From the NCBI GenBank assembly GCA_025350325.1, contig JANXYB010000012.1:1-64000 (forward strand): DNA of 64,000 nt, read 5' to 3'. Below the pieces are notes generated by a model. The model was given only the letters and a program-made list of their open reading frames with translations. It was not told the origin of the DNA and ran no database searches. The position numbers and the translations under genes are program-made. This document shows positions 1 through 64,000 of the stretch, one piece after another; position 1 is the first letter of the stretch; the number at the start of each line of letters is the position of its first letter. This stretch comes from Acidobacteriaceae bacterium (GTDB lineage: Bacteria > Acidobacteriota > Terriglobia > Terriglobales > Acidobacteriaceae).

Positions 1-366
1 GTTGTGGCATCAGAAGCGCTATTCGGCGTAAGGGCCGGCGACTGGAGTCACAGGAGATGTCGCAATCTAGTTCGTGGCCCATCCGACGTGTGTATTGGGC
101 CGGATCGCAATTACGACCACCCCCTCCCCCCCTATTTCTGGATGGAAGTAGTTTATTTTCTGAAGCTTGCGAGTGCCTGCGCGCGCTAAAATTCTGATTC
201 CATTGAAGTTACTCGCAGAAATTTGATAATAAGGGGGTTACGGGTAGCATTGGAAGATACCTTGGTTCTTCAACTGGAATACGCTCACAACGATTGTGCT
301 CCATGATTAGATAATTTTCTGTAAAGGGATGAAGTGTGTCGGCCGGACACGTAATGCAGGGTAGAA
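1..366. other. Non-coding stretch before the repeat array
   Basis: I see no gene here. The only open frame (4-189) begins at a GTG near the window edge, has no ribosome binding site in view and encodes nothing recognisable. The DNA from about 190 to 366 is more AT-rich than its surroundings. No hairpin followed by a T run and no promoter-like pair of hexamers stood out. Confidence 0.5.
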
Positions 367-920
367 CGCGGACTTATTTCGGAGTTGACGGCGCGGCTGA
401 AGCCGCACCCCTGCAAACGTCGTGTTCAGATCCCGTGCTTCCCACCCTTGGTCCCATCTCGTAGTGTTCAGGTCCGTGCTTTACCACCCATAGTGCGTCA
501 TGGCTGGGGGCACGCTGCAGGATTCCCTCGGGGGCTGAAGCCCGGACCTTATTTGTGGCGTTGACGGCGCGGCTGAAGCCGCGCCCCTTCAAACGTCGTG
601 TTTAGGTCCGTCCTTTCCCACCTTTGGTCCCATCTCGTAGTGTTCAGGTTCGTGCTTTACCACCCATAGTGCGTCATGGCTGGGGGCACGCTGCAGGATT
701 TCCCTCGGGGGCTGAAGCCCGGCCTTATTTGTGGCGTTGACGGCGCGGCTGAAGCCGCGTGCCTTCAAAACGTCGTATTAGGTCCGTCCTTTCCCACCCT
801 TGAGGCACCCGGCAACGGCTGAATTGCGCCCTCTCAGAGCCGAGTCGATGCGAGTCGTGTTTAGGTCCGTGCTTTCCCACCCTTGGTCCCATCTCGTAGT
901 GTTCAGGTTCGTGCTTTCCA
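367..920. repeat. 176-bp tandem repeat array with palindromic cores
   Basis: Three copies of a 176-bp unit follow each other; the marker GACGGCGCGGCTGAAG begins at 387, 563 and 739. The third copy is interrupted after about 800, and the tail of the unit (GTGTTTAGGTCCGTGCTTTC onward) reappears from about 857 to 918. Each unit holds two hairpins: a long one at 390-409, 566-585 and 742-761 (perfect form GGCGCGGCT-GA-AGCCGCGCC at 566-585), and a short one GGGCT-GA-AGCCC at 530-545 and 707-722. Minus-strand open frames across it simply translate the repeat. Its function is unknown; it resembles REP/BIME-type intergenic repeats in style, but no transposase is present in the window. Confidence 0.9.
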
Positions 921-1089
921 AGCCCCTGAGGCACGCCCGGTCTCACTGCGGGGTCCCCACGGACAGGTCTTCGCCCGTGGGGTGGGACTCGCGCCTGTTC
1001 TCTTGAATGCGGATAACTGTAATTATTTCTCATTCGTGGGTTGCAGCAGGCCGGGTTGGCGGCATCCAAACGCGGGGAGGTATCGAAAC

Positions 1090-1488
1090 GTGGGATTTTT
1101 AGATTCAATCGAAAACGCGGCCGGCCAAGGTGGCGGCGCGAATGCAAAGGTTGCTGGCGGCCTGATGCAGGCGCTCGATGAACATCCGGGCGGGCTCGCT
1201 GGCGTGATGCAGCACTTTCGCGAAAACGGCATGCAAAACGAGGTTCAGAACTGGTCCAGCGGTCAGGAAACTTCGGCTTCTCCTGAGCAGGTGCAGCAAG
1301 GGCTCGGCAATACTGGCTTCATCGATCGTGTCGCCGGTAAGGCGGGCGTTTCGCCTGAAGTGGCCAAGATTGCTATGGCAACCGTACTGCCGCTGGTGAT
1401 GTCGCATTTCACCGCTGGTGGGCAGCAGGCTCCGCCTCAATCCGGGTTCGGCGGAATGGCGTCGCAGATCCTGGGCAAATTGTTCTAA
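1090..1488 (+). CDS. YidB/DUF937-like small protein
   Basis: A 132-residue protein starting at GTG 1090, chosen because GGGGAGG (1074-1080) lies nine bases upstream; the frame is open further upstream but runs through repeat DNA. It begins VGFLDSIENAAGQGG and shows the Gly/Gln-rich helical pattern of the YidB/DUF937 family, including a GFIDRVAGKAGVSPEVAK segment and a PLVMSHFTAGG segment, then a Gly-rich tail ending in QILGKLF. The family is widespread and its biochemical role is unclear. There is no signal peptide. It sits alone between the repeat array and a secreted-protein gene in the same direction 105 bases later. Family assignment is from sequence pattern only. Confidence 0.75.
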   Translation: MGFLDSIENAAGQGGGANAKVAGGLMQALDEHPGGLAGVMQHFRENGMQNEVQNWSSGQETSASPEQVQQGLGNTGFIDRVAGKAGVSPEVAKIAMATVLPLVMSHFTAGGQQAPPQSGFGGMASQILGKLF

Positions 1489-1593
1489 CCCTAAATAATG
1501 TTCTACATGCGACCTGTATTCGGTTAGTCTTATGACCGCGCTGAAAGCTTGCGTTCAATTAAACGTCGTTCACTCACCAACTAAGGAGAAAAT

Positions 1594-2178
1594 ATGATCA
1601 ATAGGATACTTGCAGTCGGCTTGACGGCTTTTGTGTTCAGCCCTTTCCTCAGTCTCGCCCAGGCCCCCGCAGCAGTTACGGGGCAATGTAACGACGGAAC
1701 TTACACCACGGCTCCTTCAAAATCCGGAGCCTGCAGCGGCCATAAAGGCGTGAAGATGTGGAACGGCAAACCGACGGCGGCAACGAAGACCAAATCCGCT
1801 GCCATGAAGACCGAGGATGCCACCAAGACAGCAGCCATGAAGACCGGGGATGCGACCAAGACTGCAGCGGTGAAGACCGGGGATGCGACCAAGACCGCAG
1901 CGACAAAGACCGGCGATGCCACCATGAATGCAGCAGATAAAACCGGGGACGCTACCAAGTCGGCGGGAATGAAGACGAAGAACAGAGCAGGAGCTGCAAT
2001 GACTACCGAGGCTCCAGGCGGAGGCCCCGGGATGGTATGGGTCAACACTTCGTCAAAGGTTTATCACTGCTCAGGAAGCACCTATTACGGGAAGACAAAA
2101 GAGGGCAAGTATATGACGGAGTCCGACGCGATGAAGATGGGCGCGAAGGCAGACCGCGGCAAGCCCTGCATGAAGTAA
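1594..2178 (+). CDS. Secreted Lys/Ala-rich protein with 11-residue repeats
   Basis: A 194-residue protein with a clear signal peptide (residues 1-23, cleavage probably after SLAQA). TAAGGAGAAAAT lies directly before the ATG. Residues 30-57 contain two Cys in a pattern like the DUF3761 domain (QCNDGTY...SGACSGHKGV). Residues 66-129 are five full and one partial copy of an 11-mer close to TKTAAMKTGDA. The C-terminal 48 residues have two Cys and a VYHCSGSTYYGKTKEGKY core, ending GKPCMK, a small domain I have seen in other exported proteins but cannot name. The protein probably acts outside the cytoplasm, perhaps binding a polyanion or protecting the envelope; this is inference. A terminator follows at 2306. 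Confidence 0.8.
   Translation: MINRILAVGLTAFVFSPFLSLAQAPAAVTGQCNDGTYTTAPSKSGACSGHKGVKMWNGKPTAATKTKSAAMKTEDATKTAAMKTGDATKTAAVKTGDATKTAATKTGDATMNAADKTGDATKSAGMKTKNRAGAAMTTEAPGGGPGMVWVNTSSKVYHCSGSTYYGKTKEGKYMTESDAMKMGAKADRGKPCMK
1789..1980 (+). repeat. 33-bp coding repeat (11 residues)
   Basis: In-frame tandem repeats inside the secreted protein gene. Units at residues 66-76, 77-87, 88-98, 99-109 and 110-120, plus a partial one at 121-129, follow the pattern T-K-x-A-A-x-K-T-G/E-D-A. The third and fourth copies are almost identical in DNA, suggesting recent expansion. Confidence 0.9.
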
Positions 2179-2305
2179 CTCAGGCCGGGCGGCGCGGGGT
2201 GGCTGCGGCGCAGGGGACTCGTAGGGATGCATATCTGCTCATGGCGATTTTGGCTCCTTATCCGCGCGCTGCCGGATTGGATTCAGTGAAGTTGTTAGTA
2301 CGCGT

Positions 2306-2345
2306 GTGACTCGCCCGACCAAGTCAGGCGAGTCACTAACCTTTT
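2306..2345 (+). terminator. Rho-independent terminator after the Lys/Ala-rich gene
   Basis: A perfect 10-bp stem, GTGACTCGCC (2306-2315) and GGCGAGTCAC (2327-2336), with an 11-nt loop, is followed by TAACCTTTT. It lies 128 bases after the stop at 2178. The rest of the gap 2179-2570 holds nothing else that I can recognise. Confidence 0.75.
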
Positions 2346-2570
2346 AGGCCAGCGTTATTCAAAGAACGCGCTGCGTTGTCGTGAAGGTCGAACGTCTCGC
2401 TGCGGCCTGACATGTTTCCAGCCTTTTATTACAAATTTTGGATGAGCCGCCCAACCGCTTGCTTCCCCCGGAAGCCATACGAAAGCGACGGCGAGTGTAG
2501 TACATCTAACCAAGTAGCGAGCGATGCCGGGCGACATTGCAGGCATTGCAAGAGCAACCAGGAGGCTGAG

Positions 2571-2828
2571 GTGGGTGCAGAAGATTTTGTGGTTGAGCAT
2601 TCTGAAGTCTATTCAACGAAGCACGTGAACGAGACAGTGTATCTAGGCCGCGACGAAGCCAAGAAGTGGTGGCTGCTACGCGGCAAGAGCGGCACTCCGA
2701 TTGAGATCGAAGGCGACATTGCGGAGGAGGCGCAGGCGGCCGCTCACCAGTTGATCGATGGCGAGAATGCCTGCGTGCTGCAGATAGAGTGGAAGCTGAT
2801 TCCAAAGGTTGAGACGACCAATGTGTAA
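2571..2828 (+). CDS. Small hypothetical protein
   Basis: An 85-residue protein starting at GTG 2571, supported by GGAGG at 2561-2565 with a five-base spacer. The frame stays open back to 2412, but that part reads as unlikely protein and has no ribosome binding site. The protein is acidic and soluble, with a WWLLRG core and a likely beta-alpha fold; no family is recognised. It ends 75 bases before the methyltransferase gene and may share its transcript. Confidence 0.6.
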   Translation: MGAEDFVVEHSEVYSTKHVNETVYLGRDEAKKWWLLRGKSGTPIEIEGDIAEEAQAAAHQLIDGENACVLQIEWKLIPKVETTNV

Positions 2829-2903
2829 ATTGCGGCGGTCGCGCCTGCGTTGATCTTTGTGGCTTGTATCTCAAGATGAACTGAAGTGGCTGGCGAGGTT
2901 GCA

Positions 2904-3728
2904 ATGGCAATTTCCGACTTACAGATGCAACACGTAAAAGAGTCGATGCGCGCCACGTGGATGTCTGGCGATTTCGGCGTGGTGGCCAAAACAATTGCCA
3001 GCGATGCGGAGGCTTTTGCCAGGCGGCTTGCGATTCCCAATGGAGCGCGAGTGCTCGACGTAGCGACCGGCACCGGCAACTTAGCCATACCACTGGCCCG
3101 CAGTGGCGCGATCATCACGGGGGTAGACATCGCTCCCAACCTTGTTGCGCAGGCGCGTGAGCGCGCAGCGGCCGAAAACCTTACCGTCTCCTTTGATGAA
3201 GGCGATGCGGAGGAACTACCGTACGCCGATGGCGCTTTCGATGCCGTTGTGAGCATGTTTGGCGCAATGTTTGCACCGCGTCCGGCATTGGTGGTGGCGG
3301 AGTTTGCCCGGGTGCTCAGGCCGGGCGGATTGCTCGCAATGGCCAATTGGAATCCCGCCAGTTTTTCCGGCCAGATGTTCGCGGTCAGTGCGCGCCATGC
3401 TCCACCTGCGCCCGGAATCGAGCCTCCTGTGCTGTGGGGAGACGCCAAGACGGTGACGGAGCGCCTCCGCAATCAATTCACTAAAATCGAAACGCGAATT
3501 ATTCCAATCGTGTTTGATCTGCCGGCCAGTGCTGCCGGGGTGGTAGCGTTTTTCCGCAAATACTTTGGGCCAACTCAGGCTGCGTTTAATCGTCTCGATG
3601 CGCAAGGTCAAGCGAGGCTGACCGCGGACCTTGAGGGTCTGTGGTCGAATGCCAATGTAGCGGCAGATCCCGCCGAGCACGTATTGATTCACAACGAATA
3701 TTTGCAGGTCACGGCTATTCGGGTGTAA
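2904..3728 (+). CDS. Class I SAM-dependent methyltransferase
   Basis: A 274-residue Rossmann-fold methyltransferase of the UbiE/Methyltransf_11 type. Motif I is VLDVATGTGNLAIPLA (about residues 46-61), followed by a GVDIAP motif II acidic end and an EGDAEELPYADGAFD stretch typical of the family; RVLRPGG marks the post-motif region. ATG 2904 is preferred over GTG 2886 because GAGG sits seven bases before it. The C-terminal part (FFRKYFGPTQAAF) is seen in relatives that act on small molecules. The substrate cannot be deduced. It follows a small hypothetical gene and is followed by the 43-bp repeat array. Confidence 0.85.
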   Translation: MAISDLQMQHVKESMRATWMSGDFGVVAKTIASDAEAFARRLAIPNGARVLDVATGTGNLAIPLARSGAIITGVDIAPNLVAQARERAAAENLTVSFDEGDAEELPYADGAFDAVVSMFGAMFAPRPALVVAEFARVLRPGGLLAMANWNPASFSGQMFAVSARHAPPAPGIEPPVLWGDAKTVTERLRNQFTKIETRIIPIVFDLPASAAGVVAFFRKYFGPTQAAFNRLDAQGQARLTADLEGLWSNANVAADPAEHVLIHNEYLQVTAIRV

Positions 3729-3785
3729 ACCGGCTGCGGAGAGAGGCTGGGCTTCAGAGGGACTGGTTCAAAATGGAAGCCCGCA

Positions 3786-3944
3786 GGGGCTAAAGCCCCA
3801 TCGATTTACGGGCTTTATCGGCACGACTAAAGTCATGCCCTGTTACAAAGCGCTCAATTATCGGTACGACTAAATTCATGCCCTGTGACACGGCGGTCAA
3901 TTATCGGCACGACTAAAAGTCATGCCTGTTACAAAGCGCTGAAC
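3786..3944. repeat. 43-bp tandem repeat with hairpin cores
   Basis: A leading hairpin GGGGCT-AA-AGCCCC (3786-3799) is followed by three 43-bp units starting at 3815, 3858 and 3901. Each unit contains a palindrome near GGCACGACT-AA-AGTCATGCC (3820-3839, 3863-3882, 3906-3926). The layout of the palindrome matches position by position the 20-nt hairpin of the 367-920 array. The array fills the space between the convergent methyltransferase and HD-GYP genes (3729-4015); no gene is seen in that gap. Confidence 0.85.
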
Positions 3945-4015
3945 TGTTTGTAATTGTGGCGCGATGCGCTGGATTTGGGGATAAGGCAGAGGCGCAGCTT
4001 TTTGGAATAACGGTG

Positions 4016-5191
4016 CTAGCGGGAGGGGGCGCCAAACGTCGAGAAGCTGCGATTTTGTCCGGTGATTTCGGTTCGCAATTCAAGCCATAACTCATTGGGG
4101 ATCTTCAAGTAACTCTCGACTACGGCGGGATCGAACTGGGTCCCCGAACAGCGCACAATCTCTTCTCGGGCTGCATCGAAGGTGCGCGATACGCGATACG
4201 GACGGTCGCTGGTAATTGCATCGAGTGCATCCGCCACCGCGAAGATGCGCGCGCCGACGGGAATGCTGCTCCCCCTCAATCCGCTGGGATAGCCGCTGCC
4301 GTCGAAATGCTCCTGATGGGTGAATACGATCTCGGCAGCTTCGCTGAGGAAAGGAATTTTGCGCAGCATCTGATAGCCGCGGGTGCAATGCTCGCGCATC
4401 ACGTCTTGCTCTTGATGGGTGAGCTTGCCGGGTTTGCGGAGGATTTCGTCAGGAATGGCCATCTTGCCGATGTCGTGCAGGAAAGCGCCGCGCGCAATGA
4501 TTTTGATTTCGGCGGGTGAGACGCCGATGGCCCGGGCCAAGGCAATCGTATAAGCCGTTACGCGCTTGGAGTGGCCCTCGGTTTCGGAATCTTTAAGATC
4601 GAGCGCGTCGCCCAGAGCCTCGAGAGTGACATCATAGGAGTGTTCGAGGTCTTCCATTGCCTGGCGAAGCATTTCGGTGCGGGCGCGGACGACCTGTTCC
4701 AAGTTTTGCTGGTAAGTGTGATTCTCTTGCAGTGCGTGGCGGTGATCGAGGGCACGCTGAACTGTAGCGATGAGGTGCTCGCGTTCGAACGGCTTCAGCA
4801 GGTAGTCGTAAGCTCCACGACGCATCGAGTCGATGGCCACACTGATGTCGTGGATGGCAGTGACCATGATGACGGGAAGATTGGGATGCTCGGAATGGAT
4901 TCTCTCAAGCAGCGCGAGCCCATTGCCTTCCTGCATGACGATGTCGGTCAGGATAAGCTCGAAGGAAAACTGGTCGAGCGCTTCCATAGCTTCACGGCCG
5001 CATGACGCCAAATGGACCTCATAGCCCTGTCGCTCGAGAGTAGCGCCAATCATCGATCGAACGTGTGCCTCATCGTCGACAACCAGCACACGGGTGGACT
5101 TGCGCAACTTCGCGGCTGCGCGAGGATCTTCCTTCAAAACTTGGGGCGGCGGTGGATTCGGTGATCCCAGGATTGCCACTTTCGATGCCAA
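4016..5191 (-). CDS. Response regulator with HD-GYP domain (RpfG-like)
   Basis: A 391-residue two-domain protein. Residues 34-150 form a receiver domain with DD at 39-40, phospho-acceptor Asp83 (LILTDIVMQ) and Lys133 in LLKPFE. A coiled segment (about 150-190) leads to an HD-GYP domain: FLHDIGKM puts HD at 239-240, and HQEHFDGSGYP at 292-302 is the signature, with Gln replacing the second His of the common HHE form. Family members hydrolyse cyclic di-GMP in response to phosphorylation. No partner kinase is adjacent; the nearest histidine kinase is at 38.2 kb. The first 33 residues are a low-complexity Pro/Lys leader. Confidence 0.9.
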   Translation of the reverse strand: MASKVAILGSPNPPPPQVLKEDPRAAAKLRKSTRVLVVDDEAHVRSMIGATLERQGYEVHLASCGREAMEALDQFSFELILTDIVMQEGNGLALLERIHSEHPNLPVIMVTAIHDISVAIDSMRRGAYDYLLKPFEREHLIATVQRALDHRHALQENHTYQQNLEQVVRARTEMLRQAMEDLEHSYDVTLEALGDALDLKDSETEGHSKRVTAYTIALARAIGVSPAEIKIIARGAFLHDIGKMAIPDEILRKPGKLTHQEQDVMREHCTRGYQMLRKIPFLSEAAEIVFTHQEHFDGSGYPSGLRGSSIPVGARIFAVADALDAITSDRPYRVSRTFDAAREEIVRCSGTQFDPAVVESYLKIPNELWLELRTEITGQNRSFSTFGAPSR

Positions 5192-5595
5192 GCCCTTACC
5201 TCTCGCGGTTCCCGTTCACGTAGATGCTCGGAGCCGGCATCATCGATTTGGTCTTCTTGCACAGCAATTCACTGCTTGGCGGCGAAGGGACCAATGTTAC
5301 ATACAGAATAAGTCTCGCCCGAGCCATATGTGCGGGTTAAGTCTCATTTCTTAGTCAGCCAAGTTTGACTATGCTTAGAGTTCGGCGCACATTCGTATCT
5401 AACCGTGTGTCACTTGAGTCGCTGACTTAGATCATAACGTAAGGACAAGTTACGCTTACTCAAAGACCTACGCAAGACCTTCCTGATCGCGAACCAAAGT
5501 ACTAAAGTCTTACATCGCGCTTAGGAATTCGTGTTTCCTCTTTATAGCGCTAGTACCGCTATCTGACGTGGTATCTACTTAGAAGTCGGCGAGCG
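5192..5595. other. 404-bp intergenic region upstream of the HD-GYP gene
   Basis: No gene is seen. The region is noticeably AT-richer than its neighbours and lies between the end of glmU and the start of the HD-GYP regulator, both on the minus strand, so it presumably carries the regulator's promoter. I could not identify clear -35 and -10 hexamers or a terminator for glmU. Confidence 0.5.
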
Positions 5596-7029
5596 TCATT
5601 GGGACTTAGTCTCTGCTGCCTTGCGCGCGCGGCGTGCACTGGCCCAACCCTCTTTGGTGATCTGGTGGGCGCGACCTACAGCGAGTGCGCCGGCGGGCAC
5701 GTTGTGGGTGATACAGGAGCCCGCCCCGATATACGCGCCATCCTCGATCGAGATCGGCGCAACCAGGGTGGAGTCGCTGCCGACAAACACTCCCTGACCG
5801 ATACGGGTGACGTGTTTATTTACTCCATCGTAGTTGCAGGTGATGACGCCCGCGCCGATATTCGTGCCTGCTCCGACCTCAGCATCGCCCAGGTATGTGA
5901 GATGGTTGGCTTTGGCGCCTTTACCGAGGCGCGTTTTTTTGGTTTCGACGAAGTTGCCGATGTGGGCGTCTTCGCCAATTTCGCTGCCCGGACGCAAGTG
6001 GGCGAAGGGGCCTATTTTCGCACCATCGGCTACCCTGCTGTCGGCAAGTATGCAGCTTTGGCGCAGCAGCACGCGGTTGCCAAGCGTGCAATTCTCGACC
6101 ACGGAATAAGAACGAATATGGCATTCGGTACCGATGCGGGTGCGGCCGAGCAATTGCACAAAAGGCTCGATGACGGTATCGGGAGCGACCTCGACCTCGG
6201 CGTCGATGACGCATGTGTCGGGCCGGAAGATGGTAACTCCGGTGGCCATGAGGCGGGTGGCAGTGGCGGCGCGCAAACTGGTATCGAGTGCGACCAACTC
6301 GGCTATGGTGTTGGCGCCAAGGACTTCTGCCGCCTGGTCGATTTTGAGGGCGACCACTCGCTCGCGGGCGGCGCGCAGCAAGCCGGCCATGTCAGTCAAG
6401 TAGAGTTCACCCTGAACGTTGTTGGCGGTGAGCTGGGCGATGTGCGCGAGCAAGGGCGCAGATTTGAAAGCATAGATGCCGGAGTTGATTTCGCCGATGG
6501 AAAGCTGATCCGGGGCGAGGGCCTTTTGCTCGACGATGGCTGCAACTTCGGGAGATGAGGGGGCTGCGCGCACCACGCGGCCGTAGCCGGTTGGATCGTC
6601 CGGCACAGCGGAGAGGATAGTCATCGCGGCCTGCTGCGCCTGGTGAAACTGAATCAGGTGTCGAAGGGTTTCGGTGCGGATCAGAGGAACGTCGCCGGAC
6701 AGCACCAGCACATTCTGATAGCCCGCAATGGCGGCGCGCGCACATTGAATGGCGTGGCCAGTGCCACGCTGTTCCGGCTGATCGACGAATTTGATTCCGG
6801 TTGAGGCCATTGCTTCGCGGACGCGTTCTGCCTGGTGGCCCACCACCGCGTAAATGTGGGCCGGATCTACCAGGCGGCTGGCCGCGGCGACTACATGGGC
6901 GAGCAGCGGCCGTCCACCGACCTCATGCAGCACCTTGGGCCGTCTGGACTTGAGTCGCGTTCCTTTGCCGGCCGCCATGATAACGATCGCAAGTGAGTCT
7001 GGTTGAGTGCTATTTGGTATTTCACTCAT
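5596..7029 (-). CDS. glmU: Bifunctional GlmU (UDP-GlcNAc pyrophosphorylase / GlcN-1-P acetyltransferase)
   Basis: A 477-residue protein that acetylates glucosamine-1-phosphate and then uridylylates it to UDP-GlcNAc, the precursor of peptidoglycan and LPS. The N-terminal nucleotidyltransferase has AAGKGTRL at 19-26, RPKVLHEVGG, QRGTGHAIQ and LSGDVPLI. The C-terminal left-handed beta-helix has many hexapeptide repeats and the acetyltransferase segment KANHLTYLGDAEVG with the catalytic His. Length is normal for the family. Its start overlaps the stop of the upstream M16 gene by four bases (ATGA), so it is translated as the last gene of a three-gene operon. Confidence 0.97.
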   Translation of the reverse strand: MSEIPNSTQPDSLAIVIMAAGKGTRLKSRRPKVLHEVGGRPLLAHVVAAASRLVDPAHIYAVVGHQAERVREAMASTGIKFVDQPEQRGTGHAIQCARAAIAGYQNVLVLSGDVPLIRTETLRHLIQFHQAQQAAMTILSAVPDDPTGYGRVVRAAPSSPEVAAIVEQKALAPDQLSIGEINSGIYAFKSAPLLAHIAQLTANNVQGELYLTDMAGLLRAARERVVALKIDQAAEVLGANTIAELVALDTSLRAATATRLMATGVTIFRPDTCVIDAEVEVAPDTVIEPFVQLLGRTRIGTECHIRSYSVVENCTLGNRVLLRQSCILADSRVADGAKIGPFAHLRPGSEIGEDAHIGNFVETKKTRLGKGAKANHLTYLGDAEVGAGTNIGAGVITCNYDGVNKHVTRIGQGVFVGSDSTLVAPISIEDGAYIGAGSCITHNVPAGALAVGRAHQITKEGWASARRARKAAETKSQ

Positions 7030-8525
7030 TGCGGTTTCTCGGCGGGAGCTGACTTGCCAGGCTGGGGACCAGATGGCGCGCCGGGCTGCGGAATGGTGAT
7101 ATCGATGGAGTGAATTGGACCCAGCTTGAGTTCGTCGAGCCCGGGCTTAATCTCCGACTCATTGCCGACGACCAGCACGGCAAGCTTGTCGGGATGAATG
7201 TATTTTTTGGCGGCCGCGGTGAGTTCTGTCATGCTTACTTTTTCAAGCGCAGCCTTGTAGGTTTCAAGGTAATCGGGCGGATAGCCGAAGAACTCAAGGC
7301 GTACGCGCTCGGCGAGTACCTTGTCTTTGGTGTCATAGCGGAAGAGGAATGAATTAAGGAAATTGTCCTTGGCGCGCTTGAGTTCTTCGTCGGTAAAGGG
7401 CTTAGACGCCAGGCCCTCGATTTCAGCCAGGGCAGCCTTGGTGGCGTCAACCGTCGATAAGCTTTTGGTCAGGACAACAATGCGAATTGGGGCAGGATGG
7501 TCCCAACCCGACCCAACCCCGCCGCCCACTTCATAGGCGAGGCCGAGTTCGGTGCGGACCTTCTGAAACAGTCTGCTGGTAAATCCGCCGCCCAAGATGT
7601 CATTCATCACGCCAAGTGTGGGAACGTCAGGATTGTGCCGGTCGGTACCAAGGCCAACGATCTCGACATCGGACTGATTCACATCTTCCTTGTTGATGAA
7701 GTAGAGGCCGGGCTTGGGTCCGGTGAAGACATCGTGGCGCGCCGGCAGGGGTTTAGCAGTTGGCAAGCCTTCGAAAGTGGCGCGCAGTTTGGCTTCCATC
7801 GCGGCCGCGTCGAAGTCGCCGCTCATGCTGACGATCAGCTTATTGCCGATGGTGCGGTCATGCCAGGCTTGCAGGTCAGCGACCGAAACCTTGCCGATCG
7901 TGGCCAGTTCCGGTTGGCGGGAATACGGGCTGTCGGGGCCGTACACCAGCTTGGTCGCTTCGCGACTCGCGACTCCGCTTTCATCGTCGTTGCGGCGAAC
8001 GATGCCGGTAGCTTCCTGCTGTTGCGCAAGCCGTAGTTTTTCAGGATCGAACTTGGGGTGGAAGAGCAGGTCCATCGCGAGTGCGAATACCTGGTCTGTA
8101 TTCCCCTTCAGCGAATCCCACGAGACCGCCGTCGAATCTACATCGCCGCCCGTCTCGATGTGAGCTGCCTTTGATTCGAGCAGGTCGTCCATGGCGTCGC
8201 CGTTCTGCTTCGCCGTTCCACTGGTGCGCCACGTTTGTCCGTAGAGGGAGACGAGGCCTGTCTTTGCCGCATCTTCATCGCGCGCGCCACCCGGAATCAG
8301 CACCGAACCGGAGACGAATGGGAGTTCATGATCTTCCTGCAGAAAAAGCACGATGCCGTTTTTGAGCGCGATGCGCTTAGGCTGTTGCGGCTTGAAGTCA
8401 TGGAGCTTGGGAATGGGAATCTTGTCCCACGGTTTGGCTTGTTGAGCGCCGCCGCTTGCGGGAAGCAAGACAGCGGAGATGATTGTGCTGGCGATAATAA
8501 ATCTTGAAATCGAAAGGCCGCTCAT
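7026..8525 (-). CDS. M16-family peptidase-like protein, inactive partner
   Basis: A 499-residue M16 (pitrilysin/MPP-like) protein with signal peptide (residues 1-27, ending SGGAQQA). It contains two M16 halves; the region where the zinc motif HxxEH should be reads TGLVSLYGQTWRTSG, so zinc binding and catalysis are lost. In bacteria such proteins pair with an active M16 chain, as alpha and beta subunits do in mitochondrial processing peptidase. The active chain is encoded directly upstream with a four-base overlap (8522-8525), and glmU follows with another four-base overlap. The C-terminus is Pro/Lys-rich. Predicted location is the periplasm. Confidence 0.9.
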   Translation of the reverse strand: MSGLSISRFIIASTIISAVLLPASGGAQQAKPWDKIPIPKLHDFKPQQPKRIALKNGIVLFLQEDHELPFVSGSVLIPGGARDEDAAKTGLVSLYGQTWRTSGTAKQNGDAMDDLLESKAAHIETGGDVDSTAVSWDSLKGNTDQVFALAMDLLFHPKFDPEKLRLAQQQEATGIVRRNDDESGVASREATKLVYGPDSPYSRQPELATIGKVSVADLQAWHDRTIGNKLIVSMSGDFDAAAMEAKLRATFEGLPTAKPLPARHDVFTGPKPGLYFINKEDVNQSDVEIVGLGTDRHNPDVPTLGVMNDILGGGFTSRLFQKVRTELGLAYEVGGGVGSGWDHPAPIRIVVLTKSLSTVDATKAALAEIEGLASKPFTDEELKRAKDNFLNSFLFRYDTKDKVLAERVRLEFFGYPPDYLETYKAALEKVSMTELTAAAKKYIHPDKLAVLVVGNESEIKPGLDELKLGPIHSIDITIPQPGAPSGPQPGKSAPAEKPQ

Positions 8526-10069
8526 TCTGCGCCTCCATCTTTCTTAGGTGTGGCGGAGGGAGCCGCGGTTTCAATCCATGCTTCGGTGCGATTGGACGGT
8601 AAGAAGACTTGATTGGCGACACGTCGGATATCGGCCTTGGTCACCTTATCTACGCGATCGAGTTGCTTGAATAGTTCGCGCCAATCGCCGTAGCGGGTTT
8701 GGTACTCCGCCAGCGCGTTGGCTAGACCCTGGTTGTCGGCCAGGCTGCGCAGCAGGTCGGCGCGGGTGCGGGTCTTGTACATCGCAATTTCGGCGTCGGT
8801 TACGTCGGCGGTCTTAAACTTTTCGATTTCCTTATGAATGGCGTCGCGCATCTCGGTTGGCGCATGCCCGGGCAGGGGGAAGGCCAGAAAGACAAACAGG
8901 CTCGGATACTTGGTGCCGGGGTAGGGGCTGACGCCCTCAGCCACTGCGGCAATCTGCTGATCGCGCACCAGGCCGCGGTAAAGCCGTGAGACGCGGCCAT
9001 TGGAAAGGATGTCGCTGATGGCGTCATACACAGCATCGTCAGGATCGCGATAGCTGGGCCGATGGTAGCCCTCAATGTATACGGGCTGACTGGAGTCGCG
9101 GATGGTGACAATTTTTTCGGCGAACTGTTTCGGCTCTACAGTGGTCATGTCTTCCGGCTTGGGCCCGGCTGGAACGCGGCTGAAGTATTTCTCTAATATT
9201 GGAAGTGCTTCAGAAGCTTTAACATCGCCGACAATGACCTCAACGATGTTTGAGCCTACGTAATATTTTTTATGGAAGTCCATGGCTTCGGTGGCGGTGA
9301 TCTGGCTCAATTCACTCGGCCAGCCGATATTGCTGCGACCGTAATTGTGGGCGACGTAAGCAGTGGCATCGAATTGCTCGAAGAGGCGGCGCATGGGGTT
9401 GGAGTCGATGCTCATGCGGCGCTCTTCCATCACCACGTCGCGTTCCTTGTAGAACTCGCGCGGCACAACGTCTGAGAGCCGGCCACTTTCGAGCCATGCC
9501 CACAGTTCCAGCCTGTTCTCGGGCATAGACCAGAAGTACGTGGTTTCGTCGAGCCCGGTCTGGGCATTGAGCCCGGCCGCGCCGTTGCGCTCCGCGACCT
9601 CGGTGAACTGGTTGGGAACTACGAATTTGTGGGCTTCGGTTTCGGCGTCCAACACTGCTTTCTTGAGGTCGGCAATTTTTTGCTTGTCAGGCCCCGCAGG
9701 CTTCAGGTTTTCAGCTTCAAAGGCGTCATTGGCTGCCTCAACCTTGGCGAGCGCGAGTTTTTCTTTGGCGTAGTCGGTAGTGCCGATTTCACTGGTGCCC
9801 TTGAAGGCGAGATGTTCGAACATGTGGGCGAGGCCGCTTTGTCCCGAAGGGTCGTTCACGTCTCCGGCATCTATAAAGGTGGTGTAGCTAAACACCGGGG
9901 CTTCGGGCCGTTGGCAGATCACCAGCGTAAGCCCATTGGGCAGCACCTTGGTGGTGATGCGCTGCTCAAAGCTTTTCAAATCCTGGGCCAGTGCGCCTTG
10001 GCAAGCTAAGGCCGAGGCCATGAGAAGTACAGCTTCAATGCGAACCCTTGGGAAAAATTTGCTCTGCAT
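8522..10069 (-). CDS. M16-family zinc metallopeptidase, catalytic chain
   Basis: A 515-residue exported peptidase. Start ATG 10069 is chosen because AGAGGAG precedes it and it opens directly into a signal peptide (residues 1-29, ending GALAQ). The inverted zinc motif is HMFEH at residues 82-86 in SGLAHMFEHLAFKGT, and VVMEERRMSID about 80 residues on supplies the third ligand region. The substrate-binding C-terminal half follows. It is the first gene of the operon with the inactive M16 partner and glmU, and is divergent from the amidohydrolase at 10208. It probably degrades peptides in the periplasm. Confidence 0.92.
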   Translation of the reverse strand: MQSKFFPRVRIEAVLLMASALACQGALAQDLKSFEQRITTKVLPNGLTLVICQRPEAPVFSYTTFIDAGDVNDPSGQSGLAHMFEHLAFKGTSEIGTTDYAKEKLALAKVEAANDAFEAENLKPAGPDKQKIADLKKAVLDAETEAHKFVVPNQFTEVAERNGAAGLNAQTGLDETTYFWSMPENRLELWAWLESGRLSDVVPREFYKERDVVMEERRMSIDSNPMRRLFEQFDATAYVAHNYGRSNIGWPSELSQITATEAMDFHKKYYVGSNIVEVIVGDVKASEALPILEKYFSRVPAGPKPEDMTTVEPKQFAEKIVTIRDSSQPVYIEGYHRPSYRDPDDAVYDAISDILSNGRVSRLYRGLVRDQQIAAVAEGVSPYPGTKYPSLFVFLAFPLPGHAPTEMRDAIHKEIEKFKTADVTDAEIAMYKTRTRADLLRSLADNQGLANALAEYQTRYGDWRELFKQLDRVDKVTKADIRRVANQVFLPSNRTEAWIETAAPSATPKKDGGAE

Positions 10070-10207
10070 CCTGCTCCTCTGCGCGGACCGCGACGCGGGA
10101 CTCCGCACTCTACAAAGCTATTGTGCCGGGCTGGGGCCGTCAAACCGGGCCGTCGCAGCACCGATTTATCACTGGGTGCGTATTCTTGTGCACAGGTAAA
10201 TAACGTC

Positions 10208-11485
10208 ATGCGCAGATGGGCCTATCGTCTCTTATTTCTCTTGTTGGCGCTACTGTTGATGGGCTGCATTGCGATTTGGGTGGTGGAGTTCTATCCCCGC
10301 CGTGTCGCGCACCCGGTACAGACGCGTGCGAGGGGCATTCTGGCCATCGAACACGCCCGCATCTACACATCGCCCACCGAGCCCCTTACTGAGGACGGCA
10401 CGGTGCTGATTCGCGATGGATTGATTGCCGCCGTCGGTCCTCACGTTGAGGTCCCCGCGAGCGCGACGGTTGTGCCTTGCGACCATTGCGTGGTCACGGC
10501 CGGCTTTTGGAATGCGCATGTCCACTTCACCGAGCCGAAGTGGCTGATGGCGGAATGGAAGCACGCTGACGTGCTCAACGCCCAACTGGCAGACATGTTT
10601 CTGAGCCGCGGATTTACAACGGTGATCGATCTCGGATCGAATCCTGCGGACACGCTTTCAATACGGCGGCGTGTGGAGAGCGGGGAATTGGCGGGGCCGT
10701 TCATCTACACCGCGGGCACTGCGCTATATCCGCCGCATGGTGCGCCATTTTACTTGCGAGAAACGATGCCTGCGTGGATGGTCGCCTTGTTGCCGCAGCC
10801 TGCAACTACAGACGCGGCACAGGGCGTCGTTCGCCGCAATTTAAGCTCCGGCGCAGATCTGACGAAGTTATTCACCGGATCCTGGGTAGCGCGCGGACAC
10901 GTGCTGCCGATGCCTTTGGACATTGCCAAAGCGGCCGTGACTACCACCCATATGAATGGCAAGCTGGTCTTCGCGCATCCGTCCAATCTGGCCGGTGTGC
11001 GGGTGGCTATCGACAGCGGCGTCGACGTGTTGGCTCATGCGGCCGATGACACGAACGGCGTAGACCAAGCGTTGCTCAGTACTGCCATCAGCCACAATAT
11101 GGCGATGATTCCGACGCTCAAGATGTTCACTACCACCGTCACCAAAGACCCGCACTACATGGATCCGATTTGTGCCGAGGTGAATCAGTTTCACCAACTT
11201 GGCGGGCAGTTGATCTTCGGCACCGACGTTGGGTACATGGAGGACTACTCAACCGAGGGCGAATTTGTTGAATTGGGTCGCAGCGGCCTGAATTGGAAGG
11301 ACGTGTTGGCTATGCTGACCACCAATCCGGCGGCACGCATGGGCGTTTCCGATAGTAAAGGTACCGTCAGCGCGGGAAAGCTTGCCGACCTCACAGTCCT
11401 CGACGCCGACCCGGCAGATGGACTGACTAATTTCTCAAAGGTGCGTGCGGTGGTGCGGTCAGGCAGGGTGGTTTGGCAGCGATAA
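10208..11485 (+). CDS. Membrane-anchored amidohydrolase
   Basis: A 425-residue metal-dependent hydrolase of the amidohydrolase/imidazolonepropionase superfamily. ATG 10208 is preferred because it starts an N-terminal hydrophobic segment (RRWAYRLLFLLLALLLMGC) that can be a membrane anchor or, with LLMGC, a lipobox. Metal-binding motif AHVHF follows the strand GFWN; later ligands fall in VFAHPSN, VLAHAADD and IFGTDVGY. The C-terminal beta-sandwich (GKLADLTVLDADP) is typical of the family. The likely location is the outer face of a membrane and the substrate is unknown. It lies divergent to the M16 operon. Confidence 0.85.
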   Translation: MRRWAYRLLFLLLALLLMGCIAIWVVEFYPRRVAHPVQTRARGILAIEHARIYTSPTEPLTEDGTVLIRDGLIAAVGPHVEVPASATVVPCDHCVVTAGFWNAHVHFTEPKWLMAEWKHADVLNAQLADMFLSRGFTTVIDLGSNPADTLSIRRRVESGELAGPFIYTAGTALYPPHGAPFYLRETMPAWMVALLPQPATTDAAQGVVRRNLSSGADLTKLFTGSWVARGHVLPMPLDIAKAAVTTTHMNGKLVFAHPSNLAGVRVAIDSGVDVLAHAADDTNGVDQALLSTAISHNMAMIPTLKMFTTTVTKDPHYMDPICAEVNQFHQLGGQLIFGTDVGYMEDYSTEGEFVELGRSGLNWKDVLAMLTTNPAARMGVSDSKGTVSAGKLADLTVLDADPADGLTNFSKVRAVVRSGRVVWQR

Positions 11486-11613
11486 TGGCCGAAGGGCCTC
11501 ACGGCAATGCGCCGGGTACGATGGCCTATACTTGAGTCTGCGTCTTGAACGATTTCCGGCCCGCCGGACGTCCTGTTTCCGGAGGTTTTGCGTTGCATTC
11601 GAGCAAGAATCAT

Positions 11614-12165
11614 ATGGCACCAAAACGCGCGCGAATTCGCTCAACCACCGTGATCTGCATACGCCGTAACGGCTTGGTAGTGATGGCTGCGGACGGGCAG
11701 GTCACGCTCGGAGATCATGTGCTGAAGCATTCAGCGAAAAAGATCAGGCGACTTTACCAGGAAAAGATTCTGGCTGGATTTGCCGGTTCAACGGCCGACG
11801 CATTTTCTCTGTTCGCGCGTTTTGAAACCAAGCTGGAGCAATATGCCGGCAATCTCAATCGGGCGGCGGTGGAGCTTGCCAAAGACTGGCGCACCGACAA
11901 GATGCTGCGCAACCTTGAAGCCTTGCTGGTGGTGGCCGATAAGGGACAGACATTTCTAATTTCCGGATCAGGGGACGTGATCGATCCCGACGAGCCGATT
12001 GCGGCAATCGGGTCGGGAGGAAGTTACGCGACGGCGGCGGCTCGCGCTCTGATGGAAAATACCGATCTTGGCGCGCGCGAGATTGCCGAGAAGGCGATGA
12101 AAATTGCTGGAGACATCTGCATCTACACCAACGACCGCGTCACCATTGAGGAGTTGAAAAGCTAG
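11614..12165 (+). CDS. hslV: HslV, peptidase subunit of the HslVU protease
   Basis: The proteasome-like N-terminal-nucleophile peptidase that forms the core of HslVU. The family core begins at [20 protein letters not shown]; the catalytic Thr is the first or second Thr of STTV, so about ten residues must be removed or tolerated before it, whereas many HslV start [17 protein letters not shown] and the C-terminal EEL are conserved. The start is uncertain: ATG 11614 has no good ribosome binding site, while in-frame TTG 11593 has GGAGG seven bases before it and would add seven residues. hslU follows 29 bases downstream. Confidence 0.93.
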
Positions 12166-12194
12166 CGAGCGTTTTTCGCCGGCCCATCGCATTC

Positions 12195-13700
12195 ATGGCT
12201 ATTTATCTTCCCGCTTCCGCTGAAGAACAAGACCTCGCGCTCGATGAGTTGACTCCGCGCGAGATTGTCGCCGAGCTTGACAAGCATGTCGTCGGGCAGC
12301 GCCCCGCAAAGCGAGCGGTCGCGATCGCCCTGCGCAATCGCCAGCGCCGGCAAAAGCTGCCGCCCGACATTGCCGACGACATCATGCCCAAAAACATCAT
12401 CATGATCGGGCCGACGGGCGTGGGCAAAACCGAAATTGCGCGCAGGCTCGCCAAGCTTACCAATTCACCGTTTCTCAAGGTTGAAGCGTCGAAATTCACT
12501 GAAGTGGGCTACGTTGGTCGCGACGTGGAATCGATGATCCGCGATCTGGTTGAGATTGCCATCGACATGGTGCGCGAGGAGCGCCTTGAGGAAGTTGAAG
12601 ACAAGGCGGAGATGAATGCAGAGGAACGGTTGCTCGACGTGCTGCTGCCGCCACCGCCTGTGACCGCTCCGACCACCCAGGACGGCCCACCCACGCTGCC
12701 CGGTTCAGACAGCCATCAGCGTTCGCGCGAAAAGCTGCGCCAGCAATTCCGCGAGGGCAAACTCGACGATCGCCAGGTGGAATTGGATGTGCGCGACCGC
12801 GGGACGCCACAGTTCGGCATCATTTCAAATCAGAACCTTGAGGACATGGAGATGAACCTCAAGGACATGCTGCCCAATATTTTTGGCGGCACGTCAAAGA
12901 AGCGCAAGATGAAAGTGGGCGACGCATTCGACTACCTGGTGCAGGAAGAAGAAGGCCGGCTTATCGACATGGACGCGGTTAATCGTGCGGCCACCGAGCG
13001 CGTCGAATCGAGCGGCATTATTTTCCTCGACGAGATCGATAAGATCGCAGGCCGTGAGGGCGGCCACGGCCCCGATGTTTCACGCGAGGGCGTACAGCGT
13101 GACATATTGCCCATCGTTGAAGGCACGACCGTAAACACCCGCTATGGCATGGTGCGGACGGATCATATTCTCTTTATCGCCGCCGGCGCGTTTCATGTTT
13201 CAAAACCGAGCGATCTGATTCCAGAATTGCAGGGCCGCTTTCCTATTCGCGTTGAACTTAAGTCGCTTACGGTCGAGGACTTCCTGCGTATTCTCACCGA
13301 GCCCAAGTCGTCGCTGACCAAGCAATACATGTCGCTGCTCGAGACTGAAGGCGTGCGCCTGGAGTTTGAGCCCGACGCGTTGCGCGAGATGGCTGAATTT
13401 GCCTTCAAGGTCAACGAGACGACTGAAAACATCGGTGCGCGACGCCTGCACACGATCATGGAGCGCGTGCTTGAGGATGTTAGTTTTCTGGCGCCCGATG
13501 TTGCCCGTCGCCCTCCCGACGAGGAACAGGCCGCAGCGCTGAATGCCGTGATCAAAAGCGAGTCGACAACGCCTCTGCCGTACCAGGAACGGATAACCGC
13601 TTCTGGCCCCGAAAAGGTATTTACCATCACCGCGGAATACGTAAAACAGATGGTCGCTTCAATCGTCCGCGACCACGACCTGAGCCGCTACATACTTTAA
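12195..13700 (+). CDS. hslU: HslU, ATPase subunit of the HslVU protease
   Basis: A 501-residue AAA+ unfoldase that feeds substrates to HslV. Walker A GPTGVGKT lies at about residues 72-79, pore loop GYVGRDVE near 103, and Walker [12 protein letters not shown] near 274. An I domain between them includes a Pro-rich insert ([18 protein letters not shown]) that explains why the protein is longer than the roughly 443 residues usual in enterobacteria. The C-terminus DHDLSRYIL matches the tail that docks into HslV. It is co-transcribed with hslV. Confidence 0.97.
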
Positions 13701-14032
13701 AAAGACAGGATTATAGCCTCCATACGATCTGCGCAGGGAGTTTGGTTACTTGAACGGCGCGTCCCCGCCCCGCTGCGTAGCAAATGCTAGAGTGACCTTA
13801 CCTCCGGGACATCTTTAAAAACGGCCATCCGTGTATCCGTGGCTGCAAATCGACACATCTAGAGACAAAGTAATTACATCGCGCTGACAACAGACTTCCG
13901 TTGGCGGGTCTACGCTCGGTTTGGCTTTGAGTGCATTTCCCCGCGTGCACAAAAATTCAACCGTCGAGCCCGACCCAAGTGGGCCGAAGCGGAAAACGCG
14001 TCCGGCGGGGCCTAACATCTGGAGGTCAGTCA
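13701..14032. other. Intergenic region between hslU and the TIGR03118-like gene
   Basis: No gene is recognised in these 332 bases. It must carry the promoter for the following secreted-protein gene, but no convincing hexamer pair or terminator for hslU could be picked out by eye. Confidence 0.5.
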
Positions 14033-15238
14033 ATGAAGAAATTTCTTTCTTTCCCTGTTGCAGCATCCATCGCCCTTTCGGTCGCGTCGTTGGCCAACGC
14101 GCAACACTATGCCGAGGTCAAGCTCGTATCCAACCGGACCGGCATGGCCCAATCTACCGACAAGTTCCTCGTCAATCCGTGGGGTCTTTCGCGAGCCTCC
14201 GGCAGCCCATGGTGGGTCTCAGACAACGGCAGCGGATTCAGCACCCTCTATAGCGGCGCTGGAAACGTTATTCCACTCGATGTCTCGATTCCCCGATCCA
14301 ACCCTCTTAATAAGGCTTTCGCGGCCGGAACGCCGACTGGTACCATCGCCAACTCCAACCCGACGGATTTTCTGATCGCTCCGGGCGCGCCTGCCGCGTT
14401 TCTCTTTTCCACGATCGATGGCACGATTTCCGGGTGGAACCCGACGATCGGCATTCCCGCAGGCGGTTCACCTCCTTCTAAGCACTCCGTGATCATGGTC
14501 AAGACCACAGACGGTTCGGTCTTCACCGGACTGACCAGCGCGACGGTGAATGGCAAGCGCCTGCTGTATGCTGCCAATTTTTCAAAAGGCACCGTGGATG
14601 TGTGGGACAACGCCTTCCACAAAGTCACTTTGCCAACGCTTCAGGAGTCCGGTGGCAATGGGGACGGCGACAACGACCGCGACATGCCCTTCACCGACCG
14701 CAATTTGCCCGCCAACTACGTTCCGTTTAACGTGCAAGCCGTCGGCAACGACATTGTTGTGACCTATGTGCTGCACCAACCCGGAAGCCAGTTTGAAAGC
14801 GATGGCCCCGGCCTTGGGCGCGTCGACATTTTCTCGTCGAACGGTCTGCTGCTGCGCAGCCTCGAACAAGGGCCTTGGTTCAACGCGCCCTGGGGCGTCG
14901 CGCTGGCACCGCTTGATTTTGGCGTTTTCAGCCACGACCTGCTTATCGGGCAATTTGCCGGCGGCGGTTCATCTGAAAATAGCGGAACGATTGCTGCCTT
15001 TGACCTTGCTACCGGTAAGTTCATCGGGCAGATGAAAGATGTGGGAGGAAAGACATTGGCCATCAATGGGCTGTGGGGGATCAGCCCCGGTAATGGAGCG
15101 TCCGCCAATAACTACGACACCATCGGTGCGCCCGCGTCTGAACTTTACTTCACCGCCGGCCCCAATCATGGCGCTGATGGGTTGTTTGGATTCCTAGGAC
15201 CGGTCGCCGGTGAGTTGACCGAGGGCAACGATCAGTAG
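14033..15238 (+). CDS. Secreted TIGR03118-family protein
   Basis: A 401-residue exported protein. ATG 14033 has GGAGG (14021-14025) with seven-base spacing and opens a signal peptide (residues 1-23, ending LANA). The sequence matches the TIGR03118 family: NPWGLSRASGSPWWVSDNGSG near the N-terminus, an AAFLFSTIDGTISGW segment, and beta-propeller-like repeats with APWGVALAP and GLWGIS. Relatives are often annotated as PEP-CTERM-associated, but no PEP sorting tail is present; it ends GELTEGNDQ. The function is unknown. A strong terminator follows. Confidence 0.85.
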   Translation: MKKFLSFPVAASIALSVASLANAQHYAEVKLVSNRTGMAQSTDKFLVNPWGLSRASGSPWWVSDNGSGFSTLYSGAGNVIPLDVSIPRSNPLNKAFAAGTPTGTIANSNPTDFLIAPGAPAAFLFSTIDGTISGWNPTIGIPAGGSPPSKHSVIMVKTTDGSVFTGLTSATVNGKRLLYAANFSKGTVDVWDNAFHKVTLPTLQESGGNGDGDNDRDMPFTDRNLPANYVPFNVQAVGNDIVVTYVLHQPGSQFESDGPGLGRVDIFSSNGLLLRSLEQGPWFNAPWGVALAPLDFGVFSHDLLIGQFAGGGSSENSGTIAAFDLATGKFIGQMKDVGGKTLAINGLWGISPGNGASANNYDTIGAPASELYFTAGPNHGADGLFGFLGPVAGELTEGNDQ

Positions 15239-15262
15239 GATATTTCACAAACACAAAACGCG

Positions 15263-15302
15263 AAGGCCCGGACTTCATTGCGAAATCCGGGCCTTGTTTT
15301 TT
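15263..15302 (+). terminator. Rho-independent terminator
   Basis: A perfect 10-bp stem, AAGGCCCGGA (15263-15272) and TCCGGGCCTT (15286-15295), with a 13-nt loop, is followed by G and six T. It is 24 bases past the stop of the TIGR03118-like gene. Confidence 0.9.
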
Positions 15303-15533
15303 GGTGGCTATGCCTTTAGCAGCCCGTGAAGGAGAAAAAGTTCCCCAGCGGCGTGGTTGCGTACCTCGCGAGTCCGCGCCGACTACCGAACCAGCGGGCT
15401 CTACCTGCACTCTCCTGCTTCTGAGGGAATGTGGATGGAGGCGCATCAGAAGCACACCGGGAAAGGTGTGCATGCGCCCTGAGTCGCCACGCCTTCCCTC
15501 GACATTCGGCATCCCAACGCAGAGGAGAGAATC

Positions 15534-15899
15534 ATGAGCCAACCGGCACAGCACCACGGCATCAATTACATCGAATTCACCACCTCCGACATCGCTCTGA
15601 CGAAGAGCTTCTATGAAAAAGTATTTTCCTGGAACTTTCAGGACTATGGTCCGGAATACATCAGCTTCGACCCGGCCAGCGCAGGCGTTGCCGGCGGATT
15701 TGCAAAAGGCGACCCGCGCAAGGTGCCGCACGCTACCGAGCCGCTGGTTGTAATTTATTCGCAGGACTTGAAGGCTACCGAGAGCGCGGTTGTTGCCGCA
15801 GGTGGCACAATCACCGTGCCAACATTCGACTTTCCTGGCGGAAGGCGATTCCATTTTTCTGACGGCCAGGGAAACGTACTCGCCGTGTGGTCAGAATAA
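15534..15899 (+). CDS. VOC-family (glyoxalase-like) protein
   Basis: A 121-residue single VOC domain. AGAGGAGAGAATC precedes the ATG. It begins with a beta strand INYIEFTTSDIALTKSFYEKVFSW, the standard opening, and ends with FHFSDGQGNVLAVWS. Possible metal ligands are the Glu of YIEF and residues of the second half, but the set is not complete enough to claim glyoxalase I activity. Such short proteins may bind or modify small molecules. It converges on the tandem paralogue at 15979. Confidence 0.85.
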   Translation: MSQPAQHHGINYIEFTTSDIALTKSFYEKVFSWNFQDYGPEYISFDPASAGVAGGFAKGDPRKVPHATEPLVVIYSQDLKATESAVVAAGGTITVPTFDFPGGRRFHFSDGQGNVLAVWSE

Positions 15900-15978
15900 A
15901 GAACGATAGTTCGCGCGGCCTCATCGATTGCTTAACAGGCAAAATCGGCGAGGCCGCACGTCGGAGCGCATTCAGAGA

Positions 15979-16518
15979 TCAATTTATCATTGGCGGTGGC
16001 AGAGATTTCCGGCTCTTCAATTCTTCGCGCACCAACGAGAGACCGAGTACGCATCGTTCGAAGGCGTCTGACAGACGCGCAAACAATGGCGCCTCCTGTT
16101 CGTATTCGAAGACGTTGAACTGGCTGACGATAAAGTAGCTTTCCTTACCGGCGCGAATCAACTCGCTCAGGCTTGGATGCGGCCCGCGGCGCCGTCCACC
16201 CTGCGCATTGGCTTCGGGATACATGCCGCCAACGAAGAGGGCGTAATCGCCAATGTATTTGCGCATGGCTCGCTCTGCATCAAAAGATGGCGCTGTGCCA
16301 TGCACCGGATCGGCAGCCTGAAACATGGCTTCGAGCTCTTCGACAGGGCGACCCATCGCATCGCGCATCTTGTACAGCTTGTCTGTATTGGAGAACTCAC
16401 AAAGCAAATGCGCCACATATCCGGTGACGTCCGGATCGTGCAGTCCCAGCTTGCCTTCATAGCTGTTGCGGACTGCCTGGTGGAAGAAGGGCTCGAGCGG
16501 ATGAACCTCGTCGTGCAT
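15979..16518 (-). CDS. Conserved protein of unknown function, paralogue A
   Basis: A 179-residue soluble, mostly helical protein. ATG 16518 is chosen because AAGGAGGCC lies just before it. It shares about 60 percent of residues by eye with the product of 16808-17338. Shared blocks are HPLEPxFHxAVRxSYEG at the N-terminus, DPxxGTAPSFxAERAxRKYIGDYxLF in the middle, and GKESYxxVSQFNVFEYExEAxLFxRLSDxFER near the end. The family is unnamed to me; the conserved His, Glu, Arg and Tyr suggest an enzyme or ligand-binding fold. It may be read through from paralogue B, 289 bases upstream; the gap between them holds nothing I recognise. Confidence 0.8.
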   Translation of the reverse strand: MHDEVHPLEPFFHQAVRNSYEGKLGLHDPDVTGYVAHLLCEFSNTDKLYKMRDAMGRPVEELEAMFQAADPVHGTAPSFDAERAMRKYIGDYALFVGGMYPEANAQGGRRRGPHPSLSELIRAGKESYFIVSQFNVFEYEQEAPLFARLSDAFERCVLGLSLVREELKSRKSLPPPMIN

Positions 16519-16807
16519 ACGGCCTCCTTGATGCCAAGTGCGCGTACGTTCCCTGCGGAAAGCAATGGCCGGATGCTTGCTGCGTGCCGTAAGCACCAGC
16601 CACGAGCGTGATTACATAGTGTAGACACCAAGATGAACTGAAATGTTGTATCGATGTGCAAGGAGGGATCAAGTTAGTTGGCAGACAGACGTTTCGATCG
16701 CAAACAGACCGGCTGGGCGTCCATTCAGCGGCAAAGGCGAGGTCGTGGCATCCCTGCTGTTTTGCTGAGAGATGCCAACCGGGCTGCAAGAGGCAGCAGG
16801 TCACACT

Positions 16808-17338
16808 TTACGATTGAGTCGCAGGGTTGACCGTTCGCCAAAACTCTCGTCGAGCTAGTGCGAGACCCAGTACGGCCCGCTCAAACATGTCTGAGAGACG
16901 ACCAAATAGATGGGCCTCGTGCTCGTATTCAAATACATTGAATTGGCTGACGACGTAGTAGCTTTCCTTGCCGATCTTGATCAGCTCTGCGAGCGTTGGC
17001 CGGCAAGACTTACTCTTTGTTTCGAGCTCGACCGCTTCAGGACACATCCCTGCAAGAAAGAGCGTGTAGTCCCCGATATATTTGCGGACCGCTCGCTCGG
17101 CGATAAACGAAGGCGCCGTTCCATAGATGGGATCGGCAGCACGCACCATTGCGGACAAAGCTTCGATGGGCTGACCGTTGCCGTCGCGAAGCCTGAACAG
17201 GTTTCCTGCTTCTGAAAAATCGCAAAGCATGCGCGCCACGTAGGATGTGATTTCAGAGTCGAGCCCTAGCCTGCCCTCGTAGCTGCTGCGGACTGCGTCA
17301 TGAAAGTAGGGTTCGAGTGGATGCGTTTCGGTCTGCAT
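16808..17338 (-). CDS. Conserved protein of unknown function, paralogue B
   Basis: A 176-residue paralogue of the downstream gene product, with the same blocks (HPLEPYFHDAVRSSYEG, GTAPSF, RKYIGDYTLF, GKESYYVVSQFNVFEYE). The start at ATG 17338 has GAGGATATT before it. An FNR/CRP-like palindrome lies 140-155 bases upstream, so expression may respond to oxygen or another small-molecule signal; this is inference. The two genes in tandem point to a local duplication followed by divergence, mainly at the C-termini. Confidence 0.8.
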   Translation of the reverse strand: MQTETHPLEPYFHDAVRSSYEGRLGLDSEITSYVARMLCDFSEAGNLFRLRDGNGQPIEALSAMVRAADPIYGTAPSFIAERAVRKYIGDYTLFLAGMCPEAVELETKSKSCRPTLAELIKIGKESYYVVSQFNVFEYEHEAHLFGRLSDMFERAVLGLALARREFWRTVNPATQS

Positions 17339-17477
17339 AATATCCTCGAGTGATCGCGCGCGCAGCCCTGACAAAAGACATGTCCGGTTGCAACGTGCGC
17401 AGCCCGAAGCTCATGCCCGGCCACCGCTGAATTCTCTTGCTATGGAAAGAAGACTAGTAGGAATATAACATTTGGGA

Positions 17478-17493
17478 TGTGAGCTAGATCACT
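17478..17493. promoter_or_regulatory. FNR/CRP-like palindrome upstream of the paralogue pair
   Basis: TGTGAGCTAGATCACT has half-sites TGTGA and TCACT separated by six bases, matching the general CRP/FNR-family plan (TGTGA-N6-TCACA, or TTGAT-N4-ATCAA). Twelve of 14 core bases agree with the site before hypC. It sits between the transaldolase terminator and the paralogue B start. No regulator of this family is encoded in the window. Confidence 0.45.
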
Positions 17494-17534
17494 TCGCAAG
17501 GGGAAACCCGCCGAAGGTAACCACATCGTAAACA

Positions 17535-17563
17535 CAAAAAAGGCAGCCGTTTTCGGCTGCCCT
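17535..17563 (-). terminator. Rho-independent terminator of the transaldolase gene
   Basis: GGCAGCCG (17542-17549), a TTTT loop and CGGCTGCC (17554-17561) form an 8-bp stem. On the minus strand it is followed by a run of T (the A run at 17535-17541), 30 bases after the transaldolase stop. A short AAAGG on the other side makes the stem slightly longer. Confidence 0.85.
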
Positions 17564-17589
17564 TTGGCGATGCGAATGTGTGTTTGTTT

Positions 17590-18591
17590 TTAAACCGCTG
17601 CCGGAGCGCGAGATTCCAATTCAGCGAGGCGCTTGGCTAGCAGCTTTTCAAGGTTCACGAGGGCCGCAGAGAAGCCATCGATGCCTTCCTTGAGTTTGTC
17701 GGTCGCCATGCGATCCTCTGCGTGCATGCGCTTGAATGCCGCTTTGTCAACAACGATGCGCTCGATGGGAAGACTCTTCGCGGCTGCCGGGTCAAGCTTG
17801 CGCGGCAGATCGCCCTCGGTGGATTCAAGCTTGCCGAGCAACTCCGGTGAAATGGTCAGCAGATCGCAGCCAGCTAGTTCAGTGATCTCGCCAATGTTGC
17901 GGAAGCTGGCTCCCATTACCTGCGTCTTGTACTCGAATTTCTTGTAGTAGTTATAGATTTTCGTGACAGATTGCACGCCCGGATCGTCGGCTCCCTCGTA
18001 ATTCTTACCAGTATCCTTTTTGTACCAGTCGAGAATGCGTCCGACGAAAGGCGAGACCAGCGTCACTCCCGCATCGGCTGCCGCCACAGCCTGATGAAGA
18101 CCGAACAGCAAAGTCAGGTTGCAGTGGATCCCTTCTTTCTCGAGCACGTCGGCGGCGCGAATGCCTTCCCACGTCGATGCAATCTTGACCAGCACATGGT
18201 CGCGGCCCACGTTAGCTTTATCGTATTGCGCGATAATACTGCGCGCCTGGGCGATGGTGGCTTCGGTGTCAAAAGAGAGGCGGGCATCGACTTCAGTTGA
18301 GACGCGCCCGGGAACAATGGCCAGAATCTTTTTGCCGAAAGCCACGGCCAGACCCTGGAACGCGAGGTTGGCGACATCCTTATCGCTGGCGCTGTCCCCT
18401 AATTCTTTCTTGGCATCCATGATGACGCCGTCTACCAGCGACTGATACGCCGGCATCTGCGCGGCCGTGGTGATCAAAGATGGATTGGTGGTCGCGTCGG
18501 TAGGACGAAATTTCTCGATCGTCCCGAAATCACCGGTGTCAGCGACAACGATTGTGTACGTACGCAATTGTTCCAATAAAGTCTTGGGCAT
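17590..18591 (-). CDS. tal: Transaldolase
   Basis: A 333-residue cytoplasmic enzyme of the pentose phosphate pathway that moves a dihydroxyacetone unit between sugar phosphates. It is of the TalB type. ATG 18591 is chosen for CAGGAGGAACA before it and because it starts the conserved N-terminus ([18 protein letters not shown]). [10 protein letters not shown] and the Schiff-base Lys in [12 protein letters not shown] are present, as is [18 protein letters not shown]. Length is near the 317 residues of E. coli TalB. A terminator follows directly. Confidence 0.97.
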
Positions 18592-18715
18592 TGTTCCTCC
18601 TGGGAAAAGGGCCGTGCGGGCCATAGGCTGGGAGCGTCCGGCTCCAGTGTACCCCTCAATTTGATTCATAACAGCAGTTCAGGTTGCATGTCTGTCGGGG
18701 GCCGGACGTCGCCCG

Positions 18716-19534
18716 TCAAGCGCCTTGCGCCGCAAACGTATTCATTAGCACACCCAGACCAGAGATTTCAACGTCGACGCGATCGCCCGAGGCGACGGGA
18801 CCAACGCCTGCGGGCGTGCCGGTCAGTAAAAGATCACCCGGCTCAAGCGTAATAGCTGCCGTGATATAGGTCAGCAACTGGGGAATTGAAAAGATAAAAT
18901 CTTTAGTCGAGCCATGCTGGCGCAATTCGCCGTTGACTCGCGTTTCGACCGTCAAACCGGCGCCCACATCCACCTCGTCGCTGATATAAGGGCCGACCGG
19001 ACAAAACGTGTCAAAGCCTTTGGCTCGCGTCCACTGACCATCTTTTTTTTGCAGATCGCGCGCAGTGATGTCGTTAGCGATGGTGTAGCCGCGGATATAG
19101 CTGCGCCAATCCGCGTCGGGCAAAAGCTTGCTTGCGCGGCGGCCAATCACCAGAGCAAGTTCGCCCTCGAAGTCAACGCGCGCCGAGACTTGCGGCATGA
19201 TCACAATACCGCCGGGCGCAAGTAGCGAAGAGGGGGGCTTGAAAAAAAGTAGCGGCTCGGTTGGAACTTCGTTGCCCAATTCTTTGGCGTGATCGCGATA
19301 GTTGCGCCCCACACAAATGATCTTCGATGGGGTGACCGGTGGCAGCAGTTCCGCCGCACGCAAAGGCACCGGTTCAAAATCGAAACTCCACGAAGTCGCC
19401 TGGGGGTGGGCTAATTTGTGGGCCTGATCTTCATCAGGGGCTGCGGCAAGGTCCACGATCCAAGGCTCGCCGTCGCGCTCTGCAACGAAGCCATAGACGA
19501 CCTGGTTTTCAAATCTGAAGCGGCATGTTTTCAA
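18716..19534 (-). CDS. Fumarylacetoacetate hydrolase (FAH) family protein
   Basis: A 272-residue enzyme of the FAH superfamily, which includes hydrolases and isomerases or decarboxylases of aromatic-catabolism intermediates and acylpyruvases. TTG 19534 is preferred: AAGGAG lies seven bases before it and the mature-looking start KTCRFRFENQVVYG follows. The metal-binding set is visible: DFEGELALVIGR supplies two Glu and GYTIANDITARDLQ supplies Asp. CVGRNYRDHAKELG and the tail GTPAGVGPVASGDRV are typical. It starts 25 bases after the lipoprotein gene stop, so both are likely one transcript. The exact substrate is open. Confidence 0.9.
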   Translation of the reverse strand: MKTCRFRFENQVVYGFVAERDGEPWIVDLAAAPDEDQAHKLAHPQATSWSFDFEPVPLRAAELLPPVTPSKIICVGRNYRDHAKELGNEVPTEPLLFFKPPSSLLAPGGIVIMPQVSARVDFEGELALVIGRRASKLLPDADWRSYIRGYTIANDITARDLQKKDGQWTRAKGFDTFCPVGPYISDEVDVGAGLTVETRVNGELRQHGSTKDFIFSIPQLLTYITAAITLEPGDLLLTGTPAGVGPVASGDRVDVEISGLGVLMNTFAAQGA

Positions 19535-19559
19535 TCGACTTCTCCTTGCGCGCCAGCCA

Positions 19560-20639
19560 TTATTGATTGGGAACGGTTTCATCGGCGGGGGCCGAGCGAG
19601 CGCTTTCATGTTCGCCCTGGTCGACAGCGCTTACTGCGTAGTGGTAATTGTGTCCTGGTTGTACCTGTGCATCGTGAAAAGCGGGCGCAACGACAAGCGG
19701 CTGAGGCGATATGCGCTGCCAGTTGCCGTCGGCCTCGCGGCGATAGACGATATAGCCAGCGAGATCTGCCTCCGTATTCGGCTGCCAGCTCAAATCGATC
19801 GACGCGCCGCCATTCTCGATGCTCGCAACGGCCCCCAGCCCCACCGGCACAGCGGGTGGAAAGACGTCTGTGGCTTCGACGTGCACCGCTGCGGAAAGAG
19901 CGCCTGCCAACTCAAGAGTGCCGCCATTAGTCGTCACGCGGCGGATGCGCTGGGCGCGATACTCATAAGTTTGTCCGAAGCGGATGTTCTTATCGATCGC
20001 GCGACCCGGCTCAGTCTTCGCATCAACGAGAAGAGTCTCTTCAAGCGGCTCCGCAGCCGCCGCCAAAAGCTCATGGGGCGATTTTGTGGCTGGAGGCGTA
20101 AGCAATTTACGATGCAGACGAAGCAGTTCATTCCCGTTGCCCGGCATCCAGTGCAGAACGATACCGTCTTTGCGAACTTCCGCTCCGAGATCGGTGATGG
20201 GCGCGGGCGCTTCGCCGGCCAGCACGATCGCGGCGTTCGACAGACCGGCGGACCGACCGATGCGATTTTTCAGTTCAACATAATAGGTGAGCGCGCGCGT
20301 AGAACCGTCGGCGAGCGATTGAGGAAGCGTCTCTAGAAACATGCCCTTCGCAGCGGGCGCGAGATTGAGCGATCCGGCGGCATCGCAAGCGCCAGAGCCA
20401 ACGCGACGGCATATGCGCACTTCGACATCAGCCTTGAGGAGCAATTTGTCGGTATTCTTTTTTGGCATCGTCCATGTGAGGGCGACTTCGCTTCCGGCGC
20501 GCGTCGCGGAGAGATCTGTAACCGCATCAGGCAGATTGAGCGACGGCGGTTGTGGCGCTCCAGGCGTACCACACCCTGAAAATGTAAAGGTGAATGCGAT
20601 TGCCAAAGCGGCCAAGCGGTTTGGTTGCAACTTGCTCAC
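19560..20639 (-). CDS. Lipoprotein with fibronectin type III-like domains
   Basis: A 359-residue predicted lipoprotein with lipobox FTFSGC at about residues 18-23 and a GTG start. After a Pro-rich linker come three FN3-like beta sandwiches, recognised by strands such as VTDLSATRAGSEVALTWTMP, the DLGAEVRKDGIVLHWMP block, and a last copy with IDLSWQPNTEADLAGYIVYR and YHYAVSAVDQGEHES. Such proteins may bind polysaccharide or other proteins at the envelope. It is first of a two-gene unit with the FAH-family gene. Nothing links the two functions obviously. Confidence 0.85.
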   Translation of the reverse strand: MSKLQPNRLAALAIAFTFTFSGCGTPGAPQPPSLNLPDAVTDLSATRAGSEVALTWTMPKKNTDKLLLKADVEVRICRRVGSGACDAAGSLNLAPAAKGMFLETLPQSLADGSTRALTYYVELKNRIGRSAGLSNAAIVLAGEAPAPITDLGAEVRKDGIVLHWMPGNGNELLRLHRKLLTPPATKSPHELLAAAAEPLEETLLVDAKTEPGRAIDKNIRFGQTYEYRAQRIRRVTTNGGTLELAGALSAAVHVEATDVFPPAVPVGLGAVASIENGGASIDLSWQPNTEADLAGYIVYRREADGNWQRISPQPLVVAPAFHDAQVQPGHNYHYAVSAVDQGEHESARSAPADETVPNQ

Positions 20640-20686
20640 TGCTCTGAGTCTACCGGAGATTCAGGGGCCCGATTGGCGGGTCGAAT

Positions 20687-21334
20687 TTAAGCGCGATGTT
20701 GCGCCTTGAAGCGTCTGGCTTTCATTCGATTACCGCAGAGCCGCATGTCGCACCAGCGTCGCGTGTGATTTTTGCTAGTGTCGAGAAACAGCCAGCGGCA
20801 TTCAGGATTGCCGCAGGCACGGACTAATTCAATGTCTTCTGAAGTCATGAGGCGGGCAGTGTTTAGCGATAGCAGCCACAACGGCATTTCAGGCGAAGCG
20901 TCTGTTTCTGCCCAGTCCCACACCATCCGTCCGTGACACCAGATCAGCCTCTGGTGGTCGCGCGCGGCCTGAAAAAGTCTGTCCAGCGCTTTGGTGGCTG
21001 CGGTAGCAGGTGATGCGTCATCGAGCATGGAATAAAACACGCTTGCGGCTGCCTCCCGCAATTCTTTTACAGATGCTAGCACTCGGCGAGAGGCGGCTTC
21101 ATCGGCTGCCCGCAGCAAGCGCCGAAGCTGCCCAGACGGAATCAATTGCGATTGCCCGGCGAAGTCGAGAAGATCTTTATAGGTTGCGAGAAATTCCTCT
21201 GAACCTGCCGCGCGAAAACGCCAATCGAGTGTATTTACAAGATCTAGGGTTGGATGGCCGCCGATGAGCTCGAAAATTCGGGCTTGCCGGGCTGAGCCCC
21301 GCAAACCGCCGCTCGCTGTCGCAGTGCTGACCAC
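20687..21334 (-). CDS. CGNR zinc-finger (ABATE-type) transcription regulator
   Basis: A 215-residue protein. Residues 20-160 match the ABATE-like stress-induced region (FELIGGHPTLDLVNTLDWR) and the C-terminus has a CGNR zinc finger: CGNPECRWLFLDTSKNHTRRWC then MRLCGNRMKARR. GTG 21334 is preceded by GAGGGG. Family members are DNA-binding regulators, often next to a transporter they control. Here the gene is divergent from an EamA permease 63 bases away, which suggests control of that permease and of itself. Confidence 0.9.
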   Translation of the reverse strand: MVSTATASGGLRGSARQARIFELIGGHPTLDLVNTLDWRFRAAGSEEFLATYKDLLDFAGQSQLIPSGQLRRLLRAADEAASRRVLASVKELREAAASVFYSMLDDASPATAATKALDRLFQAARDHQRLIWCHGRMVWDWAETDASPEMPLWLLSLNTARLMTSEDIELVRACGNPECRWLFLDTSKNHTRRWCDMRLCGNRMKARRFKAQHRA

Positions 21335-21357
21335 CTTTGTTAACCCCTCAAATGATA

Positions 21358-21395
21358 TTGACAGGTTACCTCAAAGATGTAAACCTAGTAACTGT
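21358..21395 (+). promoter_or_regulatory. Promoter and candidate operator of the CGNR/EamA divergent pair
   Basis: TTGACA (21358-21363) could be a -35 element for the permease gene; the best -10 is a poor TAAACC 16 bases on. CAGGTTAC (21362-21369) and GTAACTG (21388-21394) form an imperfect inverted repeat across it, a position where a regulator encoded by the divergent gene could act. This rests on pattern only. Confidence 0.3.
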
Positions 21396-21397
21396 CT

Positions 21398-22324
21398 ATG
21401 GTGAATAGAATGGTTACCGCATTCGAACTGCAAACTGTAACTAAATCTTTCAAAGTGCGCATGGCGCTGGCTTTTTTTGCGATCTATGTGCTCTGGGGCA
21501 CGACGTTCCTCGCGATCCGCATCGCGGTCGAAGAACTGCCGCCGCTTTTTGCCGCTGGCACGCGATTCTTCATCGCGGGAGTAGTGCTTTACGCATTCAT
21601 GAGGTTCAGGGGCGAAGCGAAGCCGACCGCGATCCAGTGGCGCAGCTTAGCCATCATGGGCCTGCTCATGTTTGTCGCTGAGTATGGCCCGCTCTTTTGG
21701 GCGGAGAAATTTGTGCCGTCCGGCGTGGTCTCGGTGCTGGCTGCCACGCTGCCGATTATCACGATGGTGTTGGAAATGCTGGTGCTGCGACAACAGCGCA
21801 TGCGCCCGATGCTGATGGCGGCGACGCTGCTCGGGTTTGCTGGAGTAGGCGTGTTGCTCCTCCCTAATGGCAGCCAGCATTTCGGCTTGGTTCCGTGCCT
21901 GGCGGTTCTCGCCGGCGCGACGGCGTGGTCGCTTGGATCGGTGCTAACCCGCTCAATGCCGCTGCCAAAGTCGCGGCCACTCACCGCCGGTGCGGCGATG
22001 ATGCTGGGCGGCGGCATGCTGCTGGCGCTATCGGCAGCGTTTGGCGAGATGCATCCTCTGCCTCACGTTTCAATGCGCGCCGGTTTGGCCCTGCTCTACC
22101 TGATTGTGTGCGGATCGCTTCTCGCATTCACGGCATTCGTTTGGCTGCTGGGGCACATGCCGGCCACGCGCGTGGCCAGCCATGCCTACGTCAATCCCAT
22201 TGTGGCGGTGGCGCTGGGATACTTTGCCGCCGGCGAAGCCGTAACGTCGCGCATGCTCGCCGGTACCGCGTTGGTGCTGATCAGTGTGTTTCTAATTCTG
22301 CGCAAAGAAAGCGCAAGGAAGTAA
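21398..22324 (+). CDS. EamA-family (DMT) permease
   Basis: A 308-residue inner-membrane protein with about ten membrane segments in two EamA halves. The first half opens with ALAFFAIYVLWGTTFLAIRI and includes a RFFIAG motif; the second has GATAWSLGSVLTRS and VASHAYVNPIVAVALGYFAAGE, both typical of RhaT/YdcZ-like metabolite exporters. The start could also be ATG 21461. Context with the CGNR regulator suggests an inducible exporter of a toxic compound or metabolite; the substrate is not deducible. Confidence 0.88.
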   Translation: MVNRMVTAFELQTVTKSFKVRMALAFFAIYVLWGTTFLAIRIAVEELPPLFAAGTRFFIAGVVLYAFMRFRGEAKPTAIQWRSLAIMGLLMFVAEYGPLFWAEKFVPSGVVSVLAATLPIITMVLEMLVLRQQRMRPMLMAATLLGFAGVGVLLLPNGSQHFGLVPCLAVLAGATAWSLGSVLTRSMPLPKSRPLTAGAAMMLGGGMLLALSAAFGEMHPLPHVSMRAGLALLYLIVCGSLLAFTAFVWLLGHMPATRVASHAYVNPIVAVALGYFAAGEAVTSRMLAGTALVLISVFLILRKESARK

Positions 22325-22432
22325 CAGCAGTGTCGCCACGCTGCTCAATTTTTCTGAGTGGTTGGCCTCATGCCTTATTCTTGCCTTCGGTGACGCAATA
22401 GACTCAAGGCCGAACGGCGAGGGCGGGACAGG

Positions 22433-23650
22433 ATGACGCTGGTGAAGGTGCGGCTGGCCGCGATGATGTTCCTGGAGTACTTCATCTGGGGCGCGTGGTA
22501 CGTGACGGTAGGAACGTGGCTGGGCCAAACGCAGCATTTCTCGGGAACACAAATTGGGTTGGTCGCGGGCACGACCGCGGTCGGAGCCATTGTTTCCCCC
22601 TTCCTGGCGGGGTGGGTTGCGGACCGATTCTTCGCCACGCAGTACGTCCTGGCAGCGCTGCACGGCGTCGGCGCTGTGCTGCTCTATATGGCTTCGCAGC
22701 GCTCATCGTTCACCGCGATTTATTGGCTGGTGCTGGCGTATGCGTGCGCGTATATGCCGACTTTGGCGCTCACCAACTCGCTGGCGTTTCGCCAGATGCG
22801 CGACCCCAAGAGTGAGTTCGGGCCGATTCGCGTGCTGGGCACCGCAGGTTGGATAGTCGCAGGGCTGATCGTTGGCGGCCTCAAGTTGGAGGCGACCGCA
22901 ATTCCACTGCAACTGGCCGCGGCCTGCTCATTGGTCCTCGCCCTCTACGCGCTGACGCTGCCGCACACTCCGCCGATCCGGGAGGCAGGCAAGTTTGAGA
23001 TTTCAAAACTGCTGCCGACTGAAGCAGTGGGCCTGCTGCGCGAGCGATCCTTCGCGGTCTTTGTGTTGGCGTCGTTTCTCATTTGCATTCCGCTGCAGTT
23101 CTACTATGCATTTACGAATCTGTTTTTGAATGAAATCGGAATTCACAACGCTGCCGGAAAGATGACGGGCGGGCAGATGTCAGAACTGTTCTGCATGCTC
23201 CTCATCCCCTGGTTCTTTCGCCGCCTCGGCGTGAAGTACATGCTTATCGCCGGGATGGCGGCGTGGGCTTTGCGGTACGTATTGTTCGCCTATGGTAATG
23301 GCGGCGCAGCACTGTGGATGCTTTACGGCGGAATTCTTTTGCACGGCATCTGCTACGACTTCTTCTTCGTCACCGGGCAAATCTATGTGGATCGAAAAGC
23401 CCCCCTGGCATCACGAGCCGCCGCGCAAGGCATGTTGACGCTGATCACTTATGGCGCGGGCATGCTGCTTGGCTCGTGGCTCTCGGGCCAGGTAGTTGAC
23501 CATTATGCGACGTATGCTGCGGACGGCTCGTCGACCCACGCATGGAAGCCAATCTGGCTAATCTCAGCGGGCCTGTCTGCAACCATATTGTTGTTCTTCT
23601 TCTTTGCATTTTCTGATCGCGAGACTTTAGAGACTGAAAGGCACTTATGA
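22433..23650 (+). CDS. MFS permease of the nucleoside:H+ symporter (NupG-like) type
   Basis: A 405-residue inner-membrane transporter with 12 predicted membrane segments. The N-terminus RLAAMMFLEYFIWGAWYVTVGTWL and the FGPIRVLGTAGWIVAG motif are characteristic of the NupG/XapB group. Its stop overlaps the start of the next MFS gene by four bases (ATGA at 23647-23650), so the two permeases are translationally coupled. Together with the amino-sugar type SIS enzyme opposite, the likely cargo is a nucleoside, sugar or sugar derivative. Confidence 0.85.
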   Translation: MTLVKVRLAAMMFLEYFIWGAWYVTVGTWLGQTQHFSGTQIGLVAGTTAVGAIVSPFLAGWVADRFFATQYVLAALHGVGAVLLYMASQRSSFTAIYWLVLAYACAYMPTLALTNSLAFRQMRDPKSEFGPIRVLGTAGWIVAGLIVGGLKLEATAIPLQLAAACSLVLALYALTLPHTPPIREAGKFEISKLLPTEAVGLLRERSFAVFVLASFLICIPLQFYYAFTNLFLNEIGIHNAAGKMTGGQMSELFCMLLIPWFFRRLGVKYMLIAGMAAWALRYVLFAYGNGGAALWMLYGGILLHGICYDFFFVTGQIYVDRKAPLASRAAAQGMLTLITYGAGMLLGSWLSGQVVDHYATYAADGSSTHAWKPIWLISAGLSATILLFFFFAFSDRETLETERHL

Positions 23651-25461
23651 CGGCAGGCACTTTTCCCGATGCGACATTGCCCACCAGCGATCGAGCGCGC
23701 AGTTCCTACAATTCATTCTTGTTGCTTGTAGCAGGCCTTGGCGGGCTACTTTATGGAATTGATGTAGGCATCATCGGCGGAGCACTGCCTTACCTCGAAG
23801 CCACTTCAGGTTTGAATGCTGCGCAGCTTTCTGTGATCGTTGCCGCAGTGCTGCTGGGTAGCGTCTTCTCTACCCTTTTCGCGGGGCTACTGGCTGACTG
23901 GTTGGGACGCAAGCCTCTTATGGTGCTTAGCGGGCTCACGTTCATCGTCAGCATCCCCGTGATTGCGCTCTCGCATGGATATGCGCCGTTGTTCTTTGGA
24001 AGGCTCTTGCAGGGAATCAGCGGGGGTCTGATCGGCGTGGTGGTTCCGCTCTACCTGGCCGAGTGCCTCTCCGCCTCAACCCGGGGCAAGGGAACAGGTA
24101 TTTTTCAGTGGCTGTTAACGCTGGGTATCGTGGCCGCAGCGCTGGTGGGAATGTACTTCAGTTACCGCGTCGAGGCGGTGGCGAAGATCGGGAACGCAGC
24201 AGCACTGCTCGCTTTCAAAGACCAGGCGTGGAGGCGGATCTTCTGGGTTTCGCTGCCGCCGGGACTTTTGTTCGTGATCGGCAGCTTGATGGTGAGCGAG
24301 TCGCCGCGCTGGCTGTTCCGTCGCGGAAAAGTCGATCAGGCTCAGAAAGCCCTGTTGCGCTCGCGCACTTCGGAACAAGCAACCATTGAGTTGCGTGAAA
24401 TGGAACAGACGGCCCACGCAGCTTCTTCGCGCACGGCCGGTGAGAAAGTGAATGATTCGCTGCTGCGGCGGAAATACGTTGTCCCGTTCCTGCTGGCGTG
24501 CATTATTCTCTTTTGCAATACCGCTACTGGAGTCAATTCCATCATCGGTTACAACACGGGAATCCTGCTGCAGAGCGGACTCTCTGACCTGCATGCGCAT
24601 TGGGGTTACGTGCTGTTTACCGTGGTGAATTTTGGAATGACAATGGTGGGCATGGCGTTGGTTGACCGCAAGGGGCGCAGATTTCTGCTGATCCTCGGCA
24701 CCAGCGGCATCATCGTTTCAATGATCGGGGTGGGCGTGATGTTTCTCAGGACTGAGAAGCAGAGCATCGATGCGCGCGACCAGGTGCAGTCAAGAGTTGG
24801 GCCAGATCAAGAATTGACAGTGCATTTTGACCAGACCGAGGCGGCGCGTTTGCTTGCAATGAAGGGCAACGGAAACGGAATACACGCGGACCGCGCATCA
24901 TTCGCCGTCATTTATTCATACGGCGATTTCACGGCCTCGACGAGTTATGTCCGCTCCGACGATCCGGCTGCCGCGCCATTGAAAATAACCCGTGCTAGTT
25001 GCGTGCCTACCAACAAAGTCGAGGCTTTCTTCAAGAATCCATTTGCAAATCTTGAAGCTGCGCAGACCGCTCCGCTCAAGATTGAGAAGGCCGTCGTCGG
25101 CGCCGTTCCCGATGCGAATCACGGATGGCGGGTGGCCCTTGGGCTCTATATTTTCATGGCGTTTTACGCGCTTGGTCCGGGTGTATGCGTGTGGCTGGCG
25201 CTTTCTGAATTGATGCCCACGCGCATTCGATCAAACGGTATGAGCATTGCGCTGGTGATCAATCAATTGGTATCGACTACCCTGGCCGGGATTTTCCTGC
25301 CGTTTGTCAGCAAATACGGCTACTCGTCGATGTTCTTTCTCTTCGCCGGCTTCACAGTCATCTACTTTTTAACTGCGGCATTCTTGTTGCCAGAGACAAA
25401 AGGAAAAACCCTCGAAGAAATCGAGGAGCACTTCGAGGCAAGAGGGCGGGCTCGTGCTTAA
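23647..25461 (+). CDS. MFS sugar porter with a large extracytoplasmic insert
   Basis: A 604-residue member of the sugar porter family. Family marks are DWLGRKPLM after the second segment, SPRWLFRRGK mid-protein, VDRKGRR near residue 337, and the C-terminal PETKGKTLEEIEEHF. It is about 130 residues longer than usual; residues about 368-489, between two membrane segments in the second half, form a soluble charged insert with one Cys. Coupled to the upstream NupG-like gene and convergent, with a four-base overlap, with the SIS-domain gene. It probably imports a sugar or amino sugar. Confidence 0.9.
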   Translation: MTAGTFPDATLPTSDRARSSYNSFLLLVAGLGGLLYGIDVGIIGGALPYLEATSGLNAAQLSVIVAAVLLGSVFSTLFAGLLADWLGRKPLMVLSGLTFIVSIPVIALSHGYAPLFFGRLLQGISGGLIGVVVPLYLAECLSASTRGKGTGIFQWLLTLGIVAAALVGMYFSYRVEAVAKIGNAAALLAFKDQAWRRIFWVSLPPGLLFVIGSLMVSESPRWLFRRGKVDQAQKALLRSRTSEQATIELREMEQTAHAASSRTAGEKVNDSLLRRKYVVPFLLACIILFCNTATGVNSIIGYNTGILLQSGLSDLHAHWGYVLFTVVNFGMTMVGMALVDRKGRRFLLILGTSGIIVSMIGVGVMFLRTEKQSIDARDQVQSRVGPDQELTVHFDQTEAARLLAMKGNGNGIHADRASFAVIYSYGDFTASTSYVRSDDPAAAPLKITRASCVPTNKVEAFFKNPFANLEAAQTAPLKIEKAVVGAVPDANHGWRVALGLYIFMAFYALGPGVCVWLALSELMPTRIRSNGMSIALVINQLVSTTLAGIFLPFVSKYGYSSMFFLFAGFTVIYFLTAAFLLPETKGKTLEEIEEHFEARGRARA

Positions 25462-26573
25462 GCCTCGATAACTGCCTTGGACAAATTGCGCGGGCGGTCA
25501 ACATCGACGCCATGCTCAAGCGCCATCGCGTAGCTGAAAAGCTGCAGCGGAATCACTTCGGAGATGGGCAACAGATGTTCGCTGGCGGGCTCAACGAAGA
25601 CGCAGTCGGTGGTGAGTGCCTGCACGTCGCGGTCGCCGGTGTTGGCGATCGCGATGACGCGCGCCCCCTGCCGCTTCATGTCGTCGAGCAGTTGCAAAGT
25701 TTTTTCATAGCGCAAGACGGAATCGTCAAGCGAGCGGTCTACGGTGGCTATAGCCAAGAGCGGCACGTGTTCACCGACGAGCGCGTTGGGGCCATGTTTT
25801 AATTCGCCTGTCGGGTAGCCCTCGGCCTGCACGTAGGAAGACTCCTTCATCTTCAGTGCGCCCTCGCGCGCCACGGCGTAGTGCACTCCACGCCCGAGAT
25901 AGAGAAAGCTGGCAGCATCGCGATACTTTGCCGCCAGGGCGATTGTCTGCGACTGCCACGCATGCAGTTGGCGGTCGATGACGGAAGGCAGTGCGCGCAG
26001 TTCTTTAATGCGCGTTTGAATGTGGACGCGGTCAAGCATCTTCAGCCGTTCAGCCTCATACAGCGCGAGCAGGTAGAGCGCGGTCAGCTGGCAAGTAAAA
26101 CTCTTGGTGGCGGGAATGGCCAACTCCGGCCCCGCACCCAGCGGCATAGCAGCGGAGGCTTCGCGCAACATGGTGCTGCCGCCTACGTTAGCGATTGCCA
26201 GCGTTTGCTGTCCACTCTGGCGGGCAAATCTCAGCGCCGCGAGTGTGTCTGAGGTTTCACCTGATTGCGAAATCACGAGCACGGAAGGCTGGCGCGGATT
26301 GGGCGTCGCGCGACAGCCGTATTCGCTCGAGTATTCGACGTCGACAGCGAGCCCGCACAGGTCTTCAAAGATGATCTCAGCGGCGAGGCCCGCGTGCCGG
26401 CTCGATCCACTAGCGGCAATCAACACCTCGCCCCGCGAATTGAGCCAGTTAGCCAGCGGAGCGAAGGCGGCGGCATTCAATCCGTCGGCGTCGAGGTAGA
26501 GATCGAGGGTGCGCTCAATGGCGGCCGGCTGCTCATAAATTTCGCGCAGCATAGCGTGGGGGAACTGTGTCAA
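25458..26573 (-). CDS. GlmS-like SIS-domain protein without glutaminase domain (probable GlcN-6-P deaminase/isomerase)
   Basis: A 371-residue protein equal to the isomerase half of GlmS: two SIS domains (about residues 45-180 and 210-350) with SQSGETSDTLAALR, PTGELKHGPNALV and the C-terminal VDRPRNLSKAVIE, which carry the sugar-phosphate site and the active His and Lys. The N-terminal glutamine amidotransferase domain is missing altogether. Known proteins of this form are ammonia-releasing glucosamine-6-phosphate deaminases (NagB-II) or related aldose-ketose isomerases. The two transporters opposite fit an amino-sugar utilisation role. The start is TTG 26573; ATG 26552 is an alternative. Confidence 0.88.
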   Translation of the reverse strand: MTQFPHAMLREIYEQPAAIERTLDLYLDADGLNAAAFAPLANWLNSRGEVLIAASGSSRHAGLAAEIIFEDLCGLAVDVEYSSEYGCRATPNPRQPSVLVISQSGETSDTLAALRFARQSGQQTLAIANVGGSTMLREASAAMPLGAGPELAIPATKSFTCQLTALYLLALYEAERLKMLDRVHIQTRIKELRALPSVIDRQLHAWQSQTIALAAKYRDAASFLYLGRGVHYAVAREGALKMKESSYVQAEGYPTGELKHGPNALVGEHVPLLAIATVDRSLDDSVLRYEKTLQLLDDMKRQGARVIAIANTGDRDVQALTTDCVFVEPASEHLLPISEVIPLQLFSYAMALEHGVDVDRPRNLSKAVIEA

Positions 26574-26739
26574 TTTTTTGCTCTTTCTTTAGAGTCGTAA
26601 CCAATCGGCGCAACCCCAACAATTTGATTTTATAGCTGTACAACGGCGTAAGTTGCCGATGTATCTATCGTCAACCTGCCTTGCGTCCGCGCGAGGCAAT
26701 GGGCTTGCGGCAATGATGTTCGCGGCCCCAAGGATCAAT

Positions 26740-27312
26740 ATGCATGGATGCGTGATGTTTTCGCAAAGGCTCCGGTCCCTGTTGTCTCTTTTTACGTCGG
26801 CCCTGATTTTTGTCATTGCCGCTCATGCTCAAAATGGCGCCGTGAGTTTCGTTTCCTCCCAGCCAATTCCGCTGGCAAATGCCTGCCGCGGCGCACTCAG
26901 CGGCCACTTCCACCACAGTGCTAAATCGGATTTCATGACTGTGTGCTATCAAGGTGATCCCAGCCCGTCCACGGCGTTTTTGAACCAGGGGAACGGCGTA
27001 TATACACCAGTGGTTGACGCGGCGCTCCAGTTCGAGGGGTGGCCTCTGCTTGCGGTGGACCTGAACGGGGATGGCATCGATGACCTGGTGATACAGCAGG
27101 CTTTCAATGACACAGCGTTTGGTGTGCAACTGGCAAATGGGGATGGCACATTTCAGAATCCGGTGTATTACAGCCCGACCGTGCCCAACCTCATGCCTTA
27201 TTTTACGGCAGTTGCAGGCGGCTACTTCAACGGCGATGGAAAGATGGATGTCGCAGTGCTCACAACGCAGGTAGCGACCGTCAGCGGCGTGGAAAGTTTT
27301 GTAAGCGACTGA
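26740..27312 (+). CDS. Secreted FG-GAP repeat protein, 5' part of a frameshifted gene
   Basis: The first 190 residues of a secreted FG-GAP/VCBS beta-propeller protein. ATG 26740 follows AAGGATCAAT; a signal peptide with LFTSALIFVIAAHA follows. Two calcium-type loops, DLNGDGIDDL and YFNGDGKMDV, are present. The reading frame ends at TGA 27310-27312 in the middle of a repeat, and the next frame continues the same protein without loss of sequence, starting LTIFLNTGSGK at 27309. So this is one gene with a single-base frameshift, possibly real, possibly a sequencing error at the TTTT run 27297-27300. Confidence 0.75.
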   Translation: MHGCVMFSQRLRSLLSLFTSALIFVIAAHAQNGAVSFVSSQPIPLANACRGALSGHFHHSAKSDFMTVCYQGDPSPSTAFLNQGNGVYTPVVDAALQFEGWPLLAVDLNGDGIDDLVIQQAFNDTAFGVQLANGDGTFQNPVYYSPTVPNLMPYFTAVAGGYFNGDGKMDVAVLTTQVATVSGVESFVSD

Positions 27313-27365
27313 CGATCTTTCTGAATACGGGATCAGGCAAACTTAAGCAGGCCGCCAATTATGCC

Positions 27366-29345
27366 TTGAACACTGTCCCGACCAATCAGCAAACGCCGCG
27401 GTTGGCCGCTGGAAATTTGAACGGCGATAATCTGACCGATCTCGTCGTGGAATACACCGCAAAGAGCGGCACGGTCACACCCTACTTCGCTACCGGCGGA
27501 GGCGCGTTCCGCAAAGGCGCGTCGCATAGCGCCGGCACCTCTCCTACAGCAGTCGCGATCGGCAAATTTAACAATGACGGTTTCGGAGATATCGCGGTCG
27601 CCACGCAGACTGGCGTCCAGATTTTGCTAGGAGACAGTGCCGGCACATTTACCACGGGCAGTTTCATTGCCTACCCCTACCCCTCGCCACAGAGTATCGG
27701 CTTTGGCTCGTTTTTCGGCACCGGCTTGGTCCTGGCGGATTTTGATAAGGACGGGAAACTGGACCTGGCCGTAACGACTAATCTGTTCGTCGACGTTTAT
27801 TGGGGCACCGGAACAGGCAGCTTCAGCGGTGTGAACAGCTATGCGGTGCAGGCCAGTCCGGTTTCGATGCTTGTGGCGGATGTCAATGGAGACGGATATC
27901 CCGATTTGGCTGTACCCGACAACGGCGAAAAGTTGAACGTTCTGGTAAACCGAGCGAACAGAAAATTTGCCGGCGCGATCAACACCGCATCGCCACTGGC
28001 ATTGGGAATCGTGACGGCGGACCTGAACCACGACGGCAAACAGGACGTTGCTGTATCAAACTTCGTCCAATGCAGCGCTCCTTGTAACGGAAAGGTGTCG
28101 GTACTCTATGGTTCGGGCAGCGGGTCCCTTGCGGCCCCCAAGACCTACACCATCGGCATGCATGGCGGCGCAATCGCCGCAGGCGATGTCAATGGAGACG
28201 GCGTCCTCGACCTGGTGGTGACAAATACCTATGCCGGCGATAACGCGGATACGAGTGTGCTGCTAGGAATCAAGGGCGGAGGCTTCCAGGCAGCGCGCAA
28301 TTACACGCTCGGGGCTCTCAGCAACAATGCGTATCTCGTCGACATGAATAAAGACGGCAAGCTCGATCTAGTCGAGACAGGCGGTGTTGCGCTGGGAAAT
28401 GGTGATGGCACATTCGGCCCTCTAAAACCGTACCCACAGAGCGTTCCGTTTGAGCAGAACACGTATGCTCGATTCACCGCTTATATTGGCGTTGGCGACT
28501 TTAATGGAGATGGCATTCACGATGTTGCCGCAGCGTTTTTTGCGAACAATGCATGGGAGGTCTGGGCACTCATTGGGGATGGCAAAGGCGGATTTACCGG
28601 GCACCAGCTTCAGGACGTGAACAGTCAGATTTCAACGGTTGTGGGCCTCACCGTGGGCAAGCTCATCGTCGGCGGGCCGGACGATATCGTACTGGCAAAC
28701 AATACGGTCGACCAGTTCGCCAGCATCGTCAATGGCCAGCCAGTGATTTTCATTGGCAAGGGAACGGGGGCATTCCAAGAAGCCGCCCTGCAACCGCCAC
28801 TTACAGATGGCGCATTCGAAGGAACCGTAAAGATTGCGGACTTCAATCACGACGGTATTCCAGACATAGGCATGTCGAGTGGCGATCAATTTGTCGTGGA
28901 TTTGGGACAGGGTAAGGGCACGTTCGTCGCTGGTCCATCGTTCCCAGTCGCTCCCGCATTTCAGACCGACAACATCGCGGTGGCAGATCTGAACGGGGAT
29001 GGTTGGCCAGACGTCCTGTTTCCCGACGTCAATGGAATTGAGCGGCTGATCAATGTGCCGGTTCCAACAGTGTCGCCCGCCCGCCTGAGCTATACGGCGA
29101 ATGGCACAAAAACCGTAACGGTGCGCAATACTTTGAGCACTACGCAAAGCGTAACCGCTGCATTGGCCGATCCTGCAATGTCAGCCTTCAAAATCACGGC
29201 GAAGACATGCAACGGCGCGCTTGCTCCTGGAGCAACCTGCACCATTAGTGTCGGGTTGATTGGGCGAGCAGCAGCGTCTAACGACACGCTCTACGTAAGC
29301 GCGGCGGGAAGTGTCATTTCTCAGGGGGCGTTGCATGGAAACTGA
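27366..29345 (+). CDS. FG-GAP repeat protein, 3' part of the frameshifted gene
   Basis: The remaining 659 residues of the propeller protein, listed from a TTG inside the coding frame; the frame truly begins at 27309. It has ten DxNxDGxxD-type loops (for example DFDKDGKLDL, DVNGDGYPDL, DFNGDGIHDV, DLNGDGWPDV), spaced by 50-70 residues as in integrin-like beta-propellers. The C-terminal 100 residues are an Ig-like beta domain with CNGALAPGATCTISV, typical of large exported acidobacterial proteins. The likely location is extracellular or the cell surface; binding of polysaccharide or protein is possible. No own ribosome binding site is seen, so it is not an independent gene. Confidence 0.75.
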   Translation: MNTVPTNQQTPRLAAGNLNGDNLTDLVVEYTAKSGTVTPYFATGGGAFRKGASHSAGTSPTAVAIGKFNNDGFGDIAVATQTGVQILLGDSAGTFTTGSFIAYPYPSPQSIGFGSFFGTGLVLADFDKDGKLDLAVTTNLFVDVYWGTGTGSFSGVNSYAVQASPVSMLVADVNGDGYPDLAVPDNGEKLNVLVNRANRKFAGAINTASPLALGIVTADLNHDGKQDVAVSNFVQCSAPCNGKVSVLYGSGSGSLAAPKTYTIGMHGGAIAAGDVNGDGVLDLVVTNTYAGDNADTSVLLGIKGGGFQAARNYTLGALSNNAYLVDMNKDGKLDLVETGGVALGNGDGTFGPLKPYPQSVPFEQNTYARFTAYIGVGDFNGDGIHDVAAAFFANNAWEVWALIGDGKGGFTGHQLQDVNSQISTVVGLTVGKLIVGGPDDIVLANNTVDQFASIVNGQPVIFIGKGTGAFQEAALQPPLTDGAFEGTVKIADFNHDGIPDIGMSSGDQFVVDLGQGKGTFVAGPSFPVAPAFQTDNIAVADLNGDGWPDVLFPDVNGIERLINVPVPTVSPARLSYTANGTKTVTVRNTLSTTQSVTAALADPAMSAFKITAKTCNGALAPGATCTISVGLIGRAAASNDTLYVSAAGSVISQGALHGN

Positions 29346-29386
29346 GAAGCCAGATAGCGTCTAAGGCAAACTGATGTGCGCAGGGG

Positions 29387-30604
29387 CTACAGTTTGCGCA
29401 GGCGCGCGCAGGCTTCATCGAGATCGCGATCGGTTTTGGCAAAGCAGAAGCGGAGCAAATCTTCGCCGCGGCCGGGACGGAAAAACGCCGAACCGGCCAC
29501 TGCGGCTACACCGGTAGCGGCGAGTAAGGCGCGTGCCTTTTGCGCGGCTGTCTCGCCGGGCAAATGGGCGGCGCGAGCCAGCACGTAGTAGGCCCCGGCG
29601 GGTACGCTCGGCTCCATGCCTGCATCACGCAAGGCCGACAGCATCCGTTCCCGTTTTGATTGATGGTCGGAGGCAAGTTTCGTGTAGAACTGCGGCGGCA
29701 ATTGTTCAAGACCTGCGGCAGCGCCGTGTTGCAACGCTGAGGGAGCGCAAACATAGGTGAGGTCGTGGAAGTATCCAAGCGCGCCCATCCATTGAGCGGC
29801 GGCGGTCACATAGCCGAGTCGCCAGCCTGTCACGCTAAAAGTCTTGCTAAAGCCGGACATGACGATGGTGCGTTCGCGCATGCCCTCGAGCGTGGCGATT
29901 GCAATGTGCTCGGCGTCGTCGTAGACAAAGTATTCGTAAATCTCATCGGTGAAAACGAAAAGATCATGTTCGCGGGCAGCGTCGGCAATAGCTTCGAGTT
30001 CGGCGCGCGTGAATACTTTGCCGCTGGGGTTAGCCGGCGTATTCACCAGAATGGCGCGGGTACGGGGTGTGATCGCAGCCCGCAGAGCGTCGACATCAAG
30101 CATCCATTCGGGGGCAGCGAGCGGCACCGGCACCGGCTTGACCCGCATAGATTTCAACGTGCTGACGTGATAGCCATAGAAGGGCTCAAAGAGCAGCACT
30201 TCATCGCCCGGATTGAGCAGGGCCATCGCCGCGGCATGCAAGCCGCCCGTGGCGCCGCTCGCGACAAGCACTTCAGTCTCAGGGTCGTAACGCAGCCCGT
30301 AATCGCGCAACTGCTTTGCCGCGATGGCATTGCGCAGTCGTGTGATGCCGTCGAGGCGCGTGTAGATGTTGTGGCCGGCCTTGATGGCGGTAATTGCGGC
30401 GGCTTCGACGATCTCGGGCACAGGCGTATCGCAAACGCCTTGGGCGAGGTTAATGCCGCCAAGTCGCTCGCACTCCACGCTCATGGCGCGGATCTCGGAT
30501 TGCATGGCGCCGGGAGCCAATTCGCTGAGCGCGAGGCGCGATGCCGTGGGCGAATGATGTGCCGGGCTGTGCGTCACGGGGGAACTCCAGTGTTCAGCAG
30601 TCAT
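29387..30604 (-). CDS. PLP-dependent aminotransferase class I/II
   Basis: A 405-residue fold-type I aminotransferase. The pyridoxal-phosphate Lys lies in MSGFSKTFSVTGWRLGY; NTPANPSGKVF, LDGITRLRNAIA and the tail Arg region are in place. The pattern is close to methionine or kynurenine aminotransferases (YbdL/KAT type), which act on methionine, aromatic amino acids or their keto acids. Start ATG 30604 is chosen over an upstream in-frame codon because it avoids running into the divergent hypA gene, 58 bases away. The ribosome binding site is weak. Confidence 0.9.
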   Translation of the reverse strand: MTAEHWSSPVTHSPAHHSPTASRLALSELAPGAMQSEIRAMSVECERLGGINLAQGVCDTPVPEIVEAAAITAIKAGHNIYTRLDGITRLRNAIAAKQLRDYGLRYDPETEVLVASGATGGLHAAAMALLNPGDEVLLFEPFYGYHVSTLKSMRVKPVPVPLAAPEWMLDVDALRAAITPRTRAILVNTPANPSGKVFTRAELEAIADAAREHDLFVFTDEIYEYFVYDDAEHIAIATLEGMRERTIVMSGFSKTFSVTGWRLGYVTAAAQWMGALGYFHDLTYVCAPSALQHGAAAGLEQLPPQFYTKLASDHQSKRERMLSALRDAGMEPSVPAGAYYVLARAAHLPGETAAQKARALLAATGVAAVAGSAFFRPGRGEDLLRFCFAKTDRDLDEACARLRKL

Positions 30605-30662
30605 CTTACATTCTGATGCATGGGCTGCGACACGTCGGGCGGGGGCGTAGAATCGTGCTTTT

Positions 30663-31025
30663 ATGCACGAACTTTCCATCGTTTCAAGCGTGGTCGATAC
30701 GGTAATGGAAACTTTAGCTGCCTATCCCGGGGCCAAGGTGAAGGAAGTGCGGCTGCGCGTGGGGGCGCTGGCGGCGGTCGTCGAAGACTCGCTGCAGTTC
30801 TGCTACGGCATCGCCACCGAGGGTACAGATCTCGAAGGATCGAAACTGGTGGTGCACGTTGTGCCCGTGCTCATGCATTGCGTGCCCTGCGCCCAGGACG
30901 TGGAACTTGCAGGGTTGCAGAGTTTTCGCTGTCCCCGCTGCGGCGAGCCTGTTTTAGACCTGCGCCAAGGGCGGGAGCTTGAGGTCGAGTCGATCGAGAT
31001 AGATGAGGTTGAAGAGAAAGCATGA
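30663..31025 (+). CDS. hypA: HypA, hydrogenase nickel insertion protein
   Basis: A 120-residue protein starting MHELSIV, where His2 is the nickel ligand of the family. The zinc site is CVPC (residues 74-77) and CPRC (90-93). With HypB it delivers nickel to the large subunit of [NiFe] hydrogenase. Its stop overlaps the hypB start by four bases. It is first in the hyp cluster, divergent to the aminotransferase gene. The gene is normal in length. Confidence 0.96.
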   Translation: MHELSIVSSVVDTVMETLAAYPGAKVKEVRLRVGALAAVVEDSLQFCYGIATEGTDLEGSKLVVHVVPVLMHCVPCAQDVELAGLQSFRCPRCGEPVLDLRQGRELEVESIEIDEVEEKA

Positions 31026-31687
31026 CGACGCGAATTGTGGAGTTGCGGCGCGGCATATTGAAGAAAAACGATGAGTTGGCCGCCGGCTTGCGCCAGCGCT
31101 ATGCGTCCGCCGGGCTGTTGGTGCTGAATCTTGTTTCGAGCCCCGGCACCGGGAAGACGGCGTTTCTCGAGCGCACCCTGCGCGAGCTGCTGGCGAGTGG
31201 AGCGAAGGCCGCAGCGCTGGTGGGCGATCTCGAAACCGACAACGATGCGCGACGCCTCGCGGCCAGCGGCGCGCCCGTTCGCCAGATCAACACCCACGGC
31301 ATCTGCCATCTCGAAGCGGAGATGGTTGGCAAACACCTTGAAGGCTGGGACTTGGCCGCGCTTGACTATTTGTTTATCGAAAATGTTGGCAACCTGGTTT
31401 GCCCGTCGAGCTATGATCTGGGCGAGAAGATTCGCGTAGCGCTGTTGAGCGTGACTGAAGGAGAAGACAAGCCTCTGAAGTATCCGACGCTGTTCAATTC
31501 CGCCGACGCAGCCGTAATCACCAAGATCGACATTGCCGAGGCGTGCGAGTTTGACAGGGACTTGGCGCTGAGAAACATCAACGAGATTCGACCCGGGATT
31601 CGCATTTTCGAAACGTCGTCTAAAACCGGCGCAGGGATGGTGGAGTGGTTGGCTTACCTGAACGAAGAGCGGGTCCGCCGGCAATAA
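31022..31687 (+). CDS. hypB: HypB, hydrogenase nickel incorporation GTPase
   Basis: A 221-residue SIMIBI-class GTPase. Walker A is SSPGTGKT at residues 39-46, and the metal-site motifs ENVGNLVCPSS and GDLETDNDA are present. It lacks both the N-terminal CxxCGC high-affinity nickel motif and the His-rich stretch found in some species, so nickel storage is unlikely. It works with HypA to load nickel. It overlaps hypA by four bases and is followed 18 bases on by the DUF1801 gene. Confidence 0.96.
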   Translation: MTTRIVELRRGILKKNDELAAGLRQRYASAGLLVLNLVSSPGTGKTAFLERTLRELLASGAKAAALVGDLETDNDARRLAASGAPVRQINTHGICHLEAEMVGKHLEGWDLAALDYLFIENVGNLVCPSSYDLGEKIRVALLSVTEGEDKPLKYPTLFNSADAAVITKIDIAEACEFDRDLALRNINEIRPGIRIFETSSKTGAGMVEWLAYLNEERVRRQ

Positions 31688-31705
31688 ATTAGTTGGGAGG
31701 GCAGC

Positions 31706-32131
31706 ATGGAAAAGGTGAAGAAGCCTGATACTCCGGTCGATAAAGATGCGACCGGAAAAACGGATGGAGGGCTGCAAGCCGTTGAGGAGTATTTCGCCGC
31801 AGTTCCTGAGCCGGCACGCAGCACGCTCGACAAGATCCGCGCCACCATCCGGTCAGTCGTTCCCGCGGAGACGACCGAAGCCATCGGCTACGGCATTCCC
31901 ACGTTTCGCTACAAGGGGGGCGGTCTGGTTGCTTACGCAGCATTCAAAAGCCACTGCAGCTTTTTCCCCATGAGCATGGCGGTGATCGCGGCAAACCAGG
32001 CTGAACTGCAAAAGTACGACTCGTCCAAGGGAACGATTCGCTTCACCGTAGAGAAGCCCTTGTCGGCGGTACTGCTCAGAAAGATGGTCAAAGCTCGTCT
32101 GGCCGAGAAGGACAAGAATCGTGCGATGTGA
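31706..32131 (+). CDS. DUF1801 (YdhG-like) protein inside the hyp cluster
   Basis: A 141-residue protein with the DUF1801 core: residues about 24-50 (VEEYFAAVPEPARSTLDKI), the AIGYGIPTFRYKGGGLVAYAAFKSHCSFFPM block, and a Lys-rich end. GGGAGGGCAGC precedes the ATG. DUF1801 members are small cytosolic proteins with a proposed frataxin-like iron-binding fold. It sits between hypB and hypC, in the same direction. Whether it aids metal delivery or is only inserted by chance cannot be told; its Lys-rich, low-complexity first 20 residues are its own. Confidence 0.85.
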   Translation: MEKVKKPDTPVDKDATGKTDGGLQAVEEYFAAVPEPARSTLDKIRATIRSVVPAETTEAIGYGIPTFRYKGGGLVAYAAFKSHCSFFPMSMAVIAANQAELQKYDSSKGTIRFTVEKPLSAVLLRKMVKARLAEKDKNRAM

Positions 32132-32186
32132 GGCGGCCGGATAGGAAGTGTAAGGGCCGTCGCGCAGGCTTGCAAACTCCTCCGAA

Positions 32187-32200
32187 GTGATCTAAATCAC
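32187..32200 (+). promoter_or_regulatory. FNR/CRP-like palindrome upstream of hypC
   Basis: GTGATCTAAATCAC has perfect five-base half-sites GTGAT and ATCAC with four bases between, the spacing of FNR-type sites (TTGAT-N4-ATCAA). Its centre is about 45 bases before the hypC start codon, in the 107-base gap after the DUF1801 gene. It suggests an oxygen- or redox-responsive internal promoter for hypCDE. The transcription start is not known. Confidence 0.5.
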
Positions 32201-32238
32201 GTTTGACCGTCACTCTGGCAGGGTATAAGAAGGTTGCC

Positions 32239-32556
32239 ATGTGTTTAGCGATTCCTGGAAAAGTCGAAGAGATCAGCACCGAAGGCGACCTTCGGATGGG
32301 CCGAGTGAACTTCGGCGGAGTAGTCAAGAGGGTCTGCCTAGATTACGTGCCTGAATTGGTGGTGGGGGACTATACCATTGTCCACGTTGGGTTTGCGCTC
32401 TCAAAGATCGACGAAGAGAGCGCCCAAGCTACCCTTGCCGTCTTTCGCGAAATGGGAATGCTTGACGAGGAATTGGCCACTGAGGAAGAGGCGTTTGCGC
32501 GCGCCGCGATGACGCCGCAAGCAGCCTGTCCTGACGGCAGTTGCGGTGATAAATGA
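32239..32556 (+). CDS. hypC: HypC, hydrogenase maturation chaperone
   Basis: A 105-residue protein. ATG 32239 gives the obligatory [10 protein letters not shown]-terminus, in which Cys2 binds the Fe(CN)2CO unit; AAGAAGG lies before it. The conserved His lies in [12 protein letters not shown]. HypC carries the iron unit with HypD and hands it to the hydrogenase large subunit precursor. It is longer than E. coli HypC (90 residues) by an acidic tail ending CPDGSCGDK, with two extra Cys. The stop overlaps the hypD start (ATGA). Confidence 0.96.
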
Positions 32557-33707
32557 AGTACTTGACCGAATTTCGCAATGGTGAAGTAGCGCAGCGTATT
32601 GCGCGTGAAATTCACCTGGTCGCCACGCGGCCATGGAAGATCATGGAAGTGTGCGGCGGGCAAACGCACTCCATCATCCGCAACGGAATCGACCAGATGC
32701 TGCCGGCAGGGATTGAAATGATTCATGGGCCCGGCTGCCCGGTCTGCGTCACTCCCTTGGAACTGATCGATAAGGCTCTGGCAATTGCGGCGCAGCCGGG
32801 AGTGATTTTCTGCTCGTTCGGCGACATGCTGCGGGTGCCCGGGACGGATAGGGACCTGTTTCAGGTCAAAGGGGCGGGAGGAGACGTGCGGGTCGTCTAC
32901 TCGCCTCTCGATGCGGTCGAGTTGGCAGCCAAAAATCCTGAACGGCAGGTGGTTTTTTTCGGGGTAGGATTTGAAACCACTGCTCCCGCCAACGCCATGA
33001 GCGTGCACGTGGCCAAGCGCCGCGGGCTCAATAATTTTTCGCTGCTGGTATCGCACGTTCTGGTTCCCCCCGCGATCGAGGCCATCATGGCGTCGCCCGG
33101 CAACAAGGTGCAGGGATTTCTGCTGGCCGGGCACGTTTGCAGCGTGATGGGGTATTGGGAATATCCGCCTATAGCCGAGAAGTACAAAATTCCACTCGTC
33201 GTCACTGGATTTGAACCACTCGATCTGCTCGACGGCATTCGACGCTGCGTCATTCAACTTGAAGCCGGCAAGTACGAAGTCGAAAACGCCTATGCGCGCA
33301 TTGTCACTCGCGAGGGTAACCTGGCCGCGCAAAAGCTGCTTGCCGAAGTATTCGACGTGACCGACCGAGCATGGCGCGGTATCGGCGTGATTCCTAAAAG
33401 CGGTTGGCGGTTGAGCGATGCGTATCGCGAATTTGACGCTGAAGAGCGCTTCCACATCACCGGCATTCATACCGAGGAGTCACCGCTGTGCCGCTCCGGC
33501 GACGTGTTGCGCGGCGCAATCAAGCCGGCAAAGTGTTCGGCCTTTGGCAAGGAGTGCACGCCGCGCCATCCGCTGGGCGCAACCATGGTTTCAAGTGAAG
33601 GTGCGTGCGCGGCCTATTTCAATTACGGGCGGTTTATATCGGCAGACGATCTTGCAACTGCCGGTGCTGGGCTAACCGAAAATCTGGCGGAAGTGGCGCA
33701 TGGCTGA
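32553..33707 (+). CDS. hypD: HypD, Fe-S scaffold for Fe(CN)2CO assembly
   Basis: A 384-residue protein with all family motifs: [42 protein letters not shown] and, near the C-terminus, [15 protein letters not shown] with 4Fe-4S cluster Cys. HypD with HypC forms the platform on which cyanide and carbon monoxide ligands are attached to iron. It overlaps hypC by four bases and hypE by eight. Confidence 0.97.
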
Positions 33708-34767
33708 GAAAGACGCACCGGATTTTGCAAGCTGGTCGTGTCCGCTGCCCTTGGTCGGTTATCCGGCAATCGTGATGGGTCACGGCGGAGGCGGCAAGCT
33801 CGGCAACGAACTTGTCGAGCACTTGTTTTTGCCCGCCTTTCGTAATCCAGCGCTTGAGAATCTGGGCGACGCCGCGGTGCTCGATCTGCCCGCGGGCCGG
33901 TTGGCTATGAGCACCGATTCGTTTGTGGTGCAGCCGCTGTTCTTTCCTGGTGGCTCAATCGGCGAACTGGCTGTCAACGGAACCGTAAACGACCTTGCAG
34001 TCTCTGGAGCCGATCCGAAATTTCTGAGCGCGAGTTTCATTCTCGAAGAAGGTTTTCCGCTGGCGCAACTCGCGGCCATTGTTGAATCGATGGCAACGGC
34101 GGCGGCCACCGCGGGTGTGAAGATCGTTACCGGCGACACCAAGGTCGTCGAGCGCGGCCACGGCGACGGATGTTACATCAACACAGCGGGCGTCGGTACG
34201 CTGCGGCCGGGTATTACTGTCGGACCCCACCTGGCCAAGGCCGGCGATGTCATTCTGGTTTCAGGAATGATCGGCGACCACGGCATGGCCATTATGAGTG
34301 TGCGCGAAGGGTTGGAGTTTGAGAGCCAGATTCGTTCGGACTGCGCGGCGCTGAACGGCTTGATCGCGGACGTGCTCGATGCGGCGGGTGCAGACGTGCA
34401 CGCCATGCGCGATCCAACGCGTGGCGGGCTGGCATCCACGTTGAATGAGATTGCGTTGGCATCGAATGTTGGCATCGAAATCGACGAGCCTAGTTTGCCG
34501 GTGCGCACCGAAGTGCAGTCAGCGTGCGAACTGCTCGGGCTCGACCCGGTCTATGTGGCCAACGAAGGCAAGGTAGTATTTTTCGTCGCTTCGAACGCCG
34601 CCGCGCGCGTGCTTGAAGTGTTGCTTGCACATCCCTTAGGCCGCGACGCCGCCCGTATCGGCCGCGTCACCGCGCAACATCCGCGTATGCTGGTGGCGCG
34701 CACAGCGATGGGCGCGAATCGCGTAATCCCGCAACAGATTGGCGAGCAATTGCCGCGCATCTGCTGA
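33700..34767 (+). CDS. hypE: HypE, carbamoyl dehydratase
   Basis: A 355-residue PurM-like ATPase that converts the carbamoyl group, made by HypF on its C-terminal Cys, to thiocyanate for the iron centre. The C-terminus ends PRIC, which carries that Cys. [23 protein letters not shown] and [15 protein letters not shown] are standard. It overlaps hypD by eight bases and is the last gene of the cluster. hypF and hydrogenase subunit genes are not in the window and must lie elsewhere if the system works. Confidence 0.97.
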
Positions 34768-34797
34768 TCTGAATTGGTGTGGCTTCTCGTACAGCGT

Positions 34798-36978
34798 TTA
34801 TGAGTGCACCGAAGAAACTTCCAGGACTTCAACGGCCTTGCCTTCGGCAAACTTAAATGAGACGCCGCGCGCGAAGTCAGCGTTTGTGAAGATGCCGATG
34901 TCTTTGCTGGTCAACACGGAACGCACCTTGTATCGCGCGGCCGGGAGCAAGGGCAACTTTATGGTTGCATGTTCATCGACGGCCTGGTTGCGAAAGAGCG
35001 CGATGACGCCGTTGCCACTGCGCGCCATTCGCGCAAATCCGTCCCAAGCTGTCGAAGTCGTTTGCAACGAGCTGCCAAGAGGGAAAAAGCTTTCGCTGAT
35101 TCTGGTGGTGCGGCGGACGTTTTTAAACCACGCAATTTTTTCGTGATACCACTCGCGTTCGGATGAGGTAAGTTTGCGCAGGTCGCCTAAAAACAAGGGC
35201 GCGGAGCCGATCGCCGTCGCAAAACGTTCCTCGATGGGCGTCCCTTCGGCATGAATATTGCCGATGAGCATGCACTCGGCAGGCATTGACGCAGCGCGCG
35301 AATAGAGTAGTTGACGCGCCTGCAAGGGGCCAGCTGAATGAGCGAAGTCGTCATCGACATTGCTTAACCAATCTAAGTCGCCAGCCGCCAGCAGTCCGGC
35401 ATCGATGATGTGCTTTTGGCCCCAAAGTTCAAAGGTGAGATCGAGCAAGACATCGGGATGCTTCTCATAAACCTTGCCCGTCACATACGAGACACCCTCG
35501 TAAATCAGGTTGAGCGACTCGGCCCAGTTGCCGTGGTAATGGCCCTTGGCCCAGCAGCCGGGAGCCTCTCCGTACGCATTGAAAACGGTGGTGAGATCGA
35601 GCTTCACGTAGCCGAGTTTGAAGCGATCGATGGCGTCGATGATGCGCGCTGCGGCGGAGTCACGATATCCCGACGCCATGCACATCACGGCTTTTGGGCC
35701 GGCGGCAGTCCCAGTGATTTTGGGCTTGCCTTCTTGGTCGAGGGCAGCCCACTCGGGATGTTCGCGATACGCCGGCGTGGTGCTCCCGACGGAGGCAATC
35801 GGAATCCACAAGCCTAGCTTCATGCCCTTCGCCGTCAGCACATCGACAATTGGTTGCAGCCCTTTGGGGAACGACGTTAGGTTGACGATGTTGTCGCCGT
35901 ACTCCTGCTGCCATCCGTCGTCGATGGTGAATATATCGATGCCCATAACTGAAGCAATTTCGATCAGCTCAAGCGCGAGGTTGTGATTTATGGTTCGCTG
36001 GAATGGCTCCCACGTGTTGTAGACCCAAGGTGCTCCCATGTGATCGACGCGCCGCATGAGCACCTGGGCGGTGTAGGAGGGCAAGGCCCAATGCGGATCG
36101 TTGAAGCCATCTCCATTGCGAAAAGCAATCAACGACACGGATGCACTTATGAATTTCTCACCCGTAGCAAGCGATCGCTCAAAGGGCATGATGTCGGTGT
36201 CATAGAGCACGCCGACTTTCACATGATCGGCATCGTCCCAGCCGGCAACTTCGGTGCGTTTCATGTAGCCGGGCACTTCGCTGACGATGGCCAGCCCGTT
36301 GCCGGTGTGGCCATTGGCGATGAGGAGCGCTGCATCTTCAGAGCGGCCGGTGTAGAAGATCTCGCGCGGAACCGCTCCGTATTGCGTGAGTAGCGTTATT
36401 TCGCTCGCCGGTCCGAGTGCAATGCCGAGAGCTTCTATATTGAGATGGGAAAAATGTAGCGAAGTCGCGCCAGTGTTGGTCAAAACGAGATGTTTGCGGA
36501 TGGCCGGATGACCGGTGTAGACCGTGTAAACTACGTCAACTTCAAGGGGAAGCTGAACGTGGCGCAGGCGAATCGTGAGCGATTTTCCGTTGAGCAACGA
36601 CGTCTCATCCGCCGCGACGAAGCTAAACGACGCATTGTTTCCAGTGCAGGTTTGTTCATTGCACCTAAAAACAAACTCCTGCGCGAAGCCTTGATGTAGA
36701 TTTTGTGGCGAGATGAAATCCGCGTCCGTTGCAAGGCTCGAAAACTGAGAAGTGTAGAGGCCGGCGAAATGCGGATTGCCTGTCGTCGGCTGGTACGTGA
36801 TGACTCTCTTGATGAGTTCATTGCCGATGGTCCAGCTCTGTGCTCCCTCGCCCGCATCGCCGCCGATCATTGCTTTGGCCAAAAGCGCTGGCGAACATGC
36901 GCAGCCCGACGCCATCAACATTCCACTGCTAATCAGTTTTCTTCTGCTCAACACTGCTGGACTGGAATTTCTCATCAT
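34798..36978 (-). CDS. GH36-like glycoside hydrolase (alpha-galactosidase type), exported
   Basis: A 726-residue exported enzyme. The N-terminus has a twin-Arg stretch (RRKLISSGMLMASGC) that could be a Tat signal with lipobox. An N-terminal beta-sandwich (to about residue 320) leads into a TIM barrel: PWVYNTWEPFQ, FTIDDGWQQEYG and YVKLDLTTVF, in which Asp461 matches the nucleophile of clan GH-D. A C-terminal beta domain follows. Members of GH36/GH27 remove alpha-linked galactose or N-acetylgalactosamine. The substrate is not certain. It sits 58 bases after the isomerase gene and converges on hypE. Confidence 0.82.
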   Translation of the reverse strand: MMRNSSPAVLSRRKLISSGMLMASGCACSPALLAKAMIGGDAGEGAQSWTIGNELIKRVITYQPTTGNPHFAGLYTSQFSSLATDADFISPQNLHQGFAQEFVFRCNEQTCTGNNASFSFVAADETSLLNGKSLTIRLRHVQLPLEVDVVYTVYTGHPAIRKHLVLTNTGATSLHFSHLNIEALGIALGPASEITLLTQYGAVPREIFYTGRSEDAALLIANGHTGNGLAIVSEVPGYMKRTEVAGWDDADHVKVGVLYDTDIMPFERSLATGEKFISASVSLIAFRNGDGFNDPHWALPSYTAQVLMRRVDHMGAPWVYNTWEPFQRTINHNLALELIEIASVMGIDIFTIDDGWQQEYGDNIVNLTSFPKGLQPIVDVLTAKGMKLGLWIPIASVGSTTPAYREHPEWAALDQEGKPKITGTAAGPKAVMCMASGYRDSAAARIIDAIDRFKLGYVKLDLTTVFNAYGEAPGCWAKGHYHGNWAESLNLIYEGVSYVTGKVYEKHPDVLLDLTFELWGQKHIIDAGLLAAGDLDWLSNVDDDFAHSAGPLQARQLLYSRAASMPAECMLIGNIHAEGTPIEERFATAIGSAPLFLGDLRKLTSSEREWYHEKIAWFKNVRRTTRISESFFPLGSSLQTTSTAWDGFARMARSGNGVIALFRNQAVDEHATIKLPLLPAARYKVRSVLTSKDIGIFTNADFARGVSFKFAEGKAVEVLEVSSVHS

Positions 36979-37036
36979 CGTTCGCTCATTATGGTTCCAC
37001 GCGCGGGAATGCTATCACAGCGTAGTCCATTGCACT

Positions 37037-37858
37037 TCAAGCGAGCCGATCAAACGATTGTCGGATGCGGTCGGGAATGACAGCGGGCGTGTCTGCGACG
37101 GTAGTGCCGATCTCGAGCACGCTGGCCGGATGGGAGGGCAGCGCTTTGAGCGCCTCTGTTGTTGCGACCCAATCAATCGTGCCTTCACCGGGCCACAAGT
37201 GTTCATCCTTGGTTCCATGATTGTCGTGCACATGCACCTCACCGATGCGATTGCCAAATATTCCGATTGCTTCCGCCACGCCGCTGCCCATGTGTGCATG
37301 GCCAAGATCGAGGCAGATGCCTACGCTGTCGAGATGTTCCAACTCGAGAATCGTTATCAAGTGCTCCGGAGTAGTGGCTTCGCTGGTAAGGTTCTCGATA
37401 AGCACGCGTACGCCCAGGGGCCGGGCAAATGCTCCCAGATGTTCGAGAGCAGTGGTCGCGTATTCGATGGTCCGCAGGGACCATCCGTCGTCTTTTTCGC
37501 CCAGATGCACAACGAGATTTTTGAACGGAATGCGCTCGGCAGATTCAAGTGCGCGCTTGATCTCGTCCATGGCGTCGATACGGCGGGACTTCTCTGGGTG
37601 CAGCAGGTTAACCGGATTGGCACCGGCGCGACCCATTTCGCGATCGGGAAAAAGCGGTGCATGCATCGAAAACGGCTCTACCGGATTGGAAGCGAACCAT
37701 GCGGCAATTTCAGCGACGTGTTCGCGGCTGGTGTAATCAAAATGCTGCCGCGCGGCAAAGAGTTCCAGAGCCTGAACGCCAGATCGCGCCGCCAGATCTA
37801 GCAGCCCAGGGTGAAGGCGCTGCTTCAAAAACAAGTGGGTCGATAGTACTCGCAACAT
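37037..37858 (-). CDS. Sugar phosphate isomerase/epimerase (xylose isomerase-like TIM barrel)
   Basis: A 273-residue TIM-barrel protein of the AP_endonuc_2 clan. ATG 37858 starts the family-like strand LRVLSTHLFLKQRLHPGLL. Metal-ligand motifs follow: LVVHLGEKDD, VLIENLTSE, ICLDLGHAHMGSG and EVHVHDNHGTKDEHLWPGEG, with Glu, Asp and His in the usual places. Related enzymes isomerise or epimerise sugars or keto sugars, or cleave hydroxy acids. It probably handles a product of the downstream GH36-like enzyme, since the two are in one transcription unit; the exact reaction is unknown. Confidence 0.82.
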   Translation of the reverse strand: MLRVLSTHLFLKQRLHPGLLDLAARSGVQALELFAARQHFDYTSREHVAEIAAWFASNPVEPFSMHAPLFPDREMGRAGANPVNLLHPEKSRRIDAMDEIKRALESAERIPFKNLVVHLGEKDDGWSLRTIEYATTALEHLGAFARPLGVRVLIENLTSEATTPEHLITILELEHLDSVGICLDLGHAHMGSGVAEAIGIFGNRIGEVHVHDNHGTKDEHLWPGEGTIDWVATTEALKALPSHPASVLEIGTTVADTPAVIPDRIRQSFDRLA

Positions 37859-38201
37859 ATTGACGGGCCCCTGCGCCCGGTGTTCCACGGGAAGTTTCGG
37901 AGGCGCAACCGTTATTGTCTCATCTTTCCAACGACTTACCGTTTACCCAATGGGCACTTCTCCCGCACTGCTCCTAAAGCGGCTGACCTAATGAGAGCGC
38001 GGATTACCGGTTGTTACTAGACACGACTCGAGATTTTCCCTATCCTACCCACACTGTAATCAATCGGCGCTGGTTTTAAGGGGAACCTGCTTTCGCAGGC
38101 GCAATCGCATTTTGCTATGGAACGCGAGACGTTTTGCACTGTGCGAAGACCCTGCGATGCTATGCGATTGGTGCAAATCCGGCGACTTCCAGGGAACGGG
38201 C
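37859..38201. other. Divergent intergenic region before the histidine kinase gene
   Basis: No gene is seen in these 343 bases, which must carry promoters for the isomerase/GH36 unit (leftward) and the kinase (rightward). A short hairpin, CCTGC-TTTC-GCAGG (38086-38099), lies 103 bases before the kinase start. No clear hexamer pairs were found. The kinase frame is open from 38112 but with no supporting ribosome binding site. Confidence 0.5.
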
Positions 38202-39833
38202 ATGGCGATTGAAGAGTCGAATTCTAAAACCATCGAGCAACTGCCGCGGGCGGTGCGCTTCGTGGTGGGCTGCGCCATGGCGGCGACCGCCGTCATCCTG
38301 ACCTACACGATTCCTCCCTTACGCGCCTTTCCCCTGCTTCTTGCTTTCCCTACGGTAATATTTGTTGCCTGGTTTTTGGACATGGCGGGGGCGGCCGGCT
38401 GTGCCCTTACCGGCGCCATACTGGTCGATTGGCTTCTTACTCATGGCACCGGTGGCTTTGCGACTGGCGACGCAACGCAGCTTGTTTGGATGGCGATATT
38501 TATTGCTGTCTCTCTTTTGCTGGGGTGGGCGATGCGGTGGCTATCTGAGCAGCGCGCGCAACTGAGCAACAGCGCATTGCAGTTGCGGCTGAGCCTTGCT
38601 GAGAGCGAACGCCGCGTGGCCGAAGAACGTGCGCGTGCCACTGAAGTATTGCGTGATCGAGACGAGGTGCTGCAATTAGCGCTCAAAGCCAACGGGATGG
38701 GCCTGTGGGTGTGGAACCTCAAGGAGGGCACCATAAACCGGTCGGATGAGGTTTTTCGCATGGTGGGGTGCGAGCCGGATTCATTTGGCCCCGATCCTGA
38801 CGAATGGCTGCAGTTCGTTGAGCCGGAAGATCGAGACTCGTTTCATGAAGCATTCCTCCACGCCCGCACCACCGGTGCCGATTATCGCCATCAATATCGG
38901 GTGCGATGGCCGGACGGGTCGCTGCATTGGCTTGAATCGCAGGGTAGATGTCAGCGAGGCAGCGATGGCCAGATGATACGCATCGCCGGAGTGACTGCGG
39001 ATGTGACCAACCGCAAGCAGGCTGAAGAAGCAATGTTGCGCGCGGAGAAGCTGGCAGTTGCCGGTCGTCTGGCTGCCTCGGTGGCGCATGAGATCAACAA
39101 TCCACTTGAAGCTGTCGCAAATATCCTCTATCTGATCACGCTCACAGACAATACGGAGAGTGCACACACCCACGCCACGCATGCTCTCGAAGAACTGATG
39201 CGCATCTCGCTCATCACGCAATCGACGTTGAAATTTCACCACCAGACAGGCACGCCCAAGATCACCATGCTCTCTGAAGTCCTGGACGGCGTGCTGGCGC
39301 TATTTCGCGGCAAGCTGCACAACATGGAGATCGAGGTCAAGGTGGAGACAGGTCTTGAGGTTCCCATCGCGTGCATGCCGAGCGAAACGCAACAGGTATT
39401 CGCAAACCTGGTATCGAACGCGATTGAAGCGATGCCACGCAGGGGGCGTTTGCTGATACGGTTGCGAGCCTCAAGCGATTGGCGCGGACCCAAGAGGCAG
39501 GGGATGCGCGTCACCATTTGCGACTCCGGCGCTGGAATCGATCAGGCTACGATGCGACGCATCTTCGAACCGTTTTACACTACCAAAACCGATACAGGGA
39601 CTGGGCTCGGGTTGTGGGTGGTGGCGCAACTCATTGACCGACATCGGGGCAACGTCAAGGTCTATAGCTGGCGCCGGCCTAGTACGAGTGGAACTGCATT
39701 TTCAGTGTTCTTACCCGTGGGCGAAGTGCCCTCCAATTTTGATCGGGCTGAATTGGATCGGAGCCAACAGACGCAAGGCAGTGACCCTGAAAACACGCTT
39801 CCTGGCTTGTTTTCCGTCATCCATAAGTCCTGA
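38202..39833 (+). CDS. Membrane-bound sensor histidine kinase with PAS domain
   Basis: A 543-residue kinase. Start ATG 38202 follows AGGGAACGGGC. Residues 18-110 have several membrane segments of the DUF4118 (KdpD-like) type. A coiled segment leads to a PAS/PAC domain (about 165-275; ALKANGMGLWVWNL and DYRHQYRVRWPDGS). HisKA follows with VAHEINNPLEAV, phospho-acceptor His at about residue 296, then HATPase with VSNAIEAM, GAGIDQATM and TGTGLGLWV. No response regulator is next to it, so it is an orphan kinase. It could serve one of the orphan receivers at 59.5-60.5 kb or the HD-GYP protein; this is guesswork. Confidence 0.92.
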   Translation: MAIEESNSKTIEQLPRAVRFVVGCAMAATAVILTYTIPPLRAFPLLLAFPTVIFVAWFLDMAGAAGCALTGAILVDWLLTHGTGGFATGDATQLVWMAIFIAVSLLLGWAMRWLSEQRAQLSNSALQLRLSLAESERRVAEERARATEVLRDRDEVLQLALKANGMGLWVWNLKEGTINRSDEVFRMVGCEPDSFGPDPDEWLQFVEPEDRDSFHEAFLHARTTGADYRHQYRVRWPDGSLHWLESQGRCQRGSDGQMIRIAGVTADVTNRKQAEEAMLRAEKLAVAGRLAASVAHEINNPLEAVANILYLITLTDNTESAHTHATHALEELMRISLITQSTLKFHHQTGTPKITMLSEVLDGVLALFRGKLHNMEIEVKVETGLEVPIACMPSETQQVFANLVSNAIEAMPRRGRLLIRLRASSDWRGPKRQGMRVTICDSGAGIDQATMRRIFEPFYTTKTDTGTGLGLWVVAQLIDRHRGNVKVYSWRRPSTSGTAFSVFLPVGEVPSNFDRAELDRSQQTQGSDPENTLPGLFSVIHKS

Positions 39834-40032
39834 ATACAAATAGCGACAACTCTTGTAAGCGTAGTCGTTTCGAACCTAATCTTGCGCCACCGTTCGTCTA
39901 TAATGGTTGAGAATCGCATCAGCGAGAATTGCGCTTTCGTCGGACGTAGCCTGAACTGGAATTCACCTTTCGGTGATCTGGGACAAGGCGTTCCGGGGTC
40001 GCGCGTAGAGAGTTGAAGGCTCAAACCCATCC

Positions 40033-42003
40033 ATGATTCGTTTCCTGCAAAAAGACAATCGCGTCGTCAAGGCACTTTTCGTCGTCATCATCGCGGCTGC
40101 ATCGGTTTCGATGGTGGTATACCTGATTCCCGGACTCACCGGGCAGGGCGCTGTATCGGCTGACACCTATGCCGTGGTTTACCCGCATTGGTACAGCAAG
40201 TTTCTTTCGAGCGGCGCGACTATCAGCCAGGAGAAAGTCACGCAGCAAGCGCGGCAGCAACTGCAGCAACGCAATCCGCAATACGCCTCGAATCCGATGA
40301 TTGTCGGCCTGTTTGAGCAGCAGGTAGGCCAGCAGATGGTGCAGCAGCAGATACTGCTCGCCGAAGCTGAGAAGCTGGGTATCACCGCGAACAGCGACGA
40401 TGTTTTGAACTACCTCCACACCGGGCAGGCTGGGCAGGTGCTCTTCCCCAACGGGCAATTCATCGGCAAGGATCAGTACGCGGCGCTTATTGCAAATCGC
40501 TTTGATATGTCGGTTGCTGACTTCGAGGAGAGCGTGAAGCATGACGTCGCGATCAGGCGCTTGGAATCGCTGATCACTGCGGGCGTGACCGTGGATGAGA
40601 AGGAAGCGAAGCAGCTTTACCTCAAGAACAACGTCAAAATCAAGTTCGATTATGCTGTGCTCACAGGCGATGACCTGCGCAAGCAGATCAACCCGACGGA
40701 TGGGGAACTCGAGTCCTTTTTCAAGAAGAATGCTGCGCGCTATGCGAATGCGGTGCCGGAACAGCGCACCATTACCTATTTCGCATTTACACCGAATGAT
40801 GTGCCGGGAGGTGTAACGCAGCCGGCCCAGCAGGAGATTCAGCAGTACTTTCGCGCGCACCAGTCTGAGTATTCGACGCCGGAGCAGTCGCGTGCGCGGC
40901 ACATTCTGATCAAGGTCAATCAGGGTGCCGATGCCAAGACAGATGCGGCAGCCAAAGCAAAGGCAGAGGGCCTTCTAAAGCAGATCCAAGGTGGCTCTAA
41001 TTTTGCCGACCTGGCAAAGAAGAATTCCGACGACCCTGGCAGCAAGGACACGGGCGGGGAACTTGGGTTTGCGCAACGCGGCCACATGGTGCCGGAATTC
41101 GATAACGCTATCTTCACGCAGAAGGTTGGAGACAGCAAGATTGTCAAGACGCAGTACGGCTACCATATTGTGCAAGTTGAAGAGCGGCAAGCGGCTCACT
41201 CCCAGCAACTGAGCGACGTGTTGCCTACGATTCAAGCTACGTTGATTCGCCAGAAGTCGGCCGCTTCGCAGGAAAATTACGCGCGTGCACTGACCTCTGA
41301 AGCGATCAAGAACGGACTGCAGAAGACGGCGGCGGCGCACCACCTGCAGCTGATGACCACACCTCCTATCAATGCGCAGGGCGTTATTCCGGCGCTGCCC
41401 GATGGTTCTACACTTATCGCTCACGCTTTTCAAACCAAGCCGACCGATCCTCCGCAGTCTGCGCCAACCGGGGAAGGCTTTGCGGTGTTTCAAGTCGCAG
41501 GAATCACAGCCGCACACGCGCCGAACTTTGCAGATTGGAAGAGCCATGTCGAGGACGATTATCGCAATGAGCAGATTCCGGCAATGTTGAGCCGTAAGAC
41601 AAACGAGTTGGCGGCGAAGGCCAAGTCGATGAATGACCTTGCCAAGGCCGCCAAGGAAGTGGGCGCGACTGTCAAGACCAGCGACCTGGTCGGTCAGTCA
41701 GGACAGGTGCCCGAATTGGGTGCGGTGGGACAGGTGGCACCGCAGTTGTTTGACATGTCTCCAGGCGCGATCAGCGGTCCGATAAATGCCGGCCGTACCG
41801 GCGTTGTGGCTAAGCTACTCGATAAGCAGCAGCCGACGGCTGAAGAAACCGCCAAAAATCTGGATCAAACGCGCGAGCAGATTCTGCAACAGAAGCGGAA
41901 CGAGGCTTTTGAAGTTTTCGCAAACGGCATTATCAGCGACTACAAAAAGCATAACCGCGTTCGCGTGAACGCCAAGCCGCAAGCACCGATCCCAGGCGCG
42001 TAG
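40033..42003 (+). CDS. PpiD-like periplasmic peptidyl-prolyl isomerase/chaperone
   Basis: A 656-residue protein anchored by one N-terminal membrane helix (residues 13-33, VKALFVVIIAAASVSMVVYLI) with the bulk in the periplasm. A SurA-N/PpiD-like helical part with a Gln-rich stretch precedes a parvulin (PpiC) domain at about 283-385 (RARHILIKVN, KNSDDPGSKDTGGELGF, QYGYHIVQVEER). PpiD-type proteins assist folding of exported proteins as they leave the Sec translocon. A perfect TATAAT (39899-39904) and a short hairpin (39963-39976) lie upstream. Terminator at 42033. Confidence 0.92.
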   Translation: MIRFLQKDNRVVKALFVVIIAAASVSMVVYLIPGLTGQGAVSADTYAVVYPHWYSKFLSSGATISQEKVTQQARQQLQQRNPQYASNPMIVGLFEQQVGQQMVQQQILLAEAEKLGITANSDDVLNYLHTGQAGQVLFPNGQFIGKDQYAALIANRFDMSVADFEESVKHDVAIRRLESLITAGVTVDEKEAKQLYLKNNVKIKFDYAVLTGDDLRKQINPTDGELESFFKKNAARYANAVPEQRTITYFAFTPNDVPGGVTQPAQQEIQQYFRAHQSEYSTPEQSRARHILIKVNQGADAKTDAAAKAKAEGLLKQIQGGSNFADLAKKNSDDPGSKDTGGELGFAQRGHMVPEFDNAIFTQKVGDSKIVKTQYGYHIVQVEERQAAHSQQLSDVLPTIQATLIRQKSAASQENYARALTSEAIKNGLQKTAAAHHLQLMTTPPINAQGVIPALPDGSTLIAHAFQTKPTDPPQSAPTGEGFAVFQVAGITAAHAPNFADWKSHVEDDYRNEQIPAMLSRKTNELAAKAKSMNDLAKAAKEVGATVKTSDLVGQSGQVPELGAVGQVAPQLFDMSPGAISGPINAGRTGVVAKLLDKQQPTAEETAKNLDQTREQILQQKRNEAFEVFANGIISDYKKHNRVRVNAKPQAPIPGA

Positions 42004-42032
42004 GCCGAGCACAAAGTACAGGGGAAGTTGCG

Positions 42033-42066
42033 AGGCCCGCTTCCATAAACAGGGAGCGGGCCTTTC
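42033..42066 (+). terminator. Rho-independent terminator after the PpiD-like gene
   Basis: AGGCCCGCT (42033-42041) and AGCGGGCCT (42055-42063) form a perfect 9-bp stem with a 13-nt loop, followed by TTTCTCG. It lies 30 bases after the stop and shortly before malQ. Confidence 0.8.
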
Positions 42067-42071
42067 TCGTT

Positions 42072-42119
42072 TGGAGTGCATCTAGACTGGAGTGCATCTG
42101 GTCTGGAATGCATCTCAGT
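42072..42119 (+). repeat. Three tandem 16-bp repeats upstream of malQ
   Basis: TGGAGTGCATCTAGAC (42072-42087), TGGAGTGCATCTGGTC (42088-42103) and TGGAATGCATCTCAGT (42104-42119) follow without gaps. They start just after the terminator of the previous gene and 42 bases before the malQ start, so they lie where a promoter or operator would be. Confidence 0.8.
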
Positions 42120-42160
42120 TCGAGAGTCTCGCACAACACGGCTACGGAGATTATCAGGCC

Positions 42161-43711
42161 ATGGAGTTTCAGCGTTCGTCGGGGATCTTGCTGCACATCA
42201 GTTCGTTGCCCTCTTATGGTGGTATCGGCGACCTCGGTCCAGCTGCGCACGAGTTTATTAAGTTTTTAGTAGCAGCCAAGCAGCACGTGTGGCAGGTTTT
42301 GCCCCTTTGCCCGACAGGATACGGCAATTCGCCGTATGCGGGCTCCTCGGCATTTGCTGGAAACCCCTATCTGATCAGTCTCGAGTATTTATCCGATTGG
42401 GGTTGGATCGATGGGGAACGTATTGCCGGCCTTACGGGTCACGCTGGCAACGTCGATTTTGGCGATGTAGATCAACGCAAGCTGCCGCTGCTCTACGAGG
42501 CAGCGGCTAATTTCATCGACCGCGGACCGCATGATCCGCAGTTCGCCGGACAGTGGGAGCAGTTTCAGGAGTTTTGCAGCAAAGAGGCAAGCTGGCTCAC
42601 GGACTATGCACTTTACGCTGAGTTGCGGCGCCAATATGGCACCGGTGCGTGGACAATGTGGCCGGAGCCGATTCGCCGTCGTGAGCCGAAGGCCCTGGCC
42701 CAGGTGGCGTCGAAATATGGCGCGGAACTAACCCAGGAACAGGCATTGCAGTTTGCCTTTGCGCTGCAGTGGAATAACCTGCGCGCGGCGGCTTCGCTGC
42801 TTGGAATACGGATTCTCGGCGACGTAGCCATTTTTGTGAACATGGATTCGGCGGATGTGTGGGTGCATCCTGCCATTTTTGAATTGGACGAAAACCTGCA
42901 GCCGATACACGTTTCCGGGGTGCCACCCGATTATTTTTCACCTACCGGCCAGCGCTGGGGCAATCCCCTGTATCGCTGGGACGTGCTGGCCGAGCGAGAT
43001 TTTGACTGGTGGGTCGACCGCATTCGCCGGTCTCTTGAACTTTACGATATTGTTCGCCTGGATCATTTTCGCGGCTTCGAAGCGTACTGGGCTATTCCAG
43101 CCGACGACGCGACGGCCATTAATGGCACGTGGATCGCGGCGCCAGGGTTGGATTTGTTTCAAACCCTTGAGGATATACTTGGTCCGCTGCCATTGGTCGC
43201 AGAAGATCTGGGCCTCATTACGCCAGAAGTGGAGGCGCTGCGGCTGCAGTTGCAAATGCCCGGCATGCGTGTGCTGCAGTTTGGATTTGGTAACAAGGGA
43301 GCGCACATGCACCTGCCTCATCAGTTCGCTCCCGGCACGGTGGCATATACCGGAACGCACGATAACGACACGACCCTGGGATGGTGGAGGACGGCGCCGG
43401 CAGAGGAGCGCAGCGCAGCGGAGGCCTACGTCGGTGCGCTGGGCGACCGGCCGGTGTGGGCGCTGATTCGAGCGGCTGCTGCCAGCGTGGCGCAGATGGC
43501 GATTGTTCCTGTACAGGATCTGCTTGAGCTTGGCTCAGAGGCGCGCATGAACAAGCCGGCAGTTGCAGGCGGCAATTGGAATTGGCGCGTACCTGAGGGA
43601 AGCTGGACCGCGGAATTAGCCGAGCGCCTTGCCGCACTAGTCGACGTTACAGATCGCGAACAGGACCCGCTTGCGCCGCGGAAGTCGACGCCAGAGACCG
43701 TCAGCCTTTAG
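42161..43711 (+). CDS. malQ: 4-alpha-glucanotransferase (amylomaltase)
   Basis: A 516-residue GH77 enzyme that transfers maltosyl and longer glucan units during maltodextrin and glycogen use. ATG 42161 opens the conserved N-terminus (RSSGILLHISSLPSYGGIGDLG). Catalytic elements are present: Asp in IVRLDHFRGF, Glu in VAEDLGLITPEV, Asp in TGTHDNDTTLGWW. Length is normal. A frame extending upstream to 42092 runs through the 16-bp repeats and is not expected to be coding. Alone in its direction between the terminator and the ABC transporter genes. Confidence 0.95.
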   Translation: MEFQRSSGILLHISSLPSYGGIGDLGPAAHEFIKFLVAAKQHVWQVLPLCPTGYGNSPYAGSSAFAGNPYLISLEYLSDWGWIDGERIAGLTGHAGNVDFGDVDQRKLPLLYEAAANFIDRGPHDPQFAGQWEQFQEFCSKEASWLTDYALYAELRRQYGTGAWTMWPEPIRRREPKALAQVASKYGAELTQEQALQFAFALQWNNLRAAASLLGIRILGDVAIFVNMDSADVWVHPAIFELDENLQPIHVSGVPPDYFSPTGQRWGNPLYRWDVLAERDFDWWVDRIRRSLELYDIVRLDHFRGFEAYWAIPADDATAINGTWIAAPGLDLFQTLEDILGPLPLVAEDLGLITPEVEALRLQLQMPGMRVLQFGFGNKGAHMHLPHQFAPGTVAYTGTHDNDTTLGWWRTAPAEERSAAEAYVGALGDRPVWALIRAAAASVAQMAIVPVQDLLELGSEARMNKPAVAGGNWNWRVPEGSWTAELAERLAALVDVTDREQDPLAPRKSTPETVSL

Positions 43712-43824
43712 GTTAGTCACCTGCGCCGCGAAGGCGGACGGGCCTCACAGCGAAGTCTCTCTGCTAATTGATCGTGCTTCTCATCATTTTGCTGCGTGGG
43801 TAAAGCTTGTTATCCTTGCGGCAC

Positions 43825-44622
43825 ATGGAAATGGCAGCGATTCAGACCTACGGACTCACTCGGCGCTTTGGCGCACTGACAGCCGTGGAGGACGTCACGC
43901 TCAGCGTGGCAACTGGACAATTCTTCGGTTTTTTAGGACCAAATGGAGCAGGGAAGTCGACCACCATCAAGATGCTCACCGGCCTGCTGGAGCCGAGCGC
44001 GGGAACAATCGAGATTCTGGGTCAACCGTTCTCTGCCGGTGCGCTCAATCTCAAGCGCCAGATTGGAGTTGTTCCGGAGGGCATGGCGCTTCTAGGCAGG
44101 CTTACAGCGCCCGAATATCTGCGCTTTGTGGGGCGCATGTACGGGCTTGATCGGGAGACGGTGAATCTACGCACTGAAGAATTGCTTGAGTTCATGCGGC
44201 TGGCCAACGAGCGGACAAAGCTGGTGACCGATTTTTCTCATGGCATGCAGAAGAAACTTGCATTAGCGGCTGCGGTTATTCACGGACCCAAAGTGCTTTT
44301 CCTCGACGAGCCTTTTGAGGGCGTCGATGCGATTGCGGCGGGCATGCTTAAAACGATGCTTAATGGGATGATCAATCGCGGCGCAACTGTCTTTTTAACT
44401 ACGCACGTGCTTGAGATTGTGGAGCGGCTCTGTAGTCATGTGGGCATCATTCACCAGGGACGACTGGTGGCGAACGGCTCGCTTGAAGAACTGCGTGCCG
44501 GCGTGGCCAGCACGCTGCCCGGAGCCGAGGCCGAACAGCGGCTGACGATGGAAGAAATATTTCTATCGATTGTCGGAGCAAGCGGACAGGAAGTCGCGCC
44601 GGAGCTGTCATGGCTGGCATAG
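43825..44622 (+). CDS. ABC transporter ATP-binding protein
   Basis: A 265-residue ATPase. Walker A GPNGAGKST lies at residues 38-46, the Q-loop and D-loop follow, and Walker B is VLFLDEPFEGVD. The signature loop is unusual, DFSHGMQKK in place of LSGGQQR, as seen in ABC-2 type exporters. The start has no strong ribosome binding site; ATG 43831 is an alternative. It overlaps the permease gene by 13 bases, so the two form one transporter of the ABC-2 kind. Confidence 0.92.
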   Translation: MEMAAIQTYGLTRRFGALTAVEDVTLSVATGQFFGFLGPNGAGKSTTIKMLTGLLEPSAGTIEILGQPFSAGALNLKRQIGVVPEGMALLGRLTAPEYLRFVGRMYGLDRETVNLRTEELLEFMRLANERTKLVTDFSHGMQKKLALAAAVIHGPKVLFLDEPFEGVDAIAAGMLKTMLNGMINRGATVFLTTHVLEIVERLCSHVGIIHQGRLVANGSLEELRAGVASTLPGAEAEQRLTMEEIFLSIVGASGQEVAPELSWLA

Positions 44623-46325
44623 CCGCGCCGATCGACGGCTCGCTCGAAGGTACAAGCCTCTTCGGCCATCTCTCGCAATTACAATATCGCGCGTTGATGA
44701 CGATGCGCTGGCGGCTACTTGTCAATAGCACTCGTTCCGCGCAAGGAGCCTTTGAACTAAGCGCGCGAGGGATCGCGTTTCTTGTTTATTCCATCATGGG
44801 GGTCGGCATTGGGGTGGGGCTTGGCATCGGCTCATATTCGATGGCAGCTCAGAATGCGTGGCAACTTATGCCGGCTCTTTTCTGGATCGTCTTTGTTGCG
44901 TGGCAGGTGCTGCCCGTGGCTCTTGCTTCGTTTCAAGAGCAATTCGATCTAAGCAGCCTGCTGCGCTTCCCGGTAAATTTCGGCTCGTTTTATTTGCTGC
45001 ACCTGGTGTTTGGCCTGGTGGATATTCCGGCGCTGCTGGGGGGCCTGTGCTGCATCGGTATCGGATTGGGATTGGTGATTGCGAAGCCGAGTCTCATTGC
45101 ATGGACGCTGCTCGTGATGCTGGTTTTTGCATTGTTTAACATTCTTCTCGCTCGGGCCGTCCTCGCATGGATTGATCGCTGGCTGGCGCAGCGGCGAACA
45201 CGAGAAATTGTCAGTGCATTATTTTTGTTGCTGCTTCTGAGCATGCAGCTTCTCAATCCGGCATTGCACTCTCGCCGGCGCCACGTGCCGAGTGGATCGA
45301 ACCGCAACGCATACCGGCATAGCAATGCGCCTGAGCTCAAGCCATGGATGAAGACCGGGGCGACTGTGCTTGCATGGCTGCCTCCGGGATTGGCCGCCTC
45401 CAGCCTCAATGAATCATCGGACCATAAGCCAGTGACTGCCGCCGGGTCTTTGAGCATCCTGGGTTTGTATGGACTAGTGGTTGGTGGGGTGCTCGCGTAC
45501 CGGCTTCGCGCGGAGTTCCGCGGTGAAAATCTGGGTGAAGTGTCGGCTCAAAATAAAGTTGCTCATCGGCAACATGCGTGGCTGATCGATGGATCGGGCC
45601 CCATCGCCGCAATTATGGAAAAAGAGCTTCGCACGGTGCCGCGATCGATGCCATTGCTCTTCGCGATGGGCGGTCCACTATTGACTGTGTTGGTGATTGG
45701 TTCGCTGCTGCGCAATAGTGTTTACGCTTCGGGAGGCTCATTTCTACTGGGGTTTCCGCTCTGCGTATCTTATGCGCTGTTGGGTTTCACGCAAATGATT
45801 TACAACAATCTTGGCGCGGAAGGAACGGGAATTCAACTGCTGTTTCTGTCTCCTACGCCTTTCAGGACGGTTCTTCTGGCGAAGAATTTGTTTCATGCCA
45901 TCATGTATAGCCTGGTTGCGGTGCTTGCCGGCATCTTTGCTGGGTTCCGCATGGGATTTCCTAGTGGCGCGGTTATCGTCGCTACCGCCGCCTGGCTCTT
46001 GTTTGCGTTGCCGGCGAACTTGGCTGCGGGCAACATTCTCTCGATTAAGATGCCTTATCGGGTGAGCCTCGGCCGCCTTTCGAGACAGCGGGGATCGCAA
46101 GCGAGCGCGCTGCTGAGCATGTTCATTCAAATGGCTGTGGTCGCGATGGGAGCAGGAGTTTTTGAGTTAAGTGCCTACCTTGGACAGATGTGGTTTGCCA
46201 CGCCAATCTTTCTGCTGCTTGCTGGGATCATGATTGTTGTGTGGTTGCGCGTGCTAGGCAATGCCGAGGGCATGGCGACTCGCAATAAAGATGCGCTGCT
46301 GTTGGCGCTGGCCAAAACAGAGTAG
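44610..46325 (+). CDS. ABC-2 type permease protein
   Basis: A 571-residue multi-membrane-segment protein, partner of the overlapping ATPase. A long hydrophilic segment (about residues 200-240, with an RRRHVPSGSNRN stretch) splits the membrane part into two halves, giving a size of two ABC-2 permeases fused. A later cytoplasmic stretch (MEKELRTVPRSMPLLFAMGG) resembles permeases of putative lipid or polyketide exporters. The substrate is unknown. The final part includes an RNKDALLLALAKTE tail. Confidence 0.85.
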   Translation: MAGIAAPIDGSLEGTSLFGHLSQLQYRALMTMRWRLLVNSTRSAQGAFELSARGIAFLVYSIMGVGIGVGLGIGSYSMAAQNAWQLMPALFWIVFVAWQVLPVALASFQEQFDLSSLLRFPVNFGSFYLLHLVFGLVDIPALLGGLCCIGIGLGLVIAKPSLIAWTLLVMLVFALFNILLARAVLAWIDRWLAQRRTREIVSALFLLLLLSMQLLNPALHSRRRHVPSGSNRNAYRHSNAPELKPWMKTGATVLAWLPPGLAASSLNESSDHKPVTAAGSLSILGLYGLVVGGVLAYRLRAEFRGENLGEVSAQNKVAHRQHAWLIDGSGPIAAIMEKELRTVPRSMPLLFAMGGPLLTVLVIGSLLRNSVYASGGSFLLGFPLCVSYALLGFTQMIYNNLGAEGTGIQLLFLSPTPFRTVLLAKNLFHAIMYSLVAVLAGIFAGFRMGFPSGAVIVATAAWLLFALPANLAAGNILSIKMPYRVSLGRLSRQRGSQASALLSMFIQMAVVAMGAGVFELSAYLGQMWFATPIFLLLAGIMIVVWLRVLGNAEGMATRNKDALLLALAKTE

Positions 46326-46439
46326 GCAGCCCGGGTTGGGCGCTGTTTTATGGCCCGCTAGCTTATTTTGAGATTGGTGTGACTGACTAGAACTATGTGC
46401 CTTCAGGGGTGAACTTTGCACAATCCGAACAGGAATTGG

Positions 46440-47732
46440 ATGCGATGGCCCGCGGGCATTCTTGGACCAGCCCCCGGACTGAAGGAAGTCAATCTGATTT
46501 GCTGGGGATTGTTTTTCTTGGTGATCGTCGCCCCTTTGAGCGTGCTCTTGTGGATGCAATTGCGGGCAGGGAAGGGATTCGATTTTGTTTACTTCTACGG
46601 CATTGGTCGCTTGGCCAATGACCATGCTGCTGCAAATCTTTATAACTACGATCAACAGGTAAAAGTATTCAATGAGTTATCGCCCTTACACGATGGGTTT
46701 TACGGGCCCAGTCCGTACCCGCCGTATGTAGCCCTCTTCTTCAGCCTGTTTGCTCGAATTCCTTTCAAGCTGGCTTACTTAGTTTGGATGGGCGCTTCGC
46801 TTACGCTCTATCTGATCGGAATTTCAGCAACGGTCGGGCAAGTTTTTCCAGAGGAACGTCTCAAGCGATCCTTGGTTTTGTGCTTGAGCCTGGCCTTTCC
46901 CCCGTTCCTTTGGACCACTCTCATCAACGGACAAATAGCATCGATTGCCGTATGTGGAGTTGGTTTCGCGACATTGCTTGAGCGGAGACATAAATCTTTC
47001 GCGAGCGGGTTTGCGCTGTCGATGCTGAGTTACAAACCAACACTGTTGCTGTTGCTTATTCCTATGCTGCTGCTCACCCGGAGATTCAAGACACTCTCAG
47101 GATTTGTCACCGGATTTGCGGGCTTGGTGGGTATAGCGACTTTGTTCGAGGGCATGCAGATCTGGCCTGCTTATTTCAGGTTCATACGATTCTTTTCGAG
47201 TGTGTCGCGGATCGGCAATCATACTCACCTGCACGATTGGCAATTCATCGACTTCAATTCGCACTCGTATGCAATTCCGGGCGGCAGATCCGCGGTAGGG
47301 ATGGCGATCTTGATCAGCATCGGCGCTGTCGCCGCGATCTGGCTGACGACATTGCTATGGAGATCGGCGGGGGGCGAAGAGCCCGAGCAACTCCTCGCCT
47401 GGGCATGCACTTTAACGTGGACGTTGCTATTGAATATTTACGTGCCGATCTACGATTCAATACTCGTCACGATCGCAGTGGTGTTAACACTGGGGGCACT
47501 GAGAGAAATGAACTGGACGCGCGCTACAAATGTGGTGATACTGCTTGCAACTATGACATTCGTAGTGGCGTGGTTTACCGAGGCAGTCGCCAAAGTGTAT
47601 GCATTTCAGCCTTTGACCATTGTGCTTTTGGCGCTCGGTATCGTGCAGTGTTCGCTACTGGATCGAGCGACTCGTCAAAGATTGGTGCGTCCGCAGGCTC
47701 AAGTTTCGACTTCGACTTTATCGATCAACTAG
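46440..47732 (+). CDS. GT87/DUF2029-type membrane glycosyltransferase
   Basis: A 430-residue inner-membrane protein with about ten membrane segments, of the GT-C glycosyltransferase type (DUF2029, CAZy family 87), which uses polyprenyl-phosphate sugars. The first extracytoplasmic loop has FVYFYGIGRL and NLYNYDQQ, with PSPYPPYVALFFSLFARIP typical of the family; the Asp of KGFDFVYFYG is the likely catalytic position. ATG 46440 has AGGA five bases before it; TTG 46416 is also possible. No partner genes for a glycan pathway are next to it. Confidence 0.82.
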   Translation: MRWPAGILGPAPGLKEVNLICWGLFFLVIVAPLSVLLWMQLRAGKGFDFVYFYGIGRLANDHAAANLYNYDQQVKVFNELSPLHDGFYGPSPYPPYVALFFSLFARIPFKLAYLVWMGASLTLYLIGISATVGQVFPEERLKRSLVLCLSLAFPPFLWTTLINGQIASIAVCGVGFATLLERRHKSFASGFALSMLSYKPTLLLLLIPMLLLTRRFKTLSGFVTGFAGLVGIATLFEGMQIWPAYFRFIRFFSSVSRIGNHTHLHDWQFIDFNSHSYAIPGGRSAVGMAILISIGAVAAIWLTTLLWRSAGGEEPEQLLAWACTLTWTLLLNIYVPIYDSILVTIAVVLTLGALREMNWTRATNVVILLATMTFVVAWFTEAVAKVYAFQPLTIVLLALGIVQCSLLDRATRQRLVRPQAQVSTSTLSIN

Positions 47733-47906
47733 TAAAACCTTGAGTCCTTCAGTTGTAGCTTACGTCTGATTCAGCCGAAATTAATTTGCAGTTGCGCCCT
47801 GGCTCTGCACTCCAAACCGAAAATAATTTTAAATATGTACACCTGAGTCAAACTAGCTTCGCGCATCCAAGTGAATTGACAATTGTTGTGGCGGGTGACC
47901 CGGCGA

Positions 47907-49784
47907 ATGACGAAGACAGCTTTGAGCGACTGGTTGTTAGCAGATCTGAAGCTGCCGAAAGGCGTGCACAGCAAGCCGGAACCTGAACATCCATGGTGGC
48001 GCGTCATGTGCCTCACAGGGGTGGATTACTTTTCGACGCTTGGCTATCAGCCTGGAATCGCGTTTCTCGCGGCCAATGTTCTTTCTCCTTTTGCCACGCT
48101 GGTGCTGGTGTTAGTCACTTTGTTTGCGGCGCTGCCACTCTATCAGCGCGTCGCCAAGGCCAGTCCCAACGGCCAGGGCAGCATCGCGATGCTTGAAAAG
48201 CTGTTTCCCGAGTGGGGCGGCAAGATTTTTGTTCTGGTGCTGCTCGGATTTGCGACCACCGATTTCATCATCACCATGACCCTGTCGGCGGCCGATGGGG
48301 CTGCCCATTTTATTCACAATCCATTTACTCCCAAATGGCTTTCGGGGCAAATGCTGGTCACCTTGCTGCTGCTCGGAATTCTGGGCGTCATTTTTCTCAA
48401 GGGATTCAAAGAGGCGATTGGAATTGCGGTTGTACTGGTCGGTTCTTATCTTGCTTTGAACGCAATCGTAACCGTCAGGTCAATCATTGAAGTGGTGCAT
48501 CATCGCGAACTCATTGCTCACTGGAAGACAGCGTTATTTGCGCAGCACCCCAACTGGCTGGCGATGGTTGGGGTCTGTCTCCTTCTCTTTCCCAGGTTGG
48601 CGTTGGGGCTGTCGGGGTTTGAGACAGGGGTTGCGGTAATGCCTCTCATATCGGGTGCCAATCTGGACGCTCGCATTCGAAACACGCGCAAGCTCCTCGC
48701 AACCGCTGCAGCCATCATGAGTGTCTTTCTGATCGCGACCAGCTTCGTTACGACGATTCTTATTCCCGCTGCCGCATTCGCCGACAACGGGGAGGCAAAC
48801 GGGCGCGCCATGGCTTACCTGGCGCATCAGTATTTTGGCAGCGCATTTGGATCGATCTACGACATTAGCACCATTCTTATTCTTGCTTTTGCCGGTGCTT
48901 CAGCGATGGCGGGATTGCTCAACCTTATTCCACGCTACCTGCCGCGCTTTGGCATGGCGCCGGAGTGGGCTCGTGCATCGCGGCCGTTGGTGCTGGTATT
49001 TATGGCGGTCGCATTCATCGTTACGCTCGCCTTCCACGCCAATGTGGACGCCCAAGGTGGCGCTTACGCAACGGGCGTGCTGGTACTCATCACATCAGGA
49101 GCGTGCGCGGTGACTCTTTCTGTCTGGAAGACCCGCAAGCGATGGATATACGGGATCATCACGCTGATTTTTGTTTACACCACGGGCATGAACATCTGGG
49201 AACGGCCTGAGGGTCTAAAGATTTCCTGCTTCTTCATCGCATCGATTCTGTTCGTTTCGTTCTTCTCCCGTGCGACACGTGCAACGGAGTTGCGGATTAC
49301 GGGTGTAAATCTCTCCCCTGAAGCGGCCGACATTCTTACGAGCGTCAACGACCAAGCGGTTCGCTTCATACCAAAGAAACCTAAAACTGCGGACCCTAAA
49401 GATCTGGATCGTATCGACAAATTGGTGCGGGCCATGAATCACCTTCCGCCTGAAGCGAAGATCGTTTTTCTCGAAGTGGAACGCACCGACGCATCCGAAT
49501 TCGATCAGCAGCTTTCGGTTGAGGGCGAGCGCATCGCCAATCATTGTGTCCTGCGCGCCAGCAGTCCTATTGTTGCCAACTCTATCGCAGCATTTCTGAT
49601 TCATGTCGAACAGATCACAGGCCAAGTCCCACATATCTATTTCAAATGGAAGGAGGGCAACCCGGTGGCAAACATTTTTCGCTTTTTATTTCTTGGCGAG
49701 GGCGATGCCGCTCCACTGACGCACGAGGTGCTGCGCAAGGCCGTGCCCGACATCAGCCATCGGCCTATCGTTCATGTGAGTTGA
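47907..49784 (+). CDS. APC-family amino acid permease
   Basis: A 625-residue permease with 12 predicted membrane segments and a C-terminal soluble domain of about 150 residues. The start ATG 47907 follows GGGTGACC. It opens the transport core with [23 protein letters not shown] and has [17 protein letters not shown] and [13 protein letters not shown]. The C-terminal part (residues about 480-625) has alternating beta-alpha elements ([16 protein letters not shown]) and could be a cytoplasmic regulatory domain. The substrate is unknown. It converges on ssb. Confidence 0.85.
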
Positions 49785-49842
49785 TTTGAAGTATGAGACC
49801 GCGCTGGCATGGACGGGTCCAAATGCTGGTCGCAGGTACATC

Positions 49843-50322
49843 TCAGAAAGGGATGTCGTCGTCGGAGATTTCGGCCGATTGCGCATAGTCTTCGTGGGCA
49901 GCGGCGGGACGCTGATCGAAGCTGGCAGTGCCGGTTGAAGGACTTGCTGCCTTGCTGTAGCCGCCGCCGGTGGAACTGCCTTCTTCGCGGCCCGAGAGCA
50001 GGGACAGATCATTGACTATGATCTCGGTGCGGTAGCGCTTGGCACCGGTCTCCTTGTCATCCCAACTGCGAGTCTGGATCTTGCCCTCAATGTAAAGCTT
50101 CGAACCCTTTTTGACGTAGTCGCGAACGATCTCGGCAAGACGCGTGAAGGCCACCATGTTGTGCCATTCGGTGCGTTCCTGCCAATTTCCTTGCGCGTCT
50201 TTTTGCCGGTCGCTGGTGGCGATGGTGAAGTTGGCGACCATGGTGCCCCCGGCGGTGGAGCGGATTTCAGGGTCTTTGCCTACGTTGCCGAGAAGGGTGA
50301 CTTTATTGACAGATTTTGCCAT
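49843..50322 (-). CDS. ssb: Single-stranded DNA-binding protein
   Basis: A 159-residue protein with an N-terminal OB fold (VNKVTLLGNVGKDPEIRST, FTIATSDRQKD, TEWHNMVAF) and a flexible Gly/Ser-rich linker, ending in the DDDIPF tail that recruits replication and repair proteins. ATG 50322 is chosen for GGAGAG seven bases upstream. Last gene of the minus-strand run aroK-ctaB-DUF420-membrane protein-ssb, 37 bases after the small membrane protein gene, and may be co-transcribed or have its own promoter. Confidence 0.97.
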   Translation of the reverse strand: MAKSVNKVTLLGNVGKDPEIRSTAGGTMVANFTIATSDRQKDAQGNWQERTEWHNMVAFTRLAEIVRDYVKKGSKLYIEGKIQTRSWDDKETGAKRYRTEIIVNDLSLLSGREEGSSTGGGYSKAASPSTGTASFDQRPAAAHEDYAQSAEISDDDIPF

Positions 50323-50359
50323 TTTGGCGCTCTCCACTAAGGGGAAAGAATAACAGACC

Positions 50360-50647
50360 TCACCGACGCCGGGCATGGGCACGATTACGCAGCCATTTGG
50401 CGAGTCCGAGCAGGAGGAGGAGCCCGCCGAAGGGGAGGCACATCAGGGCAACGATCAGCGCAAACCAGCCGGAATTAGTGCTTGCGCCGGTCGGAGAAAA
50501 CCCGCCTAAAAATGCTTCAAGCAAAAACGCGGCAACCAGGCCAGCAGCCACGATCAACGATCCCCATTGCAGCAGTTGACGGGTGCCGTCGGCGGCAGAC
50601 AACTGGCTCGCTGAACGGGGCTCGCGATCTGCCTGCACGGTGGTCAC
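50360..50647 (-). CDS. Small membrane protein
   Basis: A 95-residue protein with two predicted membrane segments (WGSLIVAAGLVAAFLLEAFL and FALIVALMCLPFGGLLLLLG) and a basic C-terminus. GTG 50647 is preferred: AAGGATC precedes it, and the GTGA overlap with the stop of the DUF420 gene gives translational coupling. No family is recognised. Context with ctaB and DUF420 suggests a link to respiratory-chain assembly. Confidence 0.65.
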   Translation of the reverse strand: MTTVQADREPRSASQLSAADGTRQLLQWGSLIVAAGLVAAFLLEAFLGGFSPTGASTNSGWFALIVALMCLPFGGLLLLLGLAKWLRNRAHARRR

Positions 50648-51204
50648 GATCCTTGCGCCAGGCGCAGCATGACGTAGGTCATGACGCCGGTTATCGAGAC
50701 ATAGAGCCATAGGGGAAATGTCCAGCGCGCCACCTTACGGTGCTGTGGAAATCGACCCGTGAGCGAGAAGAAGAAGGTGACCAGCACCAGCGGCAATGTC
50801 ACTATGGCCATGATGATGTGGCTTGCAAGCAGCGGCAAATACAGCGAACGATAAGCTGCGTGCAGTGGGTAGCGCACATCTCCATGCAGCGCGTGGTGGA
50901 GAATGTAGCTGACCAGAAAGAGCGTGGAGAATACGAATGCCGTGGTCATGGATGCGCGATGGGCGGCGATGCGGTGCGCGCGAATGAATGTGAAGCCAAT
51001 CAGCAGGGCAGTGGCGCTAAGGCCATTGAGCATTGCATTCAACGCAGGCAGAAATGCGAAGCGTGTGCTGGATGCGTCCGATGCGGGATGGATGTAAATC
51101 AGCCAGAAGAGAAACAGCGTCGCTGCCGCACTGATGATCAGGATGGCGACGATGGCCGGAGTGGTGCTTGATCGAGAATTGGCAGAGGGTGTCGGGGTTG
51201 TCAT
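50644..51204 (-). CDS. DUF420-family membrane protein
   Basis: A 186-residue protein with five predicted membrane segments. The DUF420 pattern is visible: FLPALNAMLNGLSATALLIGFTFIR, then a HxxM-like stretch with His (SYILHHALHG, LASHIIMAI) that may bind haem or copper. DUF420 genes occur next to cytochrome c oxidase assembly genes, and here it is directly downstream of ctaB, seven bases from its stop. Likely role: membrane factor in terminal oxidase assembly. Confidence 0.9.
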   Translation of the reverse strand: MTTPTPSANSRSSTTPAIVAILIISAAATLFLFWLIYIHPASDASSTRFAFLPALNAMLNGLSATALLIGFTFIRAHRIAAHRASMTTAFVFSTLFLVSYILHHALHGDVRYPLHAAYRSLYLPLLASHIIMAIVTLPLVLVTFFFSLTGRFPQHRKVARWTFPLWLYVSITGVMTYVMLRLAQGS

Positions 51205-51211
51205 ACGTTCC

Positions 51212-52222
51212 TTAGTGCTTGGCGATGGCGCATAGCATCAGCGTTGTTAGCAGCAGAGGCAGATAAATGACGCTCACTTTGAGCAGATCGCGCGCCACCA
51301 TGCGACTCTCTGTCTCGGTGGTTGCGCGCAAGATGCGTGTGAAGCGAATCGTGTAGGCGAGGTAAAACAGGCCCAGAGCGGTGGCCAGAAATGCATAAGC
51401 GGGAATCGCCATACCAAGCTTCCAGGGTGCGAGACTGACGGGAATCATCAGCACAGCGTAGAACATGGCTTCGACCACGGTGGACCAGCCATCGGGCTGC
51501 ACGACGGGCAGCATGCGAATACCGGCGCGCGCATAGTCTTCCCGATAGAGCCATGCGATGGCCATGAAATGAGGGAACTGCCAGACGAACAGGATGGCGA
51601 ATAAGGCGACAGCCTGCCACTCGATGCGTCCGCGGGCAGCCGTCCAGCCAAGCAGGGGGCCCATTGCGCCTGGAAATGCGCCTATGAACGTGGCCAGACT
51701 GGTTACGCGCTTGAGCGGTGTGTAAATCGCGACATAGCAAAACGCAGTAAGCAGCGCGAGCGCCACGGTGAGCAGGTTGGTGTGCAGCAGCAGCCACCAC
51801 GATCCGAGGGCCAGAGCCCCAATGCCTGCAAGAATTCCCTCCGTGAGCGAAATGCGTCCGGCGGCAATGGGCCTGTCGGCGGTACGGATCATGAGCGCGT
51901 CGGTGGACCGTTCGAGGGCCTGATTGAGGGCGCTGGCGCCTGCTGATACAAGGCCGATTCCGATCAAAGTGTCGAGCAGTCCTCGTTGCACGCTGGAGAT
52001 ACCGGATTGCATCGATCCAAGATAAAAGCCTGCCCAGCCGGTGATAACGACCATGCCTGTGACACGCACCTTGAACAATTCACGAAGATCGTTGATCAGG
52101 GTGGCGGTTGTCCCAGGGCTGGGCGCATGGATCGTGCCGTGTGCGTGGTCCGTGCCATGTGCATGGCTAGCCGGGGACGAGGTTAAGTTTGTCGGCACGG
52201 CTGCCTGGGGAGATGGAGTCAT
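51212..52222 (-). CDS. ctaB: Protohaem IX farnesyltransferase (haem O synthase)
   Basis: A 336-residue UbiA-family membrane enzyme that adds a farnesyl group to haem b to form haem O, needed for haem-copper oxidases. The prenyl-binding segment is NQALERSTDALMIRTADRP, a variant of the usual NxxxDxxxDxxMxRTxxRP in which the first Asp is Glu. A His-rich leader (HAHGTDHAHGTIHA) of about 30 residues precedes the first membrane segment. The ribosome binding site before ATG 52222 is weak. It is followed closely by DUF420. Confidence 0.93.
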   Translation of the reverse strand: MTPSPQAAVPTNLTSSPASHAHGTDHAHGTIHAPSPGTTATLINDLRELFKVRVTGMVVITGWAGFYLGSMQSGISSVQRGLLDTLIGIGLVSAGASALNQALERSTDALMIRTADRPIAAGRISLTEGILAGIGALALGSWWLLLHTNLLTVALALLTAFCYVAIYTPLKRVTSLATFIGAFPGAMGPLLGWTAARGRIEWQAVALFAILFVWQFPHFMAIAWLYREDYARAGIRMLPVVQPDGWSTVVEAMFYAVLMIPVSLAPWKLGMAIPAYAFLATALGLFYLAYTIRFTRILRATTETESRMVARDLLKVSVIYLPLLLTTLMLCAIAKH

Positions 52223-52293
52223 GAATTTCGTTGCAGGACCTCGGCAAGGGCGTTGCTGACCGCATGCCTCCTTCGATGATAGCAAGATCAGCG

Positions 52294-52839
52294 CTAAAGG
52301 CCTGCAGCATGTAGGACTGCGTCTGCCACCTGCTCGGGTGTAAGTGCGTCGACGGGGATAGAGGCGTGGGCAGCGCGATACAGGGGAAGCCGATGGTCGT
52401 AGCGGCTGGCAAGGCTGGCGCGGTCGGCCAGGACGGGGCGAGTCTGTTCGGTGCCACCGCAGCGGGCCAGCGTCGTGTCGAGTTTCACCTCAAGGTGGAC
52501 GAGCAAAGTGCCGGGAGTAGTGAGCAGCAAATCGCGGGTGTCGGCACGCTCGATGGCACCCCCACCCAGGGCAAGGACCAAGGAGTTTTGGCCTGCCAAG
52601 CGGCGAATGGTGGTGTATTCGCGGTCGCGGAAGGCGGATTCGCCATGGTGCGCGAAGATGTCGGCGATCGTAGCGCCAGCCTCAGCTTCGATCACATCAT
52701 CCACGTCAATGAAGTTCCACCCGAGGCGGGCTGCAACGATTGGCCCCACGGTGGTTTTGCCAGAGCCCATAAAGCCGGTAAGCACGATGCGCGTGAGAGA
52801 GATTGCGAGTCGGGACGCGGGCTGAGGGATAGAAGACAA
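52294..52839 (-). CDS. aroK: Shikimate kinase
   Basis: A 181-residue enzyme of the shikimate pathway that phosphorylates shikimate before aromatic amino acid and quinone synthesis. Walker A GFMGSGKT is at residues 22-29; FIDVDDVIEAEAG, SAFRDREYTTIRR, LALGGGA and TRPVLAD are the substrate-binding and lid motifs. It starts at TTG 52839 with AAAGG before it. The first 15 residues are a poorly conserved leader. It begins the run that leads to ctaB. Confidence 0.95.
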   Translation of the reverse strand: MSSIPQPASRLAISLTRIVLTGFMGSGKTTVGPIVAARLGWNFIDVDDVIEAEAGATIADIFAHHGESAFRDREYTTIRRLAGQNSLVLALGGGAIERADTRDLLLTTPGTLLVHLEVKLDTTLARCGGTEQTRPVLADRASLASRYDHRLPLYRAAHASIPVDALTPEQVADAVLHAAGL

Positions 52840-52907
52840 TTTGGCCTTTCAAGCCGGGGAGTTTGTTGTTCAGTATAAGAGGGGCAGCATAAGAGGTGGC
52901 GGGGGCC

Positions 52908-53327
52908 CTAGCCCAGAACCATCACGACTGCCCCGGCGGTGATCAGCAAGCCGCCCATAATGGCGGGGCCCGTCAACTTTTCGCCGAGCAGGAGCCATGC
53001 GAAAATCATCACCAGCGGCACGCTCAGCTTATCGAGGGGCGCGACGCGCGAAGCGGGGCCAAGCTGGAGCGCGCGAAAGTAGCAAAGCCACGACAAGCCG
53101 GTAGCCATTCCTGAGAGTGTGAGGAACAGCAGCGTTCGGCGATCGAGCAGGCGCAGTTCGCCATGTTTGCCGAGCGCCAGCGCGATGCCCCAGGCAAATA
53201 TCAGCACGACGGTGGTGCGAATAGCGGTCGCCAAATTTGAGTCCACATGCGCAACGCCCACCTTGGCCAGCAGGGCGGTGGCGGCGGCAAAGAGTCCCGA
53301 AAGCAAGGCCCATCCAATCCAGGTCAT
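52908..53327 (-). CDS. Half-size EamA (DMT) transporter
   Basis: A 139-residue protein with five predicted membrane segments, equal to a single EamA repeat (TALLAKVGVAHVDSNLATAIRT at the start, FRALQLGPASRVAPLDKLSVP near the end). Usual EamA permeases have two copies; single-repeat forms are presumed to act as dimers, as in EmrE. It is located 68 bases before aroK in the same direction and divergent to the methyltransferase gene. No partner gene is adjacent. Confidence 0.85.
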   Translation of the reverse strand: MTWIGWALLSGLFAAATALLAKVGVAHVDSNLATAIRTTVVLIFAWGIALALGKHGELRLLDRRTLLFLTLSGMATGLSWLCYFRALQLGPASRVAPLDKLSVPLVMIFAWLLLGEKLTGPAIMGGLLITAGAVVMVLG

Positions 53328-53379
53328 AAGAATTATGGTACGCGGATCATGCTGTCGCAGGTACTTTAGACTTGAAAGG

Positions 53380-54219
53380 ATGGAGCCTGGTCAGATCAGC
53401 AAAACCGCACTCGGCGTGGCGATTCGTCGTGCTGCGCACCAGTTGCAGGATCATCCGCCGGTTCTCGACGACCCCATCGCGGTGCGGCTGATTGGCGACG
53501 GGCATCCGCGTCGCATGGAGCGCGCGATGCACAAGGTGGCGCGGGATTTTCGGGCTTTCATGGCGGTGCGCAGCCGATACACAGAGGACCAACTGGCTGT
53601 AGCTGTGACACTGGATGTAAACCAGTACGTGATCCTTGGCGCGGGGCTCGATACGTTTGCCCATCGCAATCCGTTTGCGAACTTGCGCGTCTTTGAGGTG
53701 GATTTTCCGGCGACGCAGGCGTGGAAGCGCTCGATGCTCAACAAGGCAGACATTGGTGTGCCCGATTCACTCACGTATGTGCCCGTCGATTTTGAACAGC
53801 ACACGCTTACAGAACGCCTTGACGAGTCAGGATTCGATTCTCGCTCGCCGGCATTCTTCAGCTGGCTCGGGGTTGTGCCTTATCTGACACTCGAAGCGTT
53901 TCGATCAACGCTGTTCGCCATCGCGCGGTTGCCGGGCGGTACTGCTCTGAGCTTCGATTATGCGCTCGCGCCGGAGACGCTAGGCGCTGCCGGTCGTATC
54001 GCTTTTGACCGCCTGACCGAGCGTGTGGCCGCTGCGGGAGAGCCGCTTCAACTGTTTTTCACACCAGATGAGATGGGGTCGGAATTGGAGCGCGTCGGTT
54101 TCAAGAACGTGGAGCAACGCGATTACAAGCAGCTTAACGAAATGTATTTCAAAAATCGCGCTGACGGGCTGCGTCTATCGGCCGTAGGACTGGCGAGGCT
54201 GGTCACCGTATGGGTTTGA
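53380..54219 (+). CDS. SAM-dependent methyltransferase of the LCM/TIGR00027 type
   Basis: A 279-residue methyltransferase. The core begins ISKTALGVAIRRAAHQLQDHPP; YVILGAGLDTFAHR is motif I and VFEVDFPATQAWK is motif II. The SSPLVFDPI-like region of the family is replaced by AFFSWLGVVPYLT. Members of TIGR00027 are common in actinobacteria and acidobacteria and their substrates are unknown. An AAAGG lies immediately before the ATG, an unusually short spacing. It precedes lptE and holA by 36 bases and may share their transcript. Confidence 0.85.
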   Translation: MEPGQISKTALGVAIRRAAHQLQDHPPVLDDPIAVRLIGDGHPRRMERAMHKVARDFRAFMAVRSRYTEDQLAVAVTLDVNQYVILGAGLDTFAHRNPFANLRVFEVDFPATQAWKRSMLNKADIGVPDSLTYVPVDFEQHTLTERLDESGFDSRSPAFFSWLGVVPYLTLEAFRSTLFAIARLPGGTALSFDYALAPETLGAAGRIAFDRLTERVAAAGEPLQLFFTPDEMGSELERVGFKNVEQRDYKQLNEMYFKNRADGLRLSAVGLARLVTVWV

Positions 54220-54255
54220 AGGGCGTGGCGGGCGTGGCGCAAGCTAAGATGAGTC

Positions 54256-54786
54256 ATGCGCCTGCGCAACTTTGCGTCGATACTGTTCGGCTTGGTTGCC
54301 TTGTGGGGCCTGAGCGGGTGCGGCTATCACACGCTGGGTGCGGCGACGCATTTGCCGCCCGATGCGCGTACGCTTGCTGTGCCAGTATTTGCCACGCGCA
54401 CCGAGGCTTATCACACTGAAACAGTGATGACCAATGCGGTTATTCGCGAATTTGCGGCGCGATCGCGGCTGCACGTCACTTCAAACCAGGGCGGCGATCC
54501 CGACGTTATTCTGCATGGGACGATCCTCAAGGAGACGGTGGCACCTCTCACCTACAATACTTCGACGCAGCAGTCTTCGAGCTTTTTGATCACGATGGTG
54601 GTTTCGGTCATCCTTACGGGACGCGACGGTAAGACGCTTTACGAAAACAAGAATTATGTTTTTCGCGAGCAATATCAAGCGACCACTGACTTGCCGACTT
54701 TTCTCGATGAGAGCCCCGCAGCAGTGGAGCGGCTTTCGCGGGATTTTGCGCGTGCCCTGGTGGCGGACGTGCTCGAAGGTCTGTAG
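54256..54786 (+). CDS. lptE: LPS-assembly lipoprotein LptE
   Basis: A 176-residue predicted lipoprotein with signal sequence and lipobox LSGC (Cys at about residue 22) in GLSGCGYHTLG. The mature part has the LptE fold pattern: an N-terminal strand LAVPVFATRTEAYH, then TNAVIREFAARSRLHV, then DVILHGTILKET. LptE plugs LptD and helps insert lipopolysaccharide in the outer membrane, which supports a didermic organism. The gene pair lptE-holA is common in many bacteria. Confidence 0.88.
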   Translation: MRLRNFASILFGLVALWGLSGCGYHTLGAATHLPPDARTLAVPVFATRTEAYHTETVMTNAVIREFAARSRLHVTSNQGGDPDVILHGTILKETVAPLTYNTSTQQSSSFLITMVVSVILTGRDGKTLYENKNYVFREQYQATTDLPTFLDESPAAVERLSRDFARALVADVLEGL

Positions 54787-54871
54787 ACGAATCGTCACTT
54801 AGGATCACACTGCAGACAGTGCAGACTAAGGCAACCCTGCAATTCTGGTCAGCATCTGTGGCGGCTTAGCC

Positions 54872-56110
54872 ATGAGGAAGGTTATTCTTGAGGCGCATGA
54901 TCAAACCAAGTTGTCTGCAGACGCTGTCTATGGAAGTGCTCGATTGAGCGGTCAGCGTTGGGGTGCTGGATTTTCAGCAGTGGGCCGCTTTGTGGCCGAG
55001 ATCGAAGCCGCCGCAGCCGGCAAAGGACACCTTCGTCCCGGATACGTGCTTGCAGGAGACGAGCTATTTCTGCTCGACCGCTGTCGCGAGGCTGTGCTCA
55101 AGGCCTTCGTGCCTGCGGACCTGAGAGACTTTTGCCTTTCCGATATTGACCTCGGTTCCATGTCTATTTTCGAAGTTCTGGATCGAGCGCAAACTCCTTC
55201 GCTCATGTCGCCATTCCAAGTTATCTATGTGCGCAATGTGAAGCAGCTTTATACGCGCGGCGCCAAGAAAGATGAATTCGCCGCTCTTGATCGCTACTTC
55301 CGTTCGCCCAATCCTCAGGCGTTACTGATATTTGTTGCAGATTTTTTGCGCATCCCAACCGACAACCGGCGTATGGAGATGGACGACAAGCGTCGCTTTG
55401 AGCGTCTCACTGAAACTCTCGGAGAGCACTGCGGGATGGTCGAGCTGGCCCGTGTCGGGGAAGAGGATGCGATGCGTTGGGCCTCGTCGACTGCGCAGGC
55501 GGCAGATACGCGCATTGAGCCAGATGCGGTGCGGGAACTGGTCGACGCTCTCGGCGCGGATATGATGCTGATTTCTTCAGAATTGGAAAAGCTGCTGCTC
55601 TACACGCTGGGCCGTGGGCGCATCACGCTGGGCGACGTCGAGACCATGGTGCTGGCCGCCAAGCAGCGTTCGCTTTATGAATTGACCGACGCCATCAGTT
55701 CGCGGGACAAGGCACGCGCGCTGGCGCTGCTGCAGGGACTCCTCAACAGTTCCGATGCTGGTGAAGATTCAGCTATCGGACATCTATACATGCTGGCGCG
55801 CACCTTCCGGCAGATGCTGGTTATTCTCGAGAAGAATGTGCGCGACTCGCGCGCGATTTGGCAGGCTTTGTGGCAGGGCTTCAGGATGCCGCCGTTTGCT
55901 GCGGATGATTTGATTCGCCAGGCTCGCCGCTATAAGAGCCGCAAGGAACTGACGCGTGCACTGCGCCTGATTGCACGTGCCGATCTGGAATTGCGTTCGT
56001 CCCCTCCCGACAAGCGCATCGTGCTTGAGCGGCTGGTTTACGATCTCGCTTCCGAGCCGAAGCCGGTGCGTCCTACGTGGGCCCCCGCGCAGTCGTCGTT
56101 TGAAGGTTAG
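54872..56110 (+). CDS. holA: DNA polymerase III subunit delta
   Basis: A 412-residue clamp-loader subunit that opens the beta clamp. The N-terminal domain starts properly at about residue 45 with RPGYVLAGDELFLLDRCREAV; TPSLMSPFQVIYVRNVKQLY, KLLLYTLGRGRITLGDVE and RSLYELTDAI follow, with the C-terminal collar domain to the end. The first 40 residues have little resemblance to relatives, so a later start is possible. It is 85 bases after lptE in the same direction. Confidence 0.92.
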   Translation: MRKVILEAHDQTKLSADAVYGSARLSGQRWGAGFSAVGRFVAEIEAAAAGKGHLRPGYVLAGDELFLLDRCREAVLKAFVPADLRDFCLSDIDLGSMSIFEVLDRAQTPSLMSPFQVIYVRNVKQLYTRGAKKDEFAALDRYFRSPNPQALLIFVADFLRIPTDNRRMEMDDKRRFERLTETLGEHCGMVELARVGEEDAMRWASSTAQAADTRIEPDAVRELVDALGADMMLISSELEKLLLYTLGRGRITLGDVETMVLAAKQRSLYELTDAISSRDKARALALLQGLLNSSDAGEDSAIGHLYMLARTFRQMLVILEKNVRDSRAIWQALWQGFRMPPFAADDLIRQARRYKSRKELTRALRLIARADLELRSSPPDKRIVLERLVYDLASEPKPVRPTWAPAQSSFEG

Positions 56111-56132
56111 GGCGACTTACATTCGAAGCGTT

Positions 56133-57095
56133 TTATTCCAATATCACGTCCGGCTGCGGCTGGTTGCCGCGCGTGGTCAGAACAATGGCGGCGCAAAGAA
56201 TCAAGCCACCGCCGAGCCATGCGTAGGGGCCAAGGTGCTCGCCGAGCAGTTTTACGCCAAGCCACGAGCCGAGAGCGGGCTCGATGTTTAGGAAGACGCC
56301 GGCACGCGACGCCGGGACGTGGTGAATGCCCCAGTTCCACAGCAGCGTCGTGGTTGCGGTGCACGCGATTCCGCTGATGGCGAGCGCTACCCACGCGGTC
56401 GTGCTTACGTGGGCAAACGGCATGGGCTGCGCGTTGTTGGGCAGCCAGGGATTGAGTAACAGTGGCCCCAAGATCCATACGGCCAGCATGACGGTGCCAA
56501 TGAGAATTGTGTATGCCGTCACGACTGGCGGGCTGTGCGTCTGCATCAGTTTTTTGCTGAGTAGAATCCAGGACAGGGCCGTGCACAGCGACGCTACGAC
56601 CATCAAGTCGCCGATCAGGGTTGGCTCACCGACCGCTGCGGGGCCGCGATGTCCGCCGAGCACGATAAGCGCCGCGCCGACAGTTGACCCGACCAATGCC
56701 AGCCAACCGATACGGTCAAGGCGCTCCCCGGCAAAGATCGCGGCCGCTACACCCAGCAGCACCGGCATCGAGCCGACCATCAGCGATGCATGGCTCACCG
56801 TGGTCCGCGCCAATCCGTGAAACTGAATCAAGAATTGAATCGGAATGCCAAACATTGCGGAGATCAGCAATAAGCGGATCTCACGACCCGTCAGGCGAAC
56901 GCGGCTTATGACGGCGACGGGCAACATGCCAATGCAGGCAAACAGAAAGCGATAGAGCACCATGTACTCCACGCTCATCTCGTTGAGGGCGAGCCTGCCA
57001 AAATAAAACCCTGTGCCCCACAGGCTGCTGGCAACCGCGCACGCGCCATACCCGAGAAAGGCCCGCCGTCGATTGATGATGTTCAGTTTGGTCAT
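56133..57095 (-). CDS. EamA-family (DMT) permease
   Basis: A 320-residue membrane protein with two EamA repeats of five segments each: AVASSLWGTGFYFGRLAL and RFLFACIGMLPVAV in the first, GVFLNIEPALGSWLGVKLLGE in the second. The LARTTVSHASLMVGSMPVLLG stretch at the middle of the first half is typical. It is convergent with holA and divergent from the 57240 gene. No sequence tells the substrate; the family exports metabolites. The tail QPQPDVILE is not conserved. Confidence 0.88.
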   Translation of the reverse strand: MTKLNIINRRRAFLGYGACAVASSLWGTGFYFGRLALNEMSVEYMVLYRFLFACIGMLPVAVISRVRLTGREIRLLLISAMFGIPIQFLIQFHGLARTTVSHASLMVGSMPVLLGVAAAIFAGERLDRIGWLALVGSTVGAALIVLGGHRGPAAVGEPTLIGDLMVVASLCTALSWILLSKKLMQTHSPPVVTAYTILIGTVMLAVWILGPLLLNPWLPNNAQPMPFAHVSTTAWVALAISGIACTATTTLLWNWGIHHVPASRAGVFLNIEPALGSWLGVKLLGEHLGPYAWLGGGLILCAAIVLTTRGNQPQPDVILE

Positions 57096-57239
57096 GCGCT
57101 CTATTACTGTCGCATACAGAATTGCGGCGGCAGCGAGCGCGTTTCGCGTAACGTGCCAAATTAGGAATTTTGGGTATTGGCGACGTCAAGGCCGCTCATC
57201 ACGGACCGTAGGGAGCCTTATCGGCGAAAATAGTTGTCG

Positions 57240-58598
57240 ATGAAGAATTGGCAACCACGAGGGTGCTGTCGGCAGGCTCATTGTTGGGCACACCTGGGGC
57301 TGGCACTGCTGGTCGCCGTTCAACTGTATGTGCCGCAGGTCAGTAAGGCGCAGGGCGGCCTGTTTTCGATTCACCACAAGAAGTCGTCTGACCCGCAACC
57401 GCCCAACAAGCCGGGCGTCAGGGCATCAATTCCGGCCGCATTCAGCATCCCGGTAGAGCCGCTCGGTTTTTTCGCTCCAGGCGCCGTTTATCAAGGCCGG
57501 CGCGAAAGCCTTGTGTCGCTGGACTTCCTCGATGAAAATCGTCTGCTGTTCACCTTCCACGCGCCAGGGCTGATCCGCCGGGCGGGTGACAGTGAGGGCG
57601 ACGAACGTCAGATTCGTGCGGTTGTGTTGAGTCTGCCGCAAGGCGTTATCAGCGCCGAGGCACTTTGGACGCTGCATGATCGTGCGCGCTACCTATGGGT
57701 TCTCAACGATGGCCACTTCCTGCTGCGCGACGGCAACGACCTGCGAATCGGAGATGCGTCGCTGGAACTGAAGCCGGCGTTCCACTTTAAAGGGCCATTG
57801 TTGTGGCTTAAATTAGACCCGACACAGCAAATGATGGTGACGCAATCCAGCGAGCCAGCCGATGCCAAGTCAAGCTCCGGAGATGTGCCTAGCCCCTCCA
57901 CCGCCGCAGCCACACTTTCTCAGGACAGCAACTCGAGCGCGAAGTCGGATGGCAGCATGCCGGACATCGCGCTGCGCATTCTAAATCGCACGTCGGGGAG
58001 TGTGTTGCTGGTAAGCCACGTGCGCTCGACGCTGCAGCTTCCGATCAATTCTGAGGGTTATCTTGAGGGCCTGAGGTCGAGAGGCCGCGAGTGGATTTTG
58101 AACCTGAACTACTTCACCGGCGGCAGCCGCATTGTCGGCAAAGTGGACTCCGCTTGCTCCCCTGCGCTTGAATTCATCGCCGATCATGAGGTGCTGGTGA
58201 CAACGTGCAATCCGGACGGAAGCCGCTGGATGGTCGCCATGTCCACAGATGGACGGCGGTTGTGGAATGTGGCATCTCCGCCCACGCAGATCTGGCCGCG
58301 GTTGGTGATGGCTCCGAATGGCTCGCGGATGGCACGGGAGACATTGTCGATCACGCACCCGGTGGGAGCGATGTCGCCACTCAGCTTCGAAGACGTAAAG
58401 GGCCAGGTTGTTGACGTTTACGAGGCTGATACCGGCAAACTGGCCTTGTCAGCGCCGGCTAGCCCGGTTTTGGACGGCGGGGGAAACCTGGCCATTTCTC
58501 CATCGGGCAAAAGAGTAGCCATTCTCAACGCGGGCGCCATCGAAGTATATGAACTGCCTGCGGCGGCTCCTGCTGACAAAAAATTAGCAGCGCACTGA
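57240..58598 (+). CDS. Exported beta-rich protein of unknown function
   Basis: A 452-residue exported protein. The signal peptide spans about residues 10-40 (HLGLALLVAVQLYVPQVSKAQ). The mature part is predicted as mostly beta strands with WD/propeller-like pieces (SLDFLDENRLLFTFHAPG, LWVLNDGHFLLRDG, LAISPSGKRVAILNAG), and a Ser-rich unstructured stretch near residues 205-240. I do not recognise the family. The gene is 58 bases before a PP2C phosphatase gene in the same direction, suggesting a shared transcript. The ribosome binding site is weak. Confidence 0.7.
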   Translation: MKNWQPRGCCRQAHCWAHLGLALLVAVQLYVPQVSKAQGGLFSIHHKKSSDPQPPNKPGVRASIPAAFSIPVEPLGFFAPGAVYQGRRESLVSLDFLDENRLLFTFHAPGLIRRAGDSEGDERQIRAVVLSLPQGVISAEALWTLHDRARYLWVLNDGHFLLRDGNDLRIGDASLELKPAFHFKGPLLWLKLDPTQQMMVTQSSEPADAKSSSGDVPSPSTAAATLSQDSNSSAKSDGSMPDIALRILNRTSGSVLLVSHVRSTLQLPINSEGYLEGLRSRGREWILNLNYFTGGSRIVGKVDSACSPALEFIADHEVLVTTCNPDGSRWMVAMSTDGRRLWNVASPPTQIWPRLVMAPNGSRMARETLSITHPVGAMSPLSFEDVKGQVVDVYEADTGKLALSAPASPVLDGGGNLAISPSGKRVAILNAGAIEVYELPAAAPADKKLAAH

Positions 58599-58656
58599 AG
58601 TTTGTGGGGTATTCAACTATTTGCAGCCGCGTGTAGACTTGGCTGCGGAGGTTTTT

Positions 58657-59445
58657 TTGGCCACGGCTGTCGTCCATTACACGGCTGCGGCGGTCACTGA
58701 CCGCGGACGCAAACGCCCATCCAACGAGGATGCCTTTGGCTTCTCAGTCGAGGCGGGCGTGTATGTTGTATGCGACGGTATGGGCGGAGCGGCAGCAGGA
58801 GAGGTTGCCAGTACCCTTGCCGTTGACGAAGTGCTCCGCCTGCTAGAGAGCCGCGCCGAGGATGGGCCGCGGCCCCTTTTGACCGTGGCGGAAGAAGCCG
58901 TTTGCGCCGCGAATGAAGCGATCTATTCCCGTGCCCTGCGCAACCATCGGCTGAGCGGGATGGGAACCACGCTGGTGGTGATGGCTGCACAAGAGCGTCA
59001 CGTCTGGGTGCTCAATATTGGTGATAGCCGCTGCTATCGTCTGCGCAACGGTCGCCTCGAACAACTCACGCTTGATCATTCCCTCGTCGAAGAGCAGGTG
59101 AGACTAGGCCGGATGAGCCACATTGAGGCTTTGCGCTCTCCGCTCAGAAACGTTATTACGCGCGCGCTAGGAACACAGTCCCAGGTTACCCCGGATATTT
59201 TTGAATTCGAAGCAGAGCCGGGCGACCTGTTTTTGCTCTGCTCCGACGGGCTTACGCGTGAACTTTCGGATGCCGACATTCAGTCGCTTTTGCTGCGCGA
59301 CCTATCGCTTGAGGTGCTCTCGGCCCGACTTGTGGAAGCTGCAAAAAAGGCGGGCGGCCACGACAACATTACTTGCCTGCTGGTGCGCGCCGACATTCAC
59401 TGTCGGGAAGGGCAGAACTCTGCTGAGGGGTCGATAGCCGAGTGA
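58657..59445 (+). CDS. PP2C-family protein Ser/Thr phosphatase
   Basis: A 262-residue cytoplasmic phosphatase of the Stp1/PrpC type. All metal-site motifs are present: TDRGRKRPSNEDAFG, VVCDGMGGAAAGEVAS, FLLCSDGLTREL and GGHDNITCLLV. TTG 58657 is preferred because GGAGG (58647-58651) lies five bases before it; the frame continues upstream to 58621. Such enzymes remove phosphate from Ser/Thr proteins and usually balance a Hanks-type kinase, but none is encoded here. It follows the exported beta-rich protein gene. Confidence 0.95.
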   Translation: MATAVVHYTAAAVTDRGRKRPSNEDAFGFSVEAGVYVVCDGMGGAAAGEVASTLAVDEVLRLLESRAEDGPRPLLTVAEEAVCAANEAIYSRALRNHRLSGMGTTLVVMAAQERHVWVLNIGDSRCYRLRNGRLEQLTLDHSLVEEQVRLGRMSHIEALRSPLRNVITRALGTQSQVTPDIFEFEAEPGDLFLLCSDGLTRELSDADIQSLLLRDLSLEVLSARLVEAAKKAGGHDNITCLLVRADIHCREGQNSAEGSIAE

Positions 59446-59503
59446 AATCGTCAGCAATTTATTGTGAGCCTGTCGACTTCATACTGGAATCCCGCAAATG
59501 CAA

Positions 59504-60001
59504 TTATTTCAAAGTTTTGATTTTGTCATTTACGAACTCATGCTGCGGCGTTTCTCGCTTGGAAAACAGCGCAGGTGGTGCGGGAGTATTCAGGTAGTCG
59601 ATGAGGGCTTGCGGGTGAATCGGCTTTAACAGCAACTCAAAGCCATGGTCGTCGCCCTTTCCAGGCGTGTTCAAATGGTTTCCCGCGGGCCGGCCAGAGA
59701 GCAGTATTATCCTGCATTCCGGAAAGCTCTGAGCGATTTTATAGCCGGCCTCAATTCCCGTCATGCCCGGCAATATCACATCGGTGATTACGACGTTGGG
59801 TTGAACGTTGCTTGCTGATTCGAGCGCCTGCTCTCCACTATAGGTCGCGAAGGCTGCAAAGCCATTCCGGTTAAGAATGATCGCCAGAGTGTCTGCGATC
59901 ATTGGCTCGTCGTCCACGATTAACACTCGCGGAATTGCTGTTTCTTGCAACATCCAGATATCACTTTCCGCCGAAGCTATGCTGTCGGCACGCTCAATCA
60001 T
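59504..60001 (-). CDS. Single-domain response regulator, copy 1
   Basis: A 165-residue receiver protein with a short tail and no output domain. Phosphorylation site motifs are VLIVDDEP (acidic pair), VVITDVILPG (acceptor Asp) and LLLKPIHP (Lys). The SGRP segment precedes a helix in which HGFELLLKPIHP is shared with the neighbouring copy. The first 27 residues are a leader of unclear value; ATG 59953 is a possible later start. No histidine kinase is adjacent. It converges on the PP2C gene. Confidence 0.88.
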   Translation of the reverse strand: MIERADSIASAESDIWMLQETAIPRVLIVDDEPMIADTLAIILNRNGFAAFATYSGEQALESASNVQPNVVITDVILPGMTGIEAGYKIAQSFPECRIILLSGRPAGNHLNTPGKGDDHGFELLLKPIHPQALIDYLNTPAPPALFSKRETPQHEFVNDKIKTLK

Positions 60002-60152
60002 ATAGCCCCGAAACACCTTCTTTGGGAAACGGGAAAGTAATCTGCCGCTCTCGGTTTCGCTCGCTTACGCCAGACTTCCGTCATGAAGAGAGCGGGAACA
60101 CCGGGCAGACAAAAGATGACGCGAGGACTGGCTTGACCTGGTCAGACGAATC

Positions 60153-60545
60153 TCAAGGGGTATTCAAATTGAGCAGACCTGAGACCGCGTTTAACATCAT
60201 TGATGGGTGCACCGGTTTTGCCAAGATTTCAAATTCGTGACCGTCAATCTTTGCTTTTTGGATCAAGGCCTCGACAGAGGGCTGGCCCGAGAACAAAAGA
60301 ACGTGGCACTTTGCAAGCTTTTTCTTTAGCACGACTGCGAGATCTATCCCATTCATTTCAGGCAGCATGACGTCAAGAATTGCAAGGTCGGGACACCAAC
60401 TCGCTAGTTCGCGTATCGCTTGTTCTGCTGAATACGCGACGCGAATCTCGTACCCGTGTGCAGACAGGATCTGGCCCAGGGTATCGGCGATGACCCTCTC
60501 ATCTTCGACGATCAATATCTTGCTGTCCCCCGCATGCTCAGGCAT
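60153..60545 (-). CDS. Single-domain response regulator, copy 2
   Basis: A 130-residue receiver domain with LIVEDERVIADTL, LAILDVMLPEMNGID and EILAKPVHP in the expected positions. It is a paralogue of the product of 59504-60001: both have VxIADTLxxIL after the acidic pair and the GHxFExLxKPxHP loop, with the same orientation and 151 bases between them. It could pass phosphate in a relay or sense another stimulus. The tail is short, so no DNA-binding output. Confidence 0.9.
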   Translation of the reverse strand: MPEHAGDSKILIVEDERVIADTLGQILSAHGYEIRVAYSAEQAIRELASWCPDLAILDVMLPEMNGIDLAVVLKKKLAKCHVLLFSGQPSVEALIQKAKIDGHEFEILAKPVHPSMMLNAVSGLLNLNTP

Positions 60546-60926
60546 GAATCCGCTCCGGCGCGAGAGACGAGATACCCGCTGTTATTTCGAGAGATGCGGG
60601 TTGATCCGTGTCGGGTTGGCCTCACACGGAAAATGGGTTTAGCGAAGCGATGTTATGGTCAACATTGGGGTGACAATCACGCAAATAGGCCCACCCAACC
60701 TAGAGCGCGGCATCATGGCCGGTCCTCTAAGTTTGGGGTGGAGCGCTTATTTAGGTAACGTGTTAATAGTTACTGAAAATCAACAATTTTTTGCCCAACG
60801 GGTCAAATATTCTGCGTCAGTTGTTTCTTGCTTAGTCGAGTTCGAGCATGATTCAAGTGTCAGATTTAACGATCGATTCCGTTCCGTAGAGCTCAGCACT
60901 TGCAGTTGCGATCGACGCGAGGACCT
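60546..60926. other. Intergenic region upstream of the response regulators and the small membrane protein
   Basis: No gene is seen in these 381 bases between two divergent genes. GTAAC (60755-60759) and GTTAC (60769-60773) form a small inverted repeat with nine bases between. A frame at 60655-60933 is open but has no supporting ribosome binding site and overlaps the next gene. Confidence 0.45.
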
Positions 60927-61235
60927 ATGTTGACCAAAGGAATTCATACCGGCTTCGTACCAACCAGTACCAGCAGTTGGGTAAACGTGCACGTCAAGTA
61001 CACCGGCCACGCCCTCTCGATGCACAGCCACGTACACGAACCTCAAGGGCTTTCCATTTCCGGCCTCGCTGCGCCCGCGGCGAACTTCTTCGAGAGCAGC
61101 GTGAGCAGCCGTAGCTCCCTGACAGAGCGCCACCCGCGCCTGACCATCGCCGCGGCTGCATTCGCGTTGGTCGCTTTCATCGTGATCGCAGAGATTGAGT
61201 ACCTGCACAGCGCTGGATATTATTGGGGCGGATAG
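60927..61235 (+). CDS. Small membrane protein of unknown function
   Basis: A 102-residue protein with a Ser/His-rich soluble N-terminal half (NVHVKYTGHALSMHSHVHE) and one membrane segment near the C-terminus (LTIAAAAFALVAFIVIAEI), ending in HSAGYYWGG. ATG 60927 has GAGGA just before it. The three His around residues 34-39 could be metal ligands. No family is recognised. It lies upstream of the tRNA-Pro gene, which faces it. Confidence 0.6.
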   Translation: MLTKGIHTGFVPTSTSSWVNVHVKYTGHALSMHSHVHEPQGLSISGLAAPAANFFESSVSSRSSLTERHPRLTIAAAAFALVAFIVIAEIEYLHSAGYYWGG

Positions 61236-61333
61236 AGCCGATCGGCGCGCTCGGCGGATGACCATATCAACGCGCCAAGAGAATGTTAGGGTCTTTGACG
61301 AAGACCGCTTGTAATCATTCTTAGTGAGTTGAA

Positions 61334-61410
<77 letters not shown>

Positions 61411-61562
61411 ACGGGATGTTTTGATTGTAACCCGGACGTACCTTGGCTCGAAGCTCGACCCGAACCTGGACTGGTATGGACTCTATGGTTGGACTCGATG
61501 CCCTCGACTCGCGTGGACTTTCAGCGTGGGCACAAAGCGTGTCCACGTCGCGTGTGTGAGGC

Positions 61563-62111
61563 TTAGTGGTGAATCAGCCACGTCAGCAGCCAAAGTATGA
61601 GCGCAACGGGAACGGCGAAGATGACCAACATCGCGCCACCCAGGAGCAAAAGGAATAGCCAATCCTTTCCAGTGTGACGGCGCGGTTCGCCCAGATGCCG
61701 CTGCAGCAACTGGTAGTTACGCCGGTTGGGCTTCCACGCAATATCAAACGCATCTCCGAGGAGGGGGATGGATCCGATAAGTACTCCCACACCGAGATTG
61801 ACGCCCATGCGAACCAACGTGACGTACGGCACGCCGCGCACCCAGGCTGCGATGGGGATAATCAGAGACAGCAGCCCGGCGAGCACGTCCCCGAGGCCGG
61901 GGATGAGACCTATGATGCCGTCGATGCCAAATCGCATCCCGGTAAAGGGAATGCGGAAGGCTTCGTCAAGCAAAATTTCCAGCTGTTGCAAGGTGCTATC
62001 TCTGAAGAGCCAAGCGCCACGCGACCAGCGGCCAGGCGGCTGAATAATACCGGGCGCCGGGGTCGTTTTCTGGGCAATCGAGCGGGTCAAATCGGGTTCT
62101 GTTCGGGGCAT
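61563..62111 (-). CDS. DUF4112-family membrane protein
   Basis: A 182-residue protein with membrane segments in the middle and at the C-terminus. The DUF4112 core is clear: [37 protein letters not shown], then a [25 protein letters not shown] block in the second half. The Lys/Pro-rich first 30 residues are poorly conserved. The biochemical role of the family is unknown. It stands alone between two tRNA genes and faces the tRNA-Pro gene's direction. Confidence 0.92.
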
Positions 62112-62171
62112 TGCACGGTTCCTCGGCGCGATGCGCGTATCATGTTCGATGCTACAATCGAAGGGTTACGT

Positions 62172-62247
62172 GGCGGCTATAGTTCAGTGGCAGAACGCCT
62201 GTCTGTGGCACAGGATGTCGAGGGTTCGATCCCCTCTAGCCGCCCCA
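62172..62247 (+). tRNA. tRNA-His (anticodon GTG)
   Basis: A 76-nt gene including the encoded extra 5' G (G-1, 62172) paired with the discriminator C, acceptor GCGGCTA/TAGCCGC, and encoded CCA at 62245-62247. The anticodon stem CCTGT/ACAGG holds loop CTGTGGC, giving GTG. The T-arm is CGAGGGTTCGATCCCCTC. Confidence 0.95.
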
Positions 62248-62304
62248 AGTTGCCTGGATATCAGGGGATGCGATGATCGTGTTCGGTCGAACTGACGAGC
62301 CTCT

Positions 62305-63381
62305 TTGAGTCCTAACAGGCCCCAAAAAGTAAAATTGAGTGATCTTGCGGCTACCCTGCAGGCAGGATTGCATCCGTTCAGGCCGCGTCGCGGGCTGACC
62401 AACGGCCATCTTCAAACCATTGTAGGCAATTATCTTGCGCGGCCACCATTCCGCTGCCCGTCGGTATCAGAGACTATCGAGGTAGACCCTGCCGATGGCA
62501 GTCGGGTGCTGTGTCATTGCGATTGGCAGCCGCAAACGGAGCGCGCCAGGCGGCTCACGGTCTTGCTGGTTCACGGCCTCGAGGGTTCATCGGATTCGCG
62601 CTATATTCGCGGCATCGCCGGACGCGCATGGGCAGCCGGATGCAACGTAATTCGCATGAACATGCGCAACTGCGGCAACACCGACGAACTGACGCCGACG
62701 CTCTATCACTCTGGCCTCTCGGGCGATGTAGGGGCGGTAATCGATCACTACGCAGCACTTTTTGCTCTTGAGCGGGTGGCATTGATGGGCTACTCCATGG
62801 GCGGCAATCTGGTGCTGAAACTGGCCGGAGAATGGGGAGAGCGGTCGCCTCTTTGCGCAGTTGCTGCGGTCTGCCCGGCAATTGATTTGGCTGCGGGTTC
62901 CGATGCTCTCCACGAACCTGCTAACCGCGTTTACGAATGGCACTTTCTCCGCAACCTGATGCGGCGATATCGCCGCAAGGCGGCACTCTATCCGCACATC
63001 TACAACGCGCGCAAAATCGGTACAGTGCGTTCACTGCGGCAATTCGATAATCAGATCGTCGCTCGCCATTGCGGATTTCGCGATGCGGACGACTACTATT
63101 ATCAAGCCGCAAGCGCTCGCGTGGTGGACAAGATTACTGTGCCAACGCTGATTTTGCGCGCTCTCGACGATCCCTTCATACGCATGCTGCCGGAGACGCG
63201 TGCAGCTCTTCTGGCCAACCCAAATATCCTGCTGGTTGAGACCCCCCATGGAGGCCATTGCGCCTATCTTTCAGAGGACGAGGGCGATGACATTCACTGG
63301 GCTGAGGCGACAGTGATGCGCTACCTGATGCAGTTTGCAGGTGAAGAGTCCGACCCTAATGATGAGACGGATGGAAGCTGA
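62305..63381 (+). CDS. YheT-type alpha/beta hydrolase
   Basis: A 358-residue cytoplasmic hydrolase. The N-terminus FRPRRGLTNGHLQTIVGNYL is characteristic of the YheT/embryogenesis-associated hydrolases. The oxyanion and nucleophile strand is LLVHGLEGSSDSRYI and GYSMGGNLVLKL (Ser in GYSMGG); the acid is Asp in LRALDDPFI, and the His is in TPHGGHCAYL. Family members cleave esters or amides of unknown identity. It uses TTG 62305; a later start is possible. The gene overlaps the following one by 23 bases. Confidence 0.88.
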   Translation: MSPNRPQKVKLSDLAATLQAGLHPFRPRRGLTNGHLQTIVGNYLARPPFRCPSVSETIEVDPADGSRVLCHCDWQPQTERARRLTVLLVHGLEGSSDSRYIRGIAGRAWAAGCNVIRMNMRNCGNTDELTPTLYHSGLSGDVGAVIDHYAALFALERVALMGYSMGGNLVLKLAGEWGERSPLCAVAAVCPAIDLAAGSDALHEPANRVYEWHFLRNLMRRYRRKAALYPHIYNARKIGTVRSLRQFDNQIVARHCGFRDADDYYYQAASARVVDKITVPTLILRALDDPFIRMLPETRAALLANPNILLVETPHGGHCAYLSEDEGDDIHWAEATVMRYLMQFAGEESDPNDETDGS

Positions 63382-63943
63382 TTGGGAGGTAGAGCTGGGC
63401 GGTGATGCTCCCGTGATTGAGGCCCATTGGTCTGGATGGGTAGATCTGCGCCTCCATCCAGAAAGGGCGAGCACGTTGCCCGAGGCCCAACAGCTGGATG
63501 GATTGGCTAAAGCTCTGGTGCGGTTGAACGCGAATCTTTCGCCGGTGTGGACTTCGAAGTGCGATGTTTGGGAAGTGGACGAAATTGATCCGGACGAACT
63601 CGATGCGCCGCTTGATAGCACGACCCATGCGATCGCGTGCTACATAGATATTCTGCCGAAGAGTGACACGCAATGGGAAGGCCAAGCTATGGTCGTTGCC
63701 GCTTGCAAGAGTCTTTGTTTGGGTTTGCGATCGGTTCCGCTGCGCTGCTGCCGCGTGGACCTGATCATTCGCCGAGCAGACATGACCGAGCGCGTCGAAG
63801 ACTTGGGCGTTACTGCGTACGTAACAGGTTGTGGAGCTTCGCCGGATGCGGCGCGTGCGGTGCTGCGATCGGCAATAGATATTCTTGCGGATGCTATTGC
63901 AGCATCTGGAGAGCTTGCTCAACAGGCTACGAAGTTACAATGA
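63359..63943 (+). CDS. Conserved hypothetical protein
   Basis: A 194-residue soluble protein with alternating strands and helices, acidic N-terminal half (VDEIDPDELDAP), and a Cys-rich middle (VAACKSLCLGLRSVPLRCC). I do not recognise it. The start at ATG 63359 overlaps the YheT-type gene and no good ribosome binding site is seen, so coupling to that gene is likely. It ends six bases before the tRNA-Arg gene. Confidence 0.6.
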   Translation: MMRRMEADWEVELGGDAPVIEAHWSGWVDLRLHPERASTLPEAQQLDGLAKALVRLNANLSPVWTSKCDVWEVDEIDPDELDAPLDSTTHAIACYIDILPKSDTQWEGQAMVVAACKSLCLGLRSVPLRCCRVDLIIRRADMTERVEDLGVTAYVTGCGASPDAARAVLRSAIDILADAIAASGELAQQATKLQ

Positions 63944-63949
63944 AGAGGC

Positions 63950-64000
63950 GGGCGAGTAGCTCAACTGGATAGAGCACCGGCCTTCTAAGCCGGGGGTTGT
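63950..64000 (+). tRNA. tRNA-Arg (anticodon TCT), cut by the window end
   Basis: The first 51 bases of a tRNA gene: 5' acceptor GGGCGAG, then TA, D-arm GCTCAACTGGATAGAGC and anticodon arm CCGGC-CTTCTAA-GCCGG, which gives TCT. The T-arm and 3' acceptor lie outside the window. Confidence 0.93.

Follow-up and report, generated by a model that had tools for sequence, protein, structure and literature searches.

REP repeats are common, and the mechanism by which they spread is described as poorly understood (PMC8266576). In Acidobacteria, RAYT-like genes located between inverted repeats have been reported under the names TIRtrons and TIRYT (Di Nocera 2013, PMC3733652). According to the same report, the terminal inverted repeats (TIRs) of ORF1552 from K. 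versatilis are a repeated family, and double palindromic TIRs are named in a figure legend (PMC3733652). Atypical hairpins have also been assigned to TnpAY1 class 3, which is described as occurring in Acidobacteria too, with about 600 repeats in Solibacter usitatus (PMC6006769).

The window analyzed here, positions 1 to 64,000 of contig JANXYB010000012.1 from an Acidobacteriaceae bacterium, includes two tandem arrays identified with Tandem Repeats Finder on the plus strand. One has a 176-bp period (369-802, 2.5 copies) with a short and a main hairpin per unit, and the other has a 43-bp period (3815-3940, 2.9 copies) composed of the main hairpin, a tail and a short spacer. The first-pass annotation had proposed that both share one hairpin template with compensatory changes. 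The main hairpins, GGCGCGGCTGAAGCCGCGCC in the 176-bp array and GGCACGACTAAAGTCATGCC in the 43-bp array, were indeed found at 566-585 and 3820-3839, and stem pairs 4/17 and 7/14 are both G-C in the former and A-T in the latter, as it claimed. It missed that pair 5/16 of the hairpin at 3820-3839 is a C.A mismatch; on the opposite strand this pair is a G.T wobble and the main hairpin folds fully. The shorter hairpins at 530-545, 707-722 and 3786-3799 retain the CT-RA-AG center attributed to them, with 5, 5 and 6 uninterrupted pairs, respectively. The idea of a shared template holds, but the 20-nt hairpin is only half of a unit of about 83 nt that consists of a short hairpin, the main hairpin about 37 nt further and a conserved tail, with both hairpins on the same strand.

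A covariance model of this unit, R1, matched the plus strand of the first array at 345-424 (a weak copy, 25 bits, main hairpin 390-409), at 517-600 (72 bits, short hairpin 532-543 within 530-545, main hairpin 566-585, tail CCTTCAAA) and at 694-776 (57 bits, short hairpin 709-720 within 707-722, main hairpin 742-761). The copy at the second array (3772-3854, 85 bits) has its short hairpin at 3786-3799, its main hairpin at 3820-3839 and the tail CTGTTACAAAGC at 3840-3851. Also on the plus strand, the letters of the sequence reveal a degenerate second copy of the main-hairpin half inside the 43-bp array (3863-3883), and R1 a partial copy at 3871-3940 (22.5 bits, E 0.018) with a main hairpin at 3906-3926 that has a five-base loop. 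Both arrays, 369-802 and 3815-3940, would be later local duplications of element units.

A genome-wide search with R1 detected at least 51 copies in the organism's own genome; 48 of these 51 do not fall in called genes, although coding sequence makes up 74% of the remaining bases of those stretches. The excess in intergenic DNA anticipated by the first-pass annotation is therefore present, and paired changes are likewise in excess, relative to shuffles: 40 two-sided cells were counted versus 17.2 in shuffles, a number that none of 500 shuffles reached, although most of these cells are the same two pairs, 4/17 and 7/14, that separate two subfamilies and do not represent many independent events within this genome. 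These results support a structured repeat family under pairing constraint, as had been suggested.

The same annotation had raised the possibility that the repeats are REP-like and owe their movement to an outside transposase, and this fits what was found in related genomes, where copies bracket transposase genes and the stem type tracks the transposase tree. Bracketing was defined as a minus-strand copy upstream and a plus-strand copy downstream, both within 200 bp. In the genus and one outlier genome, 19 of the 97 Y1-transposase genes examined were bracketed by inverted copies, and 5 further genes had a copy on one side. The main hairpin is outermost in the inverted pairs around RAYT genes. 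Of 80 named relatives, 58 had a double hairpin by the strict pattern, oriented as expected, on at least one side and 36 on both, and none occurred in shuffled sequence; with the loop left free in the search, TGAA or TAAA accounted for 110 of 127 four-base loops. The arrangement that defines a REPtron, a RAYT gene flanked by its own repeat, is thus found in both sets. At loci L139 and L182 there is an additional nearby copy that is oppositely oriented. The Y1 gene at L190 is a fragment, and its copies all point the same way.

Three flanked proteins scored 102.1, 110.3 and 106.9 bits against the REP_Tyr_transpos model NF047646 (cut-off 80), and all three passed. An unflanked Y1 protein passed as well (108.6 bits), so the RAYT family name alone is no marker of the flanked type. 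The Y1_Tnp domain was found in 15/15 flanked or related proteins, and the HUH histidines and the catalytic tyrosine are invariant in all 15 when aligned; the tyrosine motif of the flanked type is YIxxNP. The best relative of solved structure is the E. coli-type TnpArep (PDB 4er8, E 2e-18). IS200/IS605 proper was rejected, since the same three proteins reached 20.6, 38 and 31.1 bits against an IS200 model with a cut-off of 55.

In the 80 named relatives, the stems on the two sides of a gene share 7.2 of 8 bases, compared to 5.4 after shuffling (65 genes), and the stem types can be placed on the transposase tree with 30 changes versus at least 48 after shuffling. Because paired flanking stems resemble one another and track the transposase tree, the window arrays can be assigned to two subfamilies, each linked to its own transposase clade. 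These subfamilies, with tails CCTTCAAA and CTGTTACAAAG, account for a common template whose differences are paired.

Of the genome-encoded REP-associated transposase that the first-pass annotation had proposed to look for, the organism's own assembly contains relics of the flanked type and no intact flanked gene; one relic, from which the HUH stretch is missing, is enclosed by two inverted elements (C133:1520-2015), and the element population of this genome looks orphaned. The element was found in 25/25 genomes of the genus, where congeners have between 11 and at least 111 copies each, and its presence in the class is patchy (82/151 genomes). All 43 genomes of the class that encode a strong flanked-type transposase have it, versus 39/108 others. 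As the transposase model, A2, and R1 were both built from linked material of the window's family, only the comparison outside that family is free of this link, and there the element was present in 21/21 genomes with a strong flanked-type transposase versus 33/101 others. Elements also occur in genomes with few or no such genes: G024 has 15 elements and zero Y1_Tnp matches, the single-contig genome G002 has 12 elements and two Y1 genes, both unflanked, and G039, G064, G165 and G169 have elements and no A2 match at 1e-20. In an orthologous HD-GYP-like neighborhood of 13 congeners, R1 (E up to 0.1) had no match in 12 and one weak match, of 18.7 bits, in the other. Gene identity of 73-78% and two stretches ended by contig ends prevented this neighborhood from providing a clean empty site; none was found and no transposition was observed.

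Canonical REPs carry GTAG or GTGG 0-2 nt 5′ of the hairpin. This tag was absent on both strands in 122 of 143 flanking hairpins, so a canonical REP was rejected for most clades and the elements are named REP-type. The tag was antisense in 19/143 hairpins, which are all 19 of those with [CT]GCA arms, and sense in 2. One clade bears GTGG at the foot of the hairpin, and the canonical description fits that clade alone. With respect to the strand, C.A mismatches, which are wobbles on the other strand, were compared with G.T pairs. The counts were 26 versus 11 in the own genome, 12 versus 2 in transposase flanks and 4 versus 4 in 39 congener hairpins, a thin test of strand given that a single pair common to related copies supplies 17 of the 26 and that the congener hairpins are even.

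Sequence comparison establishes the unit and its copies, the bracketing, the family to which the transposases belong and the correspondence of stem type with clade. Taken together, these findings make it probable that the window arrays are copies of an Acidobacteriota REP-type family whose units in pairs bracket RAYT (HUH-Y1) genes and are recognized and dispersed by the transposase. In this mechanism, the transposase would recognize the main hairpin and adjoining tail as folded single-stranded DNA. The recognized strand is probably opposite to the written one, where the tail precedes the hairpin like GT[AG]G in canonical REPs. Cleavage of the folded unit would disperse solo units, a movement predicted from sequence, and selection for recognition would maintain stem pairing while the stem letters drift along with the transposase. 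Since the arrays are local amplifications of two sister families of a unit that, in related soil bacteria, brackets REP-type transposase genes and varies in stem sequence along with them, they look more like traces left by mobile elements than like RNA genes or palindromes formed by chance.

An unlikely explanation, the best of the alternatives, is that ordinary MITEs carry the units along, as components or passengers, when DDE transposases act on TIRs, the tie to RAYT being ancestral. In the congener G016, the copies examined lie inside TIR-bounded, MITE-like elements. All 20 copies fetched there, which were chosen from the best model scores and are not a fair sample, have terminal-repeat sequence of one or both of two kinds next to them, and 8 of the 9 copies with both ends of the first kind show identical four-base target duplications. 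The first kind of end had 47 matches, 38 of which form 19 pairs 109-111 bp apart and 9 of which are single (paired by eye), and none of the pairs among them is of insertion-sequence length. A TIR-like module of the own genome, with 4 genome-wide matches allowing one mismatch, lies downstream of 15/51 copies versus 3/51 in the control; upstream, however, it was found at 8/51 versus 5/51, and on both sides at 4/51. Passage on MITEs leaves unexplained the inverted bracketing of RAYT genes and the agreement between stems and transposase clades. It is less probable still that the hairpins are kept for a role in RNA, such as 3′-end stability, termination or a small RNA, an option for which the first-pass annotation gained no support. 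The copies are structured, extragenic and show paired changes, and convergent genes surround 14 of the 38 extragenic copies of the own genome with both neighbors called. Nonetheless, the orientation bias is weak (18 other copies have neighbors on the same strand and 6 divergent ones), the patchy presence in the class is tied to the transposase, and a known RNA family was rejected because comparing window positions 1-6000 with Rfam gave nothing at E values up to 0.1. Finally, palindromes arisen by chance in two unrelated tandem repeats can practically be dismissed: both window hairpins lie within tandem arrays, but a degenerate 20-mer pattern had 22 matches in the 4.49-Mb own genome versus 0 for a reversed control, every congener has the element, and loop, spacing and tail are conserved.

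The REP-type family is a variant, in Acidobacteriota, of the known REP/RAYT kind. It accounts for a common type of extragenic palindrome in abundant soil bacteria, most of which would be overlooked by searches demanding GTAG/GTGG. There is about an even chance that Acidobacteriota hold a large radiated REP-like system with a two-hairpin doublet unit, in which the GT[AG]G guide was repeatedly replaced by other tails, each transposase clade re-encoded the stem by paired changes with loop, spacing and layout fixed, and part of the population is now on unrelated MITEs. If so, it would be a natural record of a HUH transposase changing its recognition code. Within one class there are many matched transposase-hairpin pairs whose stems vary through paired changes and whose adjoining tails vary as well, and one clade is tagged with GTGG where others are untagged. 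The recognition rule is therefore testable via stem and tail swaps.

Comparison with described systems places the family as follows. Like IS200/IS605, it has subterminal hairpins beside a HUH-Y1 gene, but the copies flank the gene in inverted rather than direct orientation and the three flanked proteins remain below the IS200 cut-off. TnpAY1 class 3 is described with the tyrosine motif Y----Q and a CnGA foot, in contrast to YIxxNP here (PMC6006769). Like TIRtrons, as described, a RAYT-like gene is bracketed by inverted repeats, and the present elements possibly overlap with those of 2013, as compared by description (PMC3733652). Unlike some TIRtron TIRs in that report, GGGGWSAS in inverted arrangement was found at 0/80 loci, a set of named relatives that includes no K. 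versatilis record, and TIRs of this type were rejected; the motif occurred in any flank at 6/80, about the background rate. In a non-exhaustive literature search, no description of the two-hairpin family was found beyond the Acidobacteria TIRYTs as presented in PMC3733652. The differences from REPs, as these are described, are a unit of two hairpins in one orientation, loops of TRAA or TNRAA, and the missing GT[AG]G. The elements share with the REPs and REPtrons of TnpAREP/RAYT, in the accounts given, that they are many-copy extragenic palindromes with inverted copies around a HUH-Y1 gene (PMC6006769, PMC8266576), that the transposases pass a REP-associated model, that the stems co-vary with the transposase and that, in one clade, GTGG stands at the foot.

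Both hairpins picked out by the first-pass annotation were found, at 566-585 in a tandem array of period 176 (369-802) and at 3820-3839 in one of period 43 (3815-3940), and the two paired stem differences claimed between them were confirmed. Pair 5/16 of the second hairpin is a C.A mismatch, which becomes a G.T wobble on the opposite strand. The predicted opposite-strand DNA fold of 3780-3855 includes the entire main hairpin; the plus-strand minimum-energy fold of that segment does not include it in full. A degenerate 20-mer matched the 4.49-Mb genome 22 times, versus 0 for its reversed control. Alignment of the copies with their flanks revealed, on the same strand and about 37 nt 5′ of the main hairpin, a second, short one that shares its TRAA loop, and 3′ of the main hairpin a conserved tail. 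A covariance model of this two-hairpin element, R1, built from 20 copies, identified at least 51 copies in the genome (E ≤ 0.022), a lower bound because R1 scored 150 of 1463 first-look candidates. Judged with a home-made gene caller based on codon usage, 48 of the 51 are extragenic; of the remaining bases in these stretches, 74% are coding. Two main subfamilies are set apart by their tails, CTGTTACAAAG (window 3772-3854) and CTTTCAAA/CCTTCAAA (window 517-600).

Other repeats accompany the element. The sequence TTCGTGCTTTCCCACCCATGACTGCGTCATGGATGGGGCACCCGG, hairpin-like itself, is a component of the 176-bp unit (about 482-515 and 659-692), occurs upstream of copies on three other contigs (C17:20474, C94:20117 and C91:111) and often lies immediately 5′ of the short hairpin, giving a mosaic layout as in BIMEs. 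A segment made of the main hairpin's 3′ half and the tail is tandemly repeated at window 3815-3940 and beside the copies C54:3957, C58:8910, C91:111, C96:18275 and C108:11776, so arrays have formed locally more than once in this genome. A separate 33-bp tandem repeat (1801-1959) lies within an open reading frame (1594-2178) for a short, secreted-looking protein, in which it encodes KTGDATKTAA-like repeats.

Stem pairing was assessed against 500 shuffles in a sequence alignment of the main hairpins from 48 of the 51 copies. Paired cells amounted to 88.0% versus 82.2% in shuffles, and two-sided changes to 40 cells versus 17.2; neither value was reached by any shuffle. How many pairs showed a two-sided change at all was unremarkable: 111 of the 500 shuffles reached that count. 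Most of the 40 two-sided cells fall at pairs 4/17 (A-T in 29 copies, G-C in 14) and 7/14 (A-T in 22, G-C in 19), and since these separate the two subfamilies, the cells do not amount to 40 independent events. At pair 5/16, 20 copies have C-G, 17 have C.A and 5 have T-A.

Within the genus, R1 matched every one of 25 genomes, with counts per genome from 11 to at least 111; it matched none of 14 genomes of another family of the same order and one of two others; across a sample of the class, 82 of 151 genomes carried the element. The Y1_Tnp transposase domain, PF01797, occurred in 34 of 41 relatives. Of the 100 PF01797 matches in the genus plus the relative genome G039, 97 were inspected, and 19 of these genes are bracketed by the element: a copy on the minus strand lies no more than 200 bp upstream, and one on the plus strand overlaps the gene end or lies no more than 200 bp from it. 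Five others had the element on one side, including L190, a gene fragment of the unflanked type whose copies all point the same way; at the loci L139 and L182 an additional copy is oppositely oriented. The genes with flanking elements belong to particular types (with loci L146, L194, L172, L156 and L188 as representatives), each with its own element version in a constant layout: stems GGCACGACT or GGCCCGGCT with tails CTGTTACAAAG, CTTGTTACAAAG or CTGACACTT; GGCACGACT/GGCACGGCT with CTTTCAAA; GTACGGGCT with CCTTC; GGGGCCT with CTCCCTCC; and CCGGGGTT with CCTACC. All three flanked proteins scanned pass the NCBI model for REP-associated tyrosine transposases (RAYTs) and score below the cut-off for IS200; the RAYT model is also passed by one unflanked Y1 protein. 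The best solved relative is TnpArep, 4er8. At L146 the stop codon TAA sits in the short-hairpin loop, and in the NNSQTYFVTS-type transposases (L192-L199) C-terminal residues such as GTTKVVPFQN are encoded within the downstream element.

A profile search of contigs with a 15-sequence alignment of the flanked type returned at least 493 relatives, 80 of which were kept by record title (Acidobacteria, Acidobacteriota, Terriglobia or members, e.g., Sulfotelmatobacter, Granulicella, Terriglobus, Acidiferrum). A strict double-hairpin search located the element in the expected orientation at 58 of the 80 loci (both flanks in 36, a single flank in 22), in the wrong orientation three times upstream and twice downstream, and nowhere in shuffled sequence. 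With the loop left free, TGAA or TAAA made up 110 of 127 four-base loops in the flanks; 19 of the 80 loci had no such hairpin, 14 of them having a five-base TNRAA loop instead. In hairpins selected by loop, the two flanks of one gene agreed at 7.2 of 8 stem bases versus 5.4 with flanks shuffled, and the inner four bases were identical in 43 of 65 genes versus 11.4. Mapped on a quick transposase tree, the stems of 78 genes, which fall into 21 types, required 30 changes, versus at least 48 in 300 label shuffles. In the class sample, the element was present in all 43 genomes with a strong flanked-type transposase (best E ≤ 1.4e-37) versus 39 of 108 others (Fisher 4e-15); outside the window's family, a fairer comparison because the alignment was built from genes chosen within that family, the figures were 21 of 21 versus 33 of 101 (Fisher 2.5e-9). 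The first-pass proposal of REP-like structured repeats is supported by this association and covariation with RAYTs, and the best reading of both is that RAYTs would recognise and disperse the element.

In the window's own genome, three PF01797 matches were found, one truncated by a contig end, and no R1 match lies near these genes. The best of eight matches to the flanked-type alignment (C133:1643-1903, 97.6 bits) lies between an inverted element pair (C133:1520-1606 and 1933-2015); it is a transposase relic that resembles L142-type proteins (53% over 79 residues) and its HUH-motif stretch is deleted. Fragments or unflanked relatives account for the rest, and the element population thus looks orphaned, in an assembly of 160 contigs from which repeated genes readily drop out. 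Among relatives, G024 has 15 copies and no Y1_Tnp match, and G002 has 12 copies and two Y1 genes, both unflanked.

Doublets can apparently ride MITE-like elements too, as indicated by terminal repeats beside copies in a congener, G016, and by a TIR-like module in the own genome. All 20 G016 copies fetched (L323-L342), picked from the best scores, adjoin terminal-repeat sequence of either of two kinds; the two-hairpin units lie inside MITE-like elements with ends CAGCCTGTGG..CCACAGGCTG or AAGTGGTTTCATAACC..GGGTTATGAAACAGCTT. Nine copies of the first kind have both ends, and in eight of these the four-base target duplications (TTAG, CTAA, CTAG or CTAT) are identical; we take these to resemble IS5-type targets. 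In the own genome the module occurs downstream in 15 of the 51 copies versus 3 in the control, and upstream in 8 versus 5.

Canonical REPs carry GTAG or GTGG close to the hairpin foot (PMC6006769). Neither was found on either strand in 122 of 143 flanking hairpins; 19 have one in antisense, these being every one of the hairpins with [CT]GCA arms, whose tail CCACCC reads GGGTGG. We infer that the canonical REP orientation corresponds to the strand opposite the one given here, and the tail would stand in for the guide. Mismatches in the transposase flanks (12 C.A versus 2 G.T) agree with the antisense reading; those in 39 congener hairpins (4 versus 4) do not. Inverted repeats flanking RAYT-like genes have been described in Acidobacteria; in K. 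versatilis those of one gene form a repeated family, and a figure legend names "double palindromic TIRs" (Di Nocera 2013, PMC3733652). Compared by description only, the two-hairpin element may belong to the same family; the conserved loop, the tail series and the stem-transposase match were found here and are not described in the portions of that article available to us. Two TnpAREP groups are reported to co-evolve with their REPs (PMC8266576).
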